Source: Methanofollis sp. W23 (lineage in GTDB: Archaea > Halobacteriota > Methanomicrobia > Methanomicrobiales > Methanofollaceae). From it: a DNA stretch of 64,000 nucleotides. Below the pieces are notes generated by a model. That model ran no database searches. It was not told the DNA's origin and was given only the letters and a program-made list of their open reading frames with translations. Both the position numbers and the translations under genes were made by a program. The stretch is taken from contig NZ_JAGGMN010000001.1 in NCBI RefSeq assembly GCF_017875325.1, positions 310,001-374,000 of the forward strand. The letters run 5' to 3'. Shown here one piece after another: positions 1-64,000 of the stretch; within the stretch, counting starts at the first letter, position 1; each line of letters starts with the position of its first letter.

Positions 1-2
1 AA

Positions 3-644
3 GAGACTCTCAACGCCGACCAGAACTACTTCTCCATCAAGTTCGAGAAGGTCTATGCTCGCTTCTTCCAGGCAGGCAAGAAGAAACGGTACGCCGGCCA
101 CCTGGTCTGGAAGGAAGGGGTCGAAGCGGACACCGTCGACATCGTCGGCTTTGAGATGCGGCGCAGCGACTCCCCGCAGGTCACCCGCAAGGTCCAGGAG
201 GAGGTGATTGCCATGATCCTCAGGGGTGCCCCGCTCGCGGAGGTGAAGACCTATCTCGGCGAGGTGATCAGGACGTACCGCAAGGGGGGGTACTCTCTGG
301 ACGAGGCCGGGATCCCTGGCGGGATCGGGAAGGCTCTTGAGGACTACGAGATAAAGGACGCCCATATCAGGGGGGCGATCTACTCGAACACCTATCTTGG
401 CACCGACTTCAAGCGGGGAAGCAAGCCCAAACGGATCTATATCAAACAGGTGACCGGGAAGTACCCGCAGACCGACGTGGTCGCCTTTGAGTACGCCGAC
501 CAGGTGCCCCCCGAGTTTGTCGTCGACTGGGAGACGATGCTCGAGAAGACGATCAAGCAACCGATCGCCCGGATCATCGAACCACTGGGATGGACCTGGA
601 CCGATGTCGACCCTTCGAGGACGACGCTCTTCGACTTTGCGTGA
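3..644 (+). CDS. polB: DNA polymerase family B, C-terminal part (partial)
   Basis: Replicative or repair DNA polymerase of family B; only the last ~213 codons lie in the window, and the reading frame is open from base 3. The thumb-region signature KKRYAGHLVWKEG is visible, followed by DIVGFEMRRSDSPQVT, both typical of archaeal PolB enzymes just after the palm catalytic motif C, which must lie upstream of the window. The protein ends in FDFA, and the stop is followed 6 nt later by the next gene, so the two are probably co-transcribed. Identification of the family is firm; which paralogue (B1 or B3) cannot be told from this fragment. Confidence 0.93.
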   Translation, partial: ETLNADQNYFSIKFEKVYARFFQAGKKKRYAGHLVWKEGVEADTVDIVGFEMRRSDSPQVTRKVQEEVIAMILRGAPLAEVKTYLGEVIRTYRKGGYSLDEAGIPGGIGKALEDYEIKDAHIRGAIYSNTYLGTDFKRGSKPKRIYIKQVTGKYPQTDVVAFEYADQVPPEFVVDWETMLEKTIKQPIARIIEPLGWTWTDVDPSRTTLFDFA

Positions 645-650
645 GGAGAG

Positions 651-944
651 ATGGTGATGATAGAGGGTGTCGGTCTGGTCTTCATACTCTTTGTGCTCCT
701 CAATCTCTACACCGCGTATCTCTTCTGGAGCGACAAGAAGAAGGCGATCGACGGCAGGTGGCGGACTTCTGAGGATATGCTTGTTGCATTCTCGTTCCTG
801 GGACCGTTCGGGGCCTGGTGGGCGATGCAGCACTACCGGCACAAGACGCAGAAGATGAAGTTCAAGTTGGTGCCGGTCTTTGCGCTCCTCCATATGGCGG
901 TGGCGGTGGGGGCGCTGTACCTGGTGCTGGGCGGGGCCTGGTGA
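651..944 (+). CDS. DUF1294 family small membrane protein
   Basis: A 97-residue protein with an N-terminal membrane segment (about residues 4-23), a central WRTSEDMLVAFSFLGPFGAW block, the RHKTQKMKFK motif and a C-terminal membrane segment. This order of W-R-x-P/S-E, small-residue hydrophobic stretch and RHKTxKxxF is what defines DUF1294. No biochemical role is established for the family. The gene starts 6 nt after polB. The first ATG (651) is preceded by a GAGGAGAG Shine-Dalgarno-like stretch overlapping the end of polB, supporting this start. Confidence 0.8.
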   Translation: MVMIEGVGLVFILFVLLNLYTAYLFWSDKKKAIDGRWRTSEDMLVAFSFLGPFGAWWAMQHYRHKTQKMKFKLVPVFALLHMAVAVGALYLVLGGAW

Positions 945-1452
945 GAGGGGGGACCCCATCGGATCGGTGTACCTCTCTCTATTTTCATGCCAGAGGCGTT
1001 GCCCTGTCACAAGGAGATGGATCAAAGATCGATCCTTTCACGCCTGATCATCTTCTGGATAATATTCCTGACTGTTCTTCATCAAGAGAGAGGATCATTC
1101 GGCCCTGATCCCGATCGGTCTGTCGCCCCCACTTCTCCTCGGTCGTGGGGAGTCTCAGGGGACCTGTCGAGACCTTTGATCATCACGCTCCTCAAGACGA
1201 AACAATGGACAGGAACACAGGCCATCGCCGCCCCCCCCATGACCGAGGATAGGCAGGGTCGGCGATGGAACAGGATCCACATCGATTCTCCTATCTTATA
1301 AATGAGTGATCAAGCAACGGGAAGTTTTCATCGCGTATGCTTGAGCCCAGGTTCACGCTGGATCCTACAAAGTCCGATCGAAAGGCTTTTCCAGAGCCAA
1401 AAAACGATCTCTTTTATTTCTCATACGTGAATGGATCAATTGGTCACCCCCC
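945..1452. other. Intergenic region with degraded repeat copies, no gene seen
   Basis: No credible ORF. Around 1221-1270 is a fragment of the GC-rich dispersed repeat (CATCGCCGCCCCC-like start). At 1323-1375 lies a minus-strand copy of the left module of the dispersed element described at 7369, including CATACGCGATGAAAA and a GGACTTTGTAGGAT end. A TATA-like CTTTTATTTC at about 1410-1419 could serve the PAS gene. Confidence 0.6.
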
Positions 1453-2862
1453 ATGAATCCCTACCAGAACGATGAATTTCAGGACCGATTTCAGATCATC
1501 CTCGAATTCCTGAAGAGGCAACACCCGCGGAAGATGTCCATATCCGCCATTGCCAGAGAACTCGAGATGAACCGCGGTTCGGTCTCCAAATATCTTGAAA
1601 TTCTTCTGTCAAAGGGGTATGTGACAATGGAACCCTTTGGGAGGTCGAAGTTGTTCACCTCATCAAAGCAGATTTTTTATTCCGACCTCCTTGACCGCCT
1701 CTCCTTTGCTATTGTGATCCTGGACACCAGTCTGCATGTCGTCACGGTCAACAAGAGTTTTATCACCTTTTTCGAGCTCAATAAAGGGCGAAACATTGTT
1801 GGAAACTGTCTCTATGATCTGGGACTGGGCCTCTTTGACGACCAGTCCATCAGGAAAAACATTGAGAGGTTACGGCACCGGGACACCTTTATCACTGAGA
1901 TGCAGTACATCGACGAGAAAACCAGACAACTATATTTCATCGAGTTCGCCCCGATCATCTCTCAGGTCGGGGACCAGGGGATCATGATCACGTTGCGGGA
2001 CGTGACCGAGTGGAAGAAGACCGAGGTCGCCCTGAAAAATAGTGAGACGAAGATCAGGACAATTTTTGAGACTGTCCCGAGCGGGATTGTCTTCTTTGGG
2101 GACGACGGCACCATCCTCAATGCGAACAAGGCGTCTCTCCATATCCTTGGACTCAGGAACTTTCAAGAACTGAAAAATCAGTCCATTTTCGATATCTCCT
2201 GTTATCGGAAAAAATTGCTCGACCTGGTCGGTGCGGGGAAGGTGGCGGAGACCGAATTGGCCTGCGACTTCGATCGGTTACGCCATGAGGACCTGCTCCC
2301 GACGACGAAGTCGGGGATTGCATATTTTTATGTGGTTTTTGCACCACTCCTGACCGAAGGAGGCGGCACCCCTCGTGAGTTCGCGATCCTGTTCAGGGAC
2401 ATCACCTCAGAAAAATTGTCTGAGATAGACCTCACCTTCAAGGAGATCAGATACCGGTCGTTCTTTGAGAATGCGTGCAACGGCGTCCTGATCTATGAAC
2501 CGATCGAGGACGGCAGGGATTACCTCTTCAAAGATATCAACAGGGCGACCGAGACCATCCTCGGGGTTGAGAAAAAGGATCTGATTGGGAAGAAACTCTT
2601 TGAAGAATTTCCCGATCTCCCTGACCCCGAGGTGCACGACGCCCTGGTGAGGGTGTTGAAGACGGAGGTGCCTGAGTTCCTTTCCCCCCTTCAGTACAGG
2701 AGAGGGAAAGATTCGCCCTGGCTCTCGCACTATATCTTCAAACTCCCATCTGGAGAGATCGCCTCATTTATGGTCGATGTCTCTGAGGAGGTTCGAGAGA
2801 AAGTCGCTTCACGGGTACACCCGTGTGATGTTTGTAGAGTGGAAAATTATTGCGATATATAA
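1453..2862 (+). CDS. HTH-PAS multidomain sensor/regulator
   Basis: A 469-residue soluble protein. Residues ~10-70 form a winged helix-turn-helix (ISAIARELEMNRGSVSKYLEILLSKGYV shape, ending in a wing). Three PAS-like domains follow at about 80-195, 205-325 and 330-455; the first two end in the characteristic (I/L)RDVTE / FRDITSEK strand, and the last in FMVDVSEEV. The C-terminus carries a cysteine pair and a third Cys (CDVCRVENYC), a possible metal or redox site. No histidine-kinase domain is present, so this is likely a one-component transcription regulator sensing a small ligand or redox state. Such HTH-PAS proteins are common in Methanomicrobiales. Target genes are unknown; it stands alone, 430 nt upstream of adf. 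Confidence 0.8.
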   Translation: MNPYQNDEFQDRFQIILEFLKRQHPRKMSISAIARELEMNRGSVSKYLEILLSKGYVTMEPFGRSKLFTSSKQIFYSDLLDRLSFAIVILDTSLHVVTVNKSFITFFELNKGRNIVGNCLYDLGLGLFDDQSIRKNIERLRHRDTFITEMQYIDEKTRQLYFIEFAPIISQVGDQGIMITLRDVTEWKKTEVALKNSETKIRTIFETVPSGIVFFGDDGTILNANKASLHILGLRNFQELKNQSIFDISCYRKKLLDLVGAGKVAETELACDFDRLRHEDLLPTTKSGIAYFYVVFAPLLTEGGGTPREFAILFRDITSEKLSEIDLTFKEIRYRSFFENACNGVLIYEPIEDGRDYLFKDINRATETILGVEKKDLIGKKLFEEFPDLPDPEVHDALVRVLKTEVPEFLSPLQYRRGKDSPWLSHYIFKLPSGEIASFMVDVSEEVREKVASRVHPCDVCRVENYCDI

Positions 2863-3041
2863 TCATTCCTCTTATTGTTCGTCAATGCTGGGGCATGGCC
2901 ACTGCCTCCTGATCGTCGGCAATCGCCTCATTCTAAAGATCCCCTGGGAGATCATATCTTTTCGAGTGGGCATAGCGCATGAGGGGAACTGTGCCGGGTA
3001 CCAGGAGGGATCAGACAGATGGCGTATTGTCGATCAATAAT

Positions 3042-3095
3042 GGGATGATATATATAGGCGCACAGAGAGTTCCCTGTGTGGATGTCATGTCCACA
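3042..3095 (+). promoter_or_regulatory. Candidate regulated promoter upstream of adf
   Basis: A strong TATA-like box (GATATATATAGG, ~3045-3057) is followed ~25 nt later by a palindrome TGTGGA-N7-TCCACA (3077-3095), i.e. right where transcription should start. That placement suits a repressor operator. Downstream, ATATGGGATAG (3120-3130) is repeated in inverted orientation at 3244-3254, in the presumed ~210-nt 5' UTR. The rest of the 2863-3291 intergenic region shows no gene. Assignment to adf is by position only. Confidence 0.5.
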
Positions 3096-3291
3096 TCAAA
3101 ACAGATCGTAAAGAGCCATATATGGGATAGAATGGCTGTGTCCCTCCCTCTATGCATGTGGTGATGCAGGAGAGCCGTGGCCAGTTCTACACCACCCACG
3201 ATCTTACCCCTTATGAGGTATCAAAATTTGGGTTTGATCTTTCCTATCCCATATCTGGAGACCTGAACGTGATCTGTTGGAGGTCTAGATT

Positions 3292-4284
3292 ATGGAAACA
3301 AAAATTGGCTACTTTGCATCTCTTGAGCAGTATAGGCCCATGGATGCCCTTGAACAGTCGGTACGAGCAGAAAAAGTAGGTTTTGATTCGATCTGGGCAG
3401 ACGATCACTTCCACCCCTGGTACCATGACAACGCGCAGTCCGCCCAGGCATGGGCGTGGATGGGGGCCGCCCTCCAGGCAACCAAGGATATCTTCTTCTC
3501 CACCTGTATCACCTGCCCGATCATGCGGTATAACCCGGCGATTGTGGCCCAGACTTTTGCCACCCTCCGCCAGATGTACCCTGGTCGGGTCGGCGTGGCT
3601 GTCGGTGCGGGCGAGGCGATGAACGAAGTGCCGGTCACCGGCGAGTGGCCGACAGTCCCGGAGCGGCAGGAGATGACTGTTGAAGCCGTCGAAGTGATGC
3701 GAAAACTCTGGGAGAGCGACACCCCGGTCACCTTCAAAGGCGACCACTTCACGCTCGACAAGGCTTTCCTGTACACCAAACCAGACGATGAGGTTCCCCT
3801 CTACTTCAGTGGCATGGGCCCCAAGGGTGCGAAACTTGCTGGGAAGTATGGGGACCACCTCATGACCGTCGCCGCCGATACCAATACCCTCAAGGACGTC
3901 ACCATCCCGAAATTTGAGGAAGGAGCCCGTGAGGCCGGGAAAGATCCGTCTAAGATGGAGCACGCCATGCTCATCTGGTACTCGGTCGATCCCGACTATG
4001 ACAAAGCCGTCGAGGGCAACCGGTTCTGGGCAGGGTGTCTTGTCCCTTCCATGTTCAAGTACAAGGTCTATAGCCCGAAGGAAGTCCAGCTCCACGCCAA
4101 TCTTGTCCACTCCGACGTCATCAAAGAGAACTACATGTGCGCGACCGACGCAGAAGGGATGATCAAAGAGATCGAGCGTTTCAAGGCGGCTGGAATTAAT
4201 CATTTCTGTCTTGGCAACTCCAGCCCGGACGTGAACTTCGGCATCGACGTCTTCAAGGAGGTCATCCCCGCGGTCAAGGACTGA
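3292..4284 (+). CDS. adf: F420-dependent secondary alcohol dehydrogenase
   Basis: A 330-residue member of the bacterial-luciferase-like (LLM) superfamily. It oxidises secondary alcohols such as 2-propanol to ketones, reducing coenzyme F420 in the cytoplasm and so feeding electrons to CO2-reducing methanogenesis. Positions known from the Methanoculleus thermophilus enzyme are present: Asp38-His39, Trp43 (in DDHFHPWYH), the TCIT stretch at 71-74 where the non-prolyl cis peptide lies, and Glu108 (GAGEAMNEVPVTGEWP). Length matches Adf exactly. The start is supported by GGAGGTC seven nt upstream. Mer, the methylene-H4MPT reductase paralogue, is the alternative, but the motifs and length fit Adf. 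A T-run at ~4302-4307 may end the transcript before the cupin gene. Confidence 0.95.
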   Translation: METKIGYFASLEQYRPMDALEQSVRAEKVGFDSIWADDHFHPWYHDNAQSAQAWAWMGAALQATKDIFFSTCITCPIMRYNPAIVAQTFATLRQMYPGRVGVAVGAGEAMNEVPVTGEWPTVPERQEMTVEAVEVMRKLWESDTPVTFKGDHFTLDKAFLYTKPDDEVPLYFSGMGPKGAKLAGKYGDHLMTVAADTNTLKDVTIPKFEEGAREAGKDPSKMEHAMLIWYSVDPDYDKAVEGNRFWAGCLVPSMFKYKVYSPKEVQLHANLVHSDVIKENYMCATDAEGMIKEIERFKAAGINHFCLGNSSPDVNFGIDVFKEVIPAVKD

Positions 4285-4333
4285 CCTCCTGGTCTCTCTT
4301 CTTTTTTAATCTGAATGAGATCAGGTGAATCCC

Positions 4334-4726
4334 ATGGAAAAACCAGATCATGGCGAGGCCTTCGCGAACGGCGCCACCTTCACCCCGACCGGAACGGTCG
4401 TCTCCAGGGACGTGTCCTGGATCGAGCACCCTGCATGGCCAGGGGTCGCTCTCAAAGACCTCATGACAAAGAGTGATACCGGTGAAGCGTTCGGGTATCA
4501 TCTGGTCAGGGTCGATGAGGGGTGCGAGGTCGGTGTCCACGCCCACCCGGACGAGTGGGAATGGAACGGTGTCCTGGCAGGAGAGGGATCCTTCTTCTTT
4601 GAGGAACATGAGATTCCCTTCACCACAGGCGCCTCCTTTGTGACACCGCCTGGTGTCGACCATCGAGTCTGTGCCACCGGTGGAGAAGTGCTCCTTCTTG
4701 CCCTCTTCATCCCCGGCCCAGGCTGA
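4334..4726 (+). CDS. Cupin-domain protein
   Basis: A 130-residue single-domain cupin. Motif 1 is visible as GCEVGVHAHPDEWEWNGVLAGEG (His-x-His plus Glu) and motif 2 as FVTPPGVDHRV, giving a probable metal site on a small beta barrel. The substrate cannot be read from sequence. ATG 4334 is chosen over the in-frame GTG at 4325 because a GGTGA sits 5 nt before it. It lies 50 nt after adf on the same strand, so co-expression is possible but a T-run intervenes. Confidence 0.8.
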   Translation: MEKPDHGEAFANGATFTPTGTVVSRDVSWIEHPAWPGVALKDLMTKSDTGEAFGYHLVRVDEGCEVGVHAHPDEWEWNGVLAGEGSFFFEEHEIPFTTGASFVTPPGVDHRVCATGGEVLLLALFIPGPG

Positions 4727-4782
4727 ACGAACATGGGTCGTTGACCCTGTCCTCACACCTCTGACCGCGGTATGGAGTCATG

Positions 4783-4817
4783 CCAGGGGGACGTGACCCT
4801 GCGGCACGTCCCCCTGG
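4783..4817. terminator. Perfect 13-bp GC-rich hairpin
   Basis: CCAGGGGGACGTG (4783-4795) and CACGTCCCCCTGG (4805-4817) are exact inverted copies around a 9-nt loop. The hairpin sits 56 nt after the cupin stop. It may end that transcript or protect its 3' end; no T-run follows, so the terminator label is tentative. The rest of 4727-5028 shows no gene. Confidence 0.5.
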
Positions 4818-5028
4818 TGGCCGTCCCCCGTACCCATTCTATGCCCGAAGGTGCGTCCGGCGGTGCGCGCACGCCCCCGATTTCGAGTTTCTACACATCT
4901 CTCATACTCTTGTGAATCCACCCTGACGCCCTCTTTTCCTGGGTTTGAGTGTGGAGATCTCTTTTTTGCTCTGACGTCCCCATCCGAAATTCTCAAAAAA
5001 CCTCCGGGAAAATAGTAGTGGTCGCCTG

Positions 5029-6654
5029 ATGAGCATAGAACTCCTGATTATCCTGCTGTACCTCGCCCTGATGCTTGCAATAGGCTTTTTTGTCCAGCGC
5101 CGGGGTGCGGTCGAGACCTCGAAGGGTTACCTGGTTGCAAACCGGAATGTCGGTCCTCTCCTGATTGGGGGCACCCTTTTTGCCACCTTCTGGGGCGGGG
5201 GCACCCTTCTTGGTGGGGCCGGTGCGGCGTACGATGGGCATCTCCTTGCCACCATCGCCGACCCCTGGGCCTCGGGTATCACGCTTCTCCTGATGGCGGC
5301 GTTCTTCGTCACCATCTTGCGGAAGATGAAGATCGCCTCGCTGGGGGAGATGTACTATCTCAGGTACGGGATGAAGGGCTCGCTTGTCGCCTCCGTCCTC
5401 TCCCTGCCCACCCTTATCTTCTGGACCTCGGTCCAGATCCTGGCCATCGGCAAGATCCTCAACGTCCTCATCGGCCTCCCGGCCATGGAGAGCGCGGTCT
5501 TTGCCGGGCTGATCGTGATCATCTACACCTATCTTGGCGGGATGCTCGCGGTGATCATCACCGACAACATTCAGATGGTCCTGATCCTCCTCGGGCTTGC
5601 CATCCTCATCCCGACCGGCATCTCCTATGTCGGTGGGCTCGACGCCCTTGCGGCCAACACTCCCGAGGACTTCTGGTCGGTCCTCCCTGACGACGCCTCG
5701 CCGAGCGGGATCGGGTGGACCCTCACCGGGATCATGGCCTGGTTTGCGGCCTGGTGCGGGATGGGTCTTGGGAGCCTTGCCTCTCTGGACATCTCGCAGC
5801 GGGTCTTCTGTGCACGGGACGATAAAGCGGCCAGGCAGGGACTTCTCTTCGGGACCGGACTGTACTGGGTCGCGGGCCTCGGCCCCATCGTCCTTGGCCT
5901 GGTCGGGATCGTGATGGTGAACACCGGGCTCATCGACGGGGCGCTCCTGGCGCAGGACCCCGAACTGATCGTCCCCTACCTTGCCAAGACCCTTCTTTCC
6001 CCCTGGATGATGGCCCTCTTTGTCGGCTCGCTGGTGGCGGCGATCATGTCCACGGCGAGTTCGGCGATCTTTGCCGCGGCGGCGGTCATCTCGACCAACT
6101 TCATCCACGGGGCGGTCTCGGACCGCAGGCACCAGGAGCGGAGGGTGCTGCGGATCACCAGGCTCCTGGTCGTCGCCATCGGTCTGCTCTGTATCGGGAT
6201 CAGTTTCACCGCTACGGGAGTCTATGACCTGATGATCTTCGGGTTCACACTCCTTTTTGCCTGTCTCTTCTGGACGGTGGTCTGCGGGCTCTTCTGGAAG
6301 CGGGCGAACGCACCCGGGGCGATCGCCTCGATGCTTGGCGGGTTCGTCACCACCCTTGTCGGGATCGCCGCCCTCTCTCTTCAGGAGGGGGCGTTCACGC
6401 TTGTCCCGCCCGACAACGAGTGGACGGTCTTTTTCACCTTTGTCCCGACGGCGGTGGCAGGGGTGGCGATGGTTGTCGTCTCGGTCCTGACCCAGACCTC
6501 CCACCCGCCGGTGCCGCTCAGGGATACCGACGGCAATGTCCTGAAATGGCCCGAACTTGCCGAGCAACCGGTGATTGTCAGGCGTGAGCCGGACGGCTGC
6601 CCGGTGGCCGCGGTGGCGGTGGGGGGCACACCGCATGCCCATGAAGAGGAGTGA
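5029..6654 (+). CDS. Sodium:solute symporter (SSS family)
   Basis: A 541-residue polytopic membrane protein with about 13 hydrophobic segments. Family hallmarks are the N-terminal half GYLVANRNVGPLLIGGTLFATFWGGGTLLGGAG (SSS fold TM1/TM2), DPWASGITLLL, and the A-x-(I/M)STASSAIFAAAAVISTNF segment in TM9/10 that contributes serines to the second sodium site. It should couple substrate uptake to sodium entry; the substrate (pantothenate, proline, acetate or other) cannot be assigned. The C-terminal ~50 residues are a cytoplasmic tail ending HAHEEE. A hairpin with T-run directly follows. Confidence 0.88.
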   Translation: MSIELLIILLYLALMLAIGFFVQRRGAVETSKGYLVANRNVGPLLIGGTLFATFWGGGTLLGGAGAAYDGHLLATIADPWASGITLLLMAAFFVTILRKMKIASLGEMYYLRYGMKGSLVASVLSLPTLIFWTSVQILAIGKILNVLIGLPAMESAVFAGLIVIIYTYLGGMLAVIITDNIQMVLILLGLAILIPTGISYVGGLDALAANTPEDFWSVLPDDASPSGIGWTLTGIMAWFAAWCGMGLGSLASLDISQRVFCARDDKAARQGLLFGTGLYWVAGLGPIVLGLVGIVMVNTGLIDGALLAQDPELIVPYLAKTLLSPWMMALFVGSLVAAIMSTASSAIFAAAAVISTNFIHGAVSDRRHQERRVLRITRLLVVAIGLLCIGISFTATGVYDLMIFGFTLLFACLFWTVVCGLFWKRANAPGAIASMLGGFVTTLVGIAALSLQEGAFTLVPPDNEWTVFFTFVPTAVAGVAMVVVSVLTQTSHPPVPLRDTDGNVLKWPELAEQPVIVRREPDGCPVAAVAVGGTPHAHEEE

Positions 6655-6672
6655 CCCCTCCTCTCTATTTTT
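6645..6672 (+). terminator. Intrinsic terminator of the symporter gene
   Basis: AGAGGAG (6645-6651) pairs with CTCCTCT (6658-6664) around a 6-nt loop and is followed by TATTTTT. The stem overlaps the stop codon of the symporter gene. Confidence 0.6.
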
Positions 6673-7368
6673 GGGCGTTTAGGGCGTGGAGAATCACTTC
6701 GCTGTACTCTCGCACCGGTGAGAGACCTCCCGGAACCTTCCATGCGAGGAAAGGCGGGGTGGCACGATTGTTCGGGTTCTGTTTGCTCAACTCACACCTG
6801 CCTTCCCGGCTCAATCTTCATCCCTGGGAAACGGGTGAGAGCACGTTTGAGAGGGCCCGGAGGTCTTTGCGGTGCGACTGAAAGGAGCATAAGAAGATCT
6901 CTGACCTCAGGAGAGCCCCAGGCACGAAGGTGCGGGGAGGCAGGTGCGTCATGTTCAACCAGGAATTGGGAATGGGTTCTCCTGAACCATTTTCTCTGGA
7001 GATCATACCAGAATCTCCGGTCCTCCCTGGGGAGAAGATAGTGACGGATGATGATGGAGAGAACCCGCCAGGCAAGGGTTTAGATCCAAATGATCCCGAA
7101 GATTTTGCATGAGGATTTGATCACACCAGGTTCTCTCATGACTGATATCTTTTAGAAAGATACGGCCTCCTCCTATCTTCATCCTGGGGTCAGGGGGTAG
7201 CGAATGATAATGAGTTCGAGAAAATCTTTGATTTTCAGGGAAGATAGGGGAAGGCGTGATGATCAGGCGGCCGCTCCCATCGCAGGTTTTCACCGCCATC
7301 TTGCACTGGGGGGTGACTCGGAACACCTGCGTATCCTCCTGCTTGTTATCACTCGCATCTCGAAGATC
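6673..7368. other. Intergenic region, no gene seen
   Basis: About 700 nt with only short, composition-driven ORFs and no convincing Shine-Dalgarno plus start. Nothing recognisable apart from weak resemblance to the dispersed repeats found elsewhere in the window. Confidence 0.5.
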
Positions 7369-7629
7369 GGCTCTGTAGAAACCCTCTGGATCTCTCTCTG
7401 GCGGGGGGCCTGGCCGTTCGAAAATTGGAAATTATCTCAAGCTCGCTGGCGCTCGCCCCCCCCAACCCCCCCACCTCACGAGGTCGTGGACGGCAGTCTT
7501 TCTTCAGGGAAGTCGAATATGCCTTCCCCGGCCCTATCATCATCCGGGGGCAGGGCCCCCGGCACGAAGAGGTGGAAAGGTGGGTGAGTCATGCTCACAC
7601 CAGGAATAGGCGAGGGGTTCTACAGAGCC
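7369..7629. repeat. Dispersed element E1, perfect 12-bp terminal inverted repeats
   Basis: The block begins GGCTCTGTAGAA (7369-7380) and ends with the exact inverted copy TTCTACAGAGCC (7618-7629). It contains a GC-rich palindrome (CCGGGGGCAG...GCCCCCGG area near 7541-7562) and the module CTCGCCTATT...TGTGAGCATGACTCACC read on the minus strand. No ORF. The right end stops 6 nt before the stop codon of the converging propeller gene. Related blocks occur at 8740, 11231, 12501, 14506, 21381, 51444 and 55598. Confidence 0.75.
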
Positions 7630-7635
7630 ATTTCT

Positions 7636-8616
7636 TCAGGTGCTCGCGTGTTCAGAGAGGTCGTAGAGGTAGACGTCGCGGTTTCCATTCCTCTCGTCGG
7701 TCCAGACGATGAGGTCGCCGCTGATCGCCGGTTCGTACTGGTCGGCCTTGTCGTCGGTGACCTGCTCCTCCTCTCCAGTTCCGAGGTCATAGAGGTAGAC
7801 GTCGCGGTTCCCATTCCTCTCGTCGGTCCAGACGATGCGCTCGCCGCTGATCGCCGGTTCGTACTGGTCGGCCTCGTCGTCGGTGACCTGCTCCTCCTCG
7901 CCGGTGGCGAGGTCGTAGAGATAGATGTCGCGGTTCTCGTTTCTCGTGTCGGTCCAGACGATGAGGTCGCCGTCAAATGCCGCCTCGTACTGATCGGCCT
8001 CGTTGATGGTGAGTCTGGTCTCCTCCCCGGTGGTGAGGTTGCCAAGATAGATGTCGGCGTTCCAGTACCTGGTGTCGGTCCAGACGACCCGGTCGCCGGA
8101 GAGTGCAGGATACCCCTGGAAAGGAATGCTCTCGGTGACCGGCGTCTCGTTGCCCATGCGCAGGTCGAAGAGATGGACATTGACATTGAGGGTCCGCACG
8201 TCGGCCCAGGCGATCCGCTCACCCTCGACCACAGGGTCGCCCTGGACGCCAGGGTCGTCGGTGACCCTGGTCTCTTCGCCGGTTCTGAGGTTGTAGAGAT
8301 AGATGTCCTCCTTCCCATGGCGGGTGTCGGCCCAGACGACCCGCGTCCCGGAGATGACAGGGCTGTACTGCCTCTCTGGCCCGTCGGTGACCCGGGTCAG
8401 GTTCCCGCTCGTGAGGTTGTAGAGATAGATGTCCTCGTTCCCGTTGCGCGTGTCGGTCCAGACAATGCGGTCGCCCTCGACCGCCGGCATATATTGGTCG
8501 GCCTCGTCGTCGGTGACCTGCCGCTCGACTTCCTCCATCCCAGTTGCCTGCATGGCAAGCAATGCTGCAGGTACCAGGACGAGCACCGCGATAATCATGT
8601 ATCGTCTTCTCATCAT
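7636..8616 (-). CDS. Exported seven-bladed beta-propeller (TolB-like) protein
   Basis: A 326-residue protein with an N-terminal signal or anchor (MRRRYMIIAVLVLVPAALLA) followed by seven ~43-residue repeats of the type ..VTDDEADQYEPAISG(D/E)RIVWTD(T/E)RNGNxDIYLYDLxTGEE.., which predict a closed seven-bladed propeller. The last two repeats are nearly identical, a sign of recent internal duplication. The protein should sit outside the membrane and bind a partner or ligand; no enzyme motif is visible. The start at 8616 (or the adjacent ATG 8613) is chosen because a GGGGGGGA run lies just upstream and the signal peptide begins there; a longer in-frame extension reaches into an upstream repeat and is rejected. 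Confidence 0.85.
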   Translation of the reverse strand: MMRRRYMIIAVLVLVPAALLAMQATGMEEVERQVTDDEADQYMPAVEGDRIVWTDTRNGNEDIYLYNLTSGNLTRVTDGPERQYSPVISGTRVVWADTRHGKEDIYLYNLRTGEETRVTDDPGVQGDPVVEGERIAWADVRTLNVNVHLFDLRMGNETPVTESIPFQGYPALSGDRVVWTDTRYWNADIYLGNLTTGEETRLTINEADQYEAAFDGDLIVWTDTRNENRDIYLYDLATGEEEQVTDDEADQYEPAISGERIVWTDERNGNRDVYLYDLGTGEEEQVTDDKADQYEPAISGDLIVWTDERNGNRDVYLYDLSEHAST

Positions 8617-8739
8617 CGTCCCCCCCGTATTCATGATCAAAAGAGAGCGTAATTGGGCTTCAGAGACCTGGAGTCCCGGCCCGGTCCCTCTCTCCTGGTC
8701 CGCCCTATGCGATGCCGAAAAATAAAGGTTGGGTTCTAT

Positions 8740-9085
8740 GGCTTTGTAAAATCCGGCATGAACCCCCCGCTCACGCATACGCGATGAAAATATTTGTAGG
8801 TCGAACCGAAGTGCCGTCTCTGCCTCATCGTGGTCCTGGGCCCCGGTAGAAGCGAGCGTGAGAAAGCCGGAGGCGTTCGAAGAAATCCAGGCGAGAAGAT
8901 ATGGGTGCCCCTCTCTCTCAATCGCAACAGAGGAACAGGAAAATAGTGTTCAATCAACGCCCCCCGACCCCCAGGTAAAGAGGGGGCCGGAAAGGCAGAG
9001 TGGATGACTATGACGAGAGTGCCGCCATCCATTGCCTCTCTTCGAAGCCATCCCCTCGCACCCTGTGGAGGGGCTCTACAAAGTT
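8740..9085. repeat. Dispersed element E2
   Basis: Left end GGCTTTGTAAAA (8740-8751), then the conserved module GGCATGAACC...CTCACGCATACGCGATGAAAA; right end CTCTACAAAGTT (9074-9085), an imperfect inverted copy of the left end. The internal right-hand module (GGAAGGCAGAG, GATGACTATGACGAGAGTGCCGCC) is shared with the blocks at 14506 and 55598. It fills most of the 8617-9099 gap; no gene. Confidence 0.65.
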
Positions 9086-9099
9086 GTTATGTCTACGTT

Positions 9100-9618
9100 T
9101 CAGGCCTGCTCTTCGAGAGTGAAGAGGACCGAGGGCAGGGCCCTGGCCCAGTTCCTGATCGCCGTCCAGTCCCTGGCGTCTCCAGGGGCGGCCCTGGCCA
9201 TCTTCATGATCTGGAGGTCGCTCGTGCTCATCCCTTCGGGGTCGAACTTCCCGGCAAAGGTCCCCTCAGTCTGGGGGTGAACGTACATCCGCAACTCGTT
9301 CATCGAGGCCCTGGCTGATTTCCTGATCAGGTCGCTCTCCTCTTTCATCGAATACCCGACTGCAAAGGCGGCGAGCGGACGCTCGTTCAACTCGACCCTG
9401 AAGTGCTTGGCCAGGTCGACCGCCTCAGGGAGCCACTTGCCCATATAGATCGGGCTGCCGGCGACGACGGCGGCGTAGGGCGTGACGTCCTCGACCTCCA
9501 TCACGTTTATGCAGTCGACCTCATAGCCACGATCCCTGATCTCGTCTGCGATGACCCGGGCAATCTCCTCTGTCGAGCCGTACCTGCTCGCGTATGCCAC
9601 TAATATCCTCTCAGTCAT
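9100..9618 (-). CDS. Flavodoxin-domain protein (HemG-like)
   Basis: A 172-residue FMN-binding flavodoxin-like protein. The phosphate-binding loop YASRYGSTEEIA lies at the N-terminus, and VVAGSPIYMGKWLPEA and the aromatic stretch FAVGYSMKEES follow where flavin-contacting loops occur. It resembles the menaquinone-type protoporphyrinogen oxidase/flavodoxin group, but methanogens lacking heme use such proteins as general electron carriers, so heme synthesis should not be inferred. Start at 9618 is chosen for the GGAGTGGAG just upstream. It is the last gene of a three-gene minus-strand operon, 22 nt after the DUF2156 gene. Confidence 0.82.
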   Translation of the reverse strand: MTERILVAYASRYGSTEEIARVIADEIRDRGYEVDCINVMEVEDVTPYAAVVAGSPIYMGKWLPEAVDLAKHFRVELNERPLAAFAVGYSMKEESDLIRKSARASMNELRMYVHPQTEGTFAGKFDPEGMSTSDLQIMKMARAAPGDARDWTAIRNWARALPSVLFTLEEQA

Positions 9619-9640
9619 GCTCCACTCCATATCGACGCAT

Positions 9641-10552
9641 TCATAGATGTCTCTTTTCCAGGTCGGTGCGTCGGGCGGTATGGACCCTGGCCATGTGATG
9701 GGGGTGATAGCGCAGTTTTGCCTCTCGCAGCCCAGGGATCCCGAGGTCTGACTCGCGGTTGAGGTAAGGGTAGCGCCCGGCCAGGCTCAGGGCGGTCTCC
9801 TGGTTGACGGCCTTGTAGATCCCTTCGCAGTCAGGGAGCCCCTTCTCGAAGTGGACCACCGCCGTCTCCTCGTTGAGACGGTCGTACAGGGCGCACCCGG
9901 CGATCGTGTCCTCGACCCGCACCGCGATCCCTTCGAGTCCGAGGTCCTCGAAATGCGTGATCGCATAGTGCAGGGCGGTCTTCTCCTCGGCAAGGACGGG
10001 CGAGTCGTCGCAATGGCGCCACTCGCACCAGCGCTCCAGGAACTCGACCACCTCGTCGAGGAGGGGCGGGGTGACCGCCTCGACCGCAGGGCCACACTCG
10101 CGCCTGAAACGGTTGAGATGTTTTCTGATGGTGAGGTAGCCTCTGCCATGGAGTGCGGCGAGGTCTTCTGTGCGGTACACATAGTCGGCAAAGTCCCGGT
10201 CTGGGCTGAGGGGAAGGGCGGGGCACAACGAGCGCACCTTGTCGAGGGTGGCGTCGTCGAAGAGGTAATATGCCACCTTCCCGCCCTCCCGCGCCGCAAG
10301 GTCGAGGACGGCCTCGAGGGCTTCGTGGTCAGAGGGGCCGATGGGGCCGCGGAACGAGCGTTCCCCCTGGACCGTGCTCATGATCACGACCCCCTCGCCG
10401 AGGCGGGCATACTCGTAATGGGCATAGTGGTTCCAGCAGAGCATCGTGGTGAAGCTCAGGTCTGAGTGCACCGGCGGGTGGCGGCGGTACAGGTCGGCAA
10501 AGACTGTCCGGTCGCCTGGAGTGACCGGCCTGAACTCGTCAATAGAGATCAT
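9641..10552 (-). CDS. DUF2156 (phosphatidylglycerol lysyltransferase-like GNAT) protein
   Basis: A 303-residue protein of the DUF2156 type, two tandem GNAT-like folds related to the C-terminal domain of MprF and to FemX-type aminoacyl transferases. Family marks are the opening DLYRRHPPVHSDLSFTTMLCWN, the central YLTIRKHLNRFRRE, and the C-terminal HFEKGLPDCEGIYKAVNQE...YLNRESDLGIPGLREAKLRYHP. It is likely to transfer an acyl or aminoacyl group; the acceptor is unknown. Its start overlaps the end of the upstream acetyltransferase gene by 14 bp, indicating translational coupling. Confidence 0.85.
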   Translation of the reverse strand: MISIDEFRPVTPGDRTVFADLYRRHPPVHSDLSFTTMLCWNHYAHYEYARLGEGVVIMSTVQGERSFRGPIGPSDHEALEAVLDLAAREGGKVAYYLFDDATLDKVRSLCPALPLSPDRDFADYVYRTEDLAALHGRGYLTIRKHLNRFRRECGPAVEAVTPPLLDEVVEFLERWCEWRHCDDSPVLAEEKTALHYAITHFEDLGLEGIAVRVEDTIAGCALYDRLNEETAVVHFEKGLPDCEGIYKAVNQETALSLAGRYPYLNRESDLGIPGLREAKLRYHPHHMARVHTARRTDLEKRHL

Positions 10553-10964
10553 CTTCCTCCCTCAGGAGCATCGGGACGTGCCCTGTCATCCTGGCAAACC
10601 CGTGGCGTTGATAAAATGCAACCGTGCCTGGCTGGGCGATGAGCCCGATCCAGGTGAGACCGTGGGATGTGCAGAAGGTGACCAGAGTCTTTACGATGGC
10701 GTCCCCGATCCCATAGCCCCTGTACTCGGGGAGGACGATGATGTCCTGGAGATAGGCGTCAGAGCACCCGTCCGAGATCGCCCGCCCCATCCCTACGGCC
10801 CGTTCCCTGTCGACGGCGACGACAAAGCAGAAACTTCCCTTGATGAGGGGGGGGATCCCGTGGGCCGTCCACTCCTCCTTCCACCACTCGCCCGCACGGT
10901 AGAGCCCGACGATCTCCTCGGCGTCCCAGGCCCTGACGGTCCTGAGAGTGATCCCGGAGAGCAT
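10539..10964 (-). CDS. GNAT family N-acetyltransferase
   Basis: A 141-residue single-domain GNAT enzyme. The acetyl-CoA loop is visible as LPEYRGYGIGDAIVKTL (the R/Q-x-x-G-x-G/A signature), preceded by the beta-4 strand DIIVLPEYRG and followed by FYQRHGFARM near the C-terminus, as in many small-molecule or amino-terminal acetyltransferases. The substrate is unknown. ATG 10964 is chosen because GGGGAG lies 4 nt before it and the fold begins there; the upstream in-frame extension is low-complexity intergenic DNA. First gene of the acetyltransferase-DUF2156-flavodoxin operon; a CTATATAGG TATA-like box lies at ~10984-10993 on the minus strand. Confidence 0.85.
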   Translation of the reverse strand: MLSGITLRTVRAWDAEEIVGLYRAGEWWKEEWTAHGIPPLIKGSFCFVVAVDRERAVGMGRAISDGCSDAYLQDIIVLPEYRGYGIGDAIVKTLVTFCTSHGLTWIGLIAQPGTVAFYQRHGFARMTGHVPMLLREEDDLY

Positions 10965-11230
10965 GCACTCCCCTTGCTTTGATCCTATATAGAGACCGCG
11001 GGGGGAGAGCGGGACAGGTGACGATGAGGCAGGCCCGGTCCCCCCGCCATCATCTCTATCTGTCTTCAAGAAGGGGGGCTGTATTAATCGCGGCAGGACA
11101 TCTGGAAGATCTGGTTTTTCCGCTCTCCCGGGCGCGCCACACACATACAATGGGTGAAGCCTCCTACAAACCCCCAGAACGAGAATGACTGGAGAGTTCA
11201 GAGAAAAAAAGGGTGATCTGTTCATCTCCT

Positions 11231-11409
11231 GGTTCTGTAGAAGTGAGCATGACCTCCGGGCTCACGCATACAGGATGAAAAAATATCGGCTTTGGAGAAA
11301 TCCTCTTGATGAATCTCTCTGGCAGGGGGCGGCGTCCCCGGCCAGAGGGGTAGGAAGGCGGGTGACACACGTCTCCCCCACACAAGAGGGGAGGGGTTCT
11401 ACAGGGCCA
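11231..11409. repeat. Dispersed element E3 (short form)
   Basis: Left end GGTTCTGTAGAA (11231-11242), then the hairpin module GAGCATGACC...GGGCTCACGCATACAGGATGAAAA; right end TTCTACAGGGCC (11398-11409), inverted with two mismatches. At 179 bp this is the shortest intact copy. Upstream, 10965-11230 contains only the acetyltransferase promoter area and no gene. Confidence 0.65.
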
Positions 11410-11961
11410 GAGTATCATCTCAGACCTGGATCGATCTCCGACCCTCATCTATTTTGTTCAAGGAGCGGATCGAAGTCGAGCACCATGCCGCCGATCCATC
11501 AGAAATATATTCTATCCTCTGCATGTCGGCTCCAACGTGATATGGTGAGTTCAAACACTCATGCAAACCTGAAGAGAGGATCGTCAGGATCATCTTCATG
11601 GAGGACATCCCAGCACTCTTCCCTTCTTCGTTGCCCAACCATGCCTTCCCTCCCCACCGCGCCGGGGGCGTTGCCCCCGGACCCCCTGGATGGCGATAGA
11701 GATGGGAAGGCAGAGCGATGATCGTGAAGACGGGCACCCCACGACACTCTTCATGGGGGGGCATTCGCCCCTGGCGAGAAAGTGTAGGAAGGTGGCAAGA
11801 ATAGGAGAGGGAGAGAGTATCTACAAAACTTATAGAGATAATCTTCATGACCATTTTCAGAGTAAATCCTCTTGATTCTTCTCTTCGACGCGGGACGACG
11901 AACTCCCGCCAGAGAGGTCCATCAAGGGGATTTTTATAGGCCCCATCTCCAGGGATTTTTT
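11410..11961. other. Intergenic region with GC-rich palindromic repeat
   Basis: No credible ORF. At about 11635-11712 is a copy of the dispersed GC-rich palindrome: GCCTTCCC, then CGCCGGGGGCGTTGCCCCCGG, then GGATGGCGATAG and GGGAAGGC. A partial right-end motif (TATCTACAAAAC) occurs at ~11819-11830 without an obvious left partner. Confidence 0.5.
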
Positions 11962-12423
11962 TCAGTCCTCTTTTTTCCAGGAGAACATCGGGAACATCGG
12001 TTTGAGGGGATCGGTCTCATCAAGGGCCGAGAGTCGCACGGTCTGGCTGTGCCTCTGGCCGCTGCTGTTTGTATATGAGACGGCCGCCTTCAGTTCGGTG
12101 GCCATCGACGAGAGTGGATGAGTGTAGGTCTCGTCGATGCCGAGTTCAGGGATGTCGAACTCGATGTTCATCGGGACAAGGGCGATATGAATTTCCTTTG
12201 CCGGAGCGTTCCCGCCATTTGTGACGATCACCGACTTTGCATCATCAGAGAGATAGCATGAGACTTCGGGGAGGTCTCTGGTCTCCTCCATGATATAGAG
12301 GCACATCGCCAGGGTTCCAAGAACGATAATAAGCAAGGCCCCGATAAAGAGGTGCTGGGCGAGGATGAGGACGCCGCCGATGACCACGCCTGCACCGAGT
12401 ATGACTGCAGGGACACGTACCAT
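11962..12423 (-). CDS. Small membrane-anchored protein of unknown function
   Basis: About 153 residues from ATG 12423. Two closely spaced hydrophobic helices (residues ~5-45, AVILGAGVVIGGVLILAQ and GALLIIVLGTLAMCLYIM) are followed by a ~105-residue soluble domain predicted to be mostly beta strands, with SVIVTNGGNAPAKEIHIALVP resembling an immunoglobulin-like/CARDB-type strand pattern. I do not recognise a family. The 32-residue upstream extension in frame lies inside a dispersed repeat (12501 onward), so it is left out; no clear Shine-Dalgarno is seen at 12423. Confidence 0.6.
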   Translation of the reverse strand: MVRVPAVILGAGVVIGGVLILAQHLFIGALLIIVLGTLAMCLYIMEETRDLPEVSCYLSDDAKSVIVTNGGNAPAKEIHIALVPMNIEFDIPELGIDETYTHPLSSMATELKAAVSYTNSSGQRHSQTVRLSALDETDPLKPMFPMFSWKKED

Positions 12424-12500
12424 ATCATGGAATTGGTCTGAGGAGATATAATAGGATAGGAATTGGATGCAGGGTTCTCTTGTTGAAGTGCCCTGTAATG

Positions 12501-12878
12501 ACTCTGTAGAATCTGGCATGAGCCTTTGGGTTCACGCATATGGGATGAAAATTTCTTGTCATGTGGTCTCTCTTTTTCAAGCCTGAAGAGCAGGTGAGGA
12601 TCGGCTGTGTAGAATGAGCATGAGGCGAGAACACGCCTCACGCATACTGGACGAACATTTTTCGTTGCTGGATTATTCTTTTTTAAGACCGGAGAATTGG
12701 AGAGGATCGTGTTCCATCGCCGCCCCCACCTCTCTTCGTCGTGGGTGGGTCCCCCCCGGTGCGAGACGGCGGGGAAGACTCTACGATGAGGGCGGGACGT
12801 CGGATCATCATACCTTCCCATATCCTTGCGTCAGGGGCGCGGCTCCCACCAGGAAGAGGTGAGGCTCTCTACAGAGTC
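12501..12878. repeat. Dispersed element E4, with two tandem left modules
   Basis: Left end GACTCTGTAGAA (12501-12512); right end CTCTACAGAGTC (12867-12878), which matches it in inverted orientation at 11 of 12 positions. A second left end, GGCTGTGTAGAA, occurs at 12603-12614, so the hairpin module is present twice. The second copy has a perfect 7-bp stem TGAGGCG/CGCCTCA. The inner GC-rich unit (CCCCCCCGGTGCGAGACGGC) is shared with 14845, 21800, 40940 and 56150. Region 12879-13203 holds no gene beyond the serS promoter (TATA-like ATTTATGA at ~13166-13173). Confidence 0.65.
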
Positions 12879-13203
12879 CTATAATGTCAACTCTCTACCA
12901 ATTCTGTTCATGACTGCGCGTGCCCGGAGTCTGACTCATGCTCGGCTCTGGTCGACAGCGAAACCCTACAAATTGTTCTCACCTTCTTCTGGTCGTCCTC
13001 CCACTGTGTGATGGATGGCCCGGGGGTATGCATCTCCGGCCGCCTTCTCTCAAGCAAGAGAGGAAGACTGAGAGGAGATATTGATCCTATTTTATCCGGG
13101 GCAGTCCCCTCCGGGCAACCCTCAAGTTCTCTCGCATCCAAACTGATCAGGACAGGAAAGAATCAATTTATGAATTCAGCGCACCAGAGGGAGAGAGAAG
13201 ACA

Positions 13204-14481
13204 ATGCTTGAGTTGAAGTTCATCAGGGATCATCCTGAGGTCGTGAGGGCCGACCTCACGAAGAGGGGAGACGAGGAGAAACTTGCATGGCTCGACGACC
13301 TGCTGGAGAAGGACCGGCGGAGCCGCGAGATCCAGACTGAGGTCAACCGGATGCGGAGCCGGCGCAACAAGATCGGCCGCGAGATCAATGCCGCCAGGAA
13401 GGCGGGCGAGGACATCGCGCCCCTCCTCGAAGAGGCGTCCACCCTCCCGAAGGTGATCAAGGAGGCCGAGACCGAACTCGACGCGATCGACGAGCGGGTC
13501 CATTTCTATCTGATGCGGATCCCCAATATCCTCCACGAGAGTGTCCCGGTCGGCAAGGACGACACCGAAAACGTCGAGGTGAAGCGGTGGGGTGAACTGA
13601 AGGTTCCGGCGTTCGAGTTGAAGAACCACGGCGCCCTCGCGGTCGAGCATGACTGGGCCGACTTCGAGCGTGCGGTCAAGATCTCAGGGGCCGGGTTCTA
13701 CTTCCTCAAGGGCAACCTCGTCCTCCTGGACATGGCGCTGCAGCGCTATGCCCTCGACATGCTGATGGAGCGCGGCTACACTCCGGTCTCGCCCCCGTAC
13801 ATGATGAACCGGGCGGCGTACGAGGGGGTCACCGACCTCGCCGACTTCGAGAACGTGATGTACAAGATCGACGGCGAGGACGAGTTCATGATCGCCACGA
13901 GCGAGCACCCGATGGCGGCGATGTACAAGGACGAGATCTTCGAGGAGAAGGACCTCCCCCTGAAGTACGCCGGGATCAGCCCGTGTTTCAGGCGCGAGAT
14001 CGGCGCCCACGGGCTCGACACGAAGGGGCTCTTCCGTGTCCACCAGTTCACGAAGGTCGAGCAGTTCATCTATTGCAAGCCTGAAGACTCGTGGCAGTAC
14101 CATGAAGAACTCCTGGCCAATGCCGAGGCGTACTTCCAGGCCCTGGGCCTCCCGTATCATGTCGTCAACATCTGCACCGGCGATATCGGGACGGTGGCGG
14201 CGAAGAAGTACGACATCGAGGTCTGGATGCCTCGCGAGGAGCAGTACCGCGAGGTGGTCTCGTGCTCGAACTGCACCTCGTACCAGGCGGTGGGGCTCAA
14301 CATCAGGGTGCGCGACGCCTCTGACTTCACCTCCAAGCACCCGGTCCACACTCTCAACAGCACGGCGGTGGCGACCTCCAGGACGATCAGGGCGATCCTC
14401 GAAAACTATCAGCAGGAGGACGGCTCGGTCGTGGTGCCCGAGGTGCTCAGGAAGTACATGGGCGGCATCGAGACGTTGTAA
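13204..14481 (+). CDS. serS: Seryl-tRNA synthetase, bacterial-like type
   Basis: A 425-residue class II aminoacyl-tRNA synthetase that charges tRNA-Ser. Residues ~1-105 form the long antiparallel coiled-coil arm that grips the tRNA variable arm. The catalytic core shows motif 2 (CFRREIGAHGLDTKGLFRVHQF) and motif 3 (LNSTAVATSRTIRAILENYQ). This is the common type, not the rare zinc-containing methanogenic SerRS of Methanococcus and relatives. GAGGGAGAGAG directly upstream supports the ATG at 13204. A T-rich stretch after the stop probably ends transcription. Confidence 0.97.
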   Translation: MLELKFIRDHPEVVRADLTKRGDEEKLAWLDDLLEKDRRSREIQTEVNRMRSRRNKIGREINAARKAGEDIAPLLEEASTLPKVIKEAETELDAIDERVHFYLMRIPNILHESVPVGKDDTENVEVKRWGELKVPAFELKNHGALAVEHDWADFERAVKISGAGFYFLKGNLVLLDMALQRYALDMLMERGYTPVSPPYMMNRAAYEGVTDLADFENVMYKIDGEDEFMIATSEHPMAAMYKDEIFEEKDLPLKYAGISPCFRREIGAHGLDTKGLFRVHQFTKVEQFIYCKPEDSWQYHEELLANAEAYFQALGLPYHVVNICTGDIGTVAAKKYDIEVWMPREEQYREVVSCSNCTSYQAVGLNIRVRDASDFTSKHPVHTLNSTAVATSRTIRAILENYQQEDGSVVVPEVLRKYMGGIETL

Positions 14482-14490
14482 GACTGAATA

Positions 14491-14505
14491 TTCCTTTCTT
14501 TTTTT
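14491..14505 (+). terminator. T-run after serS
   Basis: TTCCTTTCTTTTTTT lies 10 nt after the serS stop, the usual form of an archaeal intrinsic terminator. The dispersed element E5 begins at the next base. Confidence 0.5.
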
Positions 14506-15065
14506 GGCTCTGTAGAATTTGGCATGGGACGAGAGGGCGTCTCAAACATATGTGATGAAAATTTCCTGTTGAAGTCATCCCAAAACTCTCCAGCCCTCTT
14601 CCTCACCGATGCATTCATCGCCTTCCCTCATCACCGCGCTGGGGGCTCTGCCCCCAGACCCCCGGGATGGCGATAGGGACGGGAAGGCAGCGAGAAGCCA
14701 TGAAGAGGGGCGGCACGCCCCCAGGCGGAGGATAGGGTTTGGAATTCTTGGAAAGAAGCACGTCGGTTCGAGGGGATGTTCACCCTAAGAGTGTTTTGGG
14801 ATATGCTCTTTTTTAAGACAGGATGAATCAGTGAGGATCGTGTTCCCATAGCCGCCCCCCGGCGCGAGACGGCGGGAAAGATTCTGCACTTGAGGGCGGC
14901 ACGTCTGATTAATCCATCACCCCTTCCCCCATTTTCTCGCGGGGGGCGAGTGCCGCCCCGACCCTGGGGGATGAAGAGAGGGCCGGGAAGGCACCATCGA
15001 TGACCATGAGGAGCGTATTGCCGTCTCCAGTCGAAGAGAATCATCGAGAGGATTTCTATGAGATC
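14506..15065. repeat. Dispersed element E5
   Basis: Left end GGCTCTGTAGAA (14506-14517); hairpin module GGCATGGGACG...CGTCTCAAACATATGTGATGAAAA with a 7-bp stem TGGGACG/CGTCTCA containing one G-T pair. Two copies of the GC-rich palindrome follow (about 14628-14690 and 14918-14985). Right end TTCTATGAGATC (15054-15065) is a degraded copy. It occupies nearly all of the serS-DUF1211 gap; no gene. Confidence 0.65.
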
Positions 15066-15155
15066 ATACTCCCCTCTCTTTTTTCGATCCCTCCCACCGG
15101 CGATCCAAATAATTTTGAGTTCTGCTCCCCATCATCCCGGCGGGGACGGTGAATA

Positions 15156-15824
15156 ATGGGCCGCCGCGACGAGGGGGAGAAGAGACCGGGCCGGAGCCGC
15201 CTGACCGACGTGCTCCCCGCCGACCGGTTGAACGCCTTTGCCGACGGGGTGTTTGCGATCGTCATCACGCTCCTCGTCCTCGAACTCCCGGTGCCGGAGG
15301 GCGGCGAGGCCCTGGTCCCGGCGCTCCTGGAGGCATGGCCCGACTTCCTCGCCTATGTGATCAGTTTTGTATTCATCGGCGGGTTCTGGATGACGCATGC
15401 GTCCATCACCCGCCTGACCGCCGAGGAAGACGAGGTCACGTTCCGCCTCACCCTGATGACGCTCTTCTTCGTCTCCTTCCTGCCGTTCACCACGAGGCTG
15501 ATGGCCGGCCACCTCGTCGGGGCGGGTTCGCACCTCTCGGTCCTCGTCTACGGCCTGGACCTCCTCGTCGCCTCGGTCCTGCTGAGCGCGATCATGCGTT
15601 ACCTTGCGTGGCGCCCCGAACTGCTCGTCGACGGGCTTGCCGAGGATGATTTCCGTCTCATGGAGAGACGGCGACGGTCAGGTATCGTCTCCAATGGGAT
15701 CGGGGTGCTGCTCGCCCTCTTCCTCCCGCCGGCGGCGGTCGTGGTGTACATTGCGGTGGCGTTCTTCTTCTTTGTCCAGCCATTTTTCTATAAACGGATC
15801 CTCAGACGGTCTCGGGAGAGGTGA
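15156..15824 (+). CDS. DUF1211 / TMEM175-like potassium channel protein
   Basis: A 222-residue membrane protein with six predicted helices. The signature RLNAFADGVFAIVITLLVLEL at residues ~24-44 is the TM1 filter motif of prokaryotic TMEM175 channels (usually R-x-x-x-F-S-D; here F-A-D). A second region, FWMTHASITRL, matches the family's FW-x-x-H motif. Prokaryotic members assemble as tetramers and pass potassium ions. The Ser-to-Ala change in FSD is a small oddity. The start follows CGGTGAATA; no closer alternative fits the N-terminal charged tail. Confidence 0.85.
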   Translation: MGRRDEGEKRPGRSRLTDVLPADRLNAFADGVFAIVITLLVLELPVPEGGEALVPALLEAWPDFLAYVISFVFIGGFWMTHASITRLTAEEDEVTFRLTLMTLFFVSFLPFTTRLMAGHLVGAGSHLSVLVYGLDLLVASVLLSAIMRYLAWRPELLVDGLAEDDFRLMERRRRSGIVSNGIGVLLALFLPPAAVVVYIAVAFFFFVQPFFYKRILRRSRER

Positions 15825-15877
15825 GCAGAGGACGGCGTGGAGATCTGCACCAACCCCTCCTCCGCCATCTGGGAATA

Positions 15878-15960
15878 CATATAAATCCGCCGACATATAG
15901 GCGCTGACCAGTGTCCGCCAGAAGAACCCGCTTTGCGGAGGGTTCGACGTTTCTTCTGGC
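15878..15960 (+). promoter_or_regulatory. Promoter and structured leader of the sulfatase gene
   Basis: A TATA-like CATATAAAT at 15878-15886 is followed by a nested inverted repeat: GCCAGAAGAA (15917-15926) with TTCTTCTGGC (15951-15960), enclosing GAACCC (15924-15929) with GGGTTC (15940-15945). The structure lies at or just after the expected transcription start, so it may be an operator or an mRNA leader fold. The sulfatase start is ~90 nt further on. Confidence 0.45.
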
Positions 15961-16047
15961 CGATTTGATCACATGATCCCTGCAGGCGGGAGAGCGCACT
16001 CCAGGACACACGGGCAGAGGATGGAAACTAAAAGGAGGTTGGATAAA

Positions 16048-18405
16048 ATGGTACAGAAACCGGAGAAAACAGGGCGGGAACTTCTCCCGATCCCCGATAT
16101 CCAGGTTGCGGGAAAGATGGCGCTGGACGCGCGGAACGCTGAATTCCCCCCCATAAAACCGCTTCGGCCGCCTAAAGGCGCTCCCAATGTGGTCGTCGTC
16201 CTGATCGACGACATGGGGTTTGGTGCGCCAAGTGTGACCGGCGGCCCCTGCCAGATGCCGGCCATGGAAAAGGTCGCCGGAGACGGGCTGCTCTACAACC
16301 GCTTCCACACCACCGCACTCTGTTCGCCCACGCGTGCGGCGCTGCTGACCGGCCGCAACCACCATTCGGCGGGGATAGGCTCGGTCTGTGAAGTCGCCAC
16401 CGGTGCGCCGGGCAACGACAGCGTCCGCCCCAACAGCGTCGCCACCATTGCCGAGGTCCTGCGGCTCAACGGCTACAGCACCGGGTGTGTGGGCAAGGCA
16501 CACCAGACGCCGACCTGGGAGGTCAGCATGTCGGGTCCCTTCGACCGCTGGCCTACAGGCGAAGGCTTCGAGAAGTTCTACGGTTTCGTGGGCGGTGAGA
16601 CCAACCAGTGGTCGCCCACCCTGTACATGAACAACATCCCTGTCGAGCCCTGGGGCACGGCGGAGGAGGGCTACCACTTTTCAGAGGATATCGTCGACAA
16701 GGCCATCGCCTGGGTCCGCGGGCTGCAGGTCATGACCCCGGACAAGCCTTTCTTCCTCTACGTCTCGTTCGGCGCCACCCATGCCCCGCATCATGTCCCG
16801 CAGGAGTGGATCGACAGATATCGGGGCAGGTTCGACAGGGGCTGGGACACCGTGCGGGAAGAGACCCTGGCCGCCATGAAGGCCCGGAGCATCGTGCCGC
16901 CCGACACCGAACTGACCCCCCGGCCCGAAGGAGTGGCGGCCTGGGACGACCTGAACGAGACCCAGAAGAGGGTCTACGCCCGCCTGATGGAGGCGTATGC
17001 GGGCTTTGCCGAGCACACCGACGCCCAGGTGATGCGCCTGATCGAGACCCTCGAGGAGATGGGTGTCTATGACGACACCCTCTTCATCTACATCGCCGGC
17101 GACAACGGCGCCAGCGCTGAGGGCGGGCTTGACGGCACCTTCAACGAACTGATGGCTTTAAACGGCATTCCGCAGGTGCTGGAAGACGTGCTTCCAAGGT
17201 TGGACGATGTCGGCGGGCCGAAGGCCTTCAACCACTACCCGGTCGGCTGGGCGCACGCCATGAACTGTCCCTACCAGTACACCAAGCAGGTGGCGTCGCA
17301 TTTCGGCGGTACCCGCAACGCCATGGCCGTCAGCTGGCCCGAGGGCATCACGGCCAGGGGCGAGATCCGCCGGCAGTTCCATCACGTCATCGACATCGTG
17401 CCCACCATCCTGGAGGTGGCCGGGCTGCCCGAACCCTACATGGTCAACGGCATCGCCCAGAAGCCTCTGGAGGGGGTCAGCATGGCCGACTCGTTCGACG
17501 ACCCGGACGCCGAAGAGCGGCACCTGACCCAGTACTTTGAGATCTTCGGCAACCGCGGGATCTATCACGAGGGCTGGACGGCCGTGACCCATCACAGTAC
17601 GCCGTGGCTCACGCGTGAGTGGCCTTCGTTCGATGCGGACGACTGGGAACTCTACGACACCACCAAAGACTGGAGCCAGGCCCGCGACCTCTCGAAGGAG
17701 ATGCCCGACAAACTGCGCGAGTTGCAGTACCTGTTCATGATCGAGGCGGCCCGGTACAACGTTTTCCCGCTCGACGATCGGCGCTACGAGCGTTTCAACG
17801 CCGCCGTCGCCGGACGCCCTGACCTGCCAGGCGGCCGCACGACCATGACCTTCTACCCGGGCATGACCCACCTGATGGAGAACACCGTGCTCAACATCAA
17901 GAACCGCTCGCACACTGTCACCGCCGAGGTGGAAGTCACTGAAGGCAGGACGGACGGCGTGATCGTGGCACAGGGCGGGCGTTTTGCCGGGTGGGCACTC
18001 TATGTCAGGGACGGCGCGGCCAGATATGTCCACAACTTCTTCGACTTTGATTACTACTACGTAAAAACGTCCGAGAAACTGCCCGCCGGCACGGTCACCA
18101 TCCGCTATCACTTCGCCTTCGACGGCGGCAGACCCGGGGCCGGCGGCACCGGGATGATCTATGTCAACGACAGAAAGGTCGGGGAAGGGCGCATCGAGAA
18201 GACCGTGCCCTTCGTCTTCTCCGCCGATGAGACGATGGATATCGGTTCTGATCTGGCCATGCCGGTCACCGATGACTATCCTGAGGGTGCGGCGAACAGG
18301 TTCCAGGGCAAGATCCACTGGGTGCGTATTGATCTGGAAGAGGACGAGGTCAGCCGTCTCGAACCGGAGGAGCAAAAATACCACCGCATGATGGCGCGGC
18401 AGTAG
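16048..18405 (+). CDS. Arylsulfatase (type I, formylglycine-dependent), cytoplasmic
   Basis: A 785-residue sulfatase that should hydrolyse sulfate esters with a formylglycine made from Cys92 in CSPTRAALLTGR (the C-x-P-x-R motif). Metal-binding aspartates are visible in VLIDDMGFG (residues 52-59), and IAGDNGASAEGG supplies the later Asp-Asn metal ligands. The length and the long C-terminal beta-rich region match the AtsA-like subgroup. No signal peptide is present. Start 16048 follows AAAGGAGGTTGGATAAA, a strong ribosome site; the upstream in-frame ATGs lack one. Sulfatases are unusual in methanogens, so transfer from bacteria is likely. No sulfatase-maturing enzyme gene lies in the window. 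Confidence 0.92.
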   Translation: MVQKPEKTGRELLPIPDIQVAGKMALDARNAEFPPIKPLRPPKGAPNVVVVLIDDMGFGAPSVTGGPCQMPAMEKVAGDGLLYNRFHTTALCSPTRAALLTGRNHHSAGIGSVCEVATGAPGNDSVRPNSVATIAEVLRLNGYSTGCVGKAHQTPTWEVSMSGPFDRWPTGEGFEKFYGFVGGETNQWSPTLYMNNIPVEPWGTAEEGYHFSEDIVDKAIAWVRGLQVMTPDKPFFLYVSFGATHAPHHVPQEWIDRYRGRFDRGWDTVREETLAAMKARSIVPPDTELTPRPEGVAAWDDLNETQKRVYARLMEAYAGFAEHTDAQVMRLIETLEEMGVYDDTLFIYIAGDNGASAEGGLDGTFNELMALNGIPQVLEDVLPRLDDVGGPKAFNHYPVGWAHAMNCPYQYTKQVASHFGGTRNAMAVSWPEGITARGEIRRQFHHVIDIVPTILEVAGLPEPYMVNGIAQKPLEGVSMADSFDDPDAEERHLTQYFEIFGNRGIYHEGWTAVTHHSTPWLTREWPSFDADDWELYDTTKDWSQARDLSKEMPDKLRELQYLFMIEAARYNVFPLDDRRYERFNAAVAGRPDLPGGRTTMTFYPGMTHLMENTVLNIKNRSHTVTAEVEVTEGRTDGVIVAQGGRFAGWALYVRDGAARYVHNFFDFDYYYVKTSEKLPAGTVTIRYHFAFDGGRPGAGGTGMIYVNDRKVGEGRIEKTVPFVFSADETMDIGSDLAMPVTDDYPEGAANRFQGKIHWVRIDLEEDEVSRLEPEEQKYHRMMARQ

Positions 18406-18466
18406 GAGGGGAGGCAGGAAGGGGGGCCGGGAGCGGCGGGATCATCGTCGCCGCCCCCTGTTCCGT

Positions 18467-19522
18467 TCACAGGTTTAAGCCCAGGGCGGAGTCCATGTGG
18501 GCCATCATCTTTTTCACCGGTTTCGAGACCCGCAGGTGCCGGGTGAAAAAGCGATCCAGTTCTGCAAGAAAGTGCTGAGACTCAGGCGAAGCAAGTTCGT
18601 GCAGGTAGTCGCCATGGGACGCCCCTTCGTACACCAGAATGTCGGCCGGCGTGCCCGCCTGGCGGAGTTTGATGTGGGTGCGAACGGTGTTGCTCAGGAA
18701 CAGGTCGCGCGTTCCCGTCGCCAGCAGCGTGGGCGGGAACCCGTCGAAGGTGCCGTAGATGGGTGAGATCCGCGGGTCTTTCAGGCTGCGACCACCCGCA
18801 TACAGCCGTAATGCGCCTTCGATCAGGCCGTTGTAAAAAGGGATGTTGCGGTCCACGCCCTGGTTGGTGAAGATGGTGTCGCCGGTCCCGCTCAGGTCGG
18901 ACCCTGGTGTGCCGACGAAGAGCGCACCCGGCACCTCGACGCCCTGTTCGATGAGGTGCTGGACCGCGGAGAGGGTGAGGCCGCCGCCCGCCGAACTGCC
19001 GCCCATGGCCATGGACCGTGCTGGCCGCCCGGTTCGCAGGTGCCGGTACACGGCCACCACGTCGTCGACGGCAGCGGGATAGGGATGCCTGGGTGCCATG
19101 CGGTAGTCGATGGACAGTGCCCGCATCCTGGTCCCGAGGGCGATGGCGAGGGCTTCTGCAACGCATGCCTCTCCGCCTGCGAAGATGTAGGCGCCGCCGT
19201 GGACATGGACGAAGAGGTGTCCTTCGTGCTCGGGGTCGATCTCGTCAGGGGTCACGTGGTAGACCGTGACCCCTGCGATCTCGTCGCGCTCGACCGAGGC
19301 CGCGGACTGGTCGATAGCCGCCCTGACCTCTCTTGCCATGGCCTGGTCGCTCGCCGCGATGAGCGCCAGCCACCCGGCTTCGCTGTCAGGGACTTCCCTC
19401 AGCCACCTCATACGCTGGAGGATGCGCTCCGGAGTGCCGGCGATCGCGTCGCGCAACACGTCGCTCGCGCCGTCGGGCGGCGGCACGGTCCGGGGACCGA
19501 CGGTTTCCTGCAGTTGTTGCAT
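18467..19522 (-). CDS. Alpha/beta hydrolase, hormone-sensitive-lipase type esterase
   Basis: A ~351-residue esterase-like alpha/beta hydrolase. The oxyanion motif HVHGGAYIFAGG, the nucleophile elbow GGSSAGGGL (Ser), a later acid in TGTRDLFL and the histidine in EGASHGDY make up a complete catalytic machinery of the HSL family. Likely substrate is a short acyl ester; the true substrate is unknown. It converges with the sulfatase gene (61 nt between stops), suggesting the two arrived or are used together. ATG 19522 is preferred to 19528 because the GGGGGG run then lies 8 nt upstream. Confidence 0.88.
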   Translation of the reverse strand: MQQLQETVGPRTVPPPDGASDVLRDAIAGTPERILQRMRWLREVPDSEAGWLALIAASDQAMAREVRAAIDQSAASVERDEIAGVTVYHVTPDEIDPEHEGHLFVHVHGGAYIFAGGEACVAEALAIALGTRMRALSIDYRMAPRHPYPAAVDDVVAVYRHLRTGRPARSMAMGGSSAGGGLTLSAVQHLIEQGVEVPGALFVGTPGSDLSGTGDTIFTNQGVDRNIPFYNGLIEGALRLYAGGRSLKDPRISPIYGTFDGFPPTLLATGTRDLFLSNTVRTHIKLRQAGTPADILVYEGASHGDYLHELASPESQHFLAELDRFFTRHLRVSKPVKKMMAHMDSALGLNL

Positions 19523-19610
19523 TTTCATTTCCCCCCTTTCGAAATTTCACCCTGCTTCAATGGATGGATAGATGCCATCTCATTCAAGCGGACGGGAGAT
19601 GGGGGCGACG

Positions 19611-19620
19611 CTATAAAAAT
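19611..19620 (-). promoter_or_regulatory. TATA-like box for the esterase gene
   Basis: On the minus strand ATTTTTATAG occurs about 90 nt upstream of the esterase start, giving a leader of ~65 nt. The rest of 19529-19840 shows no gene. Confidence 0.4.
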
Positions 19621-19840
19621 GTTCCAGACCGGGGCCAGAGACATGGCGGCAATCGTGATGTGCGTCAGGCGGTGTTCTTCTTCTGTGTCCATTCGTTGTT
19701 CTATAGGCGAGTCTTCAGAGGTTTTAAGAAAAAGTGAACAGGGGTATCTTTCTTTCATCACTTCACCGCCCCCCTCTCCAGGTCGCCCCTGCATCAGATC
19801 TCTGTCGTCGGCGGTCGGAGATTTATGCCAGTTGGGTCCA

Positions 19841-20194
19841 TCACTTCGTCAGCGACCCCCCGATAAGCCCGCCCACATAGCCGAAGAGGCCGAAGAGCGG
19901 GAAGAGGGCGACGACGATGAAGAGCGTCGAGCCGAGGAACCCGAGGTAACTGATGTCGGCCGGGGCGGTCTCGATGCCATACACGAAGATGGCGGCCGCC
20001 AGCACCACGGCGTTCAGGAGGCCGAGATAGACGCCTGCTTTCCCCCCGTTCTTTGCGCCGCCCCGCACGATCAAGCCGGTCACGATCCCGCCAATGAAGG
20101 CGCCGCCGATGGTGACGAGGTAATTGACGATGAGCGCCACCACCAGTCCCACGATCACGCCGATCCAGAACTGCCGTGAATCTGATCCATTCAT
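19841..20194 (-). CDS. DUF5518-like small membrane protein
   Basis: A 117-residue protein with about four hydrophobic segments, rich in glycine (VGLVVALIVNYLVTIGGAFIGGIVTGLIV, then a loop KNGGKAGVYLGLLNA, then two more helices). The pattern of a paired-helix core joined by a G-x-x-x-G-A loop resembles the archaeal DUF5518 family of unknown function; the assignment is by general appearance. ATG 20194 is chosen because AGGAGG lies 9 nt before it; nine upstream residues in the same frame are discarded. Confidence 0.65.
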   Translation of the reverse strand: MNGSDSRQFWIGVIVGLVVALIVNYLVTIGGAFIGGIVTGLIVRGGAKNGGKAGVYLGLLNAVVLAAAIFVYGIETAPADISYLGFLGSTLFIVVALFPLFGLFGYVGGLIGGSLTK

Positions 20195-20394
20195 GGTATC
20201 CGTCCTCCTGGCCATGGGCACCCGGGAGGGTCGGCAGGCAACTGCGTCTCCGGGTGCGTGGTGGGCAGGAGATATTTCTGGATCTATATAAAATGGCAGG
20301 GGCCGGTGCCTGGTCTCCGGGAAAAAGTATTATATCGATCTCCGGGTATTGCCTCCGGGCCGCGGACCGGCGAGGGTCCGGGGGAGTCAGGAGT

Positions 20395-20925
20395 ATGTTA
20401 CGACGAAGAGGAGGCGCCGCCCTGCGGGGCCGAGAGGAAGGGGCACACCGGTACAGGATGCGGGAGAAGATCGTCGCCTTCGGGGACGACTACTGGATCG
20501 AGGACGATACCGGAGAGAAGGCCTTCAAGGTGGACGGGAAGATGCTGCGCATCCGCAATACGCTGGTCATCCAGGACAGCGGGGGGCGGGACCTCTACAA
20601 AATCCAGGAGCGGATGCTCCGTATCAAGGACACGATGGAGATCGAGCGGGGCGACGGCGGGACGGCGGCGACGATCAAGAAGGCGCTGATCGCCCCGCTC
20701 CGTGACCGGTGGACGGTGAAGGTCCCCGAGGGGGAGGACTGGAGTGTGCAGGGAAACATCCTGGACCACGAGTACCGGATCGATGCCGGGCGGGAGCGGG
20801 TCGCGGAGGTCTCGAAGAAGTGGTTCAGGATCCGGGACACCTACGGCGTGGAGATCGCACCCGGCCATGACGCTGCACTCGTCCTGGCGGTCACGGCGGC
20901 GATCGACCAGATGGCGCACGACTGA
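20395..20925 (+). CDS. LURP-one-related (LOR / DUF567) family protein
   Basis: A 176-residue protein. From residue ~20 it follows the LOR pattern: RMREKIVAFGDDYWIEDD, KAFKVDGKMLRIRNTLVIQD, LYKIQERMLRIKDTMEI, then EDWSVQGNILDHEYRI and KKWFRIRDTYGVEI. This is the tubby-like/phospholipid-scramblase-like twelve-stranded barrel around a central helix. No catalytic residues are known for the family; lipid or membrane association is suspected. ATG 20395 has CAGGAG immediately upstream; an internal ATG at 20458 would also give a complete fold. Confidence 0.82.
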   Translation: MLRRRGGAALRGREEGAHRYRMREKIVAFGDDYWIEDDTGEKAFKVDGKMLRIRNTLVIQDSGGRDLYKIQERMLRIKDTMEIERGDGGTAATIKKALIAPLRDRWTVKVPEGEDWSVQGNILDHEYRIDAGRERVAEVSKKWFRIRDTYGVEIAPGHDAALVLAVTAAIDQMAHD

Positions 20926-20940
20926 GCGGGCGGCCGTCCT

Positions 20941-21234
20941 CTACCAGTATTTCCAGAGGGCGACGAGCGCGAGAGCGAGGGCAGTGGCAAGGAAAAGAGC
21001 GGCATAGATCCATTGTGCGGTGAGGATGCAGTAGATGGCGAGGAGCGTGACGAGGACGGTGGCGGGGATGAGGAATTTTTTCAACATAGGCCTGATGCTC
21101 CATCGCCAGAGGGCGACGAGGACGACACCGAGGGCGATGAAGAAGACGGTAATCATCCACTGTCCGGTGATCATGCCGTACAGGGCGACGAGCGCGGCGA
21201 GGGCGACGACGGGGATGAAAAATTTGTTCAGCAT
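20941..21234 (-). CDS. Small membrane protein made of two tandem repeats
   Basis: A 97-residue, four-helix membrane protein that is an internal duplication: residues 1-49 (MLNKFFIPVVALAALVALYG...ALWRWSIRP) align with 50-97 (MLKKFLIPATVLVTLLAIYC...ALWKYW), about half identical. Each half has two hydrophobic helices with a short G/A-Q-W turn between them. No function can be assigned. It converges on the LOR gene with 15 nt between stops. Confidence 0.65.
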   Translation of the reverse strand: MLNKFFIPVVALAALVALYGMITGQWMITVFFIALGVVLVALWRWSIRPMLKKFLIPATVLVTLLAIYCILTAQWIYAALFLATALALALVALWKYW

Positions 21235-21380
21235 GGGTCTGGTGCTCCGTTGGTGTGAAGAGATGATTTTGAGAATGGGAGATCTGGAATCTCTCTTTGA
21301 CTCAGAGAGAGTGTGGGATCTGCGGGCTAATATATTGTCCGGATCATGAATGGGCCGCAGGTCCGGGATCCTCGTAAGGG

Positions 21381-21980
21381 GGTTTTGTAGAATCCCTCAC
21401 CTATTCTTGGCGTGAGCGCGACTCACCCGCCTTCTCCCATCATCTCGCCGGGGGCGAGTGCCCCCGGACCCTCCAGGACGACGATGAGACAGGGAAGGCA
21501 CGACGGACGACTGCGACGAGAGTGCTGCTGTCTTCGGTCGATCGTGCGGCGGGGGAACGGGGGGTGCACCCCCCGTCACCGAGAGGAACCAGAGAGATGT
21601 ACCATGAAAATGATCCTGACGATTATCTTTCCTGGTTTTTATGAGAATTTGAACCAGCCCGATCTCGTTGGAGATGATATGCAGATAGATGAGAGGGACG
21701 CCTTCAGGATGTTGGCATTCTGCCTTCCTCCTCCTTTCGCCATCGCGATGATCGGGTGTGCCACCCTCATCGTCGAATTTTTCCTGTCATCTCGCGCCGG
21801 GGGGTGCCCCCCCTCCCCTGGACCCCCTACGGTGAGGAGAGGCGGGGGTGGCAGGAGAGTGGTGGTCCCGCGTGGTGTCCTGCGCGAAAGGAGGAGCACG
21901 GATCCACACACTCCGGAGACCCACGATCTTGTTCATCACGTATGTGTGAACCAGGGGTTCATGCCTGATTCTACAGAACC
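21381..21980. repeat. Dispersed element E6
   Basis: Left end GGTTTTGTAGAA (21381-21392) and right end TTCTACAGAACC (21969-21980), inverted with one mismatch. At the right is a minus-strand hairpin module with a perfect stem TGAACC/GGTTCA. Inside are a GC-rich palindrome near 21425-21500 and a minus-strand copy of the second GC-rich unit near 21745-21880. It fills most of the 21235-22199 gap. No gene; the long in-frame upstream extension of the next gene is composition-driven. Confidence 0.65.
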
Positions 21981-22199
21981 AGTCAGGGAGAGTTTTCGGG
22001 GACTTCTTTTCCGAAACTTTTGTGGCCTGGTCCCATTTCCCGAAAGAGTTTTGGAGACCCTTGATTATCGCCAAACATTAGAGTTTGTACGCACTATGCC
22101 CCTGACCTGTGCGCATCATGTCTGGGGCAAGGACGGTCTTTCCCTGGCATATAGACTGCGATGGAGAGGGGCCGTACCGTCGATGAGGGTTGATACGCG

Positions 22200-22988
22200 A
22201 TGAAAAAAGGATTGTTTCTTCTGTGTGCCGCGCTGGTGCTCTGCCAGTGCGTCTCTGCTCATATGCCGGGGGCTTCCCCGGCACCTGAGGTGGACCTCGG
22301 GCCGATTGTCGTCTCTGAGGACGGGGAACTGGTCGAGATCACGATCGATGATGTCGGGGCCTATCATGGGGCGCTGGAAGGCCAGAGTCCTGATGTCTGT
22401 ATCTGTTGCGGGTGTACCTACCGGGCGCTTCTCAGCGGGATCCAGGAGGTCTGGGGCGACGAAGTTCCTGAACGCTCTGACATCGGCCTGGAGTGTTGGC
22501 TTGTCTCGAAGGGATCGGTCCACGCGGCATGGTACGTCACCGGGACCGGGCCGGGCATGGACCCGGCGTACCGGGGAGAGGTGGAATTTATCGGGGTCGA
22601 CGGGGTGCCGATCGCCAACCTGACCAAGTCTGCGATCCAGAAGAACTCGAAGGCACGGACGCCAGAGAGTTACCGGTTCGAGATCACCCAACGCTCCACC
22701 GGCGAGACGGTCGAACGTACGATCTCAGAAGAGGTCTTCCCTGAGGGGTTTGCCGAGATGAGAAAGAAGGTGAAGTTCGAGAAGACTGCAACGCCTGATG
22801 AGATCACGCAGTTCGTCGCAGACTACTCGGCCACCAGGGACACAGTCCTGGAGAGTCCTGACTATGTGCTCTTCAACGAAGTCGAAGAACCGCCCGAAGA
22901 GGCTCCTGACGTGGTGGGCGGCGGGATCTTTCTTCTGCTCCTCGGCGGTCTCGGTGTCGGGCTGATCGCGGTGCATAGGAAAGAGTGA
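22200..22988 (+). CDS. Exported, C-terminally anchored protein, possibly FmdE-like
   Basis: A 262-residue protein with a signal peptide (MKKGLFLLCAALVLCQCVSA), a soluble domain and a C-terminal membrane helix (GGGIFLLLLGGLGVGLIAV followed by HRKE), so it is displayed outside the cell membrane. The soluble part contains CICCGCTYRALLSGIQEVWG and a later EVWG...CW...SVHAAWYVTGTG segment whose spacing faintly recalls the FmdE/TraR-type domain linked to formylmethanofuran dehydrogenase. The cysteine cluster suggests metal binding. The resemblance is weak and the function unknown. The start at 22200 is fixed by the signal peptide. Confidence 0.65.
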   Translation: MKKGLFLLCAALVLCQCVSAHMPGASPAPEVDLGPIVVSEDGELVEITIDDVGAYHGALEGQSPDVCICCGCTYRALLSGIQEVWGDEVPERSDIGLECWLVSKGSVHAAWYVTGTGPGMDPAYRGEVEFIGVDGVPIANLTKSAIQKNSKARTPESYRFEITQRSTGETVERTISEEVFPEGFAEMRKKVKFEKTATPDEITQFVADYSATRDTVLESPDYVLFNEVEEPPEEAPDVVGGGIFLLLLGGLGVGLIAVHRKE

Positions 22989-23061
22989 TGGGGCCTGGAG
23001 AGGGGATCCAGGGATGGTCTCCATATTTTTTTAGAACCATGCCCGATGTCAGGATTTATGG

Positions 23062-23319
23062 ATGATGATGGAACGACGAGATTTTCTCTATTATATCGAT
23101 CTGGGGATGGTGATCACCTTTCTCCTCTGCGCCTTCACCGGCTTTCTCAAGTGGCCCGGGTTGCTGGGGGCGTTGGGGTGGGGGTATCACTTGCTTGGCT
23201 CCCTGACCCTGGTCCATGACTGGTCAGGGGTGGTGTTCTGCGTGCTTGCCCTGGTGCATGTGGGGATGCACTGGCGGTGGCTTGCGGCAATGACACGGAA
23301 GAGACTGCATATGAGGTGA
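23062..23319 (+). CDS. DUF4405-like cytochrome b-type small membrane protein
   Basis: An 85-residue protein with two to three membrane helices and histidines spaced as in DUF4405 proteins: GYHLLGSLTLVHDWSGVVF and ALVHVGMHWRW. In this family such histidines are thought to bind heme or another cofactor within the membrane, although most Methanomicrobiales make few cytochromes. AGGA seven nt before ATG 23062 supports the start, but the following two ATGs are equally possible. Its end runs directly into the next gene. Confidence 0.65.
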   Translation: MMMERRDFLYYIDLGMVITFLLCAFTGFLKWPGLLGALGWGYHLLGSLTLVHDWSGVVFCVLALVHVGMHWRWLAAMTRKRLHMR

Positions 23320-23324
23320 GGGAG

Positions 23325-23642
23325 TTGGAGGGAAAGACCGGTCTATCCTGGGTGCAGGTGATCGTGCTCCTCGGTCTGGTCATGGGTTTTGCCGGGTGCG
23401 TGGATGACGGTAGCCCTCCAGGTGCCGGAGACGACCTGGAGGCGGCGCCGCAGGAGGAAGAAGAGCCATGCGACGACCGCGACGTGCTGGAGGGCGAGGG
23501 GTCGGGTGAAGATGAGGAAGACCCGTCCTCTCTTGCCGGCACCTGTCCGTTCGGGAACCACTGTTCAGGGTCGCCGGGGTGCTCGTTGTGGACTGATCTG
23601 AATGAGGACGGGTGGTGCGACCTTGGGGTGGTAGAAGAGTAG
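23325..23642 (+). CDS. Small acidic lipoprotein-like protein with cysteine-rich tail
   Basis: About 105 residues if started at TTG 23325, where GGTGA lies 5 nt upstream; an ATG at 23277 and a GTG at 23316 are alternatives. A short hydrophobic segment ends in GFAGC, a lipobox-like motif, then comes a long Glu/Asp-rich linker and a C-terminal module CPFGNHCSGSPGC...WTDLNEDGWCD. The C-P-x-G / D-x-N-x-DG-x-CD pattern occurs in extracytoplasmic proteins next to DUF4405-type membrane proteins. Likely translationally coupled to that gene. Function unknown. Confidence 0.55.
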   Translation: MEGKTGLSWVQVIVLLGLVMGFAGCVDDGSPPGAGDDLEAAPQEEEEPCDDRDVLEGEGSGEDEEDPSSLAGTCPFGNHCSGSPGCSLWTDLNEDGWCDLGVVEE

Positions 23643-23695
23643 GGGGGGTCGGGCAGGTCATGGAGGATCTTCAATACTCTGATTATTTTAGAATA

Positions 23696-23706
23696 GTTTA
23701 TATTTG
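23696..23706 (+). promoter_or_regulatory. TATA-like box of cas1-cas2
   Basis: AGTTTATATTT lies ~35-43 nt upstream of cas1, placing the transcript start ~10 nt before the ATG. No Shine-Dalgarno is seen before cas1, which fits a very short leader. Confidence 0.45.
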
Positions 23707-23739
23707 CACAGATAAATAACCCTCTGTGACCATTTATTC

Positions 23740-24771
23740 ATGAGAAAGTTGCTCAACACCTTATATGTCACCTCTCCAGAATCCTATCTTCTCAGAGATG
23801 GCGAAAATGTCATCGTTAAGGTCAGTGGCGAAGAGAAGTTCCGTATTCCTATTCACAATCTCGAAGGGATCGTGTGTTTTGGGTACATGGGCGCCAGCCC
23901 TCAGTTGATGCGGTTGTGTACCGACAATAATGTCGGTCTCTCTTTTTTGACTCCGTCGGGAAGGTTTCTGGCGCGGGTGCAGGGGCGAGTGCGGGGGAAT
24001 GTCCTGTTGCGACGGACACAGTATCGCACGGCGGACGACCAGGAAGCCTCCCTGGATATTGCCAGGGATTTAATCATCGGGAAGGTGGTGAACTGTCGAA
24101 CGGTCCTTGGGAGGAGTCTCCGCGATCATGCAGATGTCGTCAGGGGTGACCGGATCAGGTCGGCGGATGCGATGCTGATCGAGAACCTGCTGGGGGTTGA
24201 CGACTGTGCCAGCGCAGACACTCTCAGGGGTATCGAGGGGAACTGCGCAAAGTTCTATTTCGGCGTCCTTGATGAACTGATCCTCAAGCAGAAGGATGAT
24301 TTTTTCATCTCTGAACGGAACCGGCGCCCACCTCTCGACAACATGAATGCCCTGCTATCGTTCCTGTACACCCTGCTTGCCCATGACGTCGAGTCCGCCC
24401 TGGAGACGGTGGGGCTTGATCCCTATGTGGGGTTCTTCCATACTGACCGGCCTGGAAGGCCGAGTCTGGCACTGGATCTGATGGAAGAACTCCGGCCGTT
24501 CCTGGGGGACCGTCTGGCCCTGAACCTGGTGAATTTGAAGCAGGTGAGGGGGAACGATTTTCTCAAGAAGGAGAATGGGGCGGTGATCATGACGGAGAAT
24601 GGAAAGAAAAAGGTTCTCGCGGCCTGGCAGAAGAGGAAAGTGGACTCGATTACTCATCCCTACCTGAATGAGAAGGTACAGGTGGGGCTGGTCCCGTATG
24701 TACAGGCGATGCTTCTTGCCCGTTTCTTGCGGGGAGATATCGATGGGTATCCACCGTTCTTCATGAATTGA
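23740..24771 (+). CDS. cas1: CRISPR integrase Cas1 (type I-C)
   Basis: A 343-residue Cas1 that, with Cas2, cuts and joins new spacers into the array. The metal-binding active site is intact: Glu166 in LRGIEGNCAKFYF, His234 in GFFHTDRPGRPSLALDLMEELRP, and the acidic residues of that same helix (Asp246/Glu249). The N-terminal beta domain opens KLLNTLYVTSPESYLLRDGENV, the usual subtype I-C beginning. It is followed 10 nt later by cas2 and stands upstream of the leader. Unlike the usual I-C order, cas4 is not adjacent but ~11 kb away beyond the array. Confidence 0.97.
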   Translation: MRKLLNTLYVTSPESYLLRDGENVIVKVSGEEKFRIPIHNLEGIVCFGYMGASPQLMRLCTDNNVGLSFLTPSGRFLARVQGRVRGNVLLRRTQYRTADDQEASLDIARDLIIGKVVNCRTVLGRSLRDHADVVRGDRIRSADAMLIENLLGVDDCASADTLRGIEGNCAKFYFGVLDELILKQKDDFFISERNRRPPLDNMNALLSFLYTLLAHDVESALETVGLDPYVGFFHTDRPGRPSLALDLMEELRPFLGDRLALNLVNLKQVRGNDFLKKENGAVIMTENGKKKVLAAWQKRKVDSITHPYLNEKVQVGLVPYVQAMLLARFLRGDIDGYPPFFMN

Positions 24772-24781
24772 GGTGTTGTGC

Positions 24782-25072
24782 ATGATGGTATTGGTCACGT
24801 ATGATGTGAGTACAGAATCTGCCGAGGGAAAGAAAAGACTGCGGAGGGTGGCAAAGGAGTGTGTGAACTATGGGCAGAGGGTCCAAAATTCAGTCTTCGA
24901 GTGTCTTGTGGACCCCGCTCAGTTTGCACAACTGAAACATTCTTTATGTAGTATCATCGACGAGGAGAAGGACAGTCTCAGGTTTTATTACCTGGGAAAG
25001 AACTGGAAGCGTCGGGTTGAGCACTTTGGTGCAAAGGAGGGGTACGACCCAGAAGGATTATTAATCACCTGA
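24782..25072 (+). CDS. cas2: CRISPR adaptation protein Cas2
   Basis: A 96-residue ferredoxin-fold protein that dimerises between two Cas1 dimers in the spacer-integration complex. The first strand MVLVTYDVS carries the conserved Asp, and the segment YGQRVQNSVFECLVDPAQF and C-terminal RFYYLGKNWKRRVEHFG are typical of subtype I-C Cas2. ATG 24782 is preferred because GAGGTG lies 7 nt upstream; 24785 is possible. Confidence 0.96.
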   Translation: MMVLVTYDVSTESAEGKKRLRRVAKECVNYGQRVQNSVFECLVDPAQFAQLKHSLCSIIDEEKDSLRFYYLGKNWKRRVEHFGAKEGYDPEGLLIT

Positions 25073-25368
25073 TCGCGGCGAACCTGGAGCGACCATCTTT
25101 TTTCCGGGAGCTTCGCAGGGAAAATGGAGAACTGAAATATACTGTTTGTGGTGGCGAGGAGGCTATATTATTTTTGAGTTGCATCTAATTTTTGGGGGGC
25201 GGGTCTGCGCAATGGTTTGGAGAATAGATATTTTGGGCGATGAATAATATTGTCCTGCGTTATTTTGACGAAAACAATATTTGATATCAGGTTGAGAGAG
25301 TTGTGATTGGCTTAGATCTCTGTCTCATCTTTGGAAAAATGATGAAGGAGGGGTTTGGGTAATCTGCA
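25073..25368 (+). promoter_or_regulatory. CRISPR leader
   Basis: A 296-nt AT-richer, non-coding region between cas2 and the first repeat. Directly after cas2 is a GCGAACC...GCTTCGC hairpin-like stretch (about 25076-25124) of the kind seen at the start of I-C leaders. A TATA-like GGCTATATTATT lies at 25161-25172, which would start pre-crRNA ~170 nt before the array. AATATTGT (25246-25253) is repeated inverted as ACAATATT (25274-25281), ~90 nt before repeat 1, a possible adaptation-factor site. Confidence 0.75.
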
Positions 25369-28300
25369 GTCGCACCCTTCACGGGTGCGTGGATTGAAAT
25401 AACGGAGGTGTTGGCACTCGCGGCGGAGCTGGCGGTCGCACCCTTCACGGGTGCGTGGATTGAAATCCCAGACCGCGAAAACGGCGCAGAAATCCGAGGT
25501 CGCACCCTTCACGGGTGCGTGGATTGAAATCGCATGAATTTCTCAGGATCGCTGTAATCCCCGTGTCGCACCCTTCACGGGTGCGTGGATTGAAATCGGG
25601 CGAACCTTCAGGACCTACAGTTCCTGGAGTCGTCGCACCCTTCACGGGTGCGTGGATTGAAATTCAAAAAACGACCCGATCACTCGCACCTGGAAGGGTC
25701 GCACCCTTCACGGGTGCGTGGATTGAAATTGGCGCGGCATCAGGACGTAGAGCGCACCAAGGAGTCGCACCCTTCACGGGTGCGTGGATTGAAATCTCTC
25801 AGACTGGGTTGAGTGGAAGAAGACGTGGTCGCACCCTTCACGGGTGCGTGGATTGAAATAGGAGCATGTCGGAGAAGTACATGTCTTGCGATGTCGCACC
25901 CTTCACGGGTGCGTGGATTGAAATTGCCGCGAAAGGTCCAAACCAGTGTGTGTCAGGGTCGCACCCTTCACGGGTGCGTGGATTGAAATTGTGATTGGGC
26001 GCTGCGCGGCAGTCCGCGCCGGGGTCGCACCCTTCACGGGTGCGTGGATTGAAATTGTGATTGGGCGCTGCGCGGCAGTCCGCGCCGGGGTCGCACCCTT
26101 CACGGGTGCGTGGATTGAAATGAGCCTGTTTCGTTTCCGCCGCCGCCAGGATCCCCAGTCGCACCCTTCACGGGTGCGTGGATTGAAATTATGGAGGTTA
26201 TGACTGGAAGATCGGGTCACAGGTCGCACCCTTCACGGGTGCGTGGATTGAAATTCGCGATCACCCGGGCGTGGTCGGCAGAGAGCCCATGTCGCACCCT
26301 TCACGGGTGCGTGGATTGAAATCGCCGACGACCACGCCTTCGCAAGGGCAGAGTGTCGCACCCTTCACGGGTGCGTGGATTGAAATGAGATCCGGCAGAT
26401 CACCCAACTCGAAAAAGATCGTCGCACCCTTCACGGGTGCGTGGATTGAAATCTCTGTTCTGTAGCCGAGAATGGTCCGGCGGAACTGTCGCACCCTTCA
26501 CGGGTGCGTGGATTGAAATGGTTCGGCGGCCCAGTAGTCCATCGACCAAAACGGTCGCACCCTTCACGGGTGCGTGGATTGAAATCAGCGACCCTTGATC
26601 GCGTCGTCGGTCCGACATCGTCGCACCCTTCACGGGTGCGTGGATTGAAATGCTTTCAGGCGCCGGGCGCCAGTAGGGCATGCGCCGTCGCACCCTTCAC
26701 GGGTGCGTGGATTGAAATCAGGATTCAGCCTCTGCACACCAGGCGTCCCTGGAGTCGCACCCTTCACGGGTGCGTGGATTGAAATTCAAAAAACGACCCG
26801 ATCACTCGCACCTGGAAGGTCGCACCCTTCACGGGTGCGTGGATTGAAATACCTCGACCTCGTCATCGGCCTTCGTCCCCTGAGGTCGCACCCTTCACGG
26901 GTGCGTGGATTGAAATACGCTCGGCACGAACCGGGGAAAACTCGGAGCAGGGTCGCACCCTTCACGGGTGCGTGGATTGAAATTTTTTCACCCTCCGCAC
27001 CGGGGAACGTTCCTACCGTCGCACCCTTCACGGGTGCGTGGATTGAAATGTATATCCCTGCTCAATCAATTTCTCGGCGAGATTGTCGCACCCTTCACGG
27101 GTGCGTGGATTGAAATCCAGTGGATCGCGAACCACCCCTCATAGGTGCCGCGTCGCACCCTTCACGGGTGCGTGGATTGAAATAGGCCGTCAGTCTCCTG
27201 ATCGCGGCGGCGAGGTCGTCGCACCCTTCACGGGTGCGTGGATTGAAATTGGCCCCTCCGACAATACTCCTGGAGCAAAATACGTCGCACCCTTCACGGG
27301 TGCGTGGATTGAAATTGAATATTTCAGAAAAGTATATATATCGTATCGGTGGTCGCACCCTTCACGGGTGCGTGGATTGAAATGGCGATCTGCTTGTTGA
27401 TGTTGTCCAGGGACGCCGTCGCACCCTTCACGGGTGCGTGGATTGAAATTGGAACTGGGTGGAGAAGATCGGCGCGGGCTTGAGTCGCACCCTTCACGGG
27501 TGCGTGGATTGAAATCGCTCGTCGAAGTCCTTCGCCTGCGTCCCGTTGACCGTCGCACCCTTCACGGGTGCGTGGATTGAAATGCACAGAGCCAGAGTTG
27601 GGACGAAACGACATGATGTCGCACCCTTCACGGGTGCGTGGATTGAAATCGGGTTGCGGTCGGGTGACGAATCCTCCCAATATGGTCGCACCCTTCACGG
27701 GTGCGTGGATTGAAATTGGTCAACAATCGGGATTCTGGGATTGCTCTGCTCGTCGCACCCTTCACGGGTGCGTGGATTGAAATTACATGGACGCGAACCT
27801 CTACGACGTCTGGAAAAGTCGCACCCTTCACGGGTGCGTGGATTGAAATGGGTTCTACTGGCTGACCGCCCTGTTCGGAGTCGTCGCACCCTTCACGGGT
27901 GCGTGGATTGAAATACTTCGGCCGGCGACTTGACGCCGCCGTGCTCTTGTCGCACCCTTCACGGGTGCGTGGATTGAAATGGTGTAGGGATCGGGTTCGG
28001 AGACTCCATCTGCAGGGTCGCACCCTTCACGGGTGCGTGGATTGAAATTGTGGGGCTAGGATATCCGAAGGGGAACAACAAGTCGCACCCTTCACGGGTG
28101 CGTGGATTGAAATCGAACGGATCTATCCGCGCCTCGACGCCGTGCCGCGTCGCACCCTTCACGGGTGCGTGGATTGAAATCCGCTTGAGCCCGGCTCCTG
28201 CTCCATGAAAATCGGCACGTCGCACCCTTCACGGGTGCGTGGATTGAAATGTCGACGCCCGCGACCTCGACGACGCGGCGAAACTGTCGCACCCTTCACG

Positions 28301-30054
28301 GGTGCGTGGATTGAAATATTTTAGCCCTATACTCTGCCGTATCCGCTCCAAAGTCGCACCCTTCACGGGTGCGTGGATTGAAATTCTGATCTGGATCTTG
28401 GATCAAGTACCCAGATCGTCGCACCCTTCACGGGTGCGTGGATTGAAATTCCAACAGCGGCAACACAGATCTCTCGACCTACGGTGTCGCACCCTTCACG
28501 GGTGCGTGGATTGAAATCTGGTCGGGCCCGAATCCGAACGCAGGCGGGCGGTCGCACCCTTCACGGGTGCGTGGATTGAAATTGAGAATAGGGGCGGCCC
28601 CACTTTGAGACACCCGAATGTCGCACCCTTCACGGGTGCGTGGATTGAAATTCCCGCTCAGCAGGCGCCTGGAAAGAATTCAACTGTCGCACCCTTCACG
28701 GGTGCGTGGATTGAAATATGAACCAACTCAACAACGAATCTCTGGACACCAAAGTCGCACCCTTCACGGGTGCGTGGATTGAAATGACGAGATACCGAAC
28801 CGCAGCCTCGGGGGAGACGCGTCGCACCCTTCACGGGTGCGTGGATTGAAATCATCCTCGCCGAAGTCGGCAGCCGACCACTCCCCCGTCGCACCCTTCA
28901 CGGGTGCGTGGATTGAAATCGCAGTTTGCCGAGGCCCTCACCGCCCTCGCCCCGTCGCACCCTTCACGGGTGCGTGGATTGAAATAACCACCGCAACCCG
29001 AGAGCAGAGCAGGTGATCCGGGAGTCGCACCCTTCACGGGTGCGTGGATTGAAATCAGTATCTGATCCAGCGCCACCTCGCCGAGCGCGTCGCACCCTTC
29101 ACGGGTGCGTGGATTGAAATGTTTCCGCAGGGCCGCCGCGCCGGGAGAACCTGGTCGCACCCTTCACGGGTGCGTGGATTGAAATTCCCCCTCCTGCCTG
29201 CCGCTGGAGGAGCCGGGGGGCGTCGCACCCTTCACGGGTGCGTGGATTGAAATCCGGATCGGGGGGGCCGCGTAATGCGTCGGGGTGTCGCACCCTTCAC
29301 GGGTGCGTGGATTGAAATGGGGCGGTGAGCTACTCGACGCGGGTCGCAGGGAGTCGCACCCTTCACGGGTGCGTGGATTGAAATAAAGGGTAGCTATGTC
29401 GGGATGCGGGGCACTGTGGAGTCGCACCCTTCACGGGTGCGTGGATTGAAATTCGCGAGGGTGACGAGCCCGGGATCCCAGGTCAGAGGTCGCACCCTTC
29501 ACGGGTGCGTGGATTGAAATCTCGCGCCCCGTATCGCGAGGAGGAGGAAAATCCCGTCGCACCCTTCACGGGTGCGTGGATTGAAATCAGGGCACCCGCG
29601 TCGAGGTCGTCGGGGATCTGCGTCGCACCCTTCACGGGTGCGTGGATTGAAATACCAATGAAGAAGAAAGTCCAAAGAGGGATCGCGTCGCACCCTTCAC
29701 GGGTGCGTGGATTGAAATCCTCCGCCGCCGGGATCCCCAGATCTCCCTCCTGCGTCGCACCCTTCACGGGTGCGTGGATTGAAATCAAAACCGGACCGTC
29801 GTATCGACGAGGAACTGTCCTGGTCGCACCCTTCACGGGTGCGTGGATTGAAATGGCTCCGATCATCTTTTCCAGTTCTTCGGGAGTGTCGCACCCTTCA
29901 CGGGTGCGTGGATTGAAATTCGAACGGATGACGCGCCCCGTCCAGCGCGCCGCGTCGCACCCTTCACGGGTGCGTGGATTGAAATAGATCGACGGAGTTG
30001 ATCGACGCGAGAGGGGAGCCGCGTCGCACCCTTCACGGGTGTGTGGATTGAAAT
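25369..30054 (+). CRISPR. Type I-C CRISPR array, 71 repeats, 70 spacers
   Basis: The 32-bp repeat opens GTCGCACCC and closes GTGGATTGAAAT; CGCACCC and GGGTGCG pair as a 7-bp stem around TTCAC, and the ATTGAAAT tail would form the crRNA 5' handle. I counted 71 full repeats with 32-38-nt spacers (mostly 33-36). All read identical except the last (30023-30054), which has GTGTGG for GTGCGG and marks the leader-distal end. Spacers 25990-26023 and 26056-26089 are identical; 25664-25697 and 26786-26818 share 33 nt. No spacer was seen to match other parts of this window by eye. The repeat is of the kind found with I-C systems, in agreement with the flanking genes. Confidence 0.98.
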
Positions 30055-30098
30055 ATAGGAGACCCGGACGGGTGGCTTGTATTAGGTGGTCGCACCCT
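30055..30098 (+). repeat. Terminal spacer and truncated repeat
   Basis: After the variant last repeat come 34 nt of spacer-like sequence (30055-30088) and then GTCGCACCCT (30089-30098), the first 10 nt of a repeat, after which similarity stops. This is the eroded trailer end of the array. Confidence 0.7.
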
Positions 30099-30181
30099 CT
30101 ATAGTCTCTTCTATTTTCATCCCCCTTGCAGAGGTCAGGACCTTAATTCTAGCGATGCACCTCCTCTCAGGGATCAAATTA

Positions 30182-30206
30182 GAAAATATTATGGTAATGT
30201 ATATTC
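30182..30206 (+). promoter_or_regulatory. Candidate promoter of the cas effector operon
   Basis: Two TATA-like stretches, AAAATATTATGG (~30182-30193) and ATGTATATTC (~30197-30206), lie 22-46 nt before the cas3 start. No Shine-Dalgarno precedes cas3, so a leaderless or nearly leaderless transcript is plausible. Confidence 0.4.
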
Positions 30207-30227
30207 GATGTAAGATTCGTGCCCGAT

Positions 30228-32411
30228 ATGGCGTATTATGCTCACACTACAAAAAATCCAGATAAATCCGACTGGCAACCCCTCAAAGCCCATCTGATAC
30301 ACGTTGCAGACCTCGCGTCGGGCTTCGCACAGAATTTCGGTGCCGGGGAGTTTGCATATGCCGGAGGTCTGCTGCACGACCTCGGAAAATATTCACCTGA
30401 ATTTCAGAGACGCCTGGAAGGTGCCCCCGTCGGTGTCGACCATTCCACCGCCGGCGCACTGGAGGCACGGTCCCGCTACCATCCTGCCTACAGCCGGATC
30501 CTGGAATATATTGTCACCGGTCATCATGGGGGACTTCTCAATTATGGGAGCCCCGAGAGCGGACTGGAAGAGCGGCTTCAGAAATCATATGTCCCGGATT
30601 ACTCGGCCTATAGTGAGGAAATCTCAGTCCCCGACCTGCATGGGGCCCGCATCGCCGCGCAGCCTCTCCAGAACACCGTTGGGTTCACGTTCTCATTCTA
30701 CACCCGCATGCTCTATTCGTGCCTGGTCGACGCCGACTCCCTGGATACCGAAGCATTCACCAGCCCTGAAAAGTCCGCGCTGAGAGGCCACTACGACCCG
30801 TTCGACCTCCTCTCCAAAAAATTCGAGGACCACATGGATGAGGTGCAGGCAGGTGCCGAGGAGAGCGGGATCAACCGGTATCGACACTCGATCCTGGAGC
30901 AATGCAGAAAAAAAGCGACTCTTCCACCGGGGATGTTTACTCTGACCGTCCCCACCGGCGGAGGGAAGACCCTCTCGTCCATGGCATTTGCCCTGGACCA
31001 CCTGAAACAGCACGGCCTGCAGAGGATCTTCTATATCATCCCGTACACCAGCATCATTGAGCAGAATGCCAGGGTGTTCAGAGATATCTTTGGTGGCCGG
31101 AACGTGCTGGAACATCACAGCAACTTCGATCCCTCGAAGGTCCTGCCCGAAGAGGACGCTTCGACAGAGGAGACACTCAGGCTCTCGTCAGAGAACTGGG
31201 ACATGCCCATTGTGGTCACCACCAATGTCCAGTTCTTTGAGTCGCTCTTCTCCAGCAGACGGTCCAGGTGCAGAAAACTGCACAACCTGACAAAGAGTGT
31301 GATCATCCTTGACGAGGCCCAGATGCTCCCGACAGAGTATCTGAAACCCTGCCTTGCGACACTCGCTGAACTCGTCAGGAATTATGGTTCGACGGTCGTC
31401 ATCTGCACGGCGACCCAGCCGAAACTCGGCGACCTGCTGGACGAAACCCTCAGCCCGATTGAGATCACCGATTCGCCGGAAGAATTGTATGAGGCCTTCA
31501 GGCGGGTGCGGGTGCACGACCTCGGTGAGATGGACGACGTCGCCCTCGTAGACCGACTGCGGGCGCACCCTCAGGTGCTGTGCATCGTCAACACTAGGAA
31601 CCACGCGAAGAACCTCTACGACTCCCTCAAAGGGTCGGGGGCGTGCTACCACCTCAGCGCCAGGATGTGCCCGGCGCACCGGAGTGCGGTCCTGGCCGAG
31701 ATCAAAGTGCAGCTGGAAGCAGGTGTTGAGTGCCGCGTCATCTCGACCCAACTCATCGAGGCCGGGGTGGACATCGACTTCCCGGTGGTCTACCGGGCGA
31801 TGACCGGCATCGATTCCATCGCCCAGGCGTCGGGCAGGTGCAACCGTGAGGGGAGGCTGGAGTCAGGTGAGGTCTATCTCTTCATGTCCACCGAACCCCA
31901 TGGCCGGGCGACCGGCTGGCAGCGACGGGTCGCCGAGATTGGGGAGATGATCCTCGATACCACCGATGACCCGCTCTCTCTCCCTGAAGTGGCGGAGTAC
32001 TTCCAGAGGCTCTATTTCTATGAAGGAGACGACGGGCTTGACCGGAAAAAGATCCTCTCATGCCTTGAAGACGGGGGGAGAAGGCTTGAGTTTCCGTTTG
32101 AAGACGTCGACGCCGCATTCAGGATCATCGAGAGCGGTACAAAAGAGGTCATCGTTCCCTATGATGAGAATGCAAGATCGCTGATACAGGAACTCAAGAG
32201 TACCCATTCTCCATGGGAAGTCGCCCGAAGACTTCAGCCCTATACGGTCAGCGTCTATGCCAATGAGTTCAGAGATCTAGAGGACGCGGATGCCCTGGAG
32301 TCTGTTGGCGGTCGGTTTTTCGTACTGAAAGATACTGCGAGTTACTCTGAGGAAACAGGACTATTATATCGCAAATTTTATGGATATGATGGCTCACTAT
32401 TGATGACTTAG
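30228..32411 (+). CDS. cas3: CRISPR helicase-nuclease Cas3 (HD plus DExH)
   Basis: A ~727-residue interference protein that unwinds and degrades target DNA once Cascade binds. The N-terminal HD nuclease shows HDLGKYSPEF (His-Asp), VDHSTAG and TGHHGG. The helicase part has Walker A VPTGGGKTLS, a DEAQ box (ILDEAQMLP), motif III CTATQP, and motif VI QASGRCNREGR. Length and domain order match subtype I-C. ATG 30228 gives the usual MAYYAHTT start; a GTG at 30219 would add three residues. First gene of cas3-cas5-cas8c-cas7-cas4. Confidence 0.97.
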   Translation: MAYYAHTTKNPDKSDWQPLKAHLIHVADLASGFAQNFGAGEFAYAGGLLHDLGKYSPEFQRRLEGAPVGVDHSTAGALEARSRYHPAYSRILEYIVTGHHGGLLNYGSPESGLEERLQKSYVPDYSAYSEEISVPDLHGARIAAQPLQNTVGFTFSFYTRMLYSCLVDADSLDTEAFTSPEKSALRGHYDPFDLLSKKFEDHMDEVQAGAEESGINRYRHSILEQCRKKATLPPGMFTLTVPTGGGKTLSSMAFALDHLKQHGLQRIFYIIPYTSIIEQNARVFRDIFGGRNVLEHHSNFDPSKVLPEEDASTEETLRLSSENWDMPIVVTTNVQFFESLFSSRRSRCRKLHNLTKSVIILDEAQMLPTEYLKPCLATLAELVRNYGSTVVICTATQPKLGDLLDETLSPIEITDSPEELYEAFRRVRVHDLGEMDDVALVDRLRAHPQVLCIVNTRNHAKNLYDSLKGSGACYHLSARMCPAHRSAVLAEIKVQLEAGVECRVISTQLIEAGVDIDFPVVYRAMTGIDSIAQASGRCNREGRLESGEVYLFMSTEPHGRATGWQRRVAEIGEMILDTTDDPLSLPEVAEYFQRLYFYEGDDGLDRKKILSCLEDGGRRLEFPFEDVDAAFRIIESGTKEVIVPYDENARSLIQELKSTHSPWEVARRLQPYTVSVYANEFRDLEDADALESVGGRFFVLKDTASYSEETGLLYRKFYGYDGSLLMT

Positions 32412-32424
32412 GGAGGTGATTGGT

Positions 32425-33084
32425 ATGGGATTTGGAATTTGTTTAAAAGTCTGGGGAGACTATGCCTGCTTCACGCGCCCTGAGATGAAGGTCGAGCGGG
32501 TGAGTTATGACGTGATGACGCCTTCGGCGGCACGAGGTGTCCTTGAGGCGATCTACTGGAAACCTGCGATCTGCTGGAAGATCGACAGGATCCATGTCAT
32601 AAACCCGTTCAAGTACGACAACATCCGCAGGAATGAAATTCTCGGAAAGATCCCTGCAACAAAAGTGAAGTCCGCCCTCAAGGGCAAGGACGTCACGCTT
32701 TCTCAGGACCCGAATGAGAACCGTGTCCAGCGGGCCTCTCTTCTGCTCCGTGATGTCTGTTACTGCATTGAGGCGCACTTCGAACTGACCGAAAAAGCGG
32801 GGTCTGAGGACACGCCTGAGAAGCACTACAATATTGCGCTCAGGCGGATGAGACGAGGACAGTGTTTCCACCATCCATATCTTGGGTGTCGCGAATTTCC
32901 CGCTCAGTTCGAACTTGTCGAAGGAGAAGTGCCTTCTTCAAGTCATCAAGGGGAGAGGGATCTTGGGTTCATGCTCTATGACCTCGATTTTGCCGACGAT
33001 ATGCGGCCGGTCTTCTTCAGAGCCAGGATGGTCGACGGCGTCATCGATGTCAGGGAATGTATAGGTGCAGGAGGGGTCTCGTGA
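32425..33084 (+). CDS. cas5: Cas5c, crRNA-processing endoribonuclease of Cascade I-C
   Basis: A 219-residue RAMP protein. Subtype I-C has no Cas6; Cas5c cuts pre-crRNA at the base of the repeat stem and then stays on the 5' handle. Visible family marks are the opening GICLKVWGDYACFTRPEMKVERVSYDVMTPSAARG, the VQRASLLLRDVCYCIEAHFEL core, HYNIALRRMRRGQCFHHPYLGCREFPA, and the C-terminal FFRARMVDGVIDV. GGAGGTGA seven nt upstream fixes ATG 32425 over the earlier in-frame ATG. Its stop overlaps the GTG start of cas8c. Confidence 0.96.
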   Translation: MGFGICLKVWGDYACFTRPEMKVERVSYDVMTPSAARGVLEAIYWKPAICWKIDRIHVINPFKYDNIRRNEILGKIPATKVKSALKGKDVTLSQDPNENRVQRASLLLRDVCYCIEAHFELTEKAGSEDTPEKHYNIALRRMRRGQCFHHPYLGCREFPAQFELVEGEVPSSSHQGERDLGFMLYDLDFADDMRPVFFRARMVDGVIDVRECIGAGGVS

Positions 33085-34991
33085 TCATTCAGGCCCTCTG
33101 CCGGTATTATGATATCTTAGATCAGGACGAGAGCGTGAAGATTGCCAGACCTGGGTACAGCCAGGCAAATGTCTCGTTCGCCCTCGTCCTCTCTGATGAC
33201 GGTGAGGTGACGCATATCGTCGACCTCAGGAGCGATGATAAGAAGCCGAGGCCGCAGGAGATGGATGTACCCCTCCACTCCCCTCGCGCCAACGGCATAG
33301 TCCCATATTGCACATGTGACAATGCGAAGTATGTCTTTGGCGTCGAGAAACTGAAGGTCAAAGAGTTTGAGAAGAAGATCGCAAAGAAGGCTAAAAAAGG
33401 CGGTCCGCAGGAGGCTTCGGTTCTTGAGAAGAATGACAAAGAGGTTGTCCTGGTCTCTCCGCGTTCCAGGGAGTGCTTTGAGGCCTTCAAGATCCTTCAT
33501 CATCAGGTGTTCGACGGCGTGGATGACGCTGGTGTCAGGAGTTTCCTGAAGTTCCTGGACCGGTGGAACCCTGCATCGTTCCTCAACCACCCAAAGGTCC
33601 TCCAGTACAAGGACGAGATCCTTGATGGCGGGAACTTCGTCTTCGAGTGCAGAGGAAACTACCTGCACAGGAACGGCGCGGTTCGGCATGCCTGGGAGGA
33701 TTATTTCTCGGATGAGGCTGACGGCGCCCAGGTTGTTGCTCAGAGTCTGGTGAGCGGGCAGGACGAACCGATCGCCAGACTGCATCAGAAGATCAAGGGG
33801 GTGGTCGGTGCTCAGAAGGCGGGGGCCTCGCTGGTCAGTTTCAATGACGACGCCTTCAAGTCATATGGGAAAGACCAGAGTTACAACGCCCCGGTCGGCG
33901 AGACCTCGATGTTCAAATACACGACGGCGCTGAACCATCTTCTTGCGCATCGGGAGAACCGGATAGGTATCGCCGATACGACGACGGTCTTCTGGGCAGA
34001 GACAGAGGACCGGACCTGTGAAGACCTGGCACGCTTCCTGATGAACCCCCGCGAGGAGGAGGCCGATCCCGCCGACGATGCACCTGAAGACGGTGCGAAG
34101 GTTCGGGATAAAAAAACACGCAAACTGGTCGAAGACGTTCTCAAGAAAGTGAGGGCTGGCCAGAAGATCAATCAGGCAGATATCCATACCGACCCGGAGA
34201 CGAACTTCTACATCCTTGGGCTCTCCCCCAACAATGCGAGACTTGCGGTGCGGTTCTGGTATATGGACAGTTTTGGAAATTTTGTTGCAAGGGTTGGCCG
34301 TCACCACCTGGATATGGAGATCGTCAGAAGTGATTTCAGCCCGAAATATGTCTCGATCTCCCGGTTGTTGAAAGCGACCCTCCCGAAGGGGTCGAAAGAT
34401 CAAAAATCGAACTCAAATGTTCCAAAGGTCTCGCCACTTCTCGGCGGTCTGGTCATGAATGCGGTCCTGAAAAACCAGCCCTATCCGATCCAGATGTACA
34501 GTGCGGTCCTGGATCGCGTGAAGGTGGGGCGGTCGATCGATTCGGTTCAGGCCGGGTTTATCAAGGCATATCTGCTGAGACTGAGCCGGGCCGGTGGAAC
34601 GAAATTAAAGGAGGATTTGATTACTGTGAGTTTGAATGAAGAGAGTCCTGATGTGCCGTATCGTCTTGGAAGGCTGTTTGCAGTCCTTGAGAAGGCACAG
34701 AATGATACGAACAGAGAGATGAAGAGCACCATCAACAGCAAGTACTTCAGCAGTGCGTCGTCGACGCCTGCCGTGGTATTCCCGGTCCTGCTCAAACTTG
34801 CACAGCACCACATCGCCAAGTCTGAGTGGGGGTTCAAGTCGAGCCAGTCTATTGAAGAGATCCTGTCGGGAGTTGACGAGTTCCCTGCATATCTGAACCT
34901 TGAAGAGCAGGGAATGTTCATGCTCGGTTATTATCATCAGCGCAAGGCATTTTTCCAGAAGAAAGAGGAGACTCCGGTTGAGGGGGCGTAA
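33081..34991 (+). CDS. cas8c: Cas8c (Csd1), large subunit of Cascade I-C
   Basis: A 636-residue large subunit that recognises the PAM and helps open target DNA. The family opening IIQALCRYYDILDQD...ARPGYSQANVSFALVLSDDGEV is clear, as are VPYCTCDNAKYVFG, FKYTTALNHLLAHRENRIGIADTTTVFWAE and the C-terminal MLGYYHQRKAFFQKKEE. GTG 33081 overlaps the cas5 stop and has GGAGGGG 5 nt upstream, so it is chosen over the ATG at 33057. In many I-C systems an internal start in this gene yields a separate Cas11c small subunit; the part from about codon 510 onward is where such a start should be sought. Confidence 0.95.
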   Translation: MIIQALCRYYDILDQDESVKIARPGYSQANVSFALVLSDDGEVTHIVDLRSDDKKPRPQEMDVPLHSPRANGIVPYCTCDNAKYVFGVEKLKVKEFEKKIAKKAKKGGPQEASVLEKNDKEVVLVSPRSRECFEAFKILHHQVFDGVDDAGVRSFLKFLDRWNPASFLNHPKVLQYKDEILDGGNFVFECRGNYLHRNGAVRHAWEDYFSDEADGAQVVAQSLVSGQDEPIARLHQKIKGVVGAQKAGASLVSFNDDAFKSYGKDQSYNAPVGETSMFKYTTALNHLLAHRENRIGIADTTTVFWAETEDRTCEDLARFLMNPREEEADPADDAPEDGAKVRDKKTRKLVEDVLKKVRAGQKINQADIHTDPETNFYILGLSPNNARLAVRFWYMDSFGNFVARVGRHHLDMEIVRSDFSPKYVSISRLLKATLPKGSKDQKSNSNVPKVSPLLGGLVMNAVLKNQPYPIQMYSAVLDRVKVGRSIDSVQAGFIKAYLLRLSRAGGTKLKEDLITVSLNEESPDVPYRLGRLFAVLEKAQNDTNREMKSTINSKYFSSASSTPAVVFPVLLKLAQHHIAKSEWGFKSSQSIEEILSGVDEFPAYLNLEEQGMFMLGYYHQRKAFFQKKEETPVEGA

Positions 34992-34994
34992 ATT

Positions 34995-35846
34995 ATGAGT
35001 GAGGTTATCAAGAATCGGTATGAGTTTGTACTGCTGTTCGATGTCGAGAACGGGAACCCGAACGGCGATCCCGACATGGGCAATATGCCGCGGATCGACC
35101 CGCAGACCGGACACGGCATCGTGACTGATGTCTGTCTCAAGAGGAAGATCAGGGATTATGTGGACCTTGTCAGGGACGGCGTTCCAGGGTATGAGATCTA
35201 TGTCAGGTCAGGCGCCGTCCTCAATGACCAGCACAAGAGGGCCTATGACTATCTCGGGATGGAACCCTCCAAGAATAAACCCACTGACTCGAAACTGACC
35301 GAGTTCATGTGCGAGAATTTCTTTGACATCAGGACATTCGGTGCCGTGATGACGACTGAAGTGAACTGCGGGCAGGTGCGGGGGCCGGTGCAGATCAACT
35401 TTGCCAGGAGCATGGACCCGGTCTTCCAGCAGGAGGTGACGGTCACCAGGTGTGCGGTCACCAATGAGAAAGATGCAGAAAAGGGCCAGACGATGGGCAA
35501 GAAGCAGATGGTGCCCTATGCGCTGTACCGTGCCGAGGGCTACATCTCTGCTCACCTGGCCCAGAAGACGACCCGGTTTAACGAAGACGACCTGGACCTG
35601 CTCTGGGACAGTCTGGTCAATATGTTCGAGCACGACCACTCGGCGGCGCGTGGGAAGATGTCTGCACGCAAACTGATCGTCTTCAAGCACAAGAACGCGC
35701 TCGGGTGCTGTCAGTCTCACCTCCTCTTTGATGGGGTGAAGGTGGAGCGTCTCTCCGGTGATCTCCCGCCGCGCTCGTTCGGCGATTACCGCGTCACCGT
35801 CTCCGACGACGTCCCTGACGGCGTTGAGTTGATCGAAAAATTATGA
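34995..35846 (+). CDS. cas7: Cas7c (Csd2), Cascade backbone
   Basis: A 283-residue RAMP protein that polymerises along the crRNA spacer. Typical features: NRYEFVLLFDVENGNPNGDPD (first RRM strand and the GNPNGDP loop), LKRKIRDYV, the FFDIRTFGAVMTTEVNCGQVRGPVQ segment, and RGKMSARKLIVFKHKNALG near the C-terminus. GAGGGGG upstream, overlapping the cas8c end, supports ATG 34995. Its stop overlaps the cas4 start (ATGA). Confidence 0.97.
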   Translation: MSEVIKNRYEFVLLFDVENGNPNGDPDMGNMPRIDPQTGHGIVTDVCLKRKIRDYVDLVRDGVPGYEIYVRSGAVLNDQHKRAYDYLGMEPSKNKPTDSKLTEFMCENFFDIRTFGAVMTTEVNCGQVRGPVQINFARSMDPVFQQEVTVTRCAVTNEKDAEKGQTMGKKQMVPYALYRAEGYISAHLAQKTTRFNEDDLDLLWDSLVNMFEHDHSAARGKMSARKLIVFKHKNALGCCQSHLLFDGVKVERLSGDLPPRSFGDYRVTVSDDVPDGVELIEKL

Positions 35847-36529
35847 TCCAGAAAAGATATGCCGACGACGAGTTGCTTTCGTTGTCAGGCATACAGCACT
35901 TCTCTTTTTGTAAACGGCAATGGGCCCTGATTCATATCGAACGCCAGTGGGAGGACAATCTGCGGACGACGGAAGGCCACTTCTTGCATGAACGGGTGGA
36001 CGACCCCTATTTTACGGAGAGCCGGGGCGATGTCGTGATCTCGCGGGCGTTTCCCCTGGTGTCGTATGCGCTCGGGTTCTACGGGGTGGCAGACGTGATC
36101 GAGTACACGCGGTCGAAAGAGGGTATCGCGCTGCCCGGTCACGAGGGCCTCTGGACGATACGCCCGATCGAATACAAGAGGGGCAGGCCGAAGGTCGACG
36201 AACGCGACGAGGTCCAACTCTGCGCCCAGGCGATGTGCCTCGAAGAGATGTTCGGTGTTGAGATCAGGTCAGCCGATTTTTATTACCATGAGATTCGGAG
36301 ACGGGTGCCCCTCGACCTGACCGATGCATTGCGGAACCATGTCTGTGCTCTCTCTGAAGAGATGCACGACCTGTTCAGGAAGGAGAAAACCCCTGCCGCT
36401 GAAAAATCGCGGGCCTGCAGACTCTGCTCTCTTGTCGATCTCTGCGTCCCGAAGTTGACGACAAAACGTCGTTCTGTCAGGAGATATGTCAGGAACCATG
36501 TGAGAGACGCGTGCGAGGGCGATCTCTGA
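35843..36529 (+). CDS. cas4: Cas4 exonuclease (type I-C)
   Basis: A 228-residue PD-(D/E)XK nuclease with an iron-sulfur cluster that trims prespacers and selects the PAM end for Cas1-Cas2. The cluster cysteines are Cys23 (HFSFCKRQWAL) and the C-terminal CRLCSLVDLC. The nuclease motif appears as FYGVADVIEY...RPIEYKRGRPKVDERDEVQLCAQAMCLEEM (Asp, then E-Y-K, then the Q-x-x-x-Y/A RecB-like motif). It is the last gene of the effector operon and lies at the far side of the array from cas1-cas2, although its product should work with them. Confidence 0.95.
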   Translation: MIQKRYADDELLSLSGIQHFSFCKRQWALIHIERQWEDNLRTTEGHFLHERVDDPYFTESRGDVVISRAFPLVSYALGFYGVADVIEYTRSKEGIALPGHEGLWTIRPIEYKRGRPKVDERDEVQLCAQAMCLEEMFGVEIRSADFYYHEIRRRVPLDLTDALRNHVCALSEEMHDLFRKEKTPAAEKSRACRLCSLVDLCVPKLTTKRRSVRRYVRNHVRDACEGDL

Positions 36530-37190
36530 TAGGGATTCTCTGGGGCTGGATTTCGGGAGGAATTTGGTAGAATTTCTCCAGATATCCTTCTCAAATCAGG
36601 GCGATATTCTCGCGTCTCTTCCGCCCTTCTCGTGGCCGTGCCGGGTGGCCGGGACGTTTGGTATTACTTCTGGTCATACGGGCCGTCAGAGGGCCTGGTG
36701 AGGGGTGGTTTCCTTGCGGTGCTGGGGGAATAAAGGACGTTATGAGCGGATCGGAAACAGGGGTCGATATGGCCCGGGATCAGGGGGGTGGTTCATGAAA
36801 CGGGGGGTGAAATGGCGGGATCTGGGGGTGGGTCCTGGTCATGTTCCGCGGGGTTTTTGCATCATCGAAGGTGCGGACTATCGGCATGATGGAGGCGATA
36901 TTGAATGATGAATCCGGAAATATCTAGAAAAAACGAGTTTATTATTGTTTTGCCATTATTTTGAGGGCTTATTTGTTCTCTGCAATGGATTCGGCAGGTG
37001 CTTTCCGTTCGGATTCTGTAAGACAAGGGCCCATGAACGCACGCCTTCACCGCGGTGCCGGCGGGAGTTTGGATGGAGTGGGGTCGATCTTCGTGTCCAG
37101 GTTCACCGCCTTCACCCAGGAATGTTGCCTCCCCTCATGCCGTAAGATGATTTGGATACCCATAAATCCTCATGAACAGATCTCCCTCCC
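36530..37190. other. Intergenic region, no convincing gene
   Basis: About 660 nt between cas4 and the next small gene. Contains GGTAGAATTTC (~36566), a weak match to the dispersed-element end. A 37-codon ORF at 36795-36908 has an AGGGGGGTGG stretch upstream but no recognisable product. The last part (36905-36975) is AT-rich. Confidence 0.5.
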
Positions 37191-37523
37191 ATGCAAATTC
37201 CAGACCAGTGGGTGGGGGCGTTGGTGGTCGGACTCATCATACTGGTATTGGGGCAGTTGGTGCTGTCATGCCGGGCATACTATCAATACAAAGATGATGT
37301 TCGGAATCAGATCGATGGAAAGATCGGGAACATCGCCACCTCTCTAGAGAACCTGAACGCCAAAATTGAGAACTGCACCATCCGGATCGAGAACATCTAT
37401 GCACGGCTGGAATCCTTTGAAAACAAATACGACCGGGCCGACAAAGAACTCTGGAACAGAGCGGACCAGATCGAGCGAAGACTTCAGGATAAGAACTCAC
37501 AGCTGAAGGAAGAATTATATTAA
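37191..37523 (+). CDS. Small membrane-anchored coiled-coil protein
   Basis: A 110-residue protein with one N-terminal membrane helix (WVGALVVGLIILVLGQLVL) and then a charged ~75-residue helical region with heptad spacing (IGNIATSLENLNAKIENCTIRIENIYARLESFENK...IERRLQDKNSQLKEE), predicted to form a coiled coil in the cytoplasm or outside. No family recognised. A TATA-like CCCATAAATCC lies ~30 nt before the ATG. Confidence 0.6.
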   Translation: MQIPDQWVGALVVGLIILVLGQLVLSCRAYYQYKDDVRNQIDGKIGNIATSLENLNAKIENCTIRIENIYARLESFENKYDRADKELWNRADQIERRLQDKNSQLKEELY

Positions 37524-37608
37524 CATTGCAGACAACGTCTGACCTGTTGATGAAGGCCGGCCTCGCCGGTTCGGAAGACATATACAAAAAACGAAGAGGG
37601 GATGACTG

Positions 37609-37824
37609 ATGCCGTTGACGCCTGCACAATTTGAAAGGATGGAGTACCTCCTTGGCAAGGCTCAACATACTTCGTTAGCTCCAAATGAACAAGATGAATT
37701 ACGGCGTTATGTTGTCGTCGAGCAACCAGGGGCAGAGGACGTTACGTTTGAAACCGTCGTGACGCTGGGTCTGATCATCGTCGGGGCATATTTGCTATAC
37801 AAATATCTTGAGTCCGCAGCCTGA
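37609..37824 (+). CDS. Small tail-anchored membrane protein
   Basis: A 71-residue protein: a soluble helical part (LTPAQFERMEYLLGKAQHTSLAPNEQDELRRYV) and a C-terminal membrane helix (VVTLGLIIVGAYLLYKYL). The N-terminal helix pair of the form T-P-x-Q-x-E-R-x-x-Y-L-L...L-x-x-x-E-x-x-E-L-R-x is seen in small archaeal proteins of unknown function. GAGGGGATGA sits immediately upstream of the ATG. Possibly co-transcribed with the coiled-coil gene 85 nt upstream. Confidence 0.6.
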   Translation: MPLTPAQFERMEYLLGKAQHTSLAPNEQDELRRYVVVEQPGAEDVTFETVVTLGLIIVGAYLLYKYLESAA

Positions 37825-38082
37825 AAATGTCGCGCTGATTCACAGAACTTTTTTCATGCAGCATGACCGGGACGTGCTTCTGGTCCAGTGCTCCTTCCTA
37901 TTTTTCACACCCCTCTGCACAGCCACGACGATTCTCGGAAGCGAACATGAAGTGGGTGGTGCCGCCCCCGCCTATCTTTGTCGTGAGGGCCTGGGGGCAA
38001 CACCCCGGGCGCAAGAAGGCGGTGAAATTCTTCTGATGGGGGCATGGGTTCATCCAGATGAAGGAAGCGCCACCGATGACCA
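37825..38082. repeat. Intergenic GC-rich dispersed repeat copy
   Basis: At about 37960-38035 is a copy of the second GC-rich unit (GCCGCCCCCGCCTATCTT, then GGGGGCAACACCCCGGGCGC, then GGCGGTGAAATT), also found at 12720, 14845, 40912 and, inverted, at 21800 and 56130. No gene. Confidence 0.5.
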
Positions 38083-38112
38083 ACCTCCCGGTTATCAGCC
38101 GGGTGCACCACC
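38083..38112 (-). repeat. Detached 30-bp copy of the tRNA-Ile anticodon arm
   Basis: These 30 bases are identical to 38203-38232 inside tRNA-Ile(GAT), exactly 120 bp away and in the same orientation. The shared piece runs from the D-arm 3' side through the anticodon stem-loop (CCCGG-TTATCAG-CCGGG on the plus strand) to the base after the stem. Flanks differ on both sides, so it is not a whole pseudogene. It could be a recombinase attachment scar or a local duplication. Confidence 0.7.
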
Positions 38113-38176
38113 AGGAACAGCACTTCTGATACTTACGCGTAATAATCAGAGAAACAACAAAAACAAGGAAAAGCAA

Positions 38177-38249
38177 TGGGCCCGGTGCGACTCGAACGCA
38201 CGACCTCCCGGTTATCAGCCGGGTGCACCACCGACTATGCTACGGGCCC
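38177..38249 (-). tRNA. tRNA-Ile (GAT anticodon)
   Basis: Read on the minus strand, the acceptor stem is GGGCCCG...CGGGCCC, followed by discriminator A at 38177. The D arm, anticodon stem CCGGC/GCCGG-type with loop CTGATAA (anticodon GAT), and T arm GTGCG-TTCGAGT-CGCAC are complete. No CCA is encoded and there is no intron. 73 nt. Confidence 0.95.
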
Positions 38250-38254
38250 TCTTC

Positions 38255-38300
38255 AGTGCCTGTTAGTGCCTGTAAATGTTGTACGAATATTGATTTAAAG
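38255..38300 (-). promoter_or_regulatory. Promoter of tRNA-Ile
   Basis: On the minus strand CCTTTAAATCA (TTTAAA at 38294-38299) lies 45 nt before the tRNA 5' end, a normal archaeal tRNA promoter spacing. Between them is a tandem 10-bp repeat (CAGTGCCTGT TAGTGCCTGT on the plus strand, 38255-38274). Confidence 0.55.
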
Positions 38301-38384
38301 GTTACGCCTTTTTTCGCCTCATGCCCCCCCATCATGAGGGATCATTAAAAAGGAGTCGGGACTACATACCATGGGACGCAGAAT

Positions 38385-40160
38385 ATGGTGAAACGATACC
38401 TCCTTGGGAACGAAGCCATCGCCCATGCCTGCATCGAGGCCGGCATCGACTTCGCGAGTGGCTATCCCGGAACCCCGTCGTCCGAGGTGGTCGACACACT
38501 CAGGGCGCAGAAGGAGCGGGAGTTCTACATCGAATGGTCGGTGAACGAGAAAGTGGCCTTCGAGAACGCCCTCGCCGCATCCTGGTGCGGGCTCCGGTCG
38601 ATGGTGACCATGAAGCACGTGGGCCTCAACGTCGCCGCCGACCCCCTGATGACCAGCGCCTACACCGGGGCGAAGGGCGGGTTCGTCGTCCTCTCGGCCG
38701 ACGACCCCTACGCCCACTCCTCGCAGAACGAGCAGGACACCCGGCGCTACGCTCACTTCGCAAAGATCCCCTGCATGGTCCCCGCGAGCGTGCAGGAGGC
38801 GCACGACATGATGAAGGACGCCTTCGCCCTCTCCGAAGAGGTGGGCCTGCCGGTCCTCTTCAGGCCGACGACCAGGATCTGCCACTCCAAGGGCGACGTC
38901 GATCTGGCTGAAGTGAGCCAGGAACACCGCACCGGCGCTTTCGAGAAGGACCCGGCACAGTACGTCGTGGTCCCGGCGCACACCAGGATGCTCCACAAAC
39001 GGCTCAACGAGAAGCAGCCTGTCGTCAGGAAGGCCGTCCTTGACCTCGGCTACAACACTACCGAAGTCCGCGGCACGACTGCGGTCGTGGCCTGTGGGAT
39101 CGCCGCCTCCTATGTGCAGGAGGTGCTCCCGGCCGACGTCTCCTTCATGAAGATTGGGTGCTTCCCGGTCGACCCGGCCTGGATGGAAGAGTTTGTCCAG
39201 GCGCACGAGACCGTGCTGGTCATCGAGGAAGGCGCACCGGTCGTCGAAGAACGGCTCCGCCAGCTCTCCTGCGGCGTGAAGGTCTTTGGACAGATGGACG
39301 GGACCGTCCCGAAAGAGGGCGAGTTCTCCCCGGCTCTCGTTGCTGACGCAATGGTGCAGGCCGGGATTCTCCAGGCTTCACCCTTCCAGGCTCCCGCCGC
39401 CCCGGCCCCAGACCTCCCGCCCCGGCCCCCGATCCTCTGCGCCGGGTGCCCGCACCGTTCGGTCTTTTATGCGATCAAGCGGGCCTTCCCTGACGGCATC
39501 TACCCTTCAGACATCGGGTGCTACACCCTCGGCCTCCAACTCGGCACCGTGGACACCACCATCTGCATGGGCGCCTCGGTCACCGTCGGGAGCGGGATCG
39601 CCCACTCTGGTGAAGAACGGCCGGTCGTCGCCACCATCGGCGACTCGACCTTCCTCCACACCGGGGTTCAGGGGCTCCTCAACGCCGTATACAACAATGC
39701 CGAGATGACCCTCGTCATCCTGGACAACCGGATCACGGCGATGACCGGCCACCAGCCAAACCCCTGCACCGGTGAGACAGCGATGGGCGCAGCGAGTGTC
39801 CCGGTCTCCCTCGAAGCCCTCTGCCGGGCCTGCGGGGTGCAGTTCGTCGAGACCGTCGACCCCTACGACTTCACCGCCACCCTCCAGGCACTCAAGGAGG
39901 CGAAGGCGCGGCCAGGCGTCAAGGTGCTCATCGCCAAACAGGCCTGCGTCATCACCGCGAGACGGGCGAAGATCAGGCGGTGGCGCTACGTCGTCGACCC
40001 TGAGGTCTGCACCGCGTGCGGCGCCTGCCTCAGGTTCGGGTGCCCGGCCCTCGGGCGCGACGAGAATGACAGGGCCGTGATCAATGAACTCTGCAACGGC
40101 TGCGGGGTCTGCGCCGACCTCTGCCCCACCGGCGCCATCGGAAAGGAGGGACGGAAATGA
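38385..40160 (+). CDS. iorA: Indolepyruvate ferredoxin oxidoreductase, alpha subunit
   Basis: A 591-residue enzyme subunit that oxidatively decarboxylates aryl pyruvates (from Trp, Phe, Tyr) to aryl-acetyl-CoA with reduction of ferredoxin, or runs in reverse to make aromatic amino acids from aryl acetates. Order: pyruvate-oxidoreductase domain (GNEAIAHACIEAGIDFASGYPGTPSSE), then a TPP-binding domain (ICMGASVTVGSGIA...VATIGDSTFLHTGVQGLLNAVYN), then a C-terminal pair of 4Fe-4S motifs (CTACGACLRFGCPAL and CNGCGVCADLCPTGAI). Length is normal. It overlaps iorB by four bases. Confidence 0.95.
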   Translation: MVKRYLLGNEAIAHACIEAGIDFASGYPGTPSSEVVDTLRAQKEREFYIEWSVNEKVAFENALAASWCGLRSMVTMKHVGLNVAADPLMTSAYTGAKGGFVVLSADDPYAHSSQNEQDTRRYAHFAKIPCMVPASVQEAHDMMKDAFALSEEVGLPVLFRPTTRICHSKGDVDLAEVSQEHRTGAFEKDPAQYVVVPAHTRMLHKRLNEKQPVVRKAVLDLGYNTTEVRGTTAVVACGIAASYVQEVLPADVSFMKIGCFPVDPAWMEEFVQAHETVLVIEEGAPVVEERLRQLSCGVKVFGQMDGTVPKEGEFSPALVADAMVQAGILQASPFQAPAAPAPDLPPRPPILCAGCPHRSVFYAIKRAFPDGIYPSDIGCYTLGLQLGTVDTTICMGASVTVGSGIAHSGEERPVVATIGDSTFLHTGVQGLLNAVYNNAEMTLVILDNRITAMTGHQPNPCTGETAMGAASVPVSLEALCRACGVQFVETVDPYDFTATLQALKEAKARPGVKVLIAKQACVITARRAKIRRWRYVVDPEVCTACGACLRFGCPALGRDENDRAVINELCNGCGVCADLCPTGAIGKEGRK

Positions 40161-40741
40161 GCAGTTTTGACGTATTGATCGTGGGCATCGGCGGGCAGGG
40201 CACCATCCTTGCCTCGAACATCATCGGCGAGGCCTGCCTCATCGAGGAGACCCCGATCAAGGGCGTGGAGACCCACGGCATGGCCCAGCGCGGCGGATCG
40301 GTGGAGAGTCATGTCAGGATCGGGGGGGAGTACGGTCCTCTCATCGTGCCAGGCGGCGCCGATCTGATGATCGCCCTCGACCTCCTGGAGGCGGTCAGGT
40401 ACCGCCACTATCTCAAGAAGGGGGCGCGGGTCATCGCCAATGACCACACCGTCGTCCCGACCTCGGTGCACATGCAGCACCTGGAGATGCCGGGCCGTGA
40501 CGCCCTCATCGCCGACCTTGCCGACTTCGACCTCACCCTGGTCGACGCCGCAGGCCTTGCGGCAGAGGCCGGCAACCTCATCGTCCAGAACGTCGTGATG
40601 CTCGGCGCCGCGGCGCCCTCCTTCCCGCTCAAACCCGAGAGCCTGGAAGAGGCGGTGCGGCGCTCGGTCCCGCCAAAGACCCTCGACCTCAATCTCAAGG
40701 CCTTTGCCCTGGGGCGCGAGGCCGGACTGAAGAAGGACTGA
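40157..40741 (+). CDS. iorB: Indolepyruvate ferredoxin oxidoreductase, beta subunit
   Basis: A 194-residue gamma-type subunit of the ketoacid oxidoreductase family that pairs with IorA. The N-terminus VLIVGIGGQGTILASNIIGEA is the family's G-x-G-G-Q-G signature, and GVETHGMAQRGGSVESHVRIG is the usual second motif. It starts inside the end of iorA (ATGA overlap), so expression is coupled. No acyl-CoA synthetase gene is next to the pair. Confidence 0.94.
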   Translation: MSSFDVLIVGIGGQGTILASNIIGEACLIEETPIKGVETHGMAQRGGSVESHVRIGGEYGPLIVPGGADLMIALDLLEAVRYRHYLKKGARVIANDHTVVPTSVHMQHLEMPGRDALIADLADFDLTLVDAAGLAAEAGNLIVQNVVMLGAAAPSFPLKPESLEEAVRRSVPPKTLDLNLKAFALGREAGLKKD

Positions 40742-41128
40742 GCAGGGGATCTTTCCCCCTCAGGTTTTGTGAAGAATGAACGCGTGGAGCGGAGCGGCCG
40801 TCTTCGATCTCTTGTCTCTCTTTCTGGTGTCGCCGCGGGGGTGAGGAGAGGAGTGGACGGTACACCGCCGGAGAGAGAGAAGAGGGCTCGCCGGATCCGC
40901 CTCATCGCCGCCCCCGCCTATCTTCTGTCCATGGGAGGTCCGGGGGTGCGACCCCCGGCGCGAGACGGCATGAAAAATTCTGCAAAGTGAGGGCGGCACA
41001 TCTGATCAACGTACCTTCCCACATTTTCACACCGGGGGCGAGAGCTCCCTGGAACCCCATTATCCGAGAACAGATCCGGCCGCCCCGTCGCCGAAAAAAT
41101 ACCATGGGCCGCCAGCCCCACAAAAAAA
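40742..41128. repeat. Intergenic dispersed-repeat region
   Basis: Contains a full copy of the second GC-rich unit at about 40905-41040: ATCGCCGCCCCCGCCTATCTTC, GGTCCGGGGGTGCGACCCCCGG, GCGAGACGGCATGAAAAATTC, GTGAGGGCGGCAC and CTTCCCACA. AGGTTTTGTGAAGAAT at ~40761 is a weak left-end motif. No gene. Confidence 0.55.
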
Positions 41129-41665
41129 TTATTTCGATTTCGCTTCTTCCTTCAGGAACGCGAGGGTCTTTCCCAGCGCCTCGACCGTCTCCTCATCACC
41201 GCGGAGATATTCCTGGAGGGCGCGGTAGAGCATGAGCATCAGGTCATAGCCATAGATCTCCACCGCCTCGGCAGGGTCGAGAGGGCAGAAATACGAGTCG
41301 ACCGTCTGGCCGTCGGCGCTGTACATCAGTTCGGCAAACTCGCCCTTCTCGGTGAGGACGCAGTACTGGTCGGCCACCTGCTTGCTCGCATCGTCAGGAC
41401 GGTACGGCATCGGATCGGTCTTGCCAAGCACGATCATCTTCTCCCGGTAATACTGGGGCTTGAAGATCTCGCCCTGTGAGTCCTGCCGCCCGGCCTGGAG
41501 GAGACTGACCCCGATCTCGCCGATGAGGGGCGCCGCCATCTCGCCCATCCGCACGAGCAGATCGGCCTCCCGCCCGGCAAGGTCGCCGGCAAGGTGTACC
41601 TTCTCCTCCTGTACTGCATTGATCCGGTTGATAAGGGCCGCAAGCCCTGCTTCGATCTCGTCCAT
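41129..41665 (-). CDS. Conserved hypothetical protein
   Basis: A 178-residue soluble protein that I do not recognise. Residues 1-45 are helical with a coiled-coil look (LINRINAVQEEKVHLAGDLAGREADLL); a central beta-rich part follows (KPQYYREKMIVLGKTDPMPYRPDD, KQVADQYCVLTEKGEFAELMYS), and a C-terminal helical part contains LMLMLYRALQEYLRGDEETVE. Two cysteines (QYC, YFC) are well apart. It starts 2 nt after the stop of the methylthiotransferase gene, so it is almost certainly in that operon. Confidence 0.7.
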   Translation of the reverse strand: MDEIEAGLAALINRINAVQEEKVHLAGDLAGREADLLVRMGEMAAPLIGEIGVSLLQAGRQDSQGEIFKPQYYREKMIVLGKTDPMPYRPDDASKQVADQYCVLTEKGEFAELMYSADGQTVDSYFCPLDPAEAVEIYGYDLMLMLYRALQEYLRGDEETVEALGKTLAFLKEEAKSK

Positions 41666-41667
41666 GC

Positions 41668-42933
41668 CTAATGCTCCGTTGATAGTGAGTTTGACCTATC
41701 ACTATATGTAGACCCTTCGTTCAGCCTTCCGGTCAGGTACACCGTCCGGTTCCCGGTCACCTCCACCTCGACCCATGTCCCCGGGGTGAGGTCGCCCTGG
41801 ACCACGATCTCGCGGTAGGCCTGGTCACGGGCCACCACCGAGCCCGGGCGCTTCTGCCCGACCACCACCGCCCGCACGACCCGGCCCAGCACCTCCTCGT
41901 TCTTCTCTGAAAAGATCCGCTTGACCGCCGCGTCCAGGCGGCGGGACCGGGCCTTCACCACCCGGCCAGGGACCTGCTTCATCTCGGCCGCCGGCGTCCC
42001 GGGCCGCACCGAGTAGCGCGTGATATTCACCTTGTCTGGCCTGACCCGCTCCACCATCGCCAGGGTCTCCTCGAAGTCCTCCTCGGTCTCGGACGGGTAG
42101 CCGACGATGAGGTCGGTGCAGATCCGCACCCCAGGCACCCGGGCGCGGAAGGCGGCGACGACCTCCTCGAACTCCCCGGCCGTATAGCCCCGGCGCATCG
42201 CCGCAAGCACCCGGTCACACCCGGACTGGACCGGGAGATGGACAAACGAGAAGACCTTCTCGTGCTGGCACGCCTCTGCGAGGGAATCGAGCGAGTCCAG
42301 CACCGTCGCCGGGTTCATCATCCCCAGGCGCAGCCTGAACTCGCCGGGCACCGCGGTCATCGCCCGCACCAGGTCGGGGAGGCGCCCCTCCCCGGTGTCC
42401 AGTCCCCAGGCGCTCACGTCCTGGGCCGTGACCTGTACCTCCACGACCCCCGCGGCCGCCAGGGCCGCCAGGTCCTTGCAGACCAGACCAGCCGACCGGC
42501 TCTTCAGCCTCCCGCGCGCGGCGCGGGTGATACAGTAGGCGCACCTGCCCCGGCACCCTGACGAGACCTGGAGGATCCCGACCGTCTTCCCGGTCTGCGC
42601 ACACGCGGCAGGAGCGCGTCGGTCGATCTCGTCAGGAAGGAGGAGGTGGGCATGCGGCGCCGCGGCCAGGACCTTCTCCCCCATGACCACCGGCATGCAC
42701 CCGGTGACCACCAGGTCCTGGTCTGCATATGCTCCTATCTGCCTGAGCATATGCCGCTCGGTCCGGCCGATGACGATGCAGGTGTTGACGACGACCAGGT
42801 CCGCCGCCCCTGGACTGTCGACGATCGCGCACCCCTGCTCCTCCAGAACCCTTGCAAGCCTCTCGGAATCGGCCTGGTTGTAGGTGCAGCCATAGGTCTC
42901 GATGTACACCCGCCTGTTCCTGAACTGGTCCAT
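41668..42933 (-). CDS. tRNA threonylcarbamoyladenosine methylthiotransferase (MtaB/CDKAL1 type)
   Basis: A 421-residue radical-SAM enzyme that adds a methylthio group to t6A at position 37 of certain tRNAs. The N-terminal UPF0004 domain carries cysteines at VYIETYGCTYNQAD, VVVNTCIVIG and VTGCMPVV for the auxiliary cluster. The radical-SAM cluster is CRGRCAYC in SSGCRGRCAYC. A TRAM RNA-binding domain ends the protein (VVVARDQAYREIVVQGDLTPGTWVEVEVTG). The archaeal branch of the family has this length. It is divergent from nadX across a 108-nt gap with two palindromes. Confidence 0.92.
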   Translation of the reverse strand: MDQFRNRRVYIETYGCTYNQADSERLARVLEEQGCAIVDSPGAADLVVVNTCIVIGRTERHMLRQIGAYADQDLVVTGCMPVVMGEKVLAAAPHAHLLLPDEIDRRAPAACAQTGKTVGILQVSSGCRGRCAYCITRAARGRLKSRSAGLVCKDLAALAAAGVVEVQVTAQDVSAWGLDTGEGRLPDLVRAMTAVPGEFRLRLGMMNPATVLDSLDSLAEACQHEKVFSFVHLPVQSGCDRVLAAMRRGYTAGEFEEVVAAFRARVPGVRICTDLIVGYPSETEEDFEETLAMVERVRPDKVNITRYSVRPGTPAAEMKQVPGRVVKARSRRLDAAVKRIFSEKNEEVLGRVVRAVVVGQKRPGSVVARDQAYREIVVQGDLTPGTWVEVEVTGNRTVYLTGRLNEGSTYSDRSNSLSTEH

Positions 42934-42961
42934 CCCTATACACTCTGTCTCCCCCCCATAT

Positions 42962-42984
42962 CAGTCTGCAGACTGCGGCCGCAG
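42962..42984. promoter_or_regulatory. Overlapping palindromes between nadX and the methylthiotransferase gene
   Basis: CAGTCTGCAGACTG (42962-42975) and CTGCGGCCGCAG (42973-42984) are both perfect palindromes and share three bases. They lie 29-51 nt from the start of one gene and 58-80 nt from the start of the other, where a transcription-factor operator would be expected. Confidence 0.45.
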
Positions 42985-43041
42985 AGGGCGCCAGATCCCC
43001 CCGGCACAATGCTTAACCCCCCTTCCACCTATCATATACAG

Positions 43042-43803
43042 ATGCTCACCATAGGTCTGCTGGGGTGCGGCAATATCGGGAATATCATAATTAAAAATCA
43101 TGTAGGAGTCGATATTGTTGCCCTCTATGACCAGATGCCCGGACGCGCAGAGGAGGCTGGGAAACTCTGCGGCGCAAAGGCGTTTGGAAATATCGAAGAC
43201 TTTCTCAATGAAGACTACGATATCGTTGTCGAAGCAGCTTCGATCGCCGCTGCTCAAAAATATGCCGCATCGGTTCTTGAACACGGGAAAGACCTTGTCG
43301 TCATGAGCGTCGGGGTCTTTGCAGACGAGCCCTTCAGGCACGAGATCACCGGGCTTGCCACCTCCCTCGGACAAAAGATCTATATCCCGAGCGGGGCGAT
43401 CTTCGGGCTCGACAACCTCAAGATCGGGCAGGTCTCAGGGATCACCAGACTCCTGCTGCGCACGACCAAAAACCCTCGGTCCCTCAATATCGAAGAGTGC
43501 ACCGGACGCACGTGCCTCTTCTCCGGGATGGCGAACGAGTGCATCAAGCACTATCCCAAGAATACCAATGTCTCGGTCGCCCTCGAACTTGCCGCCGGCA
43601 GAGATGTCGAGGTAGAACTCTGGGCCGACCCTGACATCGACAGGAACGTGCACGAGATCTTTATTGAAGGGGACTTTGGCGAGGCGACGATCACGGTGAA
43701 AAACCGTCCGAGCCCAGATAACCCGGCGACGAGTTACCTTGCCGCGCTCTCGATCGTGACCCTGCTCAAGAACCTTGGCGAACCGATGAGAGTGGGAACA
43801 TGA
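43042..43803 (+). CDS. nadX: L-aspartate dehydrogenase
   Basis: A 253-residue NAD(P)-dependent enzyme that turns aspartate into iminoaspartate, the oxygen-independent first step of NAD synthesis in archaea that lack L-aspartate oxidase. The Rossmann motif is IGLLGCGNIGNIIIKN; VEAASIAAAQKYAASVLEHGKDLVVMSVG and GAIFGLDNLKIG match the family, as does the C-terminal NPATSYLAALSIVTLLKN. ATG 43042 is chosen since the dinucleotide fold starts there; a long upstream in-frame extension covers the antisense of the neighbour. Stop overlaps nadA (ATGA). Confidence 0.94.
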   Translation: MLTIGLLGCGNIGNIIIKNHVGVDIVALYDQMPGRAEEAGKLCGAKAFGNIEDFLNEDYDIVVEAASIAAAQKYAASVLEHGKDLVVMSVGVFADEPFRHEITGLATSLGQKIYIPSGAIFGLDNLKIGQVSGITRLLLRTTKNPRSLNIEECTGRTCLFSGMANECIKHYPKNTNVSVALELAAGRDVEVELWADPDIDRNVHEIFIEGDFGEATITVKNRPSPDNPATSYLAALSIVTLLKNLGEPMRVGT

Positions 43804-44693
43804 TACAGGATGAAATACAGAGACTCAAAGACGAACAGGGCGCGGTGATCCTCGCCCACAACTACCAGATCCCTGAGGTCCAGGAGATCGCCGATTTTGT
43901 GGGCGACAGCCTGGAACTTGCGATCAAGGCCAAGGAGGCCACGGCCGACGTGCTGATCTTCTGCGGGGTCGAGTTCATGGCCGAGACCGCCAAGATCCTC
44001 AACCCTTCAAGGAAGGTCATCCTCCCGGTGAAGGAGGCCGGGTGCCCGCTTGCCGACTGTCTCACTCCTGAGATGGTCCGCGAGGCAAAGGCCCGTCATC
44101 CCGGGGCCGCCGTGGTGCTGTACGTCAACTCGACGATCGAGTCGAAGGCCGAGGCCGATATCACCTGCACCTCGGCAAACGCCGTCGAGGTGGTGCGGTC
44201 CCTTGCCGAGACAGAGGTGCTCTTCGGGCCTGACGCCAACCTGGCGCACCATGTCGCCGCCCAGGTGCCGGAAAAGGAGATCATCCCCCTTCCCGCGGAC
44301 GGGCACTGCCCGGTCCATCAGGAGTATACCCTCGCCGACGTCGAGGCCGGGCATGCACGGGGCGATGCCGTGGTCTGCCACCCCGAGTGCGATCCAGAAG
44401 TGCAGGAGGCCTCTGACCTCGTCGCCTCGACCGGAGGGATGGCCAGACAGGCGCACCTCCACCAGCAGTGGACGGTGCTTACCGAGAAGGGGATGGCCTA
44501 CCGTCTTGGCCGCCTCTTCCCAGACCGCACCTTCCATGCCGTCGAGAGCATCGTCTGCGAGGACATGAAGCGCACGACCCTCGAAGATGTGCGCAGGGCC
44601 CTCCAGACCGGGGAGTACGAGGTGACCCTTGACGAAGCGGTTGCCGGGCGTGCCAGGAAGGCCATCGAGCGTATGATCGCGCTCAGGGGATGA
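43800..44693 (+). CDS. nadA: Quinolinate synthase
   Basis: A 297-residue 4Fe-4S enzyme that condenses iminoaspartate with dihydroxyacetone phosphate to quinolinate. The three-fold repeated alpha/beta architecture is clear, with ILAHNYQIPEVQEIADFVGDSLELA at the start and cluster cysteines in CPLADC, TCTSANAV and VCHPECDPEVQ. Cluster ligation by three cysteines fits the short archaeal/Thermotoga-like form. Translationally coupled to nadX and nadC by four-base overlaps. Confidence 0.96.
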   Translation: MIQDEIQRLKDEQGAVILAHNYQIPEVQEIADFVGDSLELAIKAKEATADVLIFCGVEFMAETAKILNPSRKVILPVKEAGCPLADCLTPEMVREAKARHPGAAVVLYVNSTIESKAEADITCTSANAVEVVRSLAETEVLFGPDANLAHHVAAQVPEKEIIPLPADGHCPVHQEYTLADVEAGHARGDAVVCHPECDPEVQEASDLVASTGGMARQAHLHQQWTVLTEKGMAYRLGRLFPDRTFHAVESIVCEDMKRTTLEDVRRALQTGEYEVTLDEAVAGRARKAIERMIALRG

Positions 44694-45532
44694 GTGAGAT
44701 GACCGTCGACCTTGCGCACCTTCTCTCGTTCCTGGAGGAGGACGCTCCCTTCGGGGACATCACCTCTGAGGGCGTGGTGCCTGCGGACGCCGTGCTCGCC
44801 GCGGCGGTCAGGACGCGGGAACGCTGCGTCATCGCCGGACTTGAGGAAGGCGTCGCCCTTTTTGGCCACCTCGGGGTCGACGCCGAGCAGACGGTCGAGG
44901 ACGGGGCCGAGGTCGACCCTGGCGCGACCGTGATGACGGTCTCAGGCCCGGCCCGCGCCGTGCTCCTGGGCGAGCGCACGGTCCTCAACATCATCGGGCG
45001 GATGAGCGGGATCGCCACCGCGACGAGGGCGGCGGTGCAGGCCGTGGAGGCTACAGACCCGCATCTCAGGGTCGCTTCCACCAGGAAGACGGCGCCCGGG
45101 CTCAGGGGGCTCGACAAGAAGGCCGTGGTCCTCGGCGGCGGGGAGGCCCACCGCCTCTCCCTCTCCGACATGGTCCTCATCAAGGACAACCACCTCGCCC
45201 TTGTTGGGTTTGAGGAGGCGGTGCGCCGGGCACGGGCCTACACCCTCTATCATAAGGTGGAGGTCGAGGTGGAGACGGCAGAGGATGCCGTCACTGCGGC
45301 GAGGGCCGGGGCCGACCTGGTCCTCCTCGACAACATGGACCCCGCCGCGGTCGCCGCGGCGGTCGAGGCACTCAATGCCGCTGGCCTGCGCGACCGCGTC
45401 CTTGTCGAGGTCTCTGGCAGGATCACCCCTGAGACCGCCCCGGACTATGGGGGCACCGGGGCCGACCTCGTCAGCATGGGTGCCCTGACCCACACGGTCA
45501 GGAACGTCGATGTCGGGCTTGATATCGTCTGA
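44690..45532 (+). CDS. nadC: Nicotinate-nucleotide pyrophosphorylase (carboxylating)
   Basis: A 280-residue type II phosphoribosyltransferase that converts quinolinate and PRPP to nicotinate mononucleotide and CO2. Characteristic segments: EDAPFGDITSE near the N-terminus, RMSGIATATRAAV, STRKTAPGLRGLDKKAVVLGGGEAHR (substrate-binding arginines and lysine), KDNHLAL, VEVEVE and LLDNMDPAAV. Completes the nadX-nadA-nadC operon. Confidence 0.96.
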   Translation: MSEMTVDLAHLLSFLEEDAPFGDITSEGVVPADAVLAAAVRTRERCVIAGLEEGVALFGHLGVDAEQTVEDGAEVDPGATVMTVSGPARAVLLGERTVLNIIGRMSGIATATRAAVQAVEATDPHLRVASTRKTAPGLRGLDKKAVVLGGGEAHRLSLSDMVLIKDNHLALVGFEEAVRRARAYTLYHKVEVEVETAEDAVTAARAGADLVLLDNMDPAAVAAAVEALNAAGLRDRVLVEVSGRITPETAPDYGGTGADLVSMGALTHTVRNVDVGLDIV

Positions 45533-45634
45533 ATAGGCATATATGGGGGCGCGCGCATCCCGTCATAGCAGGGCGTGGCGGGAAGTTTGATATGATTTCA
45601 CACCGTAGTGATTAACTCATTTCAGGATTGGAGC

Positions 45635-46660
45635 ATGGGAGCACATATTCGGGACACCAATAGCCGGGATGGTGAGATAGAGGAGTCTCTGGAAGAAGAG
45701 ATCGATGGGCTAGTCCTTGATCTCAAGGATCCGAATCTCGCTGTCCGATGGGAGGCCGTTGCCTCTCTCGTGGAGATCGGAGCACCTGCTGTCCCGCGGC
45801 TCATTGAAACCCTCCAAGACCGGAACAAGTACGTACGGTGGGGTGCGGCCGAGGCCCTCGGCAAGATCGGGGACGAAAGAGCGGTCGCCCCTCTGATCAG
45901 GGTGCTGAACGATCCGGATAAGGACGTCAGGTGGAAGGCGGCGATCAGCCTTGGCGGGATGCAGGCGTCTGGGGCGGTCTGTGCCCTGATCAGGGCACTC
46001 AGGGACGAGGACCCCGACGTCAGGTGGGGGGCCGCGACCGGACTTGGCGAGATCGGCGACCCCAGGGCGGTGGAGTACCTCCTTGACGCCCTCGAAGAGA
46101 AAGACGGGCCTGACGGCCGGGACGGGATCGTCTTCGCCCTTGGCGAACTGGGCGACCGCCAGGCGGTCGCCCCCCTCATCACGGCCCTGGACGATCCGAA
46201 CTATGAGATCAGGTTCGAAGCGGCGAAGGCCCTCGGCAAGATCGGAGATCCAGAGGCCCAGAAACCCCTCATCGCCCATCTCAGGGACAGGAGCTGGGAA
46301 GTGCGACTTGTCACCGCGGAGGCGGTCGTCAGGATCGGCGGGGCCGACGTGATCGAGTCGCTCCTTGCCCTCCTCACCGACGACGCTTCCGACGTGCGGC
46401 GGGCGGCCGTCGAGATGCTCGGGGAGATAGGGGAATCCCGTGCGGTCGAACCGCTTGTCGCTGTACTCAGGCACGACGAAAAGTGCCGATATGAAGCAGC
46501 CGAAGCCCTGGGAAAGATCGGGGACGCCAGGGCCTTTGCCCCGCTCCAGCAGGTCTATGAATTCTGCGACCCCTGTGTGCGGGTCGCGGTCCTCAACTCG
46601 CTCACGGCGATCAGGATGAAAAATAGGAGTCTTGCTGACCTCTCGGTCAGTGGACAATAA
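45635..46660 (+). CDS. HEAT-repeat (PBS-lyase type) scaffold protein
   Basis: About 341 residues, nearly all of it some ten ~31-residue HEAT/PBS-lyase repeats of the form VRWxAAxALGxIGDxRAVxPLIxAL, expected to form a curved helical solenoid for protein-protein contact. No catalytic residues are evident; the phycobilisome-lyase label in databases does not imply that reaction here. ATG 45635 is preferred; GTG 45608 would add nine residues. The C-terminal 14 bp overlap the convergent stress-protein gene. Confidence 0.85.
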   Translation: MGAHIRDTNSRDGEIEESLEEEIDGLVLDLKDPNLAVRWEAVASLVEIGAPAVPRLIETLQDRNKYVRWGAAEALGKIGDERAVAPLIRVLNDPDKDVRWKAAISLGGMQASGAVCALIRALRDEDPDVRWGAATGLGEIGDPRAVEYLLDALEEKDGPDGRDGIVFALGELGDRQAVAPLITALDDPNYEIRFEAAKALGKIGDPEAQKPLIAHLRDRSWEVRLVTAEAVVRIGGADVIESLLALLTDDASDVRRAAVEMLGEIGESRAVEPLVAVLRHDEKCRYEAAEALGKIGDARAFAPLQQVYEFCDPCVRVAVLNSLTAIRMKNRSLADLSVSGQ

Positions 46661-47099
46661 GCACCGGGGCCGTGATCTCCCCGCAGATCTCGCCGAGAGT
46701 GCTGCCCAGTTGCAGCCGCCCGGTTCGGCCGTGGGCGCCCATCACGACGAGTGAATACCCGCCTGCGTTGATCTCGCCGGTGATCTCCTCTTTTCTACTC
46801 CCTTCGGCGATCCTGGTGGTGCACTGGCACCCTTCCTCGGCGCAGTAGAGTTTAAGGGCCTCGAGTTCGCCCTTGATGCTCTGGTGCATCGAGTCCCAGA
46901 TGTTCTGCTCATAGGTCCCGATGATGTCGCACTTGTTGCTCTGAGTGCAGTAGTTGAAGGCCATCACCCGCGCCTCCCGCCGGTCCATCACAGAGAGGAG
47001 AACGATCTCGGCGTCTTTTTTCCGCTTTGCAATTGAGACGGCATGGAGTGCCGCCTTGTGGCCCCATTTGGAGCCGTCGATGAGTGCCAGTATCTTCAT
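46647..47099 (-). CDS. Universal stress protein (UspA family)
   Basis: A 150-residue Rossmann-like protein. The N-terminal strand KILALIDGSKWGHKAALHAV and the C-terminal nucleotide loop VMGAHGRTGRLQLGSTLGEI (G-2x-G-9x-G-S) show an ATP-binding type member. An unusual insertion around residues 45-75 carries cysteines (YCTQSNKCDI, YCAEEGCQC). It is the last gene after two tandem transporters; only 7 nt separate it from the upstream transporter stop, so co-translation is likely. Confidence 0.9.
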   Translation of the reverse strand: MKILALIDGSKWGHKAALHAVSIAKRKKDAEIVLLSVMDRREARVMAFNYCTQSNKCDIIGTYEQNIWDSMHQSIKGELEALKLYCAEEGCQCTTRIAEGSRKEEITGEINAGGYSLVVMGAHGRTGRLQLGSTLGEICGEITAPVLIVH

Positions 47100-47106
47100 A
47101 TCATCA

Positions 47107-48384
47107 TCACCACATGAAACGCATCCAGAGGAGGCCGAGGCCGACCGCTACACTCAGGACGAGGACGATCATCCCTATTTTCATGAATTCGATGAACGTG
47201 ATATTTATTCCTTCCCGCTCGGCGACCCCGAGGACCACCACGTTTGCCGAGGCCCCGATGGCGGTCCCGTTCCCGCCCAGGCATGCGCCAAGCGAGAGGG
47301 CCCACCAGAGCGGTCCGACATCCATCGCCGTACCCATGTCATGGATGAGAGGGATGAGGGTGGCGGTGAGCGGGATGTTGTCCACGAAGGCCGAGGCGAT
47401 GGCAGAGAACCAGGCGATGATGATCATCGCCTCGCCGGTGGTGTGGACATGGCTGACCACGAACTCTGCGGCCTGGCCGATGAGCCCGGTCTCGACGAGA
47501 GCGCCGACGATGATGAAGAGCCCGCCGAAGAAGAAGAGGGCGGGCCACTCGATCTTTTCCAGGATCTCGTCGGGCGGCACGCGGCTCCAGAAGAGGAGGA
47601 ATGCCGCACCGGTCATGGCCACCACCGCCGGCTGGACTCCCAGCTGGTCGTGCACAAAGAAGAGGACGACGACCATGAGGATGGTGACCACCGACTTGAT
47701 GAAGAGCGTGCGGTCCTTGACGGCTGCATGCTCGTCCAGGCCTTTGAGAGTCTGGACGATCGTCTCCATCGCCTCTTTCCCGACGGCGATCTTCTTGCGG
47801 TACAGGAGGGCCAGGAAGAGGATGACCACGATGAAATCGACGACAACGATCGGCCCCATGGTAAAGAGGAAGTCGTTGAAGCCAAGTCCTGCGGCCGACC
47901 CGATCATGATGTTTGGCGGGTCGCCGATGAGCGTCGCCGCCCCGCCCACATTGGAGGCAAAGATCTCGGTGAGGAGGAAGGGGACCGGGTTGAGCCCCAT
48001 CACCTTCGCGATGTACAGGAGCATCGGGGTGAGGAGGAGGACGGTCGTGACATTGTCCAGGAAGGCGCTTGTCACGGCGGTCACCAGGGCGAAGAGGATC
48101 AGTACCCGCATCGGACTGCCCTTCGAGAGTTTGGCGGTCTTGATCGCGATGTACTCGAAGAGTCCGCTCCCGCGCGCCGTGTTCACGATGATCATCATCC
48201 CCATGAGGAGAAAGATCGTGCCAAGGTCGAGGTACTCCGGGATCTTTTCCCAGGGGACGACCCCGACAAAGACGATCACCGCGGCGCCGGCCATTGCGGC
48301 CACGGCACGGTGGATCCGTTCGTCGATGATCAGGGCGTAGGTAAAGAGGAAGACGGCGATGGCAATGAGTTCTGGGCCGGTCAT
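47107..48384 (-). CDS. ArsB/NhaD-type (ion transporter superfamily) permease, copy 2
   Basis: A 425-residue membrane protein with ~11 helices of the ion transporter superfamily (ArsB, NhaD, SLC13-like). Signature stretches are FLDNVTTVLLLTPM (first hairpin region), FASNVGGAATLIGDPPNIMIG, and in the second half FVDNIPLTATLIPLI and SLGACLGGNGTAIGASANVVV, the paired inverted repeats that bind substrate. Transported ion (Na+/H+, arsenite or dicarboxylate) cannot be chosen from sequence. It is very similar over its whole length to the neighbouring copy at 48573. Confidence 0.88.
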   Translation of the reverse strand: MTGPELIAIAVFLFTYALIIDERIHRAVAAMAGAAVIVFVGVVPWEKIPEYLDLGTIFLLMGMMIIVNTARGSGLFEYIAIKTAKLSKGSPMRVLILFALVTAVTSAFLDNVTTVLLLTPMLLYIAKVMGLNPVPFLLTEIFASNVGGAATLIGDPPNIMIGSAAGLGFNDFLFTMGPIVVVDFIVVILFLALLYRKKIAVGKEAMETIVQTLKGLDEHAAVKDRTLFIKSVVTILMVVVLFFVHDQLGVQPAVVAMTGAAFLLFWSRVPPDEILEKIEWPALFFFGGLFIIVGALVETGLIGQAAEFVVSHVHTTGEAMIIIAWFSAIASAFVDNIPLTATLIPLIHDMGTAMDVGPLWWALSLGACLGGNGTAIGASANVVVLGVAEREGINITFIEFMKIGMIVLVLSVAVGLGLLWMRFMW

Positions 48385-48572
48385 GGCGTCGTCTCCTCTG
48401 ACGGTGTAGTGTGCGCGTAATATGCCTTACGTTCTTGTTCTATCGTTGTGTATGCCTCCAGCAGAAGGTTGGTCCTGAGCAGAGGGGGCGACACGGCGCC
48501 ACCCTCTGGTGAGTTGCAGTGATCTGTTGTCGCTCTCGCTACATCAGTTTTGCGAAAAAGAGGGTCCCGTCC

Positions 48573-49847
48573 TCATGTGAACATGAGGAGGAGCATGCCA
48601 AGGCCGACGGCCACGGTCACGAAGAGGATGAGCATCCCCATCTTGAGGAAATCCATGAAGGTGATGGTAATCCCCTGGCGCTCGGCGATCCCGATGACCA
48701 CGACGTTTGCCGAGGCGGCGATGGCGGTCCCGTTCCCGCCCATACATGCGCCAAGCGAGAGGGCCCACCAGAGCGGTTCGATCTCCATCGTCATCCCCAT
48801 GTCCTGGATGAGGGGGATAAGGGTGGCGGTGAGCGGGATGTTGTCCACGATCGCCGAGGCGATGGCAGAGAACCAGGCGATGATGATCATCGCCTCGCCG
48901 GTGGTGTGGACATGGCTGACCACGAACTCTGCGACCTGGCTGATAAGCCCGGTCTCGACGAGTGCGCCGACGATGATGAAGAGCCCACCGAAGAAGAAGA
49001 GGGCGGGCCACTCGATCTTTTCCAGGATCTCGTCGGGCGGCACGCGGCTCCAGAAGAGGAGGATCGCCGCACCGGTCATGGCCACCACCGCCGGTTCGAC
49101 CCCGAGTTCCCCATGGATGAAGAAGAGGAAGACGACCAGGAGGATGGTGATCACCGACTTGTTGAAGAGCGAACGGTCCTTGATCGCCGCCCGCTCGTCC
49201 AGGTTGTCGATGACCCCGGCGATCTTCTTCTGTTCCTCAGGCTCGACCTTGAGCTGTTTGCCGTAGATGAAGTAGAGCATGACCAGCACGATGGTCATAT
49301 CGACAAGGGCGATCGGTCCCATGGTCATGAGGAAGTCGTTGAAGCCGAGTCCTGCGGCCGATCCGATCATGATGTTTGGCGGGTCGCCGATGAGCGTTGC
49401 CGCCCCGCCCACATTGGAGGCAAAGATCTCTGAGAGAAGGAAGGGGATCGGGTTGAGTTTCATCACCTTCGCGATGTACAGGAGCATCGGGGTGAGGAGG
49501 AGGACAGTCGTGACATTGTCCAGGAAGGCGCTCGTCACCGCCGTTACGACAGAGAAGAGGATCAGCACCCGCATCGGGCTGCCTTTCGCGAGTTTGGCGG
49601 TCCTGATCGCGATGTACTCGAAGAGTCCGCTCCCGCGCGCCGTGTTCACGATGATCATCATCCCCATCAAGAGGAAGATCGTGCCGAGGTCAAGATACTC
49701 GGGAACCTTTTCCCAGGGGACGACCTGGGAGAAGGTGATCACCGCAGCGCCGGCCAGCGCCGCTACGGCACGGTGGATCCGTTCGTCGATGATCAGGGCG
49801 TAGGTGACGAGAAATACTCCTATTGCGATGAGTTCTGCTTCTATCAT
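48573..49847 (-). CDS. ArsB/NhaD-type permease, copy 1
   Basis: A 424-residue paralogue of the 47107 gene; by eye about four residues in five are the same, with the same SFLDNVTTVLLL..., NVGGAATLIGDPPNIMIG and VDNIPLTATLIPLI motifs. The largest differences are in the central cytoplasmic loop (EPEEQKKIAGVIDNLDERAA) and at both ends. A stress-type protein gene ends 11 nt upstream of its start. The 188-nt gap to copy 2 leaves room for a second promoter. Confidence 0.88.
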   Translation of the reverse strand: MIEAELIAIGVFLVTYALIIDERIHRAVAALAGAAVITFSQVVPWEKVPEYLDLGTIFLLMGMMIIVNTARGSGLFEYIAIRTAKLAKGSPMRVLILFSVVTAVTSAFLDNVTTVLLLTPMLLYIAKVMKLNPIPFLLSEIFASNVGGAATLIGDPPNIMIGSAAGLGFNDFLMTMGPIALVDMTIVLVMLYFIYGKQLKVEPEEQKKIAGVIDNLDERAAIKDRSLFNKSVITILLVVFLFFIHGELGVEPAVVAMTGAAILLFWSRVPPDEILEKIEWPALFFFGGLFIIVGALVETGLISQVAEFVVSHVHTTGEAMIIIAWFSAIASAIVDNIPLTATLIPLIQDMGMTMEIEPLWWALSLGACMGGNGTAIAASANVVVIGIAERQGITITFMDFLKMGMLILFVTVAVGLGMLLLMFT

Positions 49848-49858
49848 GGCTGATATCT

Positions 49859-50404
49859 CTAATAAACAATGATCGGGACGTCAGCGGTCTGGGCAAGTTT
49901 GAGGGTGACCGAACTCAAGGGCGAGATCTCGGTCGTCGAGGCCCCGTACTGTTTCGAGACCACGAGCATGTCATGTGTTCTCATGAGTTCGTGGATATTC
50001 TCGTATTTTTTCCCTGAGAAAAGTCTGCTCTTCACCGGGAGCCCTACAGACTCGAGGTCTGAGACGGCCCGCGCGAGCAGTTCTTCGCCGAAGGCTTCGC
50101 GTTTCTGCTTGAAGTCCTGGATCACCGTCTCGTCGAGGCTGTCCTCGACGATCCTGATCACCTCCATATCGATGATATAGACCAGCGAGACGGTGGCCCC
50201 CTCATAGGTCGAGAGGGTCTCGTACAGGGCCGGTGGGATCTCTTTTACAAAGTAGTCGAGAGGCATGAGGATCGACCTGACCTCAGGGACCACGGCCTCC
50301 TCTTCGGTGAGAAGGAACTCACGGTACTCCTTTACGACGGTATCGTACCGCCTCCCAGCCACGTCCTTGAACTTTCTCTGAATCAATGAAGTAAAATACC
50401 CCAT
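49859..50404 (-). CDS. Universal-stress-protein-like protein, non-canonical
   Basis: A 181-residue protein with a USP-like alpha/beta core (VRSILMPLDYFVKEIPPALYETLSTYEGATVSLVYIID at residues ~43-80, and DMLVVSKQYGAST...TLKLAQTADVPIIVY at the end) preceded by a ~40-residue charged helical extension. The G-2x-G-9x-G-S/T ATP loop is missing, so it may bind another ligand or none. Placed directly before transporter copy 1 in the same operon, it looks like a regulatory partner of the permease, as in USP-transporter pairs elsewhere. Confidence 0.75.
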   Translation of the reverse strand: MGYFTSLIQRKFKDVAGRRYDTVVKEYREFLLTEEEAVVPEVRSILMPLDYFVKEIPPALYETLSTYEGATVSLVYIIDMEVIRIVEDSLDETVIQDFKQKREAFGEELLARAVSDLESVGLPVKSRLFSGKKYENIHELMRTHDMLVVSKQYGASTTEISPLSSVTLKLAQTADVPIIVY

Positions 50405-50464
50405 TAAAATACCCCACTGCGATCCAGAGATAGTATGATAGGTGTGACTTTAACCCTTCTCCCT

Positions 50465-51001
50465 TCAGTTGCCGGTCAGGTAGGCGAGGTGTGAGCGGCA
50501 GGCCGGGCAGAGATTCATCCGTTTTCTGTCCAGTTCGTCGAGGGTGGCGGGTTTGAACATCACGCATTCGGGGTTATCGCAGTGTTCGAGCCCGAGGAGG
50601 TGGCAGATCTCGTGGGCCCCCTCCTTTGCCGTCCGGTCGGCGAGGTCGTCGAAGGAGGAGGGGCGTCCGTAGTAGGAGTTGTCCAGGCGGGCAAGGGAGA
50701 CGACGGCGCACCCGGTGGAGGGTCTGGCCAGCCCGAAGACGAAGTCGCACCCGTCGATGAAGAGGTCGTGGGTGACGACGAGGAGGGCGGGGTCGCGGCA
50801 ATTGGTCCGGCGTTTCATGAAGAGGACGCGTTCGAGGACGGCGCGGGCGTCATACTGGTTGCGTTCCGGGTGATAGCCGTTGATCAACCCTTCTGCATCC
50901 GCATGATCGAGGGGGGTGCCGAGGACCAGTTCGATCCGCCGTCCCACCGGCAGGTGCATGCCGGTCGGAACCTGGTGGTCCCAAATAAGTGTGACGCCCA
51001 T
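50465..51001 (-). CDS. amzA: Archaemetzincin (zinc metalloprotease)
   Basis: A 178-residue metzincin-clan protease. The zinc site is HEICHLLGLEHC, i.e. H-E-x-x-H-x-x-G-x-x-H followed by Cys, then the structural-zinc cysteines NPECVM and CPAC (C-x4-C-x16-C-x2-C type arrangement). N-terminal ERNQYDARAVLERVL and VTHDLFIDGCDFVFGLA are also family marks. Natural substrates of archaemetzincins are unknown. Divergent from UPF0146 across 15 nt. Confidence 0.94.
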   Translation of the reverse strand: MGVTLIWDHQVPTGMHLPVGRRIELVLGTPLDHADAEGLINGYHPERNQYDARAVLERVLFMKRRTNCRDPALLVVTHDLFIDGCDFVFGLARPSTGCAVVSLARLDNSYYGRPSSFDDLADRTAKEGAHEICHLLGLEHCDNPECVMFKPATLDELDRKRMNLCPACRSHLAYLTGN

Positions 51002-51016
51002 GATACCTAGGTATTC

Positions 51017-51427
51017 GTGGCATCTGAGTATAAACGTATTGAAGGCTGTATTGCAGAGTATATTGCCAGAAATTATCGGGATGTCGTCGAGGTCGGTATC
51101 GGAAGGAATCCTGACGTCGCAGTACGGTGCTGCCAGGCAGGGTTGCGGGTGCGGGCGACCGACATCAGGGACCCCGCGCCGGTGGTAGGGGTGGAGACGA
51201 GGAGGGACGACGTCTTCTCCCCTGACCTTCCCTGGTATGTGGGGGCCGACCTTGTCTATGCAGTGAGGCCAGGGGTCGAGATGGTCCCGTCCCTCATCGC
51301 CCTCGCACAGGCATTAGGGTGCGACCTCCTCGTTTATCACCTGGGGGACGAGGTCTACCTGGACGGGGGCGAGCGGATCGAGTGCGGCGGGGTCAGGCTC
51401 CACCGGTATTGTCGCGCCCTGAAGTGA
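51017..51427 (+). CDS. UPF0146 family protein
   Basis: A 136-residue archaeal protein with a truncated Rossmann-methyltransferase look: VVEVGIGRNPDVAVRCCQAGLRVRATDI, then DDVFSPDLPWYVGADLVYAVRPGVEMVPSLIALA. The glycine loop and the acidic residue at the end of the second strand suggest SAM or nucleotide binding, but no activity is known. GTG 51017 is the only reasonable start. The dispersed element E7 begins 16 nt after its stop. Confidence 0.85.
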   Translation: MASEYKRIEGCIAEYIARNYRDVVEVGIGRNPDVAVRCCQAGLRVRATDIRDPAPVVGVETRRDDVFSPDLPWYVGADLVYAVRPGVEMVPSLIALAQALGCDLLVYHLGDEVYLDGGERIECGGVRLHRYCRALK

Positions 51428-51443
51428 CTGCGGAGATCTTTCT

Positions 51444-51804
51444 GGTTCTGTAGAATCGGGCATGAACCGTGGGTTCACGCATATGGGATGAAAACTTCTT
51501 GTCACGTGGTCTCTCTTTTTCAAGCCTGAAGAGCAGGGGGCGCGGCTCCCCCGGCCCTCCGGGAACCACGATGAAATCGGGAGGGCAGAATAGATGACCA
51601 TGACGAGTGCGTTGCAGTCCACGACCTCTCGTGTGGCGGGGGGTTTGGGGGGTGGCCAAGCCCCCTGCCAGAGAGATTCAACGAGAGAATATCTCCAGAG
51701 CCCGGTGTGGGGATGAACAAGGTTCCTTGATCTCATGCCTTCCTCCGCCTCCGGCGCAAGATACCTATTCTCCCTGCATAATAGGCGAGGGGTTTTCCAG
51801 AGCC
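51444..51804. repeat. Dispersed element E7
   Basis: Left end GGTTCTGTAGAA (51444-51455); hairpin module GGCATGAACC-GTG-GGTTCACGCATATGGGATGAAAA; the following stretch up to AAGCCTGAAGAG is almost the same as at 12540-12590. Right end TTTTCCAGAGCC (51793-51804), inverted with two mismatches, after the CTCGCCTATTATG module on the minus strand. The right end stops 6 nt before the rfcL stop codon, the same distance as E1 from its neighbour. No gene in 51428-51810. Confidence 0.7.
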
Positions 51805-51810
51805 CCTCAG

Positions 51811-53202
51811 TTAAAATGCATCGAAGAGCGTGGCCTGGTTCACCTTGGGCTGTGATTTTTCTTCGGGCACCGGGGGGTCTTCGCGGGCTTTGGCCTCGGC
51901 CTTCTTCTTCTCTTTCTCTATTTTCTTCCTCTCCCTCTCTTTTTCCTTCTCTTTCTTCTTTCGCGCTCTCTCGGCGGCCTTGAGTTCTTTGATCACCGCT
52001 TTTGAGCGAGGTTTGTCGTGGAGGAAGAAGTTCAGTTCGTCGGCGTCGAAGACGAGCGTCTCCGCATAGAGGGCAGGGTCCTCCTCGATGAGGTGGGTGA
52101 TGAGCGGGAGATACTCTTCCCTGATGGTGTGCTGGGGGAGGGAGAGGGCATGGGAGAGTTTCTGCATCACCGAGGCGCGGATCGACTTCTGTTTGCGCCC
52201 GCCGCCCATCCGCCGCCACCGCGCTGGGGGCATCAGTCTCCCATGGGCCCCCGCCCCGCCGGCGGCCTCCTTGACGCCGAGGATCATCATCGCCCTGGCA
52301 TATTTCCAGAGCGCGAAGTACTGGCGGCGGCGGGTGAGCCCGAGCCATTCGTCGGCCCGCGCCAGCGGGGTGTACGCCCGCGTCTCGGCCTCAGGGCGCT
52401 GGAGGGTGTGGAGGTTCCCTTCCAGCCACTGGAGGACGGTCCCTGGATCCTCGTCCACCTCCCAGCCAAGTCTGTCCAGTTCGGTGTCTGACTTTCTTCC
52501 TGCATAGGTCGAGGCGACAAGGTCGAAGATCGTCGACCGCTGATCTTTCTGGCTGGTGTGAACGTCGTCGGCGCCGACCTCCTGCTTGCCGAGGGCCGAG
52601 GCATAGAGCATGTTGACGGCGGCGCGGATGTCGCCCCCGGCACTCTGGGCGATCGCCATGAGGGCGTCCTGTGAGCAGGAGACCCCCTCGCACCGGCAGA
52701 TCTCCCTGAGCCGCGGCACGATGGAGCGGGCCTGGATGGCCCTGAACTGGACTGGCTCGCCGATGGCCCGCAGTTCCTTCGGGAGGCCGTAGAGGTCGTT
52801 GGCAATGAGGATGATCGGCTGGCAGGAGTGCCTGACGATCTCGATGATCGCGCGCGCCCCCCCCCGGTCGGCGGTCCCGTGGAGGTTGTCGGCCTCGTCG
52901 AGGAGGATCAGTTTGCGTTCGGCGCCGAGCAGGCTTGCCGTGGCGCTCGAGGTCCCGGCCACCCGTTCGAGGACACCCCTGGTCCGCTGGTCGCTTGCAT
53001 TCAGTTCGACGACCTCCCAGTGCAGGTCGCGTGCCAGGGCGTGGGCGCTCGAGGTCTTGCCTATGCCGGGTTTCCCGTACAGGACGAGGGGCGGGCTTTC
53101 CCTCGTCCATGACCTGGCCCATTCGTAGACCTGGCGCACGGCTGGTCCGTTCCCGACAAGGTCCCGGAGACTCTGTGGGCGGTACTTCTCGGTCCAGTCC
53201 AT
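51811..53202 (-). CDS. rfcL: Replication factor C large subunit
   Basis: A 463-residue AAA+ clamp-loader subunit that opens the PCNA ring on primed DNA. Walker A is [13 protein letters not shown], Walker B ILLDEADN, and sensor-like residues follow in [14 protein letters not shown]. The middle part is the helical collar. The C-terminal ~65 residues are a long Lys/Glu tract ending in a PCNA-binding peptide QATLFDAF. Length and tail are typical of euryarchaeal RfcL. The small subunit gene is not in the window. Confidence 0.96.
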
Positions 53203-53346
53203 ATAGCAGGATCATAGGGCCGGGGATCTCAAATATTGAGTGGTATGGTCTACGGCCCCGGGTGCATGAGCCCCTGGCGAGCAATCAAATACATTATCTT
53301 TGATGAAAAAGAGTACCATACAAGCTTACAGGATGTTGGTGTTATC

Positions 53347-54354
53347 GTGGTAGACAACTGTTCCCCCGATTCGGTCGCCAGATCGGTCCGGGAATACGAG
53401 GGGGTTACGAGAAAACGCGCGATCGGCGAGTTGATCGAGAATCTCAAGATCAATGACCAGCCCGACGTCGTTGCGTCTTATGGGGAGGACGCCGCCGTGA
53501 TCAGGCAGGACGGCATGGCCCTCCTCCTGGCAGCAGACGGGATCTGGAGCAAACTGATGGAAGCCGACCCCTTCTGGGCTGGATATTGTGCGGTGCTGGT
53601 GAATGTGCACGATATCGCTGCAATGGGCGGGCGGCCCCTGGCGATGGTCGACGTCCTCTCGTTCACCGACGGGAAACTCTGCAATGAGGTGACGAGGGGG
53701 ATGCAGGCGGCGTCCGCGCAGTTCGGCGTCCCGATCGTGGGCGGCCATCTCCACCCCGACACCCCGTACTCGGTCATCGATCTTGCGATCATGGGTTCGG
53801 TGCCGGTCGACGATGTCATCTATTCGAGCACTGCGGAAGCTGGGGACCGGGTCGTGGCGGCGATCGACCTCGACGGCAGGGTGCATCCTTCGTGTATCCT
53901 GAACTGGGACTCGGCGACGATGCGGTCGGCCGAGGAGGTGCGCCGCCAGATCGGGGTGATGCAGGAACTTGCCAGGCGTCACCTGGTCACGGCGGCCAAG
54001 GACATCTCCAACCCCGGGGTCATCGGCACCCTGGGGATGCTTCTTGAGACCTCGAGGAAGGGGGCCGAGGTGGAACTCGACGCGATCCCGCGCCCTGACC
54101 TGAAGGAGCATGGGATCACCTTCGAGCACTGGGTGCGGATGTACCCCGGGATGGGTTTCATCATGACCTGTCATGACGAGCACACCGACGAGATCTGTCG
54201 GCTCTTCGAGGAGGCCGGGATGACGGCGCAGCCGGTCGGGTGGGTGAATGACTCGCACACTCTCTCGGTCTCGTATGAGGGGTCCACGACCTCGGTCTTC
54301 GATCTGGAGACCGAGGGGATTATGCGGATCATCGACGCCACAGACCTGGTATGA
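53347..54354 (+). CDS. Methanogenesis marker protein 2 (AIR synthase-related)
   Basis: About 335 residues of the PurM/ThiL-like ATP-binding superfamily. ARSVREYEGVTRKRAIGELIENL at the N-terminus, SYGEDAAVI, LLLAADGIWSKLMEADPFWAGYCAVLVNVHDIAAMGGRPLAMVDVLS, VGGHLHPDTPYSVIDLAIMG and AAKDISNPGVIGTLGMLLE are the usual glycine/aspartate loops. Genes of this marker family are found in methanogens and are suspected to act in maturation of methyl-coenzyme M reductase or coenzyme synthesis; the reaction is not established. GTG 53347 is preferred since related proteins start near there; TTG/ATG codons at 53236-53266 would add ~30 unusual residues. Overlaps marker 4 by four bases. Confidence 0.85.
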   Translation: MVDNCSPDSVARSVREYEGVTRKRAIGELIENLKINDQPDVVASYGEDAAVIRQDGMALLLAADGIWSKLMEADPFWAGYCAVLVNVHDIAAMGGRPLAMVDVLSFTDGKLCNEVTRGMQAASAQFGVPIVGGHLHPDTPYSVIDLAIMGSVPVDDVIYSSTAEAGDRVVAAIDLDGRVHPSCILNWDSATMRSAEEVRRQIGVMQELARRHLVTAAKDISNPGVIGTLGMLLETSRKGAEVELDAIPRPDLKEHGITFEHWVRMYPGMGFIMTCHDEHTDEICRLFEEAGMTAQPVGWVNDSHTLSVSYEGSTTSVFDLETEGIMRIIDATDLV

Positions 54355-55103
54355 GCATCGGGATCGGGGCTGGCGCCGACCCGGAGAAGGTCGCCGCGAG
54401 TGTCAGGAAGGTCGGAAACCGTCTGCAGGTCGTCTGTTACTGTTGCCCTGGGGCGATGGACGGTCTGGGGGTCGAGACACGTGAGAGCGAGTGCCCCTGG
54501 GAGATGATGGTCGACGACCTCCTGGCCGGGCGGATCGAGGGGGCGGTGCGGGGCACCCTCCCGGCCAATGAGACGCTGCGGTGCCTGAAGGCAGGGTGCG
54601 GTGTCGATCATCTGGAACGGGTTGCCCTTTTAGAGTCGGCGAATGGTGTCCAGTTCCTTTTTGCCCCGGTGGGGGTGGACGAGGGATGGACGGTCGCCGA
54701 GAAACTTGCGTTTGTCGAGAAGGCGCGGCCGATCGCGCGTGCGTTCGGGCTCTCGGCGGGCGTCGCCGTTCTTTCTGGCGGGCGGTACGGCGACGTGGGG
54801 CGCCACCAGGCGGTGGACCGGTCGCTTGCCGATGCCGAACTGGTCGCCCGTCTGGCAGGGGCAGAACACTGCGAGGTCCGCATCGAAGACGCGGTGCAGG
54901 AGTGCGGGGTGGTCATCGCCCCAGACGGGATCACGGGCAACCTGATCTTTCGCACGCTCACCTTCCTGGGGGGGGGAGCGGGACATGGGGCGCCGGTGGT
55001 CAATATTGGGCCGATCTTTGTAGATTCTTCGCGCGCCTCTCCCGACTACTCAAGCGCTCTTCTCCTTGCCTCGTCGATGATAAAATCTGAAAGATCTGAG
55101 TAA
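54351..55103 (+). CDS. Methanogenesis marker protein 4 (MtxX-related)
   Basis: A 250-residue protein related to the phosphotransacetylase-like MtxX family: SIGIGAGADPEKVAASVRK at the N-terminus, RIEGAVRGTLPANETL, a central SGGRYGDVGRHQAVDRSLADAELVA, and the C-terminal APDGITGNLIFRTLTFLGGGAGHGAPVVNIGPIFVDSSR. This glycine-rich ending is the family signature. The activity in methanogens is unproved, although a methyltransferase role has been suggested. Tightly coupled to marker 2. Confidence 0.88.
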   Translation: MSIGIGAGADPEKVAASVRKVGNRLQVVCYCCPGAMDGLGVETRESECPWEMMVDDLLAGRIEGAVRGTLPANETLRCLKAGCGVDHLERVALLESANGVQFLFAPVGVDEGWTVAEKLAFVEKARPIARAFGLSAGVAVLSGGRYGDVGRHQAVDRSLADAELVARLAGAEHCEVRIEDAVQECGVVIAPDGITGNLIFRTLTFLGGGAGHGAPVVNIGPIFVDSSRASPDYSSALLLASSMIKSERSE

Positions 55104-55108
55104 ATCTC

Positions 55109-55115
55109 TTTTTTT
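55109..55115 (+). terminator. T-run after methanogenesis marker 4
   Basis: TAAATCTC followed by seven T residues lies directly after the stop codon, the usual archaeal termination signal. Confidence 0.5.
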
Positions 55116-55234
55116 GGCTTAAAAGTCCTTTAAATCGCTTTGATTGGTTTGGCTCTTTTCCTTCACCTAAACCGTGTGTGAACCTGAATTCCCTCTCCAA
55201 TGTCATATTGAAAGCCATAATAGCCGGTTCAAGT

Positions 55235-55250
55235 GGAAAGGTTTAAATAC
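55235..55250 (+). promoter_or_regulatory. Histone gene promoter (BRE/TATA)
   Basis: GGAAAGGTTTAAATAC carries a purine-rich BRE and a consensus TATA box (TTTAAATA), ~36 nt before the histone ATG. This is the best match to an archaeal promoter in the window, as expected for an abundant protein. Confidence 0.7.
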
Positions 55251-55285
55251 TCTTCGAGGAACTGATAATTTAGAGGTAATTGGAC

Positions 55286-55492
55286 ATGGCAGACTTACCA
55301 ATTGCAGCGGTTGTCAGAATCGCTAAGAAGAATGGTGCTGAGAGAGTTGGCAGCGATGCAGCGGCGGCCCTTGTTGCAAAGGCCGAGGCATACATCGCTA
55401 CCCTGACCAAGGAAGCCAACCGTCTCGCCCAGCACGCTGGTCGCAAGACGATCAAGGAAGAGGATGTTGAACTCGCGGCAAAGTCCGCCTGA
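55286..55492 (+). CDS. Archaeal histone (HMf family)
   Basis: A 68-residue histone-fold protein that wraps DNA. It reads as helix 1 (PIAAVVRIAKKNGAERV), long helix 2 (SDAAAALVAKAEAYIATLTKEANRLAQHAG) and helix 3 (KEEDVELAAKS), with the conserved RKTIKEEDV loop. No tails. ATG 55286 has GAGGT 8 nt upstream; the TTG at 55280 is rejected. Confidence 0.97.
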   Translation: MADLPIAAVVRIAKKNGAERVGSDAAAALVAKAEAYIATLTKEANRLAQHAGRKTIKEEDVELAAKSA

Positions 55493-55597
55493 ACTCCCCT
55501 CTTTCTTTCCTTCGCGTTTCTCAGACGCGTTGCTGTTTTTCGCTGCTCTTCTGATGGTCGATTCCATGGGCTCGCTCCTGTTCTGGTTGGGACGGCC

Positions 55598-57015
55598 GGT
55601 TGTGTAGAATCAAACACGAACTCTTCTCCTACACATACGCGGTTGAAAATTCTCGTTAGTAACCAGTGTGTGGATCCGTGCTCCCTCTCTGGAGCAGGAC
55701 ACCAGATGGGACCACACTTCATCGCCACCTCGCCTTATCCCTATCTCTGTGGGGGGTCCGGTCCGTCCGGGGGGCACTTCTGATCACCACGTCTTCCCAC
55801 ACCCCCAGGACGAAGATAGGAACAGGAATAAAGAGGTTCGATCATTCAGGAGATGTATCTGGATCTGTGTATCACTCTTGAAGGAATCTAGTGTCAAGTC
55901 AAGAACGAAAAGTCGTCACCACGATGCAATAGATCGAGAGATCTCTCTCCTCGCGTGAAGAGAACGTAGGTCGCGCCACTATCCTCTTCATGTTCACGCC
56001 CCTGCCTTCCCCCCCCCTCTCGTCATCCTGGGGTGGGGGTCAGGGGGAGCCGCGTCCCAGGGGTGAGGGGGTGGGAAGGGACGTTGATCAACTGTGTCGC
56101 CCCCACAAAAAAACGAAAAAATTGTTGTCACTCTCTCGCGCCGGCGGGGAGACCCCCCGGACCCCCCCCCCACGACAGAGATAGGGGTGGGGCGGCGACG
56201 AGGCGGCGATCCCGCTCCCTGCCCTCTTGTGAAGAGTGTGATCCGCGGCATCCAGGTCGGACATTTGAGTGATGACACGACAATAGTGAATTCAACCCAT
56301 TCTGGAAATCTTCGCGATTTTTTTCATGGAGGTCATCCCAACACTCTCCCGCCCTCCCCATCCCAGAAGATAGCAATTAGATGTGGTGGGGCGATCCTCC
56401 TCTCTTCGGTGTGCACCCATGCGTTCATGCCTTCCCACATATTCGCGCTGGGGACTCTGCCCCCTGGCCCCGGGATGGCGATCGGGTCTGGAAGGCGGAG
56501 CAATGATTGTGAAGACAGGGTGCGATCCCCCGCCACTCTTCATCGGCGGGGGGTCAGGGAGGCGTGCCGCCCCCCCCCCTAGAGAGATAAATATCCTGAG
56601 GTTTTCTACAGGGCCTATGGGGTTTCACCTCATCACTTCTTTGTAGCGAAATAAAACGTATCTGTGGGCCTCTCACGCCATACGCCCTATGGGCTCTGCC
56701 GCTGGATCTCTGGGGTATGAGGTAGGAAGATGTCTGTGATGCTCCTGAAGAGAGGCTTCCCGTCTTCCTCGCTCTCTTCTGCGGGGGTCTGGGGGGCGCA
56801 CGCCCCCGGTGCAGAGAGTTTTAGAGTTTCGGGTAGATCCTTCTCTCTTCCTTATCCCAAGCATGCCAGAACCGCCTTCCTCCATCTTCGCGCCAGGGAC
56901 TCTGCCCCCGGGCCCCCGGGATGAAGGTAGGGCCGGGAAGGCACACTCAATCGCCATAAAGAGCGTAATGCCGTCCCCCACCAAAGATAACTGTCCAGAG
57001 GATTTCTACAGAGCC
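55598..57015. repeat. Compound dispersed-repeat cluster E8
   Basis: Left end GGTTGTGTAGAA (55598-55609) with a degraded hairpin module; two right ends, TTCTACAGGGCC (56604-56615) and TTCTACAGAGCC (57004-57015). Inside are a minus-strand copy of the second GC-rich unit (~56090-56190), GC-rich palindromes at ~56440-56505 and ~56876-56942, and the shared right module ending GAGCGTAATGCCGTC...GAGGATTTCTACAGAGCC. It fills the 1.57-kb gap between histone and hisB. All ORFs inside appear to be by-products of composition. Confidence 0.6.
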
Positions 57016-57061
57016 CATCCCTGCCGAATTCAACAAAGCCAAAAAAAAGTATCTCAGGGCC

Positions 57062-57640
57062 TCACAGCGTGCCCTTGGTGCTCGGCACGCCCTGCCGCCC
57101 GTCCTGTGCGACCGCCTTCCTGAGGGCGACGCCAAAGCCCTTATAGATCGCCTCGGCGATGTGGTGGTCGTTGCGCCCGTAGAACCTGACGTGGGCCGTC
57201 ACCCCGGCCTGGATGCAGAGACTGTAGAAGAAGTGTTCGAAGAGCGTGGTGTCGATCCTGCCGACCGCCGGCGTGTTGAACGACCCCGTGAAGACCAGGT
57301 AGCCCCGGCCGCCGACGTCCAGGGCGACCGTCGCGAGCGCCTCGTCCATCGGGATCGAAGCGTCGGCGAAACGCGTGATCCCGGCACCGTCGCCGACCGC
57401 CTCCTTCAGCGCCGCCCCGAGGACGATCCCGACGTCCTCGACCAGGTGGTGGGCGTCCACCTCCAGGTCGCCTTCTGCCTCCACCTGCAGGGCAAACCCG
57501 CCGTGCTTTGCAAACGACCCGAGCATATGATCGAGGAAGGGCAGGCCTGTCTCGACCCTGCTCTCCCCCTCGCCCTCCAGGTCCAGGGTGAGGGCGATTT
57601 TCGTCTCCTTCGTCGCTCTCTGAATGGAACTTCGTCTCAT
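57062..57640 (-). CDS. hisB: Imidazoleglycerol-phosphate dehydratase
   Basis: A 192-residue Mn-dependent enzyme of histidine synthesis (sixth step). The two duplicated metal-binding motifs are [18 protein letters not shown]...[14 protein letters not shown] and [40 protein letters not shown], with the paired His-His in each half. No fused phosphatase, as in archaea generally. Start overlaps the end of hisA by four bases. Confidence 0.96.
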
Positions 57641-58347
57641 CGTGCCGCCTCCAGTGCCTCTTCAAACGTGATTTTTCCATTGTACAGCGCCGACCCGAGC
57701 ACCACGCCCGCGACCCCCAGGTCGCGCAGCGCCCGCACGTCCGCCGCGCTCGTCACCCCCCCGGCCACGACCACCGGCAGGGAGGTCCGCTCCAGGAGAC
57801 GTGCGACCGGTCTGGTCTCGATACCCTGGCAGAGCCCTTCGACCGCCACATTGGTGAAGAGGAGCGAACCCGCCCCGAGCATCTCGAAGCGTTCCGCCCA
57901 GGCAAGATAGTCGCCGGCCTCCTCCTGCCAGCCTTCGATGACCACCGCCCCGCCCCGTGCGTCGACGCCGGCCATCACCTGCTCAGGCCCGAACTCCAGG
58001 GAGAGATCGCGGACGATCTCGGGCTCGCGGACCGCCACCGTACCCAGGATCACCCGCCCGACCCCGGTCTCCAGCCAGGCGCGGGCGTCCTCGCGGCTCC
58101 TGATCCCACCGCCGAGCTGCACAAAGACCCCGGTCTCCTCGACCACCTCGCGGATCATCTCGGCATTCGCCCGCGCCGACCCGAAGGCCCCGTCCAGGTT
58201 CACCACATGGAGCGCCTCGGCCCCCGCGTCCAGCCAGCGGCGTGCATTCTCAAGCGGCGTCCCGAAAGTCCGCGCACTCTCCCGCTTCCCCTGGACCAGT
58301 TGCACGCACTGCCCGCCCAGGATATCGACTGCCGGAAAGACCATCAT
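57637..58347 (-). CDS. hisA: ProFAR isomerase (HisA)
   Basis: A 236-residue TIM-barrel enzyme that isomerises the ProFAR intermediate in histidine synthesis. The first strand [21 protein letters not shown] has the catalytic Asp, and the second half [24 protein letters not shown] plus [16 protein letters not shown] shows the phosphate-binding glycine loops. The QLVQGK sequence distinguishes it from HisF. Sits between hisG (6 nt) and hisB (overlap). Confidence 0.94.
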
Positions 58348-58353
58348 AGGCGA

Positions 58354-59217
58354 TCAGGGGATCATCCGCTCGATCGGCATCACCAGGATATCGCGCGCCC
58401 CCGCCTGCTTCAACTGGTTGATGAGCTGGTACACGCACTCCTCGGCCACGACCGCATGGACCGCGACCAGTCCTTCCTTCGAGGCCACGTCCATCACTGT
58501 CGGCCCGCCCAGGCCAGGGAGCACCTGCTCGATCGCCGTCAGGGCCTCGCGCTGGGCATTCATCATCAGATAACACTGCCCCTTCGCCCGCACCACGCTC
58601 TCCAGGGCCAGGAGCACCTCATGGACCTTCTCCCTCTTCTCGGTGAGGGCCTCCTTGCTTGCGATCACCCCGGTGCTCGACCTGAGCACCTCGGCGATCA
58701 CCCTCAGCCGGTTGGTCTTGAGCGTCGTCCCTGAACTGGTCAGGTCCACGATGGCGTCGGCGATCCCCAGGTACGGCGTCGCCTCACAGGCCCCCCCGAC
58801 CGGGACGATCGTCACCGAGACCCCGTGCTTCTCAAAGAACGCCCTGGTGATGACCGGAAACTCGGTCGCCACTCTCTTCCCGTCAAGGGCGGCGACCCCG
58901 GTCACCGCCGAGTCCTCGGGCACGGCCGCCACCAGGGTGGCGCCCCCCATCTTGAGGTCAAGGAGTTCTTCTACCTCTGAGCCTCGCTCCATCACCATGT
59001 CGTGCCCGGTGATCCCGACGTCCGCGGCGCCGTTGGCCACATATTCTGGAATATCGGCAGGACGGGCAAAAAGCACCTCGATCTCAGGGTCCACGGTCCT
59101 GGCGACGAGCTTGCGCTCACCGGTCCCGACCAGATGGATCCCGCTCTTCTCCACAAGTTCACGGACCGGCTGAGCGATCCGCCCCTTGTTCGGTAATGCC
59201 AGGCGGATACAGGTCAT
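58354..59217 (-). CDS. hisG: ATP phosphoribosyltransferase, long form
   Basis: A 287-residue enzyme that commits ATP and PRPP to histidine synthesis. Residues 1-210 hold the catalytic part (IRLALPNKGRIAQPVRELVEKSG, VDLTSSGTTLKTNRLRVIAEVL). The C-terminal ~75 residues (AKGQCYLMMNAQREALTAIEQVLPGLGGPTVMDV) are the regulatory HisG-C domain that binds histidine, so feedback control is expected and HisZ is not needed. AGGAGGAAGAT precedes the ATG. A perfect 7-bp palindrome lies just upstream. Confidence 0.96.
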   Translation of the reverse strand: MTCIRLALPNKGRIAQPVRELVEKSGIHLVGTGERKLVARTVDPEIEVLFARPADIPEYVANGAADVGITGHDMVMERGSEVEELLDLKMGGATLVAAVPEDSAVTGVAALDGKRVATEFPVITRAFFEKHGVSVTIVPVGGACEATPYLGIADAIVDLTSSGTTLKTNRLRVIAEVLRSSTGVIASKEALTEKREKVHEVLLALESVVRAKGQCYLMMNAQREALTAIEQVLPGLGGPTVMDVASKEGLVAVHAVVAEECVYQLINQLKQAGARDILVMPIERMIP

Positions 59218-59227
59218 ATCTTCCTCC

Positions 59228-59244
59228 TGCAGGTCGTACCTGCA
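59228..59244. promoter_or_regulatory. Palindrome at the hisG leader
   Basis: TGCAGGT-CGT-ACCTGCA is a perfect inverted repeat ending ~10 nt before the hisG ATG and touching its ribosome-binding site on the minus strand. Suitable for a repressor operator or for a hairpin that hides the ribosome site. Confidence 0.45.
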
Positions 59245-59270
59245 AAAAATAATTGGATGTTCAAAAAATC

Positions 59271-60476
59271 TTAGAAAGTCTTGAGTTCGCCCCTGATGAC
59301 CTTCTCGGTCACCCCGGCGATGTCCTCAAGCCCGGTGTCGATGATCGCCTCGACCGCCGGCGTGACCTCGGTGAGATCGACGCCCTGCTGCGGGATGATC
59401 TGGACACTTGCCACCAGCGGCTGGTCGATCGGATGACCGATCTGGGAGAGGAGCCTGATATAGATCTCCTCGATCCCGTCTACCTCGGCGACGCAGGTGG
59501 TGCCGAGGTGCGTGGCGAGGAGGTTGTAGATCTTACCGATATGGTTGATCGGGTTCTTCCCGCTCGTCGCCTCCATACTCATCGGGCGGTTGGGGGTGAT
59601 CAGCCCGTTGCACCGGTTGCCTCTGCCGACCGAGCCGTCGTCGCCCATCTCGGCCGAGGTGCCGTTCACCGTCAGGAACACGCTCCCGCTGGCGATATCG
59701 TCGGCGGTGTTGATATGCACCCTGGTCGTGCGCCCCGTGAACCGGGGGGCAATCTCCTGGATGCTTTCTTTCAGTTTCTCGACCGCCTCGGCGTACTCAC
59801 CGATGTCTGAGAGATAACGGTCGACCATCGCTACCGCAAGGGTGAGGGTGATCTCGTCGCCGTCACGCAGCCCCATCACCTTCACGTCGGTCCCGACCTC
59901 GGGGTGGCGCGGGCGGTAGACGGTGTCGATATAATCTGAGACCCCCTTGACCAGGCTCTCGGCCTCGCTGAAGGGAGCGTGGCCCACACCGAACGAGGTG
60001 TCGTTTGCCCGCATCACCCTGGTGCCCCCGCAGGTCTTGAAGACGTCCCGCAGGTCGGTCGACCCCGCCCCCATCCGACAGTCGACGATGATGTCGCGCT
60101 CCATATTCATGATGGGGATGATGCTCTTCACATAGGCCCTGGCCGCCTCGACCGCGATGGCGTCGGCCGGGATATTGACTCCGTCAAAGACCTTGGTGGC
60201 CCGTCCGGTGAGAAGCGCATAGATCGGCTTGACCACCTTGCCGCCGCCAAAGCAGGGGATGGACTCGCCGGCCACGATCTCGCCCTGGTCGGTGTTGTGG
60301 TGGAGGTACACCCCGCACTCATCCATATACGCCCGGCAGAGCGCCCGCGAGACCGCCTCAGCGATCCCATCGGCGATGCTGTCAGGGTGGCCGATGCCTT
60401 TTCGCTCGACCAGTTCGATCTGTTGTCTCTCGATAGGGGTCTGTTCGATCTGCTCTACCCTGATATTCCTGATCAT
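59271..60476 (-). CDS. mat: S-adenosylmethionine synthetase, archaeal type
   Basis: A 401-residue enzyme that makes SAM from methionine and ATP; archaeal branch with low similarity to bacterial MetK. Recognisable stretches: ERKGIGHPDSIADGIAEAVSRALC, VAGESIPCFGGGKVVKPIY, IVDCRMGAGSTDLRDVF, and the C-terminal NGLITPNRPMSMEATSGKNPINHIGKIYN. ATG 60476 is preferred to GTG 60488 because GTGAGGG then lies 5 nt upstream. TATA-like ATTTTATTTAC lies at ~60500-60510 on the minus strand. Confidence 0.96.
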   Translation of the reverse strand: MIRNIRVEQIEQTPIERQQIELVERKGIGHPDSIADGIAEAVSRALCRAYMDECGVYLHHNTDQGEIVAGESIPCFGGGKVVKPIYALLTGRATKVFDGVNIPADAIAVEAARAYVKSIIPIMNMERDIIVDCRMGAGSTDLRDVFKTCGGTRVMRANDTSFGVGHAPFSEAESLVKGVSDYIDTVYRPRHPEVGTDVKVMGLRDGDEITLTLAVAMVDRYLSDIGEYAEAVEKLKESIQEIAPRFTGRTTRVHINTADDIASGSVFLTVNGTSAEMGDDGSVGRGNRCNGLITPNRPMSMEATSGKNPINHIGKIYNLLATHLGTTCVAEVDGIEEIYIRLLSQIGHPIDQPLVASVQIIPQQGVDLTEVTPAVEAIIDTGLEDIAGVTEKVIRGELKTF

Positions 60477-60533
60477 AATAACCCTCACTCTTCTGAATAG
60501 TAAATAAAATGCTTGGGCATCATTTAACCATTT

Positions 60534-61331
60534 CTAACTGGTGATCCTGATATCTGACCTGATCGTGATGGTGCAGGCCCCGTCACGGAAGACTCTCACC
60601 ATTCCTCCGCTCTCTGAGACCGTCACCCCGACCGCCGGCATCACCGCGGTGATCGCCGCCGTCGCCAGGTGGCGCCCCCCCAGGCCAGGCGGGAGATTGA
60701 CCACCTTGGCGTTGACGTCGAGGTAGGTCCCGGCAGAACAGACTCTGCCTTCGGTGTCGATGATGAAAACTCCATCGATCTGGGCAAACTCCTTCACGCT
60801 CTCCCAGTTCTCCCGCCTGGTGATATCGCGGGAGGCCGGGTCGTGCCCGGCAAAGGGGTTGAGGACCGCCTGGTGGGAGTGCCTCGCGATCCTGGCCGGA
60901 TCCCCGATGATGAAGGCCGTCCCGATCCTCCTGCCTTCCCGCCCCTCGATAGCGATCTCGAGGGCGAGGTTGAGGACCGCATACATCACGTCCCTCGGGG
61001 CGATGTCCTCGTATTCCTTGATGTCGACGAAGTTCTTCGCCTTCTCCAGGTCGAAGACCAGGATGGCGTACGGGAAGACCGCCACGACCGTCCCGTCCTC
61101 GAACTGTTCCTTGAGATAGGCATGCACCGCGGCGTCGAGCATATGGTGCTCGCAGACCGAGAGGATCTCGCACATCGAGAGGTCCTTGAGGATGTCGAGC
61201 TGCAGGTCCTTGACCCAGACCAGCGGCACCTTGGCCTGGCAGGTGCAGGGCTGGGTGAAGGAGACGACGGCCCGCGCCCCGATCTCCTCGGCGAGTTCGG
61301 TTGCAGTCTGGACAAGGAGGTGCTCGTTCAT
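60534..61331 (-). CDS. dacZ: Diadenylate cyclase family protein (DacZ-like)
   Basis: A 265-residue protein with an N-terminal ~160-residue domain (pyruvate-kinase C-terminal-like: ATELAEEIGARAVVSFTQPCTC...) and a C-terminal DisA_N/DAC domain (IDGVFIIDTEGRVCSAGTYLDVNAK...PPGLGGRHLATAAITAVMP). DAC enzymes make c-di-AMP, which controls potassium and osmotic balance. The two motifs of the family, D-G-A and R-H-R, appear here as D-G-V and R-H-L, so activity should not be taken for granted. It starts inside the end of sucD (ATGA), so it is in the korBC-sucCD transcript. Confidence 0.85.
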   Translation of the reverse strand: MNEHLLVQTATELAEEIGARAVVSFTQPCTCQAKVPLVWVKDLQLDILKDLSMCEILSVCEHHMLDAAVHAYLKEQFEDGTVVAVFPYAILVFDLEKAKNFVDIKEYEDIAPRDVMYAVLNLALEIAIEGREGRRIGTAFIIGDPARIARHSHQAVLNPFAGHDPASRDITRRENWESVKEFAQIDGVFIIDTEGRVCSAGTYLDVNAKVVNLPPGLGGRHLATAAITAVMPAVGVTVSESGGMVRVFRDGACTITIRSDIRITS

Positions 61332-62194
61332 AGGAGACTCTTGATGATACCCGGGATCTCGGACGGCCGTGAGGCCACGTCGACTCCCATTGCTTTCAAC
61401 CGCATGATCTTGGACTTTGCGTCGCCCTCGCCGCCTGAGATGATCGCACCCGCGTGCCCCATCCGCTTGTTCGGCGGGGCGGTGACCCCGGCGATATAGG
61501 CCACGACCGGAAGGTCGGTCGACCGAACCCCTTCTTCCTCCAGGTTGCCGCCGACCTCGCCGATGAGCACCACGGCCCTGGTCTGGGGGTCTTCTTCGAA
61601 GCGGGCCAGGGCGTCGGCAAAGGTCTGGCCGATGATCGGGTCGCCCCCGATCCCGATGACCGTGGACTGGCCGATCCCGGCCCTGGTCAGTTCGTCGACG
61701 ACCTCGTAGGTGAGCGTCCCGCTCCTTGAGATGACCCCGACATGCCCGCGAGAGTAGAGGTGGGTCGGCATGATCCCGAGTTTGAGTTCGCCAGGCGAGA
61801 GGAGGCCAGGACAGTTCGGGCCGATGACCGTGCACCCGATCGTCTCCGCATACCCGATCGCCTTCATGGCGTCATGGACCGGGATATGTTCGGTGATCGC
61901 CACGATCGTCTCGATCCCGGCATGGGCGGCCTCCATGATCGAGTCCCCTGCCGCGCCGGCAGGGACAAAGAGGACGCTTGCAGTAGCGTCGTGCTCGGCC
62001 AGGGCCTCCTTGACACTGTCGTAGACCGGGACGCCGCAGACTTCCCGGCCTCCCTTGCCCGGGGTGACCCCGGCAAGGACGCCTGCCCCGCCGACCGACC
62101 TGGCATACTCGTTCATCAGGTTGATATGGAAAGAACCCTGCTTCCCGGTGGCGCCCTGCACGATGATCCCGGTGTTCTTGTCTCCATAGATCAT
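61328..62194 (-). CDS. sucD: Succinyl-CoA synthetase (ADP-forming), alpha subunit
   Basis: A 288-residue CoA-binding subunit. It has GATGKQGSFHINLMNEYAR at the N-terminal Rossmann part, TVIGPNCPGLLSPGE, and the phosphorylated-histidine region MGHAGAIISGGEGDAKSKI. With SucC it makes succinyl-CoA from succinate, feeding reductive 2-oxoglutarate synthesis. Overlaps both sucC and dacZ by four bases. Confidence 0.96.
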   Translation of the reverse strand: MIYGDKNTGIIVQGATGKQGSFHINLMNEYARSVGGAGVLAGVTPGKGGREVCGVPVYDSVKEALAEHDATASVLFVPAGAAGDSIMEAAHAGIETIVAITEHIPVHDAMKAIGYAETIGCTVIGPNCPGLLSPGELKLGIMPTHLYSRGHVGVISRSGTLTYEVVDELTRAGIGQSTVIGIGGDPIIGQTFADALARFEEDPQTRAVVLIGEVGGNLEEEGVRSTDLPVVAYIAGVTAPPNKRMGHAGAIISGGEGDAKSKIMRLKAMGVDVASRPSEIPGIIKSLL

Positions 62195-63276
62195 GCGGTC
62201 ACCTCCACCGCGGCCCTGACGGCCTCGTCCATGCTCCCGAGCATCTTGTAGCCGTGCCCGGCAAGGAGTTCTCTCCCTTCTTTCTCGTTTGTCCCGGCGA
62301 GACGGACGATCACCGGTTGGTCGACCCCGGCCTCGATGATCCCGCGGGCCACCTCGTCGCAGCGCGTGATCCCGCCAAGGAGGTTGACGATGATCACCTT
62401 CACCGCGGGCATGTCCGCCACGAGTTCGACGGCGTACTTCACCCGGTCTTTATCGGCACCGCCGCCGACGTCCAGGAAGTTCGCCGCTTTCCCGCCGAAG
62501 TGGTCGATGAGGTCCAGAGTGGACATGGTCAGCCCGGCGCCGTTGCCGATGACCCCGATCGAGCCGTCGAGTTCGACATAGGAGAACCCATGCCTCTCGG
62601 CCTCGCGCTCGCGCCTGGTGAGGTCGCGGTTCACCGCGATCTCCTGGCGGGTCAGGGCATTGTCGTCGACGATCAGTTTGGCGTCCGCCGCATAGACCCC
62701 CTGGGGGGTGGTGACCAGGGGATTGATCTCGGCAAGGAGAGCGTCCCGGTCGCAGAAGACATGATAGAGTTTGTTGATAGTCTCTCCGACCTCGGAGGGT
62801 GCGTCCCTGATCAGTTCGCGCAGCAGGAACCGCGGGATATTGCGCAGGAGCGGGGTGAACGAGACCTTCCTGATCGCGTCCGGGTTCTTCCTCGCGGTCT
62901 CCTCGATATCGACCCCGCCGATATCGGCAAAGAGGACGACCGGCTGCTTGGTCGAGCGGTCCATGGTGATGCTCACGTAATATTCGTGCTGGATCTCCAG
63001 GTGTTCCTCGATGAGGACGCGTGCGACCTTGACGCCTTTGATCTTTCTGGCAAACAGTTCTCTGGCGGCCAGGACCGCAGTGTCGGTGTTGGCCATCAGG
63101 ACGCCGCCGGCCTTCCCCCGTCCGCCTACGTCGACCTGGGCCTTGACCACGACCTCTGGCCCGACCTTGCGGAGGTTGAGGACCGCTTCCTCGTGGTCGC
63201 TGATCAGGATGCCCTTTGGCACTTGAATGCCATGTTGTTTAAAAAGTTCTTTTGCTTCAAATTCAAGCAGTTTCAT
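62191..63276 (-). CDS. sucC: Succinyl-CoA synthetase, beta subunit
   Basis: A 361-residue ATP-grasp subunit (KLLEFEAKELFKQHGIQVPKG; VVVKAQVDVGGRGKAGGV; LAEINPLVTTPQGVYAADAKLIVDDNA; GNGAGLTMSTLDLI; NFLDVGGGA). It supplies nucleotide binding and specificity. ATG 63276 has AAGGAG 10 nt upstream and gives the normal N-terminus, so nine upstream residues are left out. Its start overlaps the end of korC by 14 bp. Confidence 0.96.
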   Translation of the reverse strand: MKLLEFEAKELFKQHGIQVPKGILISDHEEAVLNLRKVGPEVVVKAQVDVGGRGKAGGVLMANTDTAVLAARELFARKIKGVKVARVLIEEHLEIQHEYYVSITMDRSTKQPVVLFADIGGVDIEETARKNPDAIRKVSFTPLLRNIPRFLLRELIRDAPSEVGETINKLYHVFCDRDALLAEINPLVTTPQGVYAADAKLIVDDNALTRQEIAVNRDLTRREREAERHGFSYVELDGSIGVIGNGAGLTMSTLDLIDHFGGKAANFLDVGGGADKDRVKYAVELVADMPAVKVIIVNLLGGITRCDEVARGIIEAGVDQPVIVRLAGTNEKEGRELLAGHGYKMLGSMDEAVRAAVEVTA

Positions 63277-63811
63277 CTTGTATGCTCCTTGTGCCGAGGT
63301 CAAAGCCGAGTTTCAACGCCCGCATATTGAGGTCTTCAGTCCCCTTCGGGACTGAGTCGAGGACGGCCTTCTCGATCGCCTCCCTGGAGACGATCCTGGT
63401 GGTCGCCACCAGCGCCCCAAGCATCACGATATTTGCGACGATCACCCGGTTGAGGGTGAACTTTGCCTCGTAGGTTGCAGGGATAGGATAAAACCGGCAC
63501 TCAGGCCGGTCCTGGACGAGCCCGTCGTCGAGGAGCATCACCGCCTCCTCGGGCGCCCCGGCCCCGTACTTGAGGAACCCTTCCTGCGACATGATCACAT
63601 AGATATCAGGCCTGGTCACTTCGGGGTACAGCACCGGTTCGTCGTCGATGACGACGGCGCTCATCGATGCCCCGCCCCGTGCCTCAGGCCCGTAGACCTG
63701 GGTCTGGACGGCGTATTTCTGGTCATAGATCGCCGCCGCCCTGCCGAGGATGACGGCTGAGAGGATGATCCCCTGGCCGCCGAAGCCCGAAAAACGGATC
63801 TCGTGTCTCAT
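63263..63811 (-). CDS. korC: 2-oxoglutarate:ferredoxin oxidoreductase, gamma subunit
   Basis: A 182-residue gamma subunit. It opens HEIRFSGFGGQGIILSAVILGRAA and continues QTQVYGPEARGGASMSAVVI, the two signatures of the gamma chain. The enzyme makes 2-oxoglutarate from succinyl-CoA, CO2 and reduced ferredoxin in methanogens. ATG 63811 overlaps the korB stop (ATGA). Similar in fold to IorB but not closely related. Confidence 0.92.
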   Translation of the reverse strand: MRHEIRFSGFGGQGIILSAVILGRAAAIYDQKYAVQTQVYGPEARGGASMSAVVIDDEPVLYPEVTRPDIYVIMSQEGFLKYGAGAPEEAVMLLDDGLVQDRPECRFYPIPATYEAKFTLNRVIVANIVMLGALVATTRIVSREAIEKAVLDSVPKGTEDLNMRALKLGFDLGTRSIQDETA

Positions 63812-63999
63812 TCTTCGTGCACCCCCATCGCCGGCCGATACCGCCGCACAAACTCTCCTACCGGGAACTTGTCCTCGGGGAGGGGTCGGCCTTCGGCCTC
63901 CATCTCTTTCCATTTCTTCATCAGGACGGCGTGGTCCCGCATCCACTGGACCATCAGTCTGGCGTCGCGGAGTTTGTTCCGCCGCCCGTAGCCGGTCGG
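63808..63999 (-). CDS. korB: 2-oxoglutarate:ferredoxin oxidoreductase, beta subunit (C-terminal part)
   Basis: The last ~63 codons of a gene that runs out of the window at 64000. It reads PTGYGRRNKLRDARLMVQWMRDHAVLMKKW...FPVGEFVRRYRPAMGVHEE, the usual C-terminus of the TPP-binding beta chain (P-T-x-x-G-R-R-N-K). Position directly before korC fixes its identity. korA and korD, if present, lie outside the window. Confidence 0.85.
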   Translation of the reverse strand, partial: PTGYGRRNKLRDARLMVQWMRDHAVLMKKWKEMEAEGRPLPEDKFPVGEFVRRYRPAMGVHEE

Positions 64000-64000
64000 G

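Follow-up and report, generated by a model that had tools for sequence, protein, structure and literature searches.

The tRNA-Ile gene and its partial copy

The window analysed here is a 64-kb stretch of the genome of a member of the genus Methanofollis (genome G000, family f1; f1 to f5 are family codes). A functional tRNA-Ile(GAT) gene lies on its minus strand at 38177–38249 (ARAGORN; Rfam RF00005, 69.2 bits), and a 30-nt segment of this gene, 38203–38232, recurs exactly and in direct orientation at 38083–38112 (30 of 30 nt, spacing 120), as the original prediction stated. The segment corresponds to tRNA positions 18–47, comprising the 3' side of the D loop, the anticodon arm and the variable region. 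Since the tRNA gene is on the minus strand, the second copy, which has the same strand, lies downstream (3') of it, beginning 64 bp past its 3' end. The 90 bp separating the two copies thus consist of 26 bp of the 3' part of the tRNA gene itself and a T-rich 64-bp spacer (38113–38176, minus strand), whose fragment-proximal part resembles the 41-bp spacer seen in family f4. About 4e-9 to 4e-8 exact 30-mer pairs are expected in 64 kb under an independent-base model, and a chance origin of the repeat is excluded.

By its match to the tRNA and by homologous fragments in relatives, the 30-mer is the best-kept core of a longer 3' tRNA-Ile fragment, because the copy in relatives continues into the T arm and acceptor. 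The T arm and the 3' side of the acceptor (tRNA positions 48–73) survive in decayed form at 38057–38082 on the minus strand and are recognised from alignment match lines that are clearer in G005, G001 and the f4 genomes; in the window genome they retain little identity to the tRNA, and exact identity is limited to positions 18–47. The earlier observation that the flanks of the two copies are unlike is therefore correct for the window genome and does not extend to its relatives. ARAGORN finds 47 tRNA genes in the loci taken from this genome; of these, tRNA-Ile alone has a partial self-copy within 400 bp, and the only other self-matches above 20 of 30 bases involve four adjoining CAT-anticodon genes, all of them whole. 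These four genes (G000:C1:2713115-2713547), three of them at an exact 124-bp spacing, form a young tandem array.

The neighbour of tRNA-Ile on its other side, transcribed divergently, is an iorA-like gene (38385–40160, plus strand) of the indolepyruvate oxidoreductase alpha type, which we take to be iorA from its Pfam domains and which holds this position by synteny in f1, f2, f3, f4 and f5. On the 3' side the next conserved gene, presumably serS, is at 13204–14481 (plus strand), with 23.8 kb of variable DNA between it and the tRNA. The corresponding gap is 0.3 kb in G006 and 1.8–3.6 kb in six other f1 genomes in which the end of serS could be seen (G008, G011, G003, G002, G009 and G010); in the window it is filled with a type I-C cas cluster (cas5, cas8c, cas7 and cas4 by Pfam), a CRISPR array and the small gene pair p110/p71. 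The 3' side of tRNA-Ile thus collects accessory DNA. The CRISPR/cas spans are 25369–29985 and 30219–36529; the array, with 70 exact 32-bp repeats and 69 spacers (68 different) of 32–38 bp, sits between a cas1-like ORF at 23740–24771 (named by resemblance) and the cas3-like, cas5, cas8c, cas7 and cas4 genes. Different accessory genes occupy the interval in each f1 genome (small DNA-binding-like, membrane and HEPN-like ORFs by eye), making it a hotspot that has no tRNA repeats at its far side. Apart from the adjacent copy, no second tRNA repeat of at least 11 bp was found in the 25 kb downstream of the window tRNA; among 17 loci scanned, G104 has a 12-bp tRNA match at +1323 (shuffle maximum 10). 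One copy of a dispersed repeat, G+C-rich, hairpin-like and about 85 bp long, lies at 37961–38043; the repeat has 31 matches in this genome at E <= 0.01 (83 first-look candidates) and is present also in G001, G004 and G005.

The two small plus-strand ORFs upstream of the repeat, p110 (37191–37523; membrane/coiled-coil type) and p71 (37609–37824; 71 aa, with a membrane-type end), had been suggested to be remains of an integrated element. This suggestion finds no support: they are a patchily distributed accessory pair, present in 6 and 10 of 232 genomes and beside the tRNA-Ile fragment in 4 of 12 members of the genus, with no integrase beside the pair and no tRNA repeat at a far end, and in G099 they stand side by side on another contig away from tRNA-Ile. 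Their candidacy as phage genes was rejected as well, there being no Pfam match and only weak, coiled-coil-type PHROGs matches for p110 (best 1.2e-5, to a family of unknown function). A similar pair in G120 has no p110 homology by search.

An old fragment shared by two families

We compared 101 tRNA-Ile loci of the order, the window genome included, drawn from 232 genomes, and counted the fragment as present where a copy of at least 20 of the 30 bases lay 96–120 bp downstream of tRNA-Ile. By this measure the fragment occurs in 17 of 46 readable loci of f1 and f4 (20–30 of 30 bases), and in 0 of 54 loci outside these two families. The bearers are 5 of the 11 readable f1 members (G000, G001, G004, G005 and G011) and 12 of 35 f4 loci (G080, G078, G106, G102, G085, G024, G034, G075, G019, G014, G083 and G039); not among the counts are G007, with a contig that stops at the tRNA, and five f4 members (G081, G084, G091, G092 and G103) for which the locus was not retrieved. 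The other 29 of the 46 loci are without a fragment at this threshold, and decayed remnants can be made out by eye in G008, G077 and G094, a deletion running through the fragment in G077. On a tree of iorA, built by a quick method and with weak support at 17 of its 50 inner branches, bearers are scattered through both families.

All of these fragments lack the 5' part of the tRNA and share a 5' boundary at D-loop position G18. The 3' boundary lies near the tRNA 3' end in the best-kept copy, that of G106, which is identical at 52 of 56 bases over positions 18–73. The spacer between the tRNA and the position-18 fragment is 41 bp in f4 and 62–64 bp in f1, and no cargo separates tRNA and fragment in any of the 17 bearing loci. 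The copy in the window is an inherited, non-coding, old 3' fragment of tRNA-Ile and not a fresh scar. The original prediction had proposed that one arrangement common to all related strains, with no variable DNA, would speak for a simple ancient duplication; the arrangement is old, yet only some relatives have it, and the length of DNA past it ranges from 0.3 to 23.8 kb.

The spacers of the two families look homologous, and their resemblance suggests that the fragment probably has one ancestral origin, before f1 and f4 split. Their likeness, 17.3, compares with 13.96 (sd 0.82) in column-permuted controls and is reached by 0 of 300 permutations, the result being weaker when register is enforced (13 of 300 controls reach the value). 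We consider it highly improbable that the f1 and f4 fragments instead arose in separate events at an insertion-prone tRNA and are alike through site preference: at least three further independent fragments at tRNA-Ile (in G101, in G117 and in G027/G109) and the different spacer lengths would be in keeping with this, whereas the common boundary at position 18 and the spacer likeness, even allowing for the weaker register-bound test, are not.

Cargo-bearing insertions at the same tRNA

Insertions of the same design, with cargo, are present at tRNA-Ile in other members of the order. The clearest is in G101 (f4), where 13,595 bp (locus G101:C59:5500-22500) separate tRNA-Ile from a 48-nt 3' fragment comprising tRNA positions 26–73. 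This fragment is identical to the tRNA of a near relative, G097, and the working tRNA of G101 bears a slightly different 3' part. G097 provides the empty site: its trailer equals the flank past the G101 fragment over 1200 of 1200 bp, and the two genomes are identical at 1000 of 1000 bases upstream of the tRNA. As read from these alignments, the pair is a textbook picture of integration in which an empty site has survived. Within the insert, HmaA, HmaB and HmaC, the proteins of the Hma (helicase, methylase, ATPase) defence system, are encoded in one gene run, all with full-length matches to PADLOC models, and a gene for an Mrr-type nuclease (Pfam) lies on the opposite strand; this is a cargo of the relative and not of the window. 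It also contains one membrane protein and small ORFs that are ribbon-helix-helix-like by eye (one tested, no Pfam match), and no recombinase was recognised in it.

Two further cases come from f2. In G117 an insert of about 2.2 kb (G117:C150, between 1646 and 3922) carries one DnaJ-transglutaminase gene and ends in an exact 45-nt 3' fragment of tRNA-Ile (positions 29–73), about 2.2 kb from the tRNA; the alignment of the flank past this fragment with the trailers of G113, G116 and G118 begins at the first bases of the flank, and that with the trailers of G114, G115 and G119 at base 12 or later. In G027 and G109 a 0.65-kb insert with a SpoIIAA-like gene is bounded by a fragment of positions 36–72, matching at 36 and 33 of 37 positions. 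Identity to the tRNA thus starts at position 26 in G101, 29 in G117 and 36 in G027/G109, as against 18 in the f1 and f4 fragments. Taken together, these alignments indicate that the 3' half and anticodon arm of tRNA-Ile are a real insertion target in the order. The proposal that the anticodon arm serves as an insertion site is accordingly right for the locus, with the filled and empty sites (G101 and G097; G117 and G113, G116 and G118) lying in relatives and not in the window genome.

No tyrosine integrase was recognised in the inserts of G101, G117 or G027/G109. We searched for PF00589 in 47 genomes and then in 10, of which G027 was in both, and none of the 56 different genomes has a PF00589 gene linked to tRNA-Ile. 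Among the 47, 23 have an integrase and tRNA-Ile on one contig, with none closer than 39 kb and the nearest at about 39.7 kb (G076); the remaining 24 have no integrase on the tRNA-Ile contig, those present being on other contigs. The window genome has only two such genes, at C1:249606 and C1:1047274, 98 kb and 699 kb away, and G117, a genome that is 82% complete, has none. The 30-mer is found in 0 viral contigs and gives one match, of 77%, in a plasmid search. A phage origin for it was rejected, the phage matches being only to the 3' halves of phage tRNA-Asn genes, and a search of open-licence PMC papers found no literature on the tRNA-Ile fragment.

Islander genomic islands are recognised, according to PMC4383910, by the displaced 3' tRNA fragment of a tRNA-targeted island, with an interval of 2–200 kb that contains an integrase, and a subsite centred on the anticodon is among the known crossover sites in tRNA-targeted islands (PMC4383910). 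Like such islands, the window has an intact tRNA and a same-orientation 3' fragment downstream; unlike them, its copies are 64 bp apart (41–64 bp in relatives with this fragment), below the 2-kb limit, the interval has no integrase and no room for one, and little of the 3' end of the fragment remains in this genome. On length and on the integrase it therefore falls outside the Islander definition. At archaeal tyrosine-recombinase attachment sites that reach the 3' end of tRNA genes, the shared stretches are reported to be 40–50 bp for several archaeal integrases (PMC8371274), a length like the 45–48 nt of G117 and G101. The fragment resembles such sites in covering the anticodon loop and in reaching the 3' end in relatives, and differs from them in that identity in the window is 30 bp and that none of the genomes searched has a PF00589 gene linked to tRNA-Ile.

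Origin of the fragment and its significance

The explanation we favour, with about even credence, is that the window fragment was displaced from the 3' part of tRNA-Ile by an ancient insertion that has since lost its cargo. We infer that the f1 and f4 fragment arose as the G101-type insertions did. DNA bounded by a 3' part of tRNA-Ile would have inserted into the gene in an ancestor of Methanofollis and f4, rebuilding the tRNA and displacing the old 3' part (positions 18–73) downstream; the cargo would later have been lost, leaving 41–64 bp between the tRNA and the fragment, after which the 3' part of the fragment would have decayed freely and its core may have been kept tRNA-like by recombining with the functional tRNA-Ile some 100 bp away. 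Such an insertion explains the downstream side of the copy, its orientation, the missing 5' half and the trailer-like flank past the fragment. Post-fragment flanks are similar to the trailers of f4 genomes without the fragment (a likeness reached by 3 of 300 controls), whereas the spacers resemble neither these trailers (63 of 300 controls) nor, over all 11 f4 copies, the post-fragment flank (80 of 300 controls), as expected if the spacer is alien.

Several points count against an insertion. No cargo is present in any of the 17 genomes, so none of them displays the insertion as such; the site has no linked recombinase; and identity starts at position 18, more 5' than in the cargo-bearing cases (26, 29 and 36). 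Several fragment-free f1 members (G002 and G003, by eye) have spacer-like DNA directly 3' of the tRNA, which fits decay or deletion and speaks against a clean loss. In orientation and side, the window copy agrees with a displaced 3' tRNA fragment.

The main rival is a local duplication in the ancestor of f1 and f4, either of part of tRNA-Ile with its trailer (a unit of about 97–120 bp) or of a whole tandem gene that decayed to a 3' fragment, with no mobile element involved; we hold this to be possible, if rather doubtful. Tandem duplication of tRNA genes with decay of one copy is a known kind of event, and the window copy is like such a duplicate in being partial, promoterless, altered by accumulated changes and situated beside a functional gene. 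A duplication accounts for the tiny spacer, and the locus appears to gain and lose tandem copies. Whole tandem tRNA-Ile genes 274–411 bp apart are present in 6 of 35 f4 loci (G086, G076, G088, G089, G029 and G099; loci L065 and L070-L074), each gene with its own promoter type, of which there are two, and one of the two genes seems to have been lost again in some f4 genomes. In five single-gene type-B genomes (G024, G082, G097, G078 and G080), on which this observation rests, a decayed type-A promoter and a GGCCC-containing stub can be seen by eye at the place of tRNA 1. By alignment, tRNA-1 sequence is not above all shuffles in 13 of 14 type-B loci, the one that is, G095, having a window that runs off its contig.

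The spacer should resemble the flank past the fragment if a tRNA and its trailer had been duplicated. A weak likeness of this kind exists in four f4 genomes picked for their well-kept flank (G085, G024, G083 and G075; 19 of 300 controls), and the T-rich starts of spacer and flank agree in register in G085 and G024 (12 and 25 of 200 shuffles). Against this stand the absence of such likeness over the 11 f4 copies, the lack of a clear resemblance between spacer and tRNA trailer when all copies are taken, and the missing tRNA 5' part in every one. These flank controls are weak and partly conflicting, and the ranking of insertion over duplication could change.

The slow change of the core bears on a third explanation, that the anticodon hairpin is a selected element between convergent genes, an RNA or DNA site such as a processing signal, a terminator or a protein-binding inverted repeat, with its stem under selection. 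Parsimony steps per site were counted in fragment alignments of f4 (without G019 and G014, whose fetched stretch lacks iorA, and G077 and G094, too decayed) and of f1 (without G005 and G008). In f4 there were 3 steps at 10 stem sites, 6 at 9 on the D side, 13 at 7 in the loop, 21 at 20 in the spacer and 33 at 17 in the T arm; the f1 values were 2 at 10 for the stem, 2 at 7 for the loop, 20 at 20 for the spacer and 24 at 17 for the T arm. Compared with fourfold sites of iorA, at 1.17 (f4) and 0.64 (f1) steps per site, slow change is confined to the D side and stem. Within f4 the stem has fewer changes than the loop (3/10 against 13/7, p 0.0013), and in f4 and f1 together fewer than the spacer (5/20 against 41/40, p 0.0004); both p values treat steps as independent and were calculated once the pattern was already known. 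By eye, a short hairpin is also left in G008 after a deletion that took the loop.

We nonetheless regard a selected hairpin as improbable. Only one of five stem pairs changed on both sides, with 147 of 500 shuffles equal or better; 87.5% of stem cells are paired, compared with 85.7% in shuffled alignments; and the fold of the fragment region is no more stable than shuffles (z 0.64). With neither covariation nor unusual fold stability, we rejected a structured RNA element. The fragment is, moreover, missing at the 20-of-30 threshold from 29 of 46 f1 and f4 loci and cut by the deletion in G077, and a history of gene conversion yields the same pattern of steps. Recombination with the intact gene is the simpler reason for a tRNA-like core, and is the least secure part of the insertion account. 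It fits the loops of G080 and G078, which match the tRNA though their tree neighbours have changed loops; it leaves the uncorrected, changed loops of other copies unexplained, and the divergence of the loop from the tRNA in most f4 copies argues against frequent conversion there.

The remaining reading, a recent excision scar or second attachment site of a lineage-specific element private to the window genome, with 37191–37824 as its remains, draws on the exact 30-base identity and on p110/p71 lying beside the fragment in some members of the genus, and is largely refuted, leaving it very unlikely, by fragments with the same 5' boundary in G001, G004, G005, G011 and f4, the lack of a further tRNA repeat downstream, the integrase-free pair found off the tRNA in G099 and the empty search of viral contigs.

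Taken alone, the window repeat is an ordinary genome fossil, and its value lies in drawing attention to a tRNA gene used by integrase-less islands in relatives. In one order, tRNA-Ile has acquired DNA on at least three other occasions; empty sites are clear, and our searches recognised no tyrosine integrase in the inserts, one of them a whole anti-phage defence system. We offer tentatively the wider possibility that elements which bring cargo and a 3' half of tRNA-Ile, and have no recombinase of their own, use tRNA-Ile(GAT) as a common docking site across this order of methanogens, with the Hma system and its Mrr nuclease, the DnaJ-transglutaminase protein and the SpoIIAA-like protein as possible examples of such cargo. 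These elements might be mobilised in trans, or as circles by homologous recombination of the host at the 3' half of the tRNA, and the window fragment would be the fossil of an early one that may still serve as a second docking site. How integrase-less islands enter and leave methanogen tRNA genes thereby becomes a testable question, and it appears that a displaced tRNA fragment can outlive its cargo and stay recognisable across families.
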